From IMG/VR virus record IMGVR_UViG_3300029448_000418, positions 1-24,647 of that record: 24,647 nucleotides of DNA; one strand, 5' to 3'. Every line of letters starts with the position of its first letter. The stretch's first letter is position 1. The stretch comes from a virus. A program made the position numbers and the translations under genes. Of this stretch, positions 1 through 24,647 are shown one piece after another. The notes under the pieces were generated by a model. It was given only the letters and a program-made list of their open reading frames with translations, had not been told where the DNA came from and did no database searches.

Positions 1-387
1 GACAGATGGCTTGTTATTGACCCTGTATTTATGGAGTTACTTGGAGATGAAAACTCTAAGTTAATGAACTCTGATTACGGTGGAGCAGGACAATTACAAA
101 ATGGTCTTGTTCTTAACAACCTTGCAGGATTTAGAGTATATGTATCAAGTAACCTACCTGCTAAAGGTACTGGTGCAGGTACATCAGGTACTGCAAACCA
201 AGACGATAACTATGGTGTTATTGTTGCAGGGCATGGCTCTGCTGTTGCAACTGCTGAACAACTCAGCAAAACTGAAACATATCGTGACCCTGACTCATTT
301 GCAGACATTGTTCGTGGTATGCATTTATATGGCAGAAAGATACTTCGTCCTGAAGCTATCGTTACTGCTAAATACAACGCAGGTTAA
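1..387 (+). CDS. Major capsid protein, C-terminal part (5' end outside window)
   Basis: The reading frame is open from base 1 (DRWLVIDPVFMELLGD...), so the gene starts upstream of the window and only the last 128 residues are visible. The segment has the look of the C-terminal half of a phage coat protein: a 'RWLVIDP' strand, then 'GFRVYVSSNLP' and a long glycine/threonine-rich loop, ending in a 'YGRKILRPEAIVTAKYNAG' strand. Such 'vy.SNnlp' and 'GrkvLRPEai' patterns recur in major capsid proteins of marine podoviruses, from memory. Its place ahead of a small capsid-associated protein and the tail genes fits. The fold (HK97-like) is inferred, not shown. A methionine at base 31 is internal and not the start. 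Confidence 0.8.
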   Translation, partial: DRWLVIDPVFMELLGDENSKLMNSDYGGAGQLQNGLVLNNLAGFRVYVSSNLPAKGTGAGTSGTANQDDNYGVIVAGHGSAVATAEQLSKTETYRDPDSFADIVRGMHLYGRKILRPEAIVTAKYNAG

Positions 388-401
388 AGGGAGGATTTAA
401 C

Positions 402-956
402 ATGGCTACTTTTGATATGACAGCCTCCAGTACAGCAGGTGTTGGAGCAAATGTTATTGCAGTTCCTACAGTAGTAGGTAATCCTGTAAAAACAATAGAA
501 GCAATCTTAGATATTGATGCTATGATTGCTGCAGGTGCAACGATTGCAAACGGTGATGTATTTCAACTTCTTGAAGTACCTGCTGAATCTGTTGTTCTCT
601 GTGCAGGTGCAGAAGTTATGAAACAGTTTACTGCTTCATGTACTGCTGACATTGACTTTGCAGGAGGTGACGATATTGTTGATGGTGACTCTCTTGCTGT
701 TGCTGCAGGTACGTACCTAACAGCAGGTTCTAATGGTCAAACTAATATTGTTAGCACAGGTGCTGCTAACTTAATTGGTGAGACAATTCCTGCTGATGGA
801 AACACTGCTCCTGTAACTGTTACCGCAACAGATACTATTGATGTTACTATTGCAGGTGCTGCTGCAGCTACTGGACGTTTAAGAGTATTTGCAGTCATTG
901 CAGATATTTCTGCTGCACACAAAGAAGCTGCTATAGCTTCAAGAGACTTAGTATAA
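402..956 (+). CDS. Small virion protein, probably capsid-associated
   Basis: 184-residue protein, very rich in Ala, Thr, Val, Ile and Gly and nearly free of Arg and Lys, as expected of an all-beta virion protein. It starts at ATG 402 behind a good ribosome site (GGAGG at 391-395), 14 bases after the capsid gene stop. The C-terminal half alternates hydrophobic and Thr/Asp residues (ATDTIDVTIAGAAAATGRLR), typical of beta-sandwich decoration or head proteins. The position directly after the major capsid gene and before a hairpin suggests a capsid decoration or head-completion role. No specific family is recognised and the function is inferred from context. Confidence 0.6.
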   Translation: MATFDMTASSTAGVGANVIAVPTVVGNPVKTIEAILDIDAMIAAGATIANGDVFQLLEVPAESVVLCAGAEVMKQFTASCTADIDFAGGDDIVDGDSLAVAAGTYLTAGSNGQTNIVSTGAANLIGETIPADGNTAPVTVTATDTIDVTIAGAAAATGRLRVFAVIADISAAHKEAAIASRDLV

Positions 957-964
957 GTTACTAA

Positions 965-992
965 TAAGGGGGCAGGGAAACTTGCCCTCTTA
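965..992 (+). terminator. Strong RNA hairpin between capsid and tail genes
   Basis: Twelve contiguous pairs (965-976 with 981-992, ten Watson-Crick plus two G-U) close a GAAA tetraloop at 977-980, a stable GNRA-type loop. The hairpin starts 8 bases after the stop at 956 and lies before the ribosome site (AAAGGA) of the next gene. Only a weak U-rich stretch follows, so a partial terminator/attenuator or an mRNA end-stabiliser is more likely than a full terminator. In T7 the terminator T-phi lies in the same place, between the capsid gene 10 and tail gene 11. Confidence 0.7.
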
Positions 993-1012
993 CTTATAAT
1001 AAAGGATAGTAG

Positions 1013-1744
1013 ATGGCAACAACGTATATAACATTAGTAAATGATTTACTACGTAGATTAAATGAGGTTACTCTTGATACTTCAGGAGATGGTTTTGCTA
1101 GTGTCAAAAATGTGCAAGCAATAGCTAAAGATGCTATTAATAATGCCATACGAGAAATACTACAGGATGGACATCAGTTTCCATTTCTTAAATCAACAAA
1201 ATCTCAAACACTTACAGCAGGTACAGGAACATACGATTTTCCTACTGATATGGCAAGTGTTGATTGGGATACATTTTATATAAATAAATTAACAAGTTCT
1301 AATAATACAGCTAGAGCGTTATCTACTATTCCTTTTGAGCAGTATATTCAAAGTTATAGAACCTTGGAAGATAGTTCAGGAACAAGTGGACGTACTGCTC
1401 CAAGTATTATTTATCAGACAGCAGAAGAAAAATTTGGTGTGACACCTATTCCTGATGCTGCATATATTATTGATTATGTGTACTATACATTTCCTGCTGA
1501 TTTAGATGCGTATACAGATACAATGATTATTCCAGATCGTTTTAAATATATTCTTATAGATGGTGCTATGGTTTATATGATGCGATTTAGATCTAATGAA
1601 CAAAGTGCTCAGATACACCAACAAAAATTTGATGATGGAATAAAAGTAATGCGTAGACTTTTATTAGATGACCCTATCTATATAAGATCTACTATGATTA
1701 ATAGGATGAATCGCTCTACAAATATGTTAAGTTTAGGAAGTTAA
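1013..1744 (+). CDS. Head-to-tail adaptor / tail tube A-like protein
   Basis: 243-residue protein. N-terminal 'MATTYITLVNDLLRRLNEV' and 'VQAIAKDAINNAIREILQD' helices, a central beta region (TYDFPTDMASVDWDTFYI), then 'IDYVYYTFPADLDAYTDTMIIPDRFKYILIDGAMVYM' and a C-terminal helix carrying repeated Arg. This order (helical N-terminus, beta insert, 'iP..f...l..ga...' helix) is that of the adaptor proteins that dock under the portal in podoviruses (T7 gp11, P22 gp4-type functional analogues). Length and position just before a nozzle-like protein support this. Start: ATG 1013 with AAAGGA upstream. Assignment rests on pattern memory, not on a search. Confidence 0.6.
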   Translation: MATTYITLVNDLLRRLNEVTLDTSGDGFASVKNVQAIAKDAINNAIREILQDGHQFPFLKSTKSQTLTAGTGTYDFPTDMASVDWDTFYINKLTSSNNTARALSTIPFEQYIQSYRTLEDSSGTSGRTAPSIIYQTAEEKFGVTPIPDAAYIIDYVYYTFPADLDAYTDTMIIPDRFKYILIDGAMVYMMRFRSNEQSAQIHQQKFDDGIKVMRRLLLDDPIYIRSTMINRMNRSTNMLSLGS

Positions 1745-4195
1745 ATGGCAGATTCAGTAACTACCTTCAAAGCGGTATGCAGAGGAGGTTTAAATACTGG
1801 TAGTGATGTGCTTTCTTTAAGTGAACAAGCAGCAGGTGCATCTATTCAGTTAGTTAATTATGAACCCAACTTAGAAGGTGGGTATAGAAGGCTATCTGGA
1901 TTTGCTAATAACATGGGTACAGTTACAGGTACAGGTTCTGTATTAGGAGTATGCGTAGCTAACGGAATACATCAAGGTATATTTGGAGCTAGAACACCTT
2001 CTTCTGGAGCTAACTATCTACACCATTGGAATTTTTATTATACAATAGCTGTAACATCAGGACAAGGAACAAATCTTACTGTAGGGGAATCTGTAACTGC
2101 TGTAGTTAGTTCAAGTGACAGTACAGCAGTAGGTGCTACAGGTACAGTTATAGCTACAGCATCTGCATCTGTAACTATAGATTTTGGATTTAATCCTACT
2201 ACAATTTTTTCTAGTGGTAATGTAATTACAGGAGGAACTTCATCAGGTACAGCTACAGCTACAGGTAATGCTACTGTAATAGGTTGGACAGAAATAACAT
2301 CTGATTTTATAGCTAATGACCCAGATGGAGTTTCTGCTTCTGCTTCTATATCGTTATCTTCAGGAGTTGCTTCAGCTACAATAGGTGGAGCATTAGCTTC
2401 AGGTGGAGCAGTTAATTTTACTACATCAGCTTCTGAACAACCTAGAAAAGTTACGGTAACTGCAAGTGGCAATGAATCAGGTAGAACATTTACTATAACA
2501 GGTACAAATTATTTAGATAGTGCTCAAGTAGAAGTAATAACTGGACCTAATAATTCTACTGTTTCTACTACAAAGTATTTTAATACAGTAACAAGTGTAA
2601 CTGTTAGTGCTCCTTTACAAGTTATAGTTAAAGCAGGTGGTAATGAATCAAGTAGAACATTTACTATAACAGGTACAGATTCTAAAGATGCTACACTAAT
2701 AGAAGAAGTTACTGGACCAAATGCTAGTACATCAACAAGTTCTAGTTCTTTTAAAACTATATCTTCGATAGCAGTAGATGCAGCAACTGCAGGTGCGATA
2801 GAAGTAGGAACATCTGCAGATGACAATGGAATATGTGCATCTCAAACTCCTTCAGGTGCAAGTAATTTAACAATTAATGGTGCATTAGCATCTAGTGGTG
2901 CAGTTAGTTTTGGAATAGCTACAGCAGGTGCAATAACAATAGGTTCAGGAGCAGGACAATACAGACCTTCTGATCCTACAATGACAGGTGTATCTAAAAT
3001 AAGATTTGAAAAAATAAACTTTGGTACACCTAAAATAGTATTAACAGATGGTATTAATCCTGCAGCTACTTATGATGGAAGTAACTATATACAAATAACA
3101 GATGCAGATGCACCAACAGATCCTAAAATAGCAGCAGAGTTTCAAAATCATTTATTTTTAACAGCAGATCCTGCAGAAGTTAGTAACTTATATTTTAGTG
3201 CTCCTACAGTAGAAACAGATTTTGATCCTGCAAATGGTGCAGGAGTTATAAATGTAGGATTTGAAATAGTAACAATTAAAAAGTTTCGTAACGTATTATA
3301 TATTTTTGGAACTAATAATATTAAAAGACTTGTAGGTGAAAACTCAGCTAACTTTAGATTAGAAACAGTTACGTCAAATTTAGGTTGCCTAGCAAGAGAT
3401 AGTGTAGTAGAATTAGGTGGTGATTTATTATTTCTTGCACCTGACGGTATTAGACCGATTGGTGGTACAAATAAAATTGGTGACGTTAACTTAGAAACAG
3501 TATCTAAAAATGTACAAGCTACTGTTAATAATCTTATTACAGGAGAAACACTAGATAATTTATCTTCTGTAATAATTAGAAGTAAATCACAGTTTAGATA
3601 TTTATTTTCTACGTCAGGTTCTAATGGTCTTATAGGTGGATTAAGAGAATATCAAGGTCAGTATGGATTTGAGTTTGGTCAGTTATTTGGATTAGAATGT
3701 ACTTGTGCAGACAGTGGATACATAGGACAAACTGAATTTGTTATTCATGGTTCTAGTTCTGGTAAATTATTTCAACAAGAATCAGGAACTTCTTTTGATA
3801 CAGAAAATATATTAAGTATATATAAAACCCCTTTTGTTTATTTTGAAAATCCAGAACAAAGAAAAAACTTTTATAGCACATCTACATATATGAAAGCAGA
3901 AGGAAGTTTTAACATAGCGTTAGCTGTCACGTATGATTACGATAATACAGATATTATTACCCCAGAAAACTTTAGTATGGCTAATGATTCCCCTGGAGCT
4001 TTCTTTGATAGTGGTAGTAATATAGCTATATATGATACTACCGATATATATGATGGTAATCCATCGCCAGTAGAATCAGTTAGTTTTTCTGGTTCAGGAA
4101 AATCTATAGCATTTACTTATGTTACAGATGATACAAACGAAAGTCATAGTATTCAAGGATACACAGTCACATATGGATTAGGAGATGTAAGGTAA
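1745..4195 (+). CDS. Tail nozzle / stabilisation-like protein with repeat insert
   Basis: 816 residues. The N-terminus (RGGLNTGSDVLSLSEQAAG, then 'LVNYEPNLEGGYRRLSGF') matches the signature I know from podovirus tail nozzle/stabilisation proteins (P22 gp10 and T7 gp12-like), where 'NYE.. .GGYRR..G' is characteristic. The C-terminal half (from about residue 410) resumes with 'KIVLTDGINPAATYDG', 'FQNHLFLT', 'VLYIFGTNNIKRLVG' and 'LLFLAPDGIRPIGG', typical beta-propeller strands of this family. Between them, about residues 98-410, lies a Ser/Thr/Ala-rich insert with tandem repeats. Start ATG 1745 directly abuts the preceding stop, with AGGAAG just upstream. It should form the distal tail tube, contacting the fibres encoded next. 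Confidence 0.7.
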   Translation: MADSVTTFKAVCRGGLNTGSDVLSLSEQAAGASIQLVNYEPNLEGGYRRLSGFANNMGTVTGTGSVLGVCVANGIHQGIFGARTPSSGANYLHHWNFYYTIAVTSGQGTNLTVGESVTAVVSSSDSTAVGATGTVIATASASVTIDFGFNPTTIFSSGNVITGGTSSGTATATGNATVIGWTEITSDFIANDPDGVSASASISLSSGVASATIGGALASGGAVNFTTSASEQPRKVTVTASGNESGRTFTITGTNYLDSAQVEVITGPNNSTVSTTKYFNTVTSVTVSAPLQVIVKAGGNESSRTFTITGTDSKDATLIEEVTGPNASTSTSSSSFKTISSIAVDAATAGAIEVGTSADDNGICASQTPSGASNLTINGALASSGAVSFGIATAGAITIGSGAGQYRPSDPTMTGVSKIRFEKINFGTPKIVLTDGINPAATYDGSNYIQITDADAPTDPKIAAEFQNHLFLTADPAEVSNLYFSAPTVETDFDPANGAGVINVGFEIVTIKKFRNVLYIFGTNNIKRLVGENSANFRLETVTSNLGCLARDSVVELGGDLLFLAPDGIRPIGGTNKIGDVNLETVSKNVQATVNNLITGETLDNLSSVIIRSKSQFRYLFSTSGSNGLIGGLREYQGQYGFEFGQLFGLECTCADSGYIGQTEFVIHGSSSGKLFQQESGTSFDTENILSIYKTPFVYFENPEQRKNFYSTSTYMKAEGSFNIALAVTYDYDNTDIITPENFSMANDSPGAFFDSGSNIAIYDTTDIYDGNPSPVESVSFSGSGKSIAFTYVTDDTNESHSIQGYTVTYGLGDVR
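2443..2784 (+). repeat. Tandem 57-residue repeat inside the nozzle-like gene
   Basis: Two in-frame copies of about 171 bases (about 2443-2613 and 2614-2784) encode 'VTVTASGNESGRTFTITGT' and 'VIVKAGGNESSRTFTITGT', each followed by a related 'DS/KDA..e.vtGPN.St' and 'f.tv.si.V.a' segment. The spacing of the shared NES-RTFTITGT core (bases 2471 and 2642) is exactly 171. Each copy looks like a small beta-sandwich unit. This indicates internal duplication of a surface domain. Confidence 0.8.
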
Positions 4196-7155
4196 TGGCA
4201 GGTTATACAAGAACAAATACTGCAGATATACAATCAGGTACTGTTGTTAAATCTGCCCCAATAAATGCAGAACTTAATGCTGTAGTTGCTGCAATGCATG
4301 CAACAACAGGACATAAACACGATGGTACTTCAGCAGAGGGTGGACCTGTAACACAACTGCGAGATGCAGATGGTGATACAAAAGTAAACGTAGAAGAGTC
4401 TGCAGATGAAGATAAAATTAGATTTGACATTGCAGGTACAGAACAACTTATAATTCAGGATGGTGCTATATTACCTACAACAGACAATGATATAGATTTA
4501 GGTTCTGCATCATTAGAATTTAAAGATTTATATTTAGATGGTATAGCTCACGTAGATACATTAGACGTAGATGTTAATGCAACTGTTGCAGGTACATTAG
4601 GTGTTACAGGTGCAACTACTCTTGGTGACATACTTTCCATACCAGATGGTTCAGCTTCTAATCCTTCTATTACAAATACTGGCGATACTAACTGTGGATT
4701 ATTTTTTAGTGCAGCAGACGAAATTGCTTTTACTGCAGGGGGTACAGCACAGGTAATATTTGCTGATGGTTCTATTACTCCTCAAACAGATAATGACATA
4801 GACTTAGGTTCATCTTCTTATGAATTTAAAGATGGATACTTTGATGGTACTGTACATACAGATGCTATTAATTTAAATGGTACAGCTATTACATCTACAG
4901 CAGCAGAAATAAATATTCTTGATGGTGTAACTTCAACAGCAGCAGAATTAAATATTTTAGATGGGGTTACAAGTACTGCAGCAGAACTAAATACTTTAGA
5001 CGGGATTACTGCAGTAGTTGGGGAACTTAATGCATTGGACCTTGGTTCTACGGCTGTAGGTAATGCCATAGCAAGTAAAGCAGTAGTACTTGACTCTAAC
5101 AAAGATTACACAGGACTACGTAATGTAACAGCTACAGGTGCAATTACAGCAGGTTCATTTGTAATTGGTGATGCAGATATAAACGAAAATGATTTAGAAT
5201 CTATTGATGGAATTACTGCAGGTACAATAGCAGCATCTAAGGCAGCAGTTGTAGATAGCAATAAAGACATTACTGGATTTAGAAATGTAACACTTACAGG
5301 TGAATTAGATGCAGCTACCTTAGATATAAGTGGTGATGCAGATATTGATGGCACGTTGGAAACAGATGCTTTATCTCTTAATGGTACTGTTGTTACAAGT
5401 ACTGCAGCAGAACTTAATACTCTAGATGGTATTACAGCCGTTGTAGGCGAACTCAATGCTTTAGATTTAGGTAGCACTGCAGTTGGTACAGCTATAGCTT
5501 CTAAGGCTGTAGTATTAGATAGTAACAAAGACTACACAGGCATAAGAAACTTTACAATTACTGGTAACTTAACTGTGGGTGGAACACAAACAGTTGTAGA
5601 CACAGTAACGATGAACGCACAAAATGCTATTGTGTTTGAAGGTGCAACTGCAGATGACCACGAAACTACACTAACAATTACAGACCCAACTGCAGACAGA
5701 ACAATTAAACTGCCTAATCAAAGTGGTACTCTACCTGTATTAGCAGCAGACAGTGACACAGCAATAACCTCTACACCTGCTGAATTAAACTTGTTGGACG
5801 GTGTGACAGCAACTACAGCAGAACTTAATATATTAGATGGTGTAACATCAACTGCTGCAGAATTAAATATACTTGACGGTGTAACATCAACTACAGCAGA
5901 GCTTAATATATTAGATGGAGTAACTTCTACAGCAGCAGAATTAAATACGTTAGATGGTATTACAGCCGTAGTGGGTGAGTTAAATGCATTAGACTTAGGT
6001 AGTACTGCAGTAGGAACTGCCATTGCATCTAAAGCAGTTATTTTAGATAGCGATAAAGACTACACAGGAATACGTAACTTTACTACAACAGGTACTTCAA
6101 CATTTGCTACTTTAAGTGATGGTTCAATATCAATAGCTAATTTTGTAAATGAATCTTCGGGTATAAGTTCTAATGATAATGATACTACGATACCTACAAC
6201 AGCAGCTATTAAAGATTATGTAGATACGGTAGCAGGTCAAGCTAACAATGTAACAGGACTAACAGCTTCAGGTGCAGAACTTAATGTGTTAGACGGTGCA
6301 AGTGCAGGTACAATAGTAAATAGCAAAGGTGTTATCTACAGTTCAGGTGGTGTTGTTAATGCTACAAGTTTATCTATTGCAGGTACGGCACTTACAGCTA
6401 CAGCAACAGAGTTTAATTTACTAGATGGTGGTAGCACAGTGGGTACAACTACTGTAGCATCAGGGGATGGGTTGTTGACTAATGATGGTGGCACAATGCG
6501 TCAAACAAATATTGACACGTTTGATACCTATCTTTCAGCTACAACTAAAACTCTTACAAACAAAACCCTTACTTCTCCTGTACTAACTTCACCCAAATTT
6601 GCAGATGGTGGGTTTATAGCTGATGCTAATGGTGCAGAGATGCTTGTGTTTCAAACAGTTAGTTCAGCAGCAAATGCTCTTGAAATAACAAACGCAGCAG
6701 CAAGTGGTGCAGTTGTTATAGGAGCAATGGGTAGCGACACTAATGTAGACATTGACATTACACCAAAAGGTACAGGTGAAATAAATATTGCAGCAGGTAA
6801 TTTAAACTATGCGAGTACAGCTATAACTTCTACTGGTGCTGAACTTAACTTAGTAGATGGTTCTTCTGCAGGTACAATAGTGAATAGTAAAGCTGTAATA
6901 TATGGTTCATCTGGTGAAGTTAATGCAACAACTTTACAAATAGGTGGAACATCAATTACATCTACAGCAGCAGAAATAAATTTAATTGATGGTGGTACAG
7001 CAAGAGGTACAACAGCATTAGCTAATGGAGATGGTATACTTATTAATGATGGTGGTACAATGAGAATGACTTCAGTTGAAACTGTTAAAACATATATGGC
7101 AGCAGATGCTGCTACAACAGGTAAAGCCATAGCTATGGCAATCGTATTCGGATAA
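4195..7155 (+). CDS. Repeat-rich tail fibre protein
   Basis: 986 residues; the ATG overlaps the previous stop by one base (TAATG), implying coupled translation. The N-terminal 100 residues (IQSGTVVKSAPINAELNAVV, 'ATTGHKHDGT...GG') are typical of virion-attachment ends of marine phage fibres. 'TDNDIDLGSASLEFKDLYLDG' units occur near residues 95-115 and 197-217. The body carries many 'TSTAAELNILDGV' units, grouped in three blocks that each end in 'GELNALDLGSTAVG...KAVVLDSNKDYTG'. Further single copies lie near the C-terminus, which ends 'GKAIAMAIVFG', a tail end I recall from cyanophage fibres. Likely a trimeric, largely beta-structured fibre for host contact. No chaperone or peptidase domain is seen. 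Confidence 0.8.
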   Translation: MAGYTRTNTADIQSGTVVKSAPINAELNAVVAAMHATTGHKHDGTSAEGGPVTQLRDADGDTKVNVEESADEDKIRFDIAGTEQLIIQDGAILPTTDNDIDLGSASLEFKDLYLDGIAHVDTLDVDVNATVAGTLGVTGATTLGDILSIPDGSASNPSITNTGDTNCGLFFSAADEIAFTAGGTAQVIFADGSITPQTDNDIDLGSSSYEFKDGYFDGTVHTDAINLNGTAITSTAAEINILDGVTSTAAELNILDGVTSTAAELNTLDGITAVVGELNALDLGSTAVGNAIASKAVVLDSNKDYTGLRNVTATGAITAGSFVIGDADINENDLESIDGITAGTIAASKAAVVDSNKDITGFRNVTLTGELDAATLDISGDADIDGTLETDALSLNGTVVTSTAAELNTLDGITAVVGELNALDLGSTAVGTAIASKAVVLDSNKDYTGIRNFTITGNLTVGGTQTVVDTVTMNAQNAIVFEGATADDHETTLTITDPTADRTIKLPNQSGTLPVLAADSDTAITSTPAELNLLDGVTATTAELNILDGVTSTAAELNILDGVTSTTAELNILDGVTSTAAELNTLDGITAVVGELNALDLGSTAVGTAIASKAVILDSDKDYTGIRNFTTTGTSTFATLSDGSISIANFVNESSGISSNDNDTTIPTTAAIKDYVDTVAGQANNVTGLTASGAELNVLDGASAGTIVNSKGVIYSSGGVVNATSLSIAGTALTATATEFNLLDGGSTVGTTTVASGDGLLTNDGGTMRQTNIDTFDTYLSATTKTLTNKTLTSPVLTSPKFADGGFIADANGAEMLVFQTVSSAANALEITNAAASGAVVIGAMGSDTNVDIDITPKGTGEINIAAGNLNYASTAITSTGAELNLVDGSSAGTIVNSKAVIYGSSGEVNATTLQIGGTSITSTAAEINLIDGGTARGTTALANGDGILINDGGTMRMTSVETVKTYMAADAATTGKAIAMAIVFG
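4891..6090 (+). repeat. TAAELN-LDG repeat blocks in the tail fibre gene
   Basis: Three related in-frame blocks lie at about 4891-5133, 5395-5553 and 5766-6090. Each has one to five copies of a 13-residue unit (consensus TSTAAELNILDGV, about 39 bases), then a near-constant segment 'TAVVGELNALDLGSTAVG', 'IASKAVVLDSNKDYTG' and '(I/L)RN'. The copy number of the 13-residue unit differs between blocks. Codon choice varies between copies, so the proteins are more alike than the DNA. More divergent single copies occur near 6268, 6391, 6826 and 6958. They are coding repeats, not a CRISPR array. Confidence 0.85.
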
Positions 7156-7170
7156 AAGGAGAAATAGAAT

Positions 7171-7584
7171 ATGGCACATCCAAATATAGTTAATGTATCG
7201 AGTATCCATGCTCAGTCCATTGGCTTTAATTTATCAAGCACAGCAACAACTACATTGTTTACGGTTGGTGATGATAGAGTTATAAAAGTAAACAACATTA
7301 TGGTTGCTAACGTAGATGGTACAAATGCAGCAACAGTTGATTTGTTTGTTACTAAAGCTCAAGTAGACACAGAAGATGATGCACTCGTAGGAGCATTTAC
7401 TACAAACATAGATATTACTGGGAGTTTTTACTTAGCTAAAACAATTACTGTACCTGCTGATGCTACTTTAGTTTTACTATCCTCACCCATTTATTTATGT
7501 GAAGGAGATATTCTTAAAGGTGGAGCAAGTGCAGCAAGTGACCTAGATATGTTTATATCATATGAATTAATTAATGACGCTTAA
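7171..7584 (+). CDS. Small virion structural protein, fibre-associated
   Basis: 137 residues, start ATG 7171 with AAAAGGAG upstream and a 15-base gap from the fibre gene. The sequence 'MAHPNIVNVSSIHAQSIG', 'VIKVNNIMVANVDGTNAATVDLF', 'LAKTITVPADATLVLLSSPIYLCEGD' and 'GASAASDLDMFISYELI' matches a small beta-rich virion protein that I remember as frequent next to tail fibre genes in cyanophages and other marine phages. The alternating hydrophobic pattern predicts a jelly-roll-like beta domain. Its exact role (fibre adaptor or tip) is unknown and the family name is not certain. Confidence 0.6.
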   Translation: MAHPNIVNVSSIHAQSIGFNLSSTATTTLFTVGDDRVIKVNNIMVANVDGTNAATVDLFVTKAQVDTEDDALVGAFTTNIDITGSFYLAKTITVPADATLVLLSSPIYLCEGDILKGGASAASDLDMFISYELINDA

Positions 7585-7597
7585 TAAAGGTTAGTAA

Positions 7598-8821
7598 ATG
7601 GGCAAGTTAAACAAAGGCGGTTATCTTGGTGGCTTTGACCAACTAAGAGCACCTGACGCACCAACGATAGCAGTTACAGCAGGTAATGAACAATTATCTG
7701 TAGCTATTACTGCTCCCACTTATACCACTGGAACGATTGCTTATTATTGTGCAACTGCTATTGCAGGGGGAGTATCTACAGGTGCTGAAGCCACATCTAG
7801 TCCTGTTACTATTACTGGATTAACGAATGGTACAACATATACTGTTTCTGGTGTTGTTAAAAGTGAGTATGGTTCAAGTCCTTCAAGTGATACAACTACA
7901 ACAAGTCCAACATCTCTTAATTCTAGAGCTTTATTTGGTGGGGGTTACCCTAATACAAACGTAATACAACAAATAGAAATTGCTACAACTGGTAATGCTA
8001 CAGACTTTGGTGATTTGAGTGCTCAAAGAAGTGCAACTACTGCCACATCTTCTAATACAAGAGGTGTGTTTATGGGGGGTAGTCTTAGTAATCAGCAAAA
8101 AGATATTATGGAATATGTAACCATAGCATCAGCAGGTAATGTTACTGATTTTGGTGATTTAAGTGGAGCAAGACAAGCAGCAGCACCTATTTCAAGTAGT
8201 ACAAGAGGAATTATTTGTGGTGGAGATACGTCTAGTAATGGTCAAGGCGGAGTTAATATAATGGAATATATAACTATAGCAAACACAGGAAATACGACAG
8301 ATTTTGGTAATTTAGATACAAATCTGATGAATTTATCTGGTGGGCAAAGCACAACAAGAGGTTTGGTAATGGGGGGTGAGGGAGGTAGTCTTAATAATAT
8401 TGACATAGATGTTCACTACATAACTATAGCATCAGCAGGTAATGTTACTGATTTTGGTAGTTTATCCGCAGCAAGATGTTTTACTAATAATGGTTCTGTT
8501 TGTTCTAATACGAGATGTATTATTGGAGGAGGAGTAGTTGATAATTCTTTTACTGCAACTAATATAGTAGAATATTTTACAACAGGAACTCTTGGTAATG
8601 CCACAGACTTTGGAGATTTAACTGATACAAGATACCCCACGGCAGGAGCAAGCAGTCATGTAAGAGGTGTTTTTGCAGGTGGTAATAGTGCAGGTCCGAA
8701 TGTAAATATTATAGATTATATAACCATAGCATCAGTAGGCAATGCCACTGACTTTGGAGATTTATTAGCTGAAGTTCAAAAAGTTGCAGGGCTTTCTGGT
8801 GCTCATGGGGGTCTTTCATAA
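7598..8821 (+). CDS. Adhesin-like tail protein 1: FN3 domain plus six kelch-like repeats
   Basis: 407 residues. After a short Gly-rich start (LNKGGYLGGF), residues about 18-105 form a fibronectin type III-like domain (APDAPTIAVTAGNEQLSVAI ... 'VTITGLTNGTTYTVSGVVKSEYG'). Residues 109-407 contain six repeats of about 50 residues, each 'tRGvf.GG ... n.i.yiTIAs.GNaTDFGDL..ar'. The Gly-Gly pair closing a strand, followed by a long loop and two further strands, resembles kelch repeats, so a six-bladed beta-propeller is inferred. The protein ends 'AHGGLS', probably completing the ring with the first strand. It is the first of three tandem paralogues; a role in receptor or glycan binding is inferred. 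Confidence 0.7.
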   Translation: MGKLNKGGYLGGFDQLRAPDAPTIAVTAGNEQLSVAITAPTYTTGTIAYYCATAIAGGVSTGAEATSSPVTITGLTNGTTYTVSGVVKSEYGSSPSSDTTTTSPTSLNSRALFGGGYPNTNVIQQIEIATTGNATDFGDLSAQRSATTATSSNTRGVFMGGSLSNQQKDIMEYVTIASAGNVTDFGDLSGARQAAAPISSSTRGIICGGDTSSNGQGGVNIMEYITIANTGNTTDFGNLDTNLMNLSGGQSTTRGLVMGGEGGSLNNIDIDVHYITIASAGNVTDFGSLSAARCFTNNGSVCSNTRCIIGGGVVDNSFTATNIVEYFTTGTLGNATDFGDLTDTRYPTAGASSHVRGVFAGGNSAGPNVNIIDYITIASVGNATDFGDLLAEVQKVAGLSGAHGGLS

Positions 8822-10874
8822 TGGTTAATCGCTCAGGAATATGGGATTTAAGACAAGTAGGTGTTAACGAAGTTAATCAGTTTTGGAAAACTTTATATTT
8901 ATTCCAAAGAGCAGTATTTATGGGTGGGTCAGGGTACGCAGCAGGATCGACAAATGCAGCAACTAATGTAGATTATCGAAATACTATAGATTATGTAACT
9001 ATAACTACAGATGGTAATGCGACTGATTTTGGAGACTTAACAAAAGGTAAACAAAAAAATGGTTCTGCAGGTGCATCTACTACTAGAGCCGTAAATATGG
9101 GAGGCGTTGTGTCTGATACTGGAGGTGGTAGTAATGTTGACAACCATAGTAATCTTATCGATTATATCACACTAGCAACAACAGGTAACGCTACAGACTT
9201 TGGCGATTTAACAGTAGGACGTGCATCTCTTGCAGGAGTAAGTAATCAGACTAGAGCAGTAGCAGGTGGTGGTATACTTAGTGGGGGTTCTAGAAGTAAT
9301 ACAATAGATTACATTACGATAGCCTCTACTGGTAACGCCACAGACTTTGGCGACAGAACTGAAACTTCATACTTACTTGGGGGAAACATACAATCTCCAA
9401 CAAGAGGGTGTTTTCATGGTGGTGACGGTTCTGATGTTACTCCTACTATAGAATATATTACTATAGCAAGTGTAGGTAATGCTACTGACTTTGGTGATTT
9501 AACAGAACAACATTACTCAGGAGCAGGATGTTCAAGTAACACTAGAGGAATAAGAAATGGTGGTCATAATAATTCTGCTGTTGTAAATATAATCGATTAC
9601 ATTACGATTGCAAGCACTGGCAATGCTACAGATTTTGGTGATTTACGCACAGTATTAAGTGGACACGGTTCTACTTCAAATCACACTAAAGGACTTATAG
9701 CAGGTGGAAATTCTCATGCAGCAAATCACGAAATACAAAAAATTACGATAGCTTCTACAGGAAATACCAGTGACTTTGGAGATATGACAGTAGGTAGATT
9801 TGGTACAACTGAAAGTTTTGCTGCAGCATCTGGTGCTCATGGAGGTCTTGGATAATGCCTAAATACACAGGTGGATTTGTAACAAATACAGAAGTAATTC
9901 CTGCAGGAGGTTTTTCTACTAGTGTAGCATCTGGTGTTTGGTCTATTCAAGAAGCACTTATGTATCATAAAGCAGGTATATTTCCAGTGTCAGGAAGTTT
10001 TAATACTATTGGAATGTTTATGGGTGGTAAGGATGGTTCAGATAATCTATTAAACACAATACAAACTGTGAATATTACTACTGGTGGAAACACTACAGAC
10101 TTCGGAGATACAAGTGCAGGTTTTGAAGAGGGATGTGCTGTAGGCAGTGCAACAAGAGCAGTATATCATTTAGGTTATACAGGCTCTATTGTAAATACAA
10201 TTGAATATGTTGCGTTTGCCACAGCAGGTAATGGTGCAGACTTTGGGGATTTAGCAATTACAAAATCTAATAGAGGCAGTTGTGGAAATTCTACAATAGG
10301 TACATTTGGTGGTTCAACTAATAACAGCTTTGAAAATAACATAGACCAAATAAATATTGTTTCAACAGGCAACGCTACGGACTTTGGTGATTTAACCGTT
10401 GCAAGAGGTTCTTGTGGAAATGGAATAAATAGTACAACTAGAGGTTGTTTTTTTGGTGGCCCTACTGATGGTTTTGGTAATAGGTCAAATGTTATCGACT
10501 ATATTACGTTTGGTTCAGCAGGTAACGCTACAGATTTTGGAGATGTAACCAATGGAGACAATTGTAGACAAGGTGGTGGAGCAAGCAGTTCAACCAGAGG
10601 TGTTATGGCACAGGGAAATTCTACAAATGTGCTTAGTTATATAACAATTGCAAACACTGGCAATGCAACGGACTTTGGTGATTTAAGTGCTGTTGCTAGA
10701 AATATAGGTGGGGTCTCTAGCGGTACAATAGGTGCTTTTACTATTGCTAGAACTGTAGTTACAATTGACCAAGTAACCATAGCAAGTACAGGCAATGCAA
10801 CGGACTTTGGTGATTTACTTACAGCTACTTCAGATGGTAGAGGAGCAGCTAGTAATGCTCATGGTGGAATAGCT
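7919..10874 (+). repeat. Eighteen kelch-like coding repeats across three genes
   Basis: Each of the three consecutive genes contains six in-frame repeats of about 140-170 bases. The best-conserved core encodes GN(A/V/T)TDFG(D/N/S)L, with DNA near 'ggtaatgctacagactttgg'. The interval between a GNATDFGDL core and the next TRG--GG pair is fairly constant (about 15-20 residues). The loop after the Gly-Gly pair varies in length and sequence. The shared core offers many short homologous stretches for recombination within and between genes. Confidence 0.8.
8821..9855 (+). CDS. Adhesin-like tail protein 2: six kelch-like repeats
   Basis: 344 residues, with ATG overlapping the previous stop by one base (TAATG). 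The short N-terminus (MVNRSGIWDLRQVGVNEVNQ) lacks the FN3 domain of its upstream paralogue and may serve as an attachment helix. From about residue 29 there are six repeats with 'TRAv.GGG...NTIDYITIASTGNATDFGDL' architecture; repeat 3 has 'GDR' instead of 'GDL', and the sixth starts 'TKGLIAGG'. The C-terminus 'SGAHGGLG' mirrors its neighbours. A six-bladed propeller is inferred. The variable loops after each Gly-Gly would sit together on one face, a plausible binding surface. The exact ligand is unknown. Confidence 0.65.
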   Translation: MVNRSGIWDLRQVGVNEVNQFWKTLYLFQRAVFMGGSGYAAGSTNAATNVDYRNTIDYVTITTDGNATDFGDLTKGKQKNGSAGASTTRAVNMGGVVSDTGGGSNVDNHSNLIDYITLATTGNATDFGDLTVGRASLAGVSNQTRAVAGGGILSGGSRSNTIDYITIASTGNATDFGDRTETSYLLGGNIQSPTRGCFHGGDGSDVTPTIEYITIASVGNATDFGDLTEQHYSGAGCSSNTRGIRNGGHNNSAVVNIIDYITIASTGNATDFGDLRTVLSGHGSTSNHTKGLIAGGNSHAANHEIQKITIASTGNTSDFGDMTVGRFGTTESFAAASGAHGGLG

Positions 10875-10877
10875 TAA
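9855..10877 (+). CDS. Adhesin-like tail protein 3: six kelch-like repeats
   Basis: 340 residues, one-base TAATG overlap with the previous gene and a GGAGG motif at 9841-9845 within the previous coding end. The N-terminus 'GFVTNTEVIPAGGF' then 'ASGVWSIQEALMYHKAGIFP' is a motif I recall from marine phage tail proteins (GVW-SIxEA-type segment before the tail domain). From about residue 49 there are six repeats. They are the most degenerate of the three genes: the Gly-Gly is replaced in repeats 2 (YHLGY), 5 (MAQGN) and 6 (FTIAR), though GNATDFGDL is kept. Ends 'SNAHGGIA'. Probably a third propeller with different surface loops. Confidence 0.65.
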   Translation: MPKYTGGFVTNTEVIPAGGFSTSVASGVWSIQEALMYHKAGIFPVSGSFNTIGMFMGGKDGSDNLLNTIQTVNITTGGNTTDFGDTSAGFEEGCAVGSATRAVYHLGYTGSIVNTIEYVAFATAGNGADFGDLAITKSNRGSCGNSTIGTFGGSTNNSFENNIDQINIVSTGNATDFGDLTVARGSCGNGINSTTRGCFFGGPTDGFGNRSNVIDYITFGSAGNATDFGDVTNGDNCRQGGGASSSTRGVMAQGNSTNVLSYITIANTGNATDFGDLSAVARNIGGVSSGTIGAFTIARTVVTIDQVTIASTGNATDFGDLLTATSDGRGAASNAHGGIA

Positions 10878-10897
10878 TTTTAAAAGGAAAAAAAAAC

Positions 10898-11254
10898 ATG
10901 GCTCATAAAGTAGTAAAATATAGATTAGAAGCAGACGGTACAATACCAACTTGGTTAAAGTTTGGTGTGTCTCAAAGTACAGGTGGTATGTATCCTATAG
11001 CGGATAATACTTTTTCAAGCCCAAGAGACTATGTAATGATTGGCATTTCAGATGATGGAGAGGCAATACCAACAGATGCAAAGGTAGGTGAGATAGCAAG
11101 TAAAGACGACTTAACAACATATCTTACAAGTATCAGTGTAGTAGATGGCACACAAACTTGGAAACAAATAAATAGTGATGGCGAAGAAGAAGACTTTGTA
11201 CCTGCTACAGCAGCGACTGCAATATGGAATGACTTAGACACATTGAATGGATAG
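10898..11254 (+). CDS. Small hypothetical virion-region protein
   Basis: 118 residues, start ATG 10898 with AAAAGGAAA upstream. It has 'YRLEADGTIPTWLKFGVSQS', 'GGMYPIADNT' and 'RDYVMIGISDDGE' segments, no membrane segment and no recognised motif. The acidic C-terminal part ends in a short helix (AAATAIWNDLDTLNG-like). It follows the adhesin cluster on the same strand and overlaps the next gene by 8 bases, so it is probably part of the tail-tip group or an accessory protein. Function unknown. Confidence 0.5.
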   Translation: MAHKVVKYRLEADGTIPTWLKFGVSQSTGGMYPIADNTFSSPRDYVMIGISDDGEAIPTDAKVGEIASKDDLTTYLTSISVVDGTQTWKQINSDGEEEDFVPATAATAIWNDLDTLNG

Positions 11255-11636
11255 TGCGTATATATACTACAAGAAAATAAATGTAGATGAATTGCAGTAT
11301 GGAGTTAACAGACCTAGTTCGTGGTGGAATGAAATATCTATAAGATTAGAAGGGTTAAATAAAATAAAAAAATCTATACAAGAAGAAGGTCTTAGAAATC
11401 CTTTAATTGTAAATGAAACGAATAACAAATACATAGTTGAAATAGGAAATCAAAGACTTCAAGCTTTAAAGGATTTAAATATAAAAAACGCAGACTGTGT
11501 ATTGTATACAGATACAGAAGATAAAAATTTAAAAGAAATAAAAACATTAGAAGATTTGAATATGTATTTTAAAGACCCAACTTCTTCTTGGAATTATCCA
11601 GAACCTAGCAACAGAAAATTTTGGGGCAGTTACTAA
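11247..11636 (+). CDS. ParB/Srx-like domain protein
   Basis: 129 residues. Residues about 9-90 fit a ParB/sulfiredoxin-like fold: 'INVDELQYG' opening strand, a helix 'LEGLNKIKKSIQEEGLRNPL', then 'IVNETNNKYIVEIGNQRLQA' and 'LKDLNIKNADCVLY'. The GNQRLQAL segment (residues 67-74) is the equivalent of the nucleotide-binding G-H/E-R-R motif of ParB (GxRRxxA), with Asn-Gln in place of the usual acidic/Arg pair. No HTH follows, so it is not a full partition protein. It overlaps the upstream gene by 8 bases and has no obvious ribosome site, suggesting translational coupling. Stand-alone ParB-like proteins occur in phages and some are nucleases or CTPases; which applies here is unknown. Confidence 0.65.
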   Translation: MDSAYIYYKKINVDELQYGVNRPSSWWNEISIRLEGLNKIKKSIQEEGLRNPLIVNETNNKYIVEIGNQRLQALKDLNIKNADCVLYTDTEDKNLKEIKTLEDLNMYFKDPTSSWNYPEPSNRKFWGSY

Positions 11637-11643
11637 AATTAAA

Positions 11644-11699
11644 TTCTTGACAAACACAAAATAATATAGTACAATTGGGTACACCTACCCTGTCAAGAA
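11644..11699. repeat. Nested inverted repeats flanking the promoter
   Basis: A perfect 9-base inverted repeat, TTCTTGACA at 11644-11652 and TGTCAAGAA at 11691-11699, encloses the whole promoter; the left arm contains the -35 box. Inside, GGGTA (11677-11681) and TACCC (11686-11690) flank a 4-base loop just at the predicted start. The right outer arm directly abuts TACCC. No T-tract follows on the plus strand, so it is not an ordinary terminator. It could be an operator or control hairpin. Confidence 0.65.
11647..11675 (+). promoter_or_regulatory. Sigma-70-type promoter
   Basis: TTGACA at 11647-11652 (perfect -35 consensus), a 17-base spacer (11653-11669) and TACAAT at 11670-11675 (one mismatch from TATAAT). 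The predicted start is near 11682, about 34 bases upstream of the ATG at 11716. It lies in the only sizeable gap on the plus strand apart from the capsid hairpin, so it probably drives the gene group 11716-20690 by host RNA polymerase. Confidence 0.75.
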
Positions 11700-11715
11700 A
11701 AAGGATATATAATAT

Positions 11716-12546
11716 ATGAAAAATGAATTAGTAGTAAAGACTATAGGAACTTCACTGGTTGATGCAAAACCAGAGTACAAGACTATGCTTGCTAACATAG
11801 ACGAAAAAATGCCAGCGATTCAACATGCATCTTCTAACTTCTATAAATCCCATTCACAGTTTATGAGTGTGACTTTAGACGTAACAGCTATTACACCTAT
11901 ACGTTCTATCAAACACACACTAGCTGAAATAGATAAAACTAAAAGTGCGTTGCAAGAAGCACACATTAATATGCAAAAGAAAGCTGTTAAGTTAAAAAAG
12001 AAACAACGTAAACTAGAGAAGTGTACAGATGATTTAGACAAAGAAATGTTAGAAATAGAAGTACTTGAGCTACAAACGCATTCGTTTAATGCACAAAACT
12101 CTGTACAAGCTGCAGTACGAAAGATGAACTTCTTTGTAAATCAATATGAATCTTTACTTAATCATTTAGGCATAGATGAGATTACAGAAGAAATGTATGA
12201 AGTAGAAGAAAACAGATACCACATAATGACAGCCATGAAACAGGCACTTATATCTGCTAGACCTAGAGGTGGTTCTATAGATGAAGGTAATCAAATATAT
12301 ATGTTTGACTTAGGTATTAGTGGAGCACAGGCACAGGCAGAAGTGTACGCATATCTTAATTTTGAAAATGAGTTAATTAAAAAGGGTCAAGCTCCGACTC
12401 ATGAGCATACTATGCAGTGGTTAGAAGCGTGTGCAGACAAGTTTGCTGATGACCCTAAGAAATTTACACAGCGTAGAGGTTTTACTATACTAGATAAACA
12501 GTCTCTAACTAACACACCTCAGTTAGAGAATAATAATGAACAATAA
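11716..12546 (+). CDS. Coiled-coil hypothetical protein
   Basis: 276 residues; start ATG 11716, with AAGGA at 11701-11705. Residues about 62-145 are strongly helical and charged (IDKTKSALQEAHINMQKKAV, KKKQRKLEK), indicating a coiled coil. A C-terminal globular part follows (RPRGGSIDEGNQIYMFDLG, then 'QAQAEVYAYLNFENELIKKG' and 'HTMQWLEACADKFADDP'). No signal peptide, membrane segment or enzyme motif is seen. I recall similar sequences as unassigned proteins in marine phages. As first gene after the promoter it may be a scaffold-like, regulatory or virion protein; no evidence decides between these. Confidence 0.55.
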   Translation: MKNELVVKTIGTSLVDAKPEYKTMLANIDEKMPAIQHASSNFYKSHSQFMSVTLDVTAITPIRSIKHTLAEIDKTKSALQEAHINMQKKAVKLKKKQRKLEKCTDDLDKEMLEIEVLELQTHSFNAQNSVQAAVRKMNFFVNQYESLLNHLGIDEITEEMYEVEENRYHIMTAMKQALISARPRGGSIDEGNQIYMFDLGISGAQAQAEVYAYLNFENELIKKGQAPTHEHTMQWLEACADKFADDPKKFTQRRGFTILDKQSLTNTPQLENNNEQ

Positions 12547-12560
12547 GGAGTAGTACCATC
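12545..12560 (+). promoter_or_regulatory. Ribosome site and putative AUC start codon
   Basis: AAGGAG at 12545-12550 overlaps the stop of the preceding gene (12544-12546), and 7 bases later comes ATC at 12558. The frame from ATC reads I/M-DPISIALVSF and runs without a stop into the downstream ORF. The first in-frame ATG (12636) has no ribosome site. The spacing is ideal for AUC initiation. Confidence 0.6.
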
Positions 12561-12986
12561 GACCCTATAAGCATTGCCCTAGTTTCATTCACTGCTCTTA
12601 AAAAGGGCATTGCTTTAGGTAAAGACCTTTCAACTATGGGCAAAGACCTAAACAAAGTCTTTGATTTTATTGATGGAACAAAGCAAGCCCAGAAAACTGG
12701 TAATAAAAATGACCCACTCTCCGATTACATTGCCTATGAAAAGGCACTGGACATGGAGAAACAACTAGAGCAGGTCATATGGGAGACAAGAGGGTCAAAG
12801 GGTGTAACTACCTTTAAACGCATGAGAGCACAAGCTACAGAGCGAGACAGGCAGTCTAAGTATGCATCCATTAAAAGACGCAATCAAATAGTTAATGTAC
12901 TTTCTATTATATTTGGCATAGTTGTATTTGCAGGTGGTCTAGTAGGCATGATATTTCTTGCCAAGTATTTACAGGAGTTACAGTAG
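12558..12986 (+). CDS. Small C-terminally anchored membrane protein (probable AUC start)
   Basis: 142 residues if translation starts at ATC 12558; only 116 from the first ATG at 12636. The N-terminal segment (D-PISIALVSFTALKKGIALG) resembles the 'MDPxSIAL' beginning that I recall for small marine phage proteins of this architecture, and AAGGAG lies 7 bases upstream. The middle is helical and charged (residues 50-105). Residues 111-134 form one hydrophobic segment (IVNVLSIIFGIVVFAGGLVG), with basic residues before it, so the protein should be anchored at the C-terminal end with the N-terminal part in the cytoplasm. A role in lysis (holin-like, antiholin) or in ejection is possible; there is no diagnostic motif. 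Next gene begins 1 base after its stop. Confidence 0.6.
   Translation: MDPISIALVSFTALKKGIALGKDLSTMGKDLNKVFDFIDGTKQAQKTGNKNDPLSDYIAYEKALDMEKQLEQVIWETRGSKGVTTFKRMRAQATERDRQSKYASIKRRNQIVNVLSIIFGIVVFAGGLVGMIFLAKYLQELQ
12570..12614 (+). other. Imperfect stem-loop just inside the AUC-started gene
   Basis: Bases 12575-12580 (TGCCCT) pair with 12604-12609 (AGGGCA). After one T-T mismatch, 12570-12573 pair with 12611-12614. This gives ten pairs around a 23-base loop. It begins nine bases after the putative AUC codon. The heptamer GCATTGC is also directly repeated at 12571-12577 and 12607-12613. Confidence 0.45.
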
Positions 12987-12987
12987 T

Positions 12988-13218
12988 ATGGAAATTAGCC
13001 CTATAATATTTTGGAATGTAGTCTTAACACTTATAATAGCACCTGCATTCTGGACATTTAGAAACCTTATGCAGGAAGTTAAACGCATAGATATACTCCT
13101 GAATAGAACAAGAGAAGACTACGCTACTCGTAAAGAAATGAGAGATGACATGAAGTTAGTTGTTGATGCACTACACAGAGTAGAAGATAAATTAGATAGA
13201 GTATTGAGCAAGGAATAA
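12988..13218 (+). CDS. Small N-terminally anchored membrane protein with coiled coil
   Basis: 76 residues from ATG 12988, chosen because AGGAG lies at 12973-12977. A TTG at 12958 would extend the frame but has no ribosome site and overlaps the upstream gene. Residues about 5-23 are a hydrophobic helix (PIIFWNVVLTLIIAPAFW); residues 27-75 are a charged amphipathic helix (DYATRKEMRDDMKLVVDAL, 'HRVEDKLDRVLSK') predicted to form a coiled coil. Paired with the preceding membrane protein, it could belong to a lysis module (holin or spanin-like), or be a membrane-anchored virion accessory. No lipobox or proline-rich spanin mark is present. Confidence 0.6.
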   Translation: MEISPIIFWNVVLTLIIAPAFWTFRNLMQEVKRIDILLNRTREDYATRKEMRDDMKLVVDALHRVEDKLDRVLSKE

Positions 13219-13223
13219 ATTAG

Positions 13224-15194
13224 ATGGCAAGTAAACAATTTAGAATATCTCCTGAAGCTACAAAAAGAATAGCAGAAAGTATGTCACCACCGTATACAGG
13301 TGATATGCGTAAGTTTCCTGAGTTTCTTAAAAGTAGTGCAGCAGGGCAAGCTAAACTAGCTGCTATTAAAAAAGCTGCAGGTGGTATGATTTTAAAAGCA
13401 TCTGCAGGAACATTTGCAAATAGAAGAGATGCATCCATTGGTTCTAAAGTTGGAGAAACTGTTACTGTTGGTGGTAAATCATATGTTAAAACTGCAGGAC
13501 GTAATGCAGGAGAAGTTGCTTATTTAAAACCTGTAGAAGCAGAGACAACACCTGTAGAAACACCTGTTATTACACCAACTGTTGCACCACCACCACCACC
13601 ACCTGCTCCTATTAAACCTATAGGAGATGCAATGACAGATAGAGCATTTAATCCTAATTTACAAGGTGAGCAAAGAGTTGCTCCTGAAAAAATAGAAGTA
13701 AAAGAAAATCAATTAATTAAAGAAGGCACAGGTTCATTAGAAGGAGAAGGAGCTAAAGCGGAAATAACTGAAGGTGTTACTGCAGAGGCAACAGCACCTG
13801 TTCAATCTAAAACTGCTACGGTAGATCCTACATTAATAGGAGACAACATACCTGAAGCAACTGCTGTTAAAGGTGAGGTATCCCCTGAAGCAGTTATAGA
13901 TCCTGAACAACAAACAGATACAGCTTTAACTGATATGGAAGCCGTGCAAGGTACAGCACAAACTGTTAAAGATGCTCCTGTACGTACAGTGCAAGAAGGA
14001 GAAATGGATGTAGGTTCTACTGTAGATATGGATAAGGTAGGAGAAACCTTTGGTACAGGAGAAGTAAAAGCTGCATCTGTTAAAGATGAATTAACTACAT
14101 TAATGGATGAATTTGAAGGGGGTAATAATCCTGTTTGGGCTACAGGTGGTATGCGTAAAGCAAATCAAATACTTGCAGCAAGAGGATTAAGTGCTTCTTC
14201 TATGGCAGGGCAAGCTATTATACAAGCAATGATGGAATCTGCATTACCTATTGCTCAAATGGAAGCAAACAATAAACAACAAATGAATCTAATGAAAGCA
14301 GAACAACGTGCTAAGTTTTTACAATTAGATTTTGACCAAGAGTTTGAAGCTAAAGTTATTAAGGCAACTAAAATTAGTGACATAGCTAACATGAACTTTA
14401 ATGCAGAACAACAAGTAGCATTAGAAAATGCACGTATGGCACAAACAATGGAGTTGGCTAACTTAGATAGTAGAAAAGCTATGCAGATGGCACAAGCTGC
14501 ACAAATATCACAGCTTGAACTAACAAACTTAAACAACAGACAACAAGCAGAAGTAATGAATGCCCAAAACTTTTTAGCTATGGACATGGCAAACTTAGAT
14601 AGAGAACAAGCAACTGAAATATTTAATACTCAAAACCGTGTTCAAACTATGTTTAACGATCAAGCTGCTTCTAATGCTGCTAAACAATTTAATGCGTCTA
14701 GTGAAAATCAAACAAATCAATTTTTTGCAGGTTTAAAAACTCAAGTGGATATGCAAAATGCTGCACAAAAAACTGCTATGTCTCAATTTAATTCAGGACA
14801 AAAGAATGCAGCATCACAATTCAATGCAAGTGTACAAAATCAACGTGACCAGTTCAATGCACAGAACCAGATGGTAATTGCACAGGGTAATGTGCAGTGG
14901 AGAAGGGCTATAGCTACTGGAGATACTGCTGCTATTAATAGAGCTAATGAATTAAATGCTACTGCTTTACTTAATATGTCAAGTCAAGCCTATCAAAATT
15001 TGTGGCAAGAACATGCGGATACTATGGAACGATCATGGAAGACAGCAGAAAATGCTCAAGACAGATTAAATCAACTAGCAGCTATATCTATGCAAGGTGA
15101 AATAGATATGACTCTTGGGGATAAAGAGGCTAAGTCTAACAACATGGGAATAATTGGAAATTTAATAGGAAAAGTAATAAATCCGTTTAGTTAA
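13224..15194 (+). CDS. Large Gln/Asn-rich helical protein, probable internal virion protein
   Basis: 656 residues; start ATG 13224 with AAGGAA upstream, 5 bases after the previous stop. N-terminal region (1-110) is basic and Gly/Ala-rich. Around residue 121 is a run of prolines (VAPPPPPPAPI). Residues about 130-290 are acidic and low complexity (EGEGAKAEIT, 'VDPTLIGDNIPEA'). From about 300 to 620 it is almost all helix with many Gln, Asn, Met and Ala, including short repeats of the type 'NAAKQFNASSENQTNQF' and 'ASQFNASVQNQRDQFNAQNQ' near 475-555. This composition is usual for internal/ejection proteins of podoviruses. Function is inferred from composition and context; no enzymatic domain seen. 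Confidence 0.55.
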   Translation: MASKQFRISPEATKRIAESMSPPYTGDMRKFPEFLKSSAAGQAKLAAIKKAAGGMILKASAGTFANRRDASIGSKVGETVTVGGKSYVKTAGRNAGEVAYLKPVEAETTPVETPVITPTVAPPPPPPAPIKPIGDAMTDRAFNPNLQGEQRVAPEKIEVKENQLIKEGTGSLEGEGAKAEITEGVTAEATAPVQSKTATVDPTLIGDNIPEATAVKGEVSPEAVIDPEQQTDTALTDMEAVQGTAQTVKDAPVRTVQEGEMDVGSTVDMDKVGETFGTGEVKAASVKDELTTLMDEFEGGNNPVWATGGMRKANQILAARGLSASSMAGQAIIQAMMESALPIAQMEANNKQQMNLMKAEQRAKFLQLDFDQEFEAKVIKATKISDIANMNFNAEQQVALENARMAQTMELANLDSRKAMQMAQAAQISQLELTNLNNRQQAEVMNAQNFLAMDMANLDREQATEIFNTQNRVQTMFNDQAASNAAKQFNASSENQTNQFFAGLKTQVDMQNAAQKTAMSQFNSGQKNAASQFNASVQNQRDQFNAQNQMVIAQGNVQWRRAIATGDTAAINRANELNATALLNMSSQAYQNLWQEHADTMERSWKTAENAQDRLNQLAAISMQGEIDMTLGDKEAKSNNMGIIGNLIGKVINPFS

Positions 15195-15209
15195 TAAGGA
15201 GAAACACGT

Positions 15210-15431
15210 ATGATATATGGTAATGCTAAACCTGCAATGAAAAAAACCATGAAAACATTTAATAAAAATTATAAAGCTGTAGTTGCAAAACAACAAGACC
15301 CTAGAGAACAGTATTCTAATTCTTTAATGACTAGAAAACCTAAAAAACAAACTATGAATACTATGCCTAATCAACCTAGTATGTATGTTGAGGGTGCAGT
15401 AAGACAACTAAGAACAATGAGGAATGCATAA
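15210..15431 (+). CDS. Small basic hypothetical protein
   Basis: 73 residues, start ATG 15210 with AAGGAG upstream. Strongly basic (KKTMKTFNKNYKAVVAKQQD, 'RKPKKQTMNTMP'), without membrane segments or known domains. Its last base is shared with the ATG of the next gene (TAATG), so translation is coupled. It sits among putative internal virion genes and might be a small DNA-contacting or assembly protein; this is speculation. Confidence 0.5.
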   Translation: MIYGNAKPAMKKTMKTFNKNYKAVVAKQQDPREQYSNSLMTRKPKKQTMNTMPNQPSMYVEGAVRQLRTMRNA

Positions 15432-15940
15432 TGGTAGAGTTCCCACAATTTGACGCACCAATAGCAGGTGAATCTTTAACTGCTGAACTAGGTTCTCGTC
15501 CTTGGCAAAGTCCACCACAGTTTGCAAAGGTAGAGGACGTAATAGGTTTTTATACAGAAAAATTACTAGATCCTAAAGTATCAAGTAATGTCGTTGTTGC
15601 ACTAGATAACGATATACCTATTAGCGTACTTGTAAATAGTATGATGCTTGGTTCAGTAATGGAAGGCATTCACACAATAGATGTAGGTGTTATTGTAACT
15701 CCATTGCTTGTAGAACTATGTGAGTTTATAGCTAATGAAGCAGAAATAAAATATACTACAGGTTTAGAAGAAGAAGATGACGATAGTATTATAGATAGTG
15801 TTGTAGGAAAAAAAGCTATAGAACAATTTAAAAAGCAGAGTGGAGAGGACGATGAAGAACCTACGTTAAGTAAAGAACCTGCACCTGAACCAAAAGGGTT
15901 GATGGCTAGACCTACACAAGAACCAGAAGGAGTAATGTAA
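15431..15940 (+). CDS. Hypothetical virion-region protein (FDAPIAGESLT family)
   Basis: 169 residues. Opens 'VEFPQFDAPIAGESLTAELG' and 'RPWQSPPQFAKVEDVIGFYT', followed by 'NDIPISVLVNSMMLGSVMEG' and 'HTIDVGVIVTPLLVELCEFI' helices, with an acidic tail ending 'PKGLMARP'. I remember closely similar openings ('FDAPIPGxSLT.E.G..PWE.PPQ') in unassigned proteins of marine phages, including cyanophages, usually next to structural genes. No catalytic motif is visible. Coupled on both sides by TAATG overlaps. Probably a conserved virion or assembly factor. Confidence 0.6.
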   Translation: MVEFPQFDAPIAGESLTAELGSRPWQSPPQFAKVEDVIGFYTEKLLDPKVSSNVVVALDNDIPISVLVNSMMLGSVMEGIHTIDVGVIVTPLLVELCEFIANEAEIKYTTGLEEEDDDSIIDSVVGKKAIEQFKKQSGEDDEEPTLSKEPAPEPKGLMARPTQEPEGVM

Positions 15941-17064
15941 TGTCACTATTATCTTTTGTAGGTGGTATAGCACAAGGTATGTCAGAAGACATAGATAGAA
16001 AACGTGCTCTTGCTGATAAGAAAGACTTAGCTGCTGAACAATTAGAAAATCAAATTAAAGCTATGACAGAACAAACTGCTATAAACGATAGGCAGTATGA
16101 AGCAAGAAAAAAATTAGAAAAAGCAGAAAGAATAGCTAAAAATATGAGCACTTATACTGCAATGAATATACCAATCGAAGCTGCAAAAGCCTTTGCTACA
16201 TCTGATAGTGATGATTTAAAAACAATGATTTTTAATCGTGCTCAAAATTTTCCTGACACAGATTGGAATGCTCTTATAGAAATATCAGAAAATACTGGGG
16301 AAGAAATAGATGGCATAATACAACCGTCATTTCGTTTTAAAAGTGGTGCATTGTTTGAAACAAAAAGAAAAACTTATGACACAATAAAAGAGCACTTTGA
16401 AGCAGCAAGAGTATCGTTAGCTCAAGCAGAAATAGATGGCAATGTAACAGAAATAAATAAATTTAAGGAACGAGTTAAAGGATTTGCAAAGTATTTAATA
16501 CCAAAAACAGATGATGATCCATTTGCAAAAGAAAAACTTAGTAGTCTTGCATCGTCTAGAATGGGTATAATATTAGGAGAAAAATATGCTAAAGAATCAG
16601 CATCAGGTAATATACAAACTATAATACGTGGAGACTACTTTCAGTTTGCAGAAAAATACGATACCTTTATAAAAGATTTTGAAGCTGTTACAAAAGATAA
16701 AGCAGATTTAGCACAGGTTCAAAACTACTATGATACACATAAATCTACACAACAAACAAACATAAATAACGCTATAGAATCTATAGAAGCAGGTGGTACA
16801 GGTGTTAAAAATAAAATTGTTACATTGGACATACCTAGTTCTGTGCATAAAAATGGAGGTGAAGCTATAGCAAAATACATAAAAGATAATATAACTAGTA
16901 AACCTATTAAGTTAAATGATGTTCTTCAGTATAATTTAATGTTACCACCAGAGCAACAAACTCCCGATGAAAAATCTATGGGAGCTAAAAAAGGACTTTG
17001 GGGTGGTAGTTTTCAAAAATCATTTACCGATACAGGTTTTAAATTTCAATATGTAGTTATGTAA
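15940..17064 (+). CDS. Hypothetical helical virion-region protein
   Basis: 374 residues, ATG overlapping the previous stop (TAATG). N-terminal 'MSLLSFVGGIAQGMSEDIDR' is a Gly-containing amphipathic start; residues about 15-70 are a charged coiled coil (RKRALADKKDLAAEQLENQI). The remainder alternates helices and loops without recognised motif; a C-terminal stretch has 'LPPEQQTPDEKSMGAKKGLWGG'. The composition and position between two other putative internal proteins suggest an ejection or core protein. Such proteins diverge quickly and no named family is evident. Confidence 0.5.
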   Translation: MSLLSFVGGIAQGMSEDIDRKRALADKKDLAAEQLENQIKAMTEQTAINDRQYEARKKLEKAERIAKNMSTYTAMNIPIEAAKAFATSDSDDLKTMIFNRAQNFPDTDWNALIEISENTGEEIDGIIQPSFRFKSGALFETKRKTYDTIKEHFEAARVSLAQAEIDGNVTEINKFKERVKGFAKYLIPKTDDDPFAKEKLSSLASSRMGIILGEKYAKESASGNIQTIIRGDYFQFAEKYDTFIKDFEAVTKDKADLAQVQNYYDTHKSTQQTNINNAIESIEAGGTGVKNKIVTLDIPSSVHKNGGEAIAKYIKDNITSKPIKLNDVLQYNLMLPPEQQTPDEKSMGAKKGLWGGSFQKSFTDTGFKFQYVVM

Positions 17065-17084
17065 AGCGTAAGGATAATTATATA

Positions 17085-20000
17085 ATGGGTTGGACAGACA
17101 ATCTTATTACTAATAATAATAATATTAATATAGATAACGAAGAAGAAGAAACTATTACGATTGATAGTGGCGATTCTTTTACTTCTAATCTTATTCCCCC
17201 AGACGATAAAACTATTTTAAATGAGGAAGAACAACACACAACTATCATTGAGCCGAATACAGATACAGATGATGAAGACCTAGATGCAGATGATAATACT
17301 TTTACAGGAAAACTTTCTGCTGTAGCTAGTGATGTAGGCGAAGCCTTTACATCAGGTGAAATATTTAGGGCTATACCTGCAGGTGCTGAACGTGCTATTA
17401 ACCAAACAGCTAAGTTTCTTAGTGATACAGCTAACTACGTAGAGGACAAGTTAGGTATTGGTGAACAGGGCAAGCTGACATTTGGGCAGGGTGCATTAGA
17501 TTACATCAGTAATATGGATTATATTAGTGACGAGTTTGATACAGTCACTGGTGCTATGGCATCTAGTATATCACAGTTTGCTACTGGTATGTTTCTTACT
17601 AGAGGACTAGCTACAGCTAAAAATGCAAGCACTGTCCGTAAGATAGCTAACACTGCTATGCGTGGTGCTATTGCTGACGCTGTTGTATTTGATCCACAGG
17701 AAGCAAACATATCTAGGGTAATGAAAGACAATGAATGGTCTATACCTGTAGTAACAGAGTTCTTAGCTACGGATCAAAGTGATGGTGATTTTAAAAACAG
17801 ATTGCGTAATGCAGGAGAAGGTATCATAGCAAGTGGTTTACTTGACAGTATGTATCATGGTGTTAAAGCAGTAAAACTTAGCCGTAAAGCAAGACTAGAA
17901 ATAGGAAAAGATGGTCAGGTAAGTAAGAGTACACAAGCAGACATAATTAGAAATGAAGTAGACGAGGCTACTAATACAGGACCAAAAGAACTTACTCAAC
18001 AAGAAAAAGATTTAGCTAAAGAAAAAATAAGAGTGAGTAAGTTAGATGTTAACTTAGCTAGAAGTAAAACCGTAGAAGAAGTAGAAAAACAAACTGTAGA
18101 AAATGCTAAGATAGCCAAGGATAATACAGCACTTAGAAAAACATTGGCTAAAGAATTTGAAGAAGGTGCAGGTACAGGAAAGGGAAGTATAACTACTAAT
18201 GGAGAAATAGATTTTAATAAAGCTGTAACTTTTAGAGAAGAGTTAGCAACAAGAGCACAAAAAAATTTAAAAGATGAAGACATTGATGTAGTAGTAAAAG
18301 AAGAAGACGATATGTTTACTCCTTTTTTAAATGAAACAGAGTTTAATAAAGTAGTAGCTGTTGCTGCAGACCTTGCAAAAAAACAACCTGCTTTATTTAA
18401 AAGGAGTACTATAACTATAGAGGATGCTGTAACTGGGAAAAAAACAAAGAAAAAAGAAACAGTAATCTCAAAATTATTAGATGTTGCAGTTAGTAAAGAT
18501 TTAAATGTAAGGACTCAGTTTGCTGACGCATTAAGTAAATATGGAATGACTCAAGAACAATTGATATTAATAACAGTGGGTCAAGCATCAGAGTTTGGTA
18601 GAGGGCTTAGACAAATACGTACCATTATGGACGGTATTAATCCTAAAGATTTAAAAGCACATCGACAAGCCCAAGCTGCCCTAGAACAAGAAGGCAAGTT
18701 TCGTAACTTTATAATGCGTGTAGAAAATATACGTAGAGGTCTCATGGTTTCTAGTATAGCTACGGCTGCAAGAAACTTTCAGTCAGCAGGTATTCGTGCT
18801 CCACTTGAGGGTCTTGGTAATGTAATGGACACTGCCATTAAAGATGCAACAGAAGGTGGCATGAGTAGTGGTCTTAAATCTTTAGTGTCGGGTACAAACT
18901 GGTCAGGTTCTTTTAATCATATGCGTTATATCTTTAGGAATCCTAGAGCAACTAAACTTATGTCTGACTTTGTATTTGAACAAAAAGGAATGGATGCTTT
19001 TAACGATAAACTATTTGGTCAAATAAATGAGATACGTAGAAATACAGGCGGTGGCACTGGTACTGCAGTAGATAAAACATTTACTAAAATAGAAGGAGTT
19101 GTTGACTTTTTAAATACACCTAACAGAGTACAAGAATTTACTGTGCGTAGGGGTATAATGTTTGGTGAGCTTGAAAGGTTAATGAAAAGAGATTGGAATG
19201 TAGATTTATTTGATACAGTAACTGATGGTAATATACATAAGTTAATGAACAATGCTCCAGAGTTTAGACCTAAAGGAGATAACGTACCGTCCTTCTCAGA
19301 ACTTATGGATCAAGCTACTCGTAGAGCACTAGATGTAACCTATGCTAAACAACCAGACACTAAATTGTTTAAAGACTTAACTAGAATAATAACAGAAAAT
19401 GGTCTAACAGTTATCATACCCTTTCCTAGATTTATGTTTAACTCTATAGAACTAATGGCTCAGTACGGTGCAGGTGCATCTATACCTATCACTAAAAAAC
19501 TAACATCTTTAATGCGTAAGAATGTAAGTCCTGACGGTGTAATAACAGCAAGAGATAGAGAACTTATATCACGTAATATAATAGGTATGTCTATGGCAAT
19601 GGCTGCATATCAGTGGAGAACATCAAGCAATGCTTCAGAAAACTACAAGCTAGTAGATGATAAAGGCAATAAAACAAGCCTAGATGTAACACCTCAGTTT
19701 CCTTTAAGGCAGTATTTGTTTATAGGAGAGTCCATTAAAAGACTTAAAGAGGGTACGTTTGATGATTGGTTTGATGCTAAAGATTTCACTGAAACCTTTG
19801 CAGGTACTAATGTACGTGCAGGTACAGGTAATGCTATCATTGATGAGATAGCTGAATTTGCAGCAGGGGGTAACGATTTAATTGGAGAAGAAAGAAGAGC
19901 TAAAGCTGCAGGTAGATTTGTAGGTCAATACTTATCTTCTTGGGGAGTACCTTTTGCTCAAATACTAGACGGTCAAAGAGCAGTAGGTGCTAGAAATATG

Positions 20001-20690
20001 GAATACAGAGACATGGCAGAAGACCCAACCTTAGATGCTATGGATACATTTATTGCAAATATTAAACGTCCATTTAAACAACGTGGATTTGGTGTATCGG
20101 CTGAAGAAGAAAGTCAAATGCCTTTACGTCAGAGTTTATTTCAAGAGGGTGAAACAAAAGAACGTGGACCTATGCTAGGTAGGCTATTGTTTGGTTTAAA
20201 TATGACAGAAACAGATTCTATAGAAGGACAATATTTATCTAGTTTAGGTTTTAGAGATTATAAGTTAGGTAGTAGATCAAAGATACCTAGTGTTAGAAAT
20301 TTTGAAAACAAAATGTTAAGAGCTTCATTGCCTAGTGTAGTAGAAGTTGCTAGAGAATTAGAAGAAACATACAAAGAAGAATATCAAGACGAATCAGCAA
20401 CTGTAAAAGAAACAGAAACATTAAAAGGTTATGTAGCAGATAAAGTAAAAGTAGATATTTCTAATATAATAGACGACCTTAAAGAAGAACTAAAAGAATC
20501 TAGTTATGCGGAAAGTAATAATCCTTTATATCTTTCTTCTCAACAATCCTTTAGAGCACTTAATAAAAATCAGCAAAAACGTGCAATGACATTGTTTAAA
20601 TCTCAAATGAATAGACTTCCTAAAGTTAGTCCTACCGATCAAGGCATAGAGGATTTACAAATACTAATAGAATTAGGCAAGACTATCTAG
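17085..20690 (+). CDS. Very large internal virion (ejection-type) protein
   Basis: 1201 residues, start ATG 17085, weak AAGGA upstream. Residues 1-75 are acidic and Asn-rich (NNNNINIDNEEEETITIDS). Residues about 85-220 are Ala/Gly-rich helices containing 'FRAIPAGAERAINQTAKFLS' and 'GALDYISNMDYISDEF', with weakly hydrophobic patches ('GAMASSISQFATGMFLTRGL'). Residues 550-600 (RRGLMVSSIATAARNF) and 765-800 (LTVIIPFPRFMFNSIELMAQ) are amphipathic and could meet membrane. The size, last place in the late cluster and composition match the large internal core proteins that podoviruses eject into the host envelope. No lytic transglycosylase catalytic motif is evident. The stop overlaps the end of the opposite-strand MazG-like gene by 8 bases. 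Confidence 0.6.
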   Translation: MGWTDNLITNNNNINIDNEEEETITIDSGDSFTSNLIPPDDKTILNEEEQHTTIIEPNTDTDDEDLDADDNTFTGKLSAVASDVGEAFTSGEIFRAIPAGAERAINQTAKFLSDTANYVEDKLGIGEQGKLTFGQGALDYISNMDYISDEFDTVTGAMASSISQFATGMFLTRGLATAKNASTVRKIANTAMRGAIADAVVFDPQEANISRVMKDNEWSIPVVTEFLATDQSDGDFKNRLRNAGEGIIASGLLDSMYHGVKAVKLSRKARLEIGKDGQVSKSTQADIIRNEVDEATNTGPKELTQQEKDLAKEKIRVSKLDVNLARSKTVEEVEKQTVENAKIAKDNTALRKTLAKEFEEGAGTGKGSITTNGEIDFNKAVTFREELATRAQKNLKDEDIDVVVKEEDDMFTPFLNETEFNKVVAVAADLAKKQPALFKRSTITIEDAVTGKKTKKKETVISKLLDVAVSKDLNVRTQFADALSKYGMTQEQLILITVGQASEFGRGLRQIRTIMDGINPKDLKAHRQAQAALEQEGKFRNFIMRVENIRRGLMVSSIATAARNFQSAGIRAPLEGLGNVMDTAIKDATEGGMSSGLKSLVSGTNWSGSFNHMRYIFRNPRATKLMSDFVFEQKGMDAFNDKLFGQINEIRRNTGGGTGTAVDKTFTKIEGVVDFLNTPNRVQEFTVRRGIMFGELERLMKRDWNVDLFDTVTDGNIHKLMNNAPEFRPKGDNVPSFSELMDQATRRALDVTYAKQPDTKLFKDLTRIITENGLTVIIPFPRFMFNSIELMAQYGAGASIPITKKLTSLMRKNVSPDGVITARDRELISRNIIGMSMAMAAYQWRTSSNASENYKLVDDKGNKTSLDVTPQFPLRQYLFIGESIKRLKEGTFDDWFDAKDFTETFAGTNVRAGTGNAIIDEIAEFAAGGNDLIGEERRAKAAGRFVGQYLSSWGVPFAQILDGQRAVGARNMEYRDMAEDPTLDAMDTFIANIKRPFKQRGFGVSAEEESQMPLRQSLFQEGETKERGPMLGRLLFGLNMTETDSIEGQYLSSLGFRDYKLGSRSKIPSVRNFENKMLRASLPSVVEVARELEETYKEEYQDESATVKETETLKGYVADKVKVDISNIIDDLKEELKESSYAESNNPLYLSSQQSFRALNKNQQKRAMTLFKSQMNRLPKVSPTDQGIEDLQILIELGKTI

Positions 20691-21009
20691 TATCTCCACT
20701 ACCACTTATAGTACCTTTTTTCTTTCTGTTCTGTAACTTTATTTCATTTTGTGATGCAATCTTACCAAGAGATATGCCCAAGTCATCTGCTAGTACGGCA
20801 CAGTACCATAGCACATCGCCTATCTCGCTACCTATCTCTTCCTTCCATTCCTTTGGTAAGGAACTTGTGCCATCTCTCACCAATTTTTTAACTTTATTAG
20901 CTACCTCACCTGCTTCCCCTGCAAGTCCTAGTGCAGGGTAAAGTATCTTATGTGTTGCAGGATAAATTGCTGTTGTCTTTGCTATTCTTTGATACGAATT
21001 AAAATCCAT
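20683..21009 (-). CDS. MazG-like nucleotide pyrophosphohydrolase
   Basis: 108 residues from ATG 21009. This start is preferred over one at 21090 because AGGAAG lies just upstream and the protein then opens 'MDFNSYQRIAKTTAIYP', the usual opening of phage MazG-like proteins; the longer form would overlap the upstream gene. Metal-binding helices carry E32-A-G-E35 (GLAGEAGEVANKVKKLVRD) and E62-I-G-D65 (EIGSEIGDVLWYCAVLADDL), the ExxE...ExxD signature of all-alpha NTP pyrophosphatases that cleave NTPs or dNTPs to NMP and pyrophosphate. Single-domain form, unlike the two-domain bacterial MazG. It may tune nucleotide pools or alarmones. Last gene of the minus operon; its 3' end overlaps the plus-strand gene. 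Confidence 0.9.
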   Translation of the reverse strand: MDFNSYQRIAKTTAIYPATHKILYPALGLAGEAGEVANKVKKLVRDGTSSLPKEWKEEIGSEIGDVLWYCAVLADDLGISLGKIASQNEIKLQNRKKKGTISGSGDTR

Positions 21010-21040
21010 TGAGTACTTCCTTTCTAACCAACCGTTGACT

Positions 21041-21283
21041 TCATCTTGTAGTGCCTGTTCGTGATGTGGCATTAGACCTGTTCTGCTCATACTTAACTAC
21101 CTTTCTTAGCTTATCAAAGTAGGCTTTGCTAAAACCTCTTTCCCATTCACGATATTGCATCGTGTCTTTGTGAAAGGGATTGGCTACCCTACCACGTTGA
21201 AAGTCTTCTGATCCTCTCTTATACTGTATGATAAGAGGTGCATCATACTTACCTAAGTTATGTCTTGCTCTATTGTTTCTCAT
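21041..21283 (-). CDS. Rmf/CrpP-like small protein (putative)
   Basis: 80 residues; ATG 21283 is one base after the ribonucleotide reductase stop (TGATATG), and its ribosome site GGAG lies within that gene's last codons. The middle section 'RGSEDFQRGRVANPFHKDTM' and 'YREWERGFSKAYFDKLRK' has the pattern G..-.G...NP/CP......W..G+..A of the ribosome modulation factor (Rmf)/CrpP family. This family contains bacterial hibernation factors and small proteins of uncertain role. The protein is Arg/Lys-rich, consistent with RNA contact. The match is by eye and the basic C-terminus (ATSRTGTTR) is extra; a ribosome-binding role in infection is inference. Confidence 0.5.
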   Translation of the reverse strand: MRNNRARHNLGKYDAPLIIQYKRGSEDFQRGRVANPFHKDTMQYREWERGFSKAYFDKLRKVVKYEQNRSNATSRTGTTR

Positions 21284-21284
21284 A

Positions 21285-23192
21285 TCAAGCTCCTATATCT
21301 ACTATCTCACAAACATCTCCACTACAGGCAAAGGTTTGACTACCTGCTGTAGTGTCTTCTTTTTCATAGTCCATCAATCTATTCCAATCTATATTCTCTG
21401 GACTACTTTTTAACATAACATGATACTCTTCCTTTGTGCAGTCTTGATAGGGTGCTTGTTGGTAGACATGATCTGAGTGTGGTAAAAATGACACACCTGA
21501 CATTTCATTAAAATACTTGTAGACAAATGCACCTACGTCCATCCATTCATGGTCACGTACTGTAACGGTACAGCTAGGTTTATGCTCACACCATTCCTGT
21601 TGATACATAAGCCACATAGTTAATTGATCTACTGCTGACATGTCGTTACGTGTAGTAGAGTTATCAGGTGACTTCATAGGAAAACTAAATACCGTAGTGG
21701 CATCAGGCTTCATAACGTCAGGCTCATTTGGTATGCCTTGGTCAATCATAAAGTTAGTAAGTGGGTCTTTGTTATCCCCACGTACAGTTCTAATGTAGTA
21801 TTCGCTATGTCTAGCGTGTATACCACTTGCACTGTCGCATAACTGTGATACTGTGCCACTAGGTTTAACACAGGTAATAGCTGTTGACTGTGGTATGTTC
21901 CACTTCTTAGCGTACTCTTTATTTGTGTCCACAGCTACCTGTCTTAACATCCGTAACCTATCGCAAAGGTATTCGTCTTTGCCGTTGGTTAAAACATTAT
22001 CCATAATACCTGTAAGAGACACACCTAAGAGTCTTTCTTCCTCTGTGTTATCAGCCCATACTTTTCTAAGATAAGGAAACTTAGTAAGTGTAGCTTGTGC
22101 TGTACCTAGTATGGTGGCTAATCTAATCTTGCGAGATAGGTCTTTGTTAGTATCAGTAGAACGTATAACAACCTCAGTAAGGTTACAAAATTGGTATGGA
22201 CGTAATATTATTTCACTGCAGGGATTACAACCAAACTCGTAATTAGAATCTCTTCTACCATTCTTGTCTGCTTGTTTCTTTGCAGCAACCCTATTGAATA
22301 TACCACGCTCACCTGACTTAGATTCAATAAGAGATGTCCACTCACGCATAAATGTTTCAGCATCTGGCTTGTCTGTATACGAAACAGAATTGTTAGATAA
22401 CGCCATGTGTGGTGCAGTATCCCACCATTGTCCTGACTTAGCTTGTCTCATACGTATGTCTGACAGGTTACTCAAGCTAATCATAGCTGACCTACGTACA
22501 CCACCTACAACTACTACCTCACCTATCTTACACATGAGAGAGTGACAGTCGTAGCTTGTTAGCTTCTTACCTGCATTGTTAGTAAACAGATTAATTGTAA
22601 AGTTAAACAGGTCAACCAAAGGTGCAGGTCCACTAGCTCTACCACCAAAGGTTTTAAGCCTAGCTCCTGCAGGTCTAACTTTACTGACGTTGTACGTGGG
22701 TATTTCTCCTGCATACAGTAAGGCAATCAGTTGACGTAAGCCTTTAGCCCACCCTTCTTTACTGTCTTTAATGACTATTGTAGTGTCGCTTTTAAACAAC
22801 TTCTCTGGTATCTCTGGTAGTTTGTTTATGTACTCTCGTTCTACAGAGAATCCTACACCTGTACCACACAATAATATGTACATAGCTTCATCGAAAGATT
22901 TAGGGTCATCTACTGGTAAATAGCTACAGTTGTATCCTGCTGTGTTATCTCTTGTTAATGCTTCTCCTGCAGTCATCATGGCTCTCATACTAGGCATGAC
23001 TTCTAACCCCAAGATAGCCTGTTCAATGTCGGTCTTATCCTGTTTAGAAAACTTAACCTTGTCATGCATGTAGTCCACGTAGCGTGACACTGTTTCACTC
23101 CATGTTTCTCTACGTCCTTCATCGTCTAGCCATCGTGCATAACGTGATGTAGCTATGAAGTTTTGATAGTCGGTTGGTAGCATATTGTTCAT
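21285..23192 (-). CDS. Ribonucleotide reductase, class II (adenosylcobalamin-dependent)
   Basis: 635 residues, ATG 23192 with CGGAG upstream. Clear ribonucleotide reductase: C89 in 'GYNCSYLPVD' and C336 in 'QFCNLTEVV' form the reducible active-site pair; N323, C325 and E327 in 'CNPCSEIIL' are the catalytic finger-loop residues; C623-x4-C628 (ACSGDVCEI) is the C-terminal swinging pair with the same spacing as in the Lactobacillus leichmannii enzyme. No NrdB-type subunit gene is adjacent, and sequence type (GGVRRSAMISL, 'KPSGTVSQL') fits the monomeric class II enzyme, which uses adenosylcobalamin to make dNTPs. It is shorter than the ~740-residue bacterial reference, so parts of the insertion or allosteric region may be reduced. 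Supplies dNTPs for phage replication, probably with host cobalamin. Confidence 0.92.
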   Translation of the reverse strand: MNNMLPTDYQNFIATSRYARWLDDEGRRETWSETVSRYVDYMHDKVKFSKQDKTDIEQAILGLEVMPSMRAMMTAGEALTRDNTAGYNCSYLPVDDPKSFDEAMYILLCGTGVGFSVEREYINKLPEIPEKLFKSDTTIVIKDSKEGWAKGLRQLIALLYAGEIPTYNVSKVRPAGARLKTFGGRASGPAPLVDLFNFTINLFTNNAGKKLTSYDCHSLMCKIGEVVVVGGVRRSAMISLSNLSDIRMRQAKSGQWWDTAPHMALSNNSVSYTDKPDAETFMREWTSLIESKSGERGIFNRVAAKKQADKNGRRDSNYEFGCNPCSEIILRPYQFCNLTEVVIRSTDTNKDLSRKIRLATILGTAQATLTKFPYLRKVWADNTEEERLLGVSLTGIMDNVLTNGKDEYLCDRLRMLRQVAVDTNKEYAKKWNIPQSTAITCVKPSGTVSQLCDSASGIHARHSEYYIRTVRGDNKDPLTNFMIDQGIPNEPDVMKPDATTVFSFPMKSPDNSTTRNDMSAVDQLTMWLMYQQEWCEHKPSCTVTVRDHEWMDVGAFVYKYFNEMSGVSFLPHSDHVYQQAPYQDCTKEEYHVMLKSSPENIDWNRLMDYEKEDTTAGSQTFACSGDVCEIVDIGA

Positions 23193-23197
23193 GTTTA

Positions 23198-23356
23198 TTA
23201 CTCCGTAATAGTTTTAATTGATTGTATTTTAATGCCATCTATATCATAGATGTGTTGCTCTAGGCTCTGTTCTATTTCTTCATCGACCATTCCATCAGCA
23301 GGAACTGGATACTCTTCCTCGTCAATGTCAAGAACTAAAAATATTTTAACTCTCAT
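23198..23356 (-). CDS. Small acidic hypothetical protein (52 residues)
   Basis: Reads MRVKIFLVLDIDEEEYPVP, then 'ADGMVDEEIEQSLEQHIYDI' and 'DGIKIQSIKTITE', stop TAA at 23198-23200. The ATG (23356) lies within the end of the DUF3310 gene, an 11-base overlap, so translation is probably coupled. Its own last codons contain the GGAG ribosome site of the reductase gene. A pattern of two beta strands, acidic helix and final strand suggests a small ferredoxin-like fold. I recall similar 'MxVxIxLxxDIDEEEYPxPxDG' small proteins from marine phages near replication genes. Function unknown. Confidence 0.75.
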   Translation of the reverse strand: MRVKIFLVLDIDEEEYPVPADGMVDEEIEQSLEQHIYDIDGIKIQSIKTITE

Positions 23357-23657
23357 TGTCTTGTTTCTCTGCAATTAATAACTCAAGATACCAGTTAGCT
23401 TTCTTCAAGTCCTCTACACCGTTCTTGTATCGGTATCTCCATAAGTACTTCATTACATTACCTTGTAGATAATACTCAAAGCCCTCTCCTGTAGCTGCTC
23501 GTAAAGCATCAATGCATTCTACACCATACTGATTATAGTGTGGTGGATGATTTACCATATCATCTTTAGGTAGATCGAATGTATCTTCAGTACTATGTAC
23601 TGGCATTCCATTTATAGTTAGAGAATCTATTCCTGTTTTGTCATCAAATATTTTCAT
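23346..23657 (-). CDS. DUF3310 family protein
   Basis: 103 residues from ATG 23657, chosen because the upstream gene ends with GGGAG-containing codons 8 bases before it and stops at 23659, leaving a one-base gap; the ATG at 23672 lies inside that gene. Residues 35-41 are VNHPPHY, followed by 'YGVECIDALRAATGEGFEYY', 'LQGNVMKYLWRYRYKNGVED' and 'LKKANWYLELLI', the full signature of DUF3310. This domain is found in many phages and in the C-terminal part of T7 gp1.7, a nucleotide kinase. A role in nucleotide metabolism would fit the neighbouring ribonucleotide reductase and MazG. The first 30 residues are not conserved family sequence. Confidence 0.85.
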   Translation of the reverse strand: MKIFDDKTGIDSLTINGMPVHSTEDTFDLPKDDMVNHPPHYNQYGVECIDALRAATGEGFEYYLQGNVMKYLWRYRYKNGVEDLKKANWYLELLIAEKQDNES

Positions 23658-23658
23658 G

Positions 23659-24006
23659 TTAAGCACTCCCATCTACTTTAGTATTAAAACGTAATCTAAT
23701 TACATTTGTGTTAGGTTCTTTTGTTACTGTTGGTACAGGTATATCTACCTTGGTCATTTCAGATTCGTAATATTCTAGTACCGCTTCTCTAAATTCTGTA
23801 TCCTCTTCCATCATAGGTACGCATGAACATAACATGTTTGTAAATTGTAGCATACCACTATAGTCACGGTCATTTAGTTTGTCTGACTCTGATGCTATTA
23901 TACCTACAACTACCTCTCCTGTCCACTTATTATTTTCGTCTAACTTTGGGTGCAAACGAATAGCAAAGTCTTCAGGTTTTAAATTAAAAAATACTTTGTC
24001 TGTCAT
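23659..24006 (-). CDS. Hypothetical protein of the replication operon
   Basis: 115 residues, start ATG 24006 overlapping the endonuclease stop by four bases (ATGA). It reads 'MTDKVFFNLKPEDFAIRLHP' and 'WTGEVVVGIIASESDKLNDR' and a helix 'FREAVLEYYESEM', then a Pro/Thr-rich linker and a final strand 'NVIRLRFNTKVDGSA'. No motif or named domain is recognised. Predicted alpha/beta and soluble. Its tight placement between endonuclease I and DUF3310 genes links it to DNA or nucleotide metabolism, but nothing more can be said. Confidence 0.6.
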   Translation of the reverse strand: MTDKVFFNLKPEDFAIRLHPKLDENNKWTGEVVVGIIASESDKLNDRDYSGMLQFTNMLCSCVPMMEEDTEFREAVLEYYESEMTKVDIPVPTVTKEPNTNVIRLRFNTKVDGSA

Positions 24007-24461
24007 TGGTATCTCCTTTTTATTTTTGTACCAGAAAACTTTATAAACTTAGGATATTTATCTTTACCTTTTTCTTTTAGCCATTCTTCAGGTATGATTC
24101 TATCATAGTAATCAAAGTCGTATTTATTGCACCACTGATAGTACCTAGTCTTAGCTCCCTTGCGTAGCTTACGATTACTGTTTTCAAAAACAAAACGTAT
24201 ATCTAATTCAGGATGTTGCTTCTTAATAGCAAGATGTTTCTTTCTATCTGCAGCCGTAAACATACCTTTTGTTTCAATTATAATTCCATTATACAGCACG
24301 AAATCTGGAGTGTAGGTTCTATATGTAAGGTCTTCCCATTCTATTTTCAAGGCTTCATACTTGTATTTACATTTCTGCTCTTTCAAATAGTCAGCTACCT
24401 TTAGTTCAAGACCACTACGGTATCCATACTTTCGTGCTGCAATAAATTGTTTAGCGTCCAC
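24003..24461 (-). CDS. T7-like endonuclease I (Holliday-junction resolvase)
   Basis: 152 residues. GTG start at 24461 shares one base with the upstream stop (TAGTG). Strong likeness to T7 gp3: 'RSGLELKVADYL', 'YTPDFVLYNGIIIETKGMFT', 'DRKKHLAIKKQHPELDIRFV', 'SNRKLRKGAKTRYYQWCNKY' and 'IIPEEWLKEK'. Putative catalytic residues E19, D53, E63 and K65 correspond to E20, D55, E65 and K67 of the T7 enzyme, the metal-binding set. The enzyme cleaves branched DNA and helps break down host DNA and resolve phage concatemers before packaging. Forms an intertwined dimer in T7. The length matches T7 gp3 (149 residues). Confidence 0.95.
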   Translation of the reverse strand: MDAKQFIAARKYGYRSGLELKVADYLKEQKCKYKYEALKIEWEDLTYRTYTPDFVLYNGIIIETKGMFTAADRKKHLAIKKQHPELDIRFVFENSNRKLRKGAKTRYYQWCNKYDFDYYDRIIPEEWLKEKGKDKYPKFIKFSGTKIKRRYQ

Positions 24462-24647
24462 TATGCAAACTCTTCTGACAAGGACAAGTAGGATACCATC
24501 TTAGGTTCTCTTGCCTGTGACTTTACAGCAGGGCGTTCTGTTATATTCCAACAGTCTTGTCTGTAGGAACAGAACCTACACCCACTGTTTAAAACAGTGT
24601 TACCTGTAGGCTTACCTCTAAAGTATTCAGCCACTGGCTCAAAGCAC
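24461..24647 (-). CDS. PD-(D/E)XK exonuclease, C-terminal part (5' end outside window)
   Basis: The frame opens at the window edge and reads 61 residues to a TAG: 'CFEPVAEYFRGKPTGNTVLN', 'SGCRFCSYRQDCW', then a variable tail ending 'SLSEEFA'. The Cys-x2-Cys-x5-Cys-Trp cluster (C23, C26, C32) is the C-terminal iron-sulfur-type motif of RecB/AddB/Cas4-like PD-(D/E)XK nucleases; a further cysteine needed for a [4Fe-4S] cluster would lie in the missing part. Phage versions of this nuclease digest DNA next to endonuclease I, and the stop codon overlaps the GTG of that gene. The catalytic core is not in this window. Confidence 0.75.
   Translation of the reverse strand, partial: CFEPVAEYFRGKPTGNTVLNSGCRFCSYRQDCWNITERPAVKSQAREPKMVSYLSLSEEFA

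Follow-up and report, generated by a model that had tools for sequence, protein, structure and literature searches.

The window, by which we mean the whole stretch of DNA analyzed, is a 24.6-kb record of a marine phage that resembles part of an HMO-2011-like podovirus. Its tail protein is 58 to 62% identical to that of Roseobacter phages CRP-1/2/9/13 and its ribonucleotide reductase is 72 to 73% identical to that of CRP phages, and a DNA-level search found no close phage isolate. The gene studied here lies between a larger gene of unknown function and a small membrane protein gene, and the locus has the following features.

11716 to 12546, plus strand: upstream gene (ORF), 276 aa, helical, function not known; neighbor family F10, PHROG 1409 (unknown function)
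12545 to 12550, plus strand: Shine-Dalgarno (SD) sequence AAGGAG, 7 nt 5′ of the start, read directly from the sequence
12558 to 12560, plus strand: ATC (AUC), the inferred start codon; ATC or ATA stands at the same place in relatives, and protein conservation begins at the next codon
12558 to 12986, plus strand: coding sequence, 142 aa, member of the HMO-2011 gp60 family (PHROG 32327)
12636 to 12638, plus strand: first in-frame ATG, codon 27, interpreted as an internal Met and not a start (weak SD; codons 2 to 26 constrained)
12888 to 12962, plus strand: predicted transmembrane segment, residues ∼111 to 135, with a hydropathy maximum of 2.66 at residues 117 to 135
12988 to 13218, plus strand: downstream gene (ORF), 76 aa, with an N-terminal membrane segment, a coiled region, and an ATG start

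Farther upstream, three adjoining genes (407, 344, and 340 aa; positions 7598 to 10877) have a repeated motif type in common (IDYITIASTGNATDFGDL) and are apparently duplicated fiber or adhesin genes. A small ParB_N-domain protein (Pfam, 8e-7) is encoded at positions 11247 to 11636, between the fiber-region genes and the 276-aa gene.

The first two bases of AAGGAG are shared with the upstream gene's stop codon (TAA, 12544 to 12546), and the spacer TAGTACC (12551 to 12557) separates the motif from ATC. The frame extends from an in-frame stop before position 12540 to the TAG at 12984 to 12986, giving 142 codons counted from ATC, and the codons that lead from the upstream stop to the start (ACA ATA AGG AGT AGT ACC ATC) include no ATG, GTG, or TTG. 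Direct reading thus confirms what the initial annotation had reported, namely, AAGGAG 7 nt before ATC 12558, an open frame, and a first ATG only at 12636; as for its remark that this ATG has no ribosome site, the SD there is weak. The protein was said to be a membrane protein, and it does contain one hydrophobic stretch (residues ∼111 to 135) as the C-terminal anchor of a layout that begins with an N-terminal Asp-Pro helix and continues through a helical middle. The calculated SD duplex energy at AUC is −7.4 kcal/mol with an aligned spacing of 5; as a control, the modal spacing among 154 AUG genes from the same contigs is 4 to 6.

Residues 1 to 140 of the window protein match PHROG 32327 (E = 2e-6), and a profile comparison with the isolate homologs by hhalign gave a probability of 99.6%. 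The protein had no Pfam match, and membership in GTA_holin_3TM (PF11351) was not met; there is one strongly hydrophobic stretch, not three. Structure prediction yielded three helices, the C-terminal one long, at modest confidence (pLDDT of 67), and searches of BFVD and the PDB with this model gave no informative or functional match. A protein search found no relatives in cellular genomes, and no family member was present among the inspected ones of 120 pattern matches in cellular contigs. The HMO-2011 gp60 family, known from marine podoviruses of SAR116 and Roseobacter, has the same sequence family and architecture as the window protein, and gp60 itself adjoins lysis genes. Its isolates, however, start with AUG or GUG, often as Met-Ile-Asp-Pro, whereas AUC or AUA is the start in the window and in two further clades.

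Met-Ile-Asp-Pro (ATG-ATH-GAY-CCN), the usual beginning in isolates, was also found in 66 of 80 further IMG/VR relatives; in 12 of the 80 the Ile position is occupied by ATG, and a canonical start is present in all. Given this prevailing ATG-ATH-GAY-CCN pattern, the window's AUH codon (AUH denoting AUU, AUC, or AUA) is the homolog of Ile2 or Met1, and AUH starts could arise through loss of the preceding AUG or through a third-base change of ATG. One ATA-started member of 148 aa, L384 (IMGVR_UViG_3300012953_000373; GGAGGCAATACT-ATA-GAY-CCN), is the best match to the wide-family profile among the AUH genes (75 bits) and possibly represents a fourth AUA lineage. In two public records (MW202484, L416:3022-3726; MW202462, L417:3025-3690), the annotation begins at an internal codon, 7 to 8 codons past the homologous start position, where GTG and CTA stand, respectively; annotation can therefore misplace such starts.

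To compare starts among closer relatives, we searched IMG/VR proteins, obtaining 36 loci at first and then 80, and aligned the DNA at the start. Conservation begins at residue 2 (Asp/Glu-Pro-Ile/Leu-Ser), without extending to the codon that precedes the start. The start codon is mostly ATG, with some TTG or GTG, and relatives beginning with Met-Pro-Asp-Pro or Met-Val-Asp-Pro have an ATG one or two codons earlier. ATA or ATC is found in three groups.

Clade a: the window (ATC), L118 (L035/L118; ATC), and L041 to L044 (ATA), with the sister contig L045 (ATG)
Clade b: L078 to L080 and L105 (ATA)
Clade c: L051 to L053 and L114 (ATA) and L077 (ATC)

No ATG, GTG, or TTG occurs between the upstream in-frame stop and AUH in these clades except in L080, where an in-frame ATG lies 11 codons upstream, without an SD and inside the preceding gene, which is read in another frame. 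In a tree of 71 proteins, the three AUH clades are separated by clades with canonical starts, and the well-supported (starred) branches force at least four changes of start-codon state. The trait is gene specific: other genes of the sampled contigs use ATG, which rules out relaxed initiation across the genome, and the downstream neighbor, used as a control gene, starts with ATG in 10/10 members of clades a and b, including the window. Across 399 frames, drawn from the window plus 20 stretches of related contigs, no other gene recurrently opened its frame with AUH preceded by a strong SD.

The initial annotation had named a misread base, ATG recorded as ATC, as the main alternative. One base change would indeed make ATG at 12558, and L045, alone in clade a, carries ATG there. 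Against a sequencing or assembly error, ATC recurs in L035/L118, an independent contig that comes from a different metagenome; ATA is found in the close relatives L041 to L044 and ATA or ATC in clades b and c; and 69 of the 76 contexts of the freshwater relatives described below show ATT (from the best 80 of at least 598 relatives). Judged from these comparisons, the error is already refuted for the family as a whole, and we regard its chance of explaining the window as negligible.

A different possibility is that translation begins at ATG 12636 and produces a 116-residue protein; this is the first canonical start and the one that automatic ORF callers choose. Codons 2 to 26, however, are strongly constrained in the AUH lineages: between the window and L041, 14 synonymous changes have accumulated over 19 sites but only 1 nonsynonymous change over 56 sites, a pattern that indicates strong purifying selection. 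In addition to the weak SD before 12636, residue 27 is a structural position that is Met, Ile, or Leu among wider relatives, and the ATG-bearing relatives begin at the position of AUC. A conserved protein beginning at the downstream ATG would have spoken against the AUC start; the relatives' protein begins at the AUC position instead, with each codon aligned from residue 2 (Asp-Pro) onward, and the earlier proposal of initiation at AUC is strengthened accordingly. We consider a start at 12636 highly improbable.

DNA pattern scans, biased by design toward ATH, exposed many genes of the form GGAG-N-ATT-GAY-CCN. A homology search with ten of these pattern-found genes returned at least 598 relatives, the best 80 of which were used and gave 76 distinct start contexts; we refer to this group as freshwater, a working label, as habitat was unchecked contig by contig. 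Within these contexts the start codon was ATT in 69, GTG in 7, and ATG in none, and every one of them was free of ATG, GTG, TTG, and CTG in the interval from the upstream stop to the start. The first Ile was part of one search peptide; when loci found solely through that peptide were left out and only those matching the other peptide were counted, the numbers were 63 ATT, 7 GTG, and 0 ATG. All ATH starts in this sample of the best 80 were ATT (69/69), whereas the internal Ile codons of the branch comprised 353 ATT, 312 ATC, and 148 ATA. Other genes of the same cassettes served as a further control: the family gene started with ATT in 64 cases, GTG in 7, and ATG in 0, the holin-like gene with ATG in 36/36, the spanin with ATG in 40 and GTG in 2, and the endolysin with ATG in 42 and GTG in 1, with nine alignments ambiguous. 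The trait is wider than a single gene: as the initial annotation had not anticipated, it extends across the family, and one branch uses AUU as its standard start.

The relationship of this branch to the window gene was assessed with a wide-family profile, which scored the window at 46.6 bits, the bridging AUU members L438 and L449 at ∼50 bits, the main AUU branch at 9 to 19 bits, and shuffled controls at no more than 4.2 bits. With the main AUU branch, hhalign gave 94.8% over only 28 columns, and direct profile-profile comparison between the window subfamily and the AUU branch was weak. These scores support membership of the freshwater branch in the same superfamily as the window gene, the link to the main branch being weak but consistent. 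One contig that contains a member (L719) has a second, diverged family copy (L720:6421-6960; IDPFTAALAAIA) with TAA directly before ATT.

These data also bear on whether translation might enter from upstream, at the preceding codon (ACC, ACA, or ACT) or by stop codon readthrough or frameshifting, so that AUH would encode an internal Ile. The homology of AUH to Ile2 in the wider family is compatible with this, and some upstream genes are in frame (L041 to L044 and L724). Yet the codon before ATT varies freely in the freshwater branch (AAA, GAA, GAC, ACC, CAA, and others) and is the stop codon TAA in 18 cases (best 80 of at least 598 relatives), upstream genes and their frames differ among relatives, with different genes filling the slot before the AUC gene, and AUU does not vary, in contrast to ordinary Ile codons. 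The aligned SD spacing also fits AUH, at 5 to 6, when it would be 2 to 3 for the preceding codon. Upstream entry is thus very unlikely, and from the comparative evidence we conclude that the gene very probably starts at AUC 12558, a position conserved as a non-AUG start.

An AUH start may be genuine without having regulatory meaning, either because a small amount of product suffices and the codon is tolerated or because it arrived by drift once an upstream AUG had been lost. Loss of AUG from an AUG-AUH-GAY-CCN ancestor would be a simple origin, and AUH, AUG, UUG, and GUG interchange in the window subfamily. What argues against this is the persistence of the codon. AUU stands in 69 of 76 freshwater contexts and AUG in none, although AUG is one mutation away (best 80 of at least 598 relatives), and AUH outlasts deep synonymous divergence, as clade c keeps ATA or ATC although 70% of synonymous sites in codons 27 to 130 differ (46.5/66.7). 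Unrelated holin genes, moreover, have the same start type. A start without meaning seems unlikely, though it remains a serious candidate, and we favor, with some reservation, the view that AUH has been selected for a low dose and has not arisen by drift.

A stronger SD might be expected to accompany such starts. In the window subfamily, 10/10 AUH genes have SD energies of −6.9 kcal/mol or lower, compared with an AUG median of −4.0 kcal/mol (P = 4e-5 by a rank test uncorrected for relatedness); only four independent contrasts are available, which puts significance out of reach, and compensation of the AUH start by a stronger SD is only suggestive in this subfamily. As a general rule it fails, as freshwater AUU members span −2.8 to −8.0 kcal/mol.

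Two further gene types that are not homologous to the window gene carry AUC or AUA starts with AAGGAG. One is a GTA_holin_3TM holin (PF11351, 1e-12; L419:5149-5556 and L729:11024-11434), for which ATC is the sole apparent start; AAGGAG lies 7 nt upstream of it, and the genes that follow encode a membrane protein of 72 aa and an M15-like endolysin. The other is a holin-like family of 121 to 124 aa with ATA or ATC starts (L728:18751-19116, L733:3818-4183, L512, L509, L505, and L423) that begins AAGGAGTATT-ATC-ATA-GAY-CCN and is followed by a 52-aa membrane protein and then a DUF5675 gene. Its homolog in Vibrio phage D526 has an ATG start and directly follows the endolysin.

As to how the window gene may be translated, the 30S subunit would dock on AAGGAG, perhaps aided by ribosomes that terminate the upstream gene at the overlapping UAA. 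Initiator fMet-tRNA (anticodon CAU) would then sit on AUC with a third-position mismatch, and the product would begin Met-Asp-Pro-Ile-Ser. Initiation factor IF3 rejects mismatched initiation complexes, and AUH starts should for that reason be slow and low in yield; the likely purpose would be to keep the amount of this membrane protein, anchored at its C terminus, low and closely controlled. Formylmethionine at the start, IF3 dependence, and low yield are all inferred, without proteomics, ribosome profiling, or reporter data. Two other explanations of the start were discarded. No phage-encoded tRNA that could account for it was found, as there are no tRNA genes in the window or in 26 stretches from contigs with these starts, and no RNA structure appears to hide the start (fold z-score of −0.6, nothing unusual).

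The initial annotation had suggested a possible lysis role. Lysis-gene neighbors are present in most relatives, in which the family gene comes first in the lysis cassette or lies within it and in which Rz (PF03245), M15 endolysin (PF08291), GTA_holin_3TM (PF11351), and lysozyme (PF00959) were identified, and the family gene lies in or beside the lysis cassette in clade c, HMO-2011, the freshwater phages, and many other relatives. In the AUU branch, the usual order, with variations, is a small coiled membrane protein, the family gene (AUU), a 106-aa membrane protein, an Rz-like spanin, and an M15 endolysin; in clade c, it is an XhlA-like protein, the family gene, a small membrane protein, a GTA_holin_3TM holin, and an M15-like endolysin. 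In clades a and b, however, the family gene is 20 to 30 kb from the holin and endolysin, and the lysis link is consequently not universal. In G004, for example, the holin and endolysin are at 11 to 12 kb and the family gene is at 42 kb, and in G008 they are at 41 to 42 kb and the gene is at 21 kb.

The neighborhood support for a lysis role therefore stands for most relatives, is absent in the window's own clade, and leaves the role a hypothesis. A part in the control or timing of lysis is our leading functional reading but a tentative and unproven one, inferred from neighbors. It is also quite possible that the protein acts outside lysis, for example, in superinfection exclusion, DNA entry, or a minor virion role, and that the neighborhood is incidental. 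In clades a and b, the gene lies between fiber-region and virion-like genes, away from the holin and endolysin, and the fold searches yielded no lysis match; the position in or beside the lysis cassette in clade c, HMO-2011, the freshwater phages, and many others argues against this. More speculatively, AUH starts in membrane genes of the lysis region (this family and, independently, the AUC- or AUA-started holins) might form a clock that depends on initiation factors, in which plentiful IF3 would hold synthesis down and a falling IF3-to-ribosome ratio during infection would raise it, tying lysis timing to the translation state of the host. We consider such a clock improbable.

Phage lysis genes with tuned weak translation include lambda S, with its dual start, and the MS2 lysis gene, which starts at UUG. 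Their likeness to the present family, for which both low yield and a lysis role are inferred, would be that weak initiation gives low or delayed synthesis of a membrane lysis protein, but we know of no tuned phage lysis gene that relies on a conserved AUU, AUA, or AUC start. In the literature that we searched, no phage family characterized by AUU, AUC, or AUA starts was described, and there was no paper on a holin with an AUU start or on a non-AUG start in a phage lysis gene. In bacteria, infC of E. coli starts with AUU. In Staphylococcus aureus, infC and ccpN start with AUA and cvfC1 with AUU, and AUA and AUU reporters reach ∼10% of AUG for most and up to 30% in one case (PMC13009471); weak initiation at AUC would fit these data, although the yield was not measured here. 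Streptomyces infC starts with ATC, and the GTC start of sigR is repressed by IF3 (PMC5472188).

Like infC, ccpN, and cvfC1, the phage family combines an AUH start with a recognizable SD and conservation across related species. Those are host genes, however, whose starts have been tested by reporters or genetics, whereas the phage family has no test of IF3 or yield, and it differs from them in being large, with a start type that varies by lineage. The resemblance to sigR is that one member of an operon has a noncanonical start that reduces how much of its protein is made, by inference in the phage gene, while the next gene has its own start; the codon is a different one (GTC), and IF3 repression, which has been demonstrated for sigR, is only inferred for the phage gene.

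Gene finders assume ATG, GTG, or TTG, and AUH-started genes are consequently shortened or misplaced. A family of at least 598 matching stretches has a branch that starts almost always at AUU. If the AUH start is a means of dose control, this would be the first example known to us of IF3-discriminated initiation in a phage family and would allow a simple experimental test of how phages adjust the level of a membrane protein encoded close to the lysis genes. The family adds a large natural comparative set to the study of AUH initiation, which has so far been based on a few bacterial genes.
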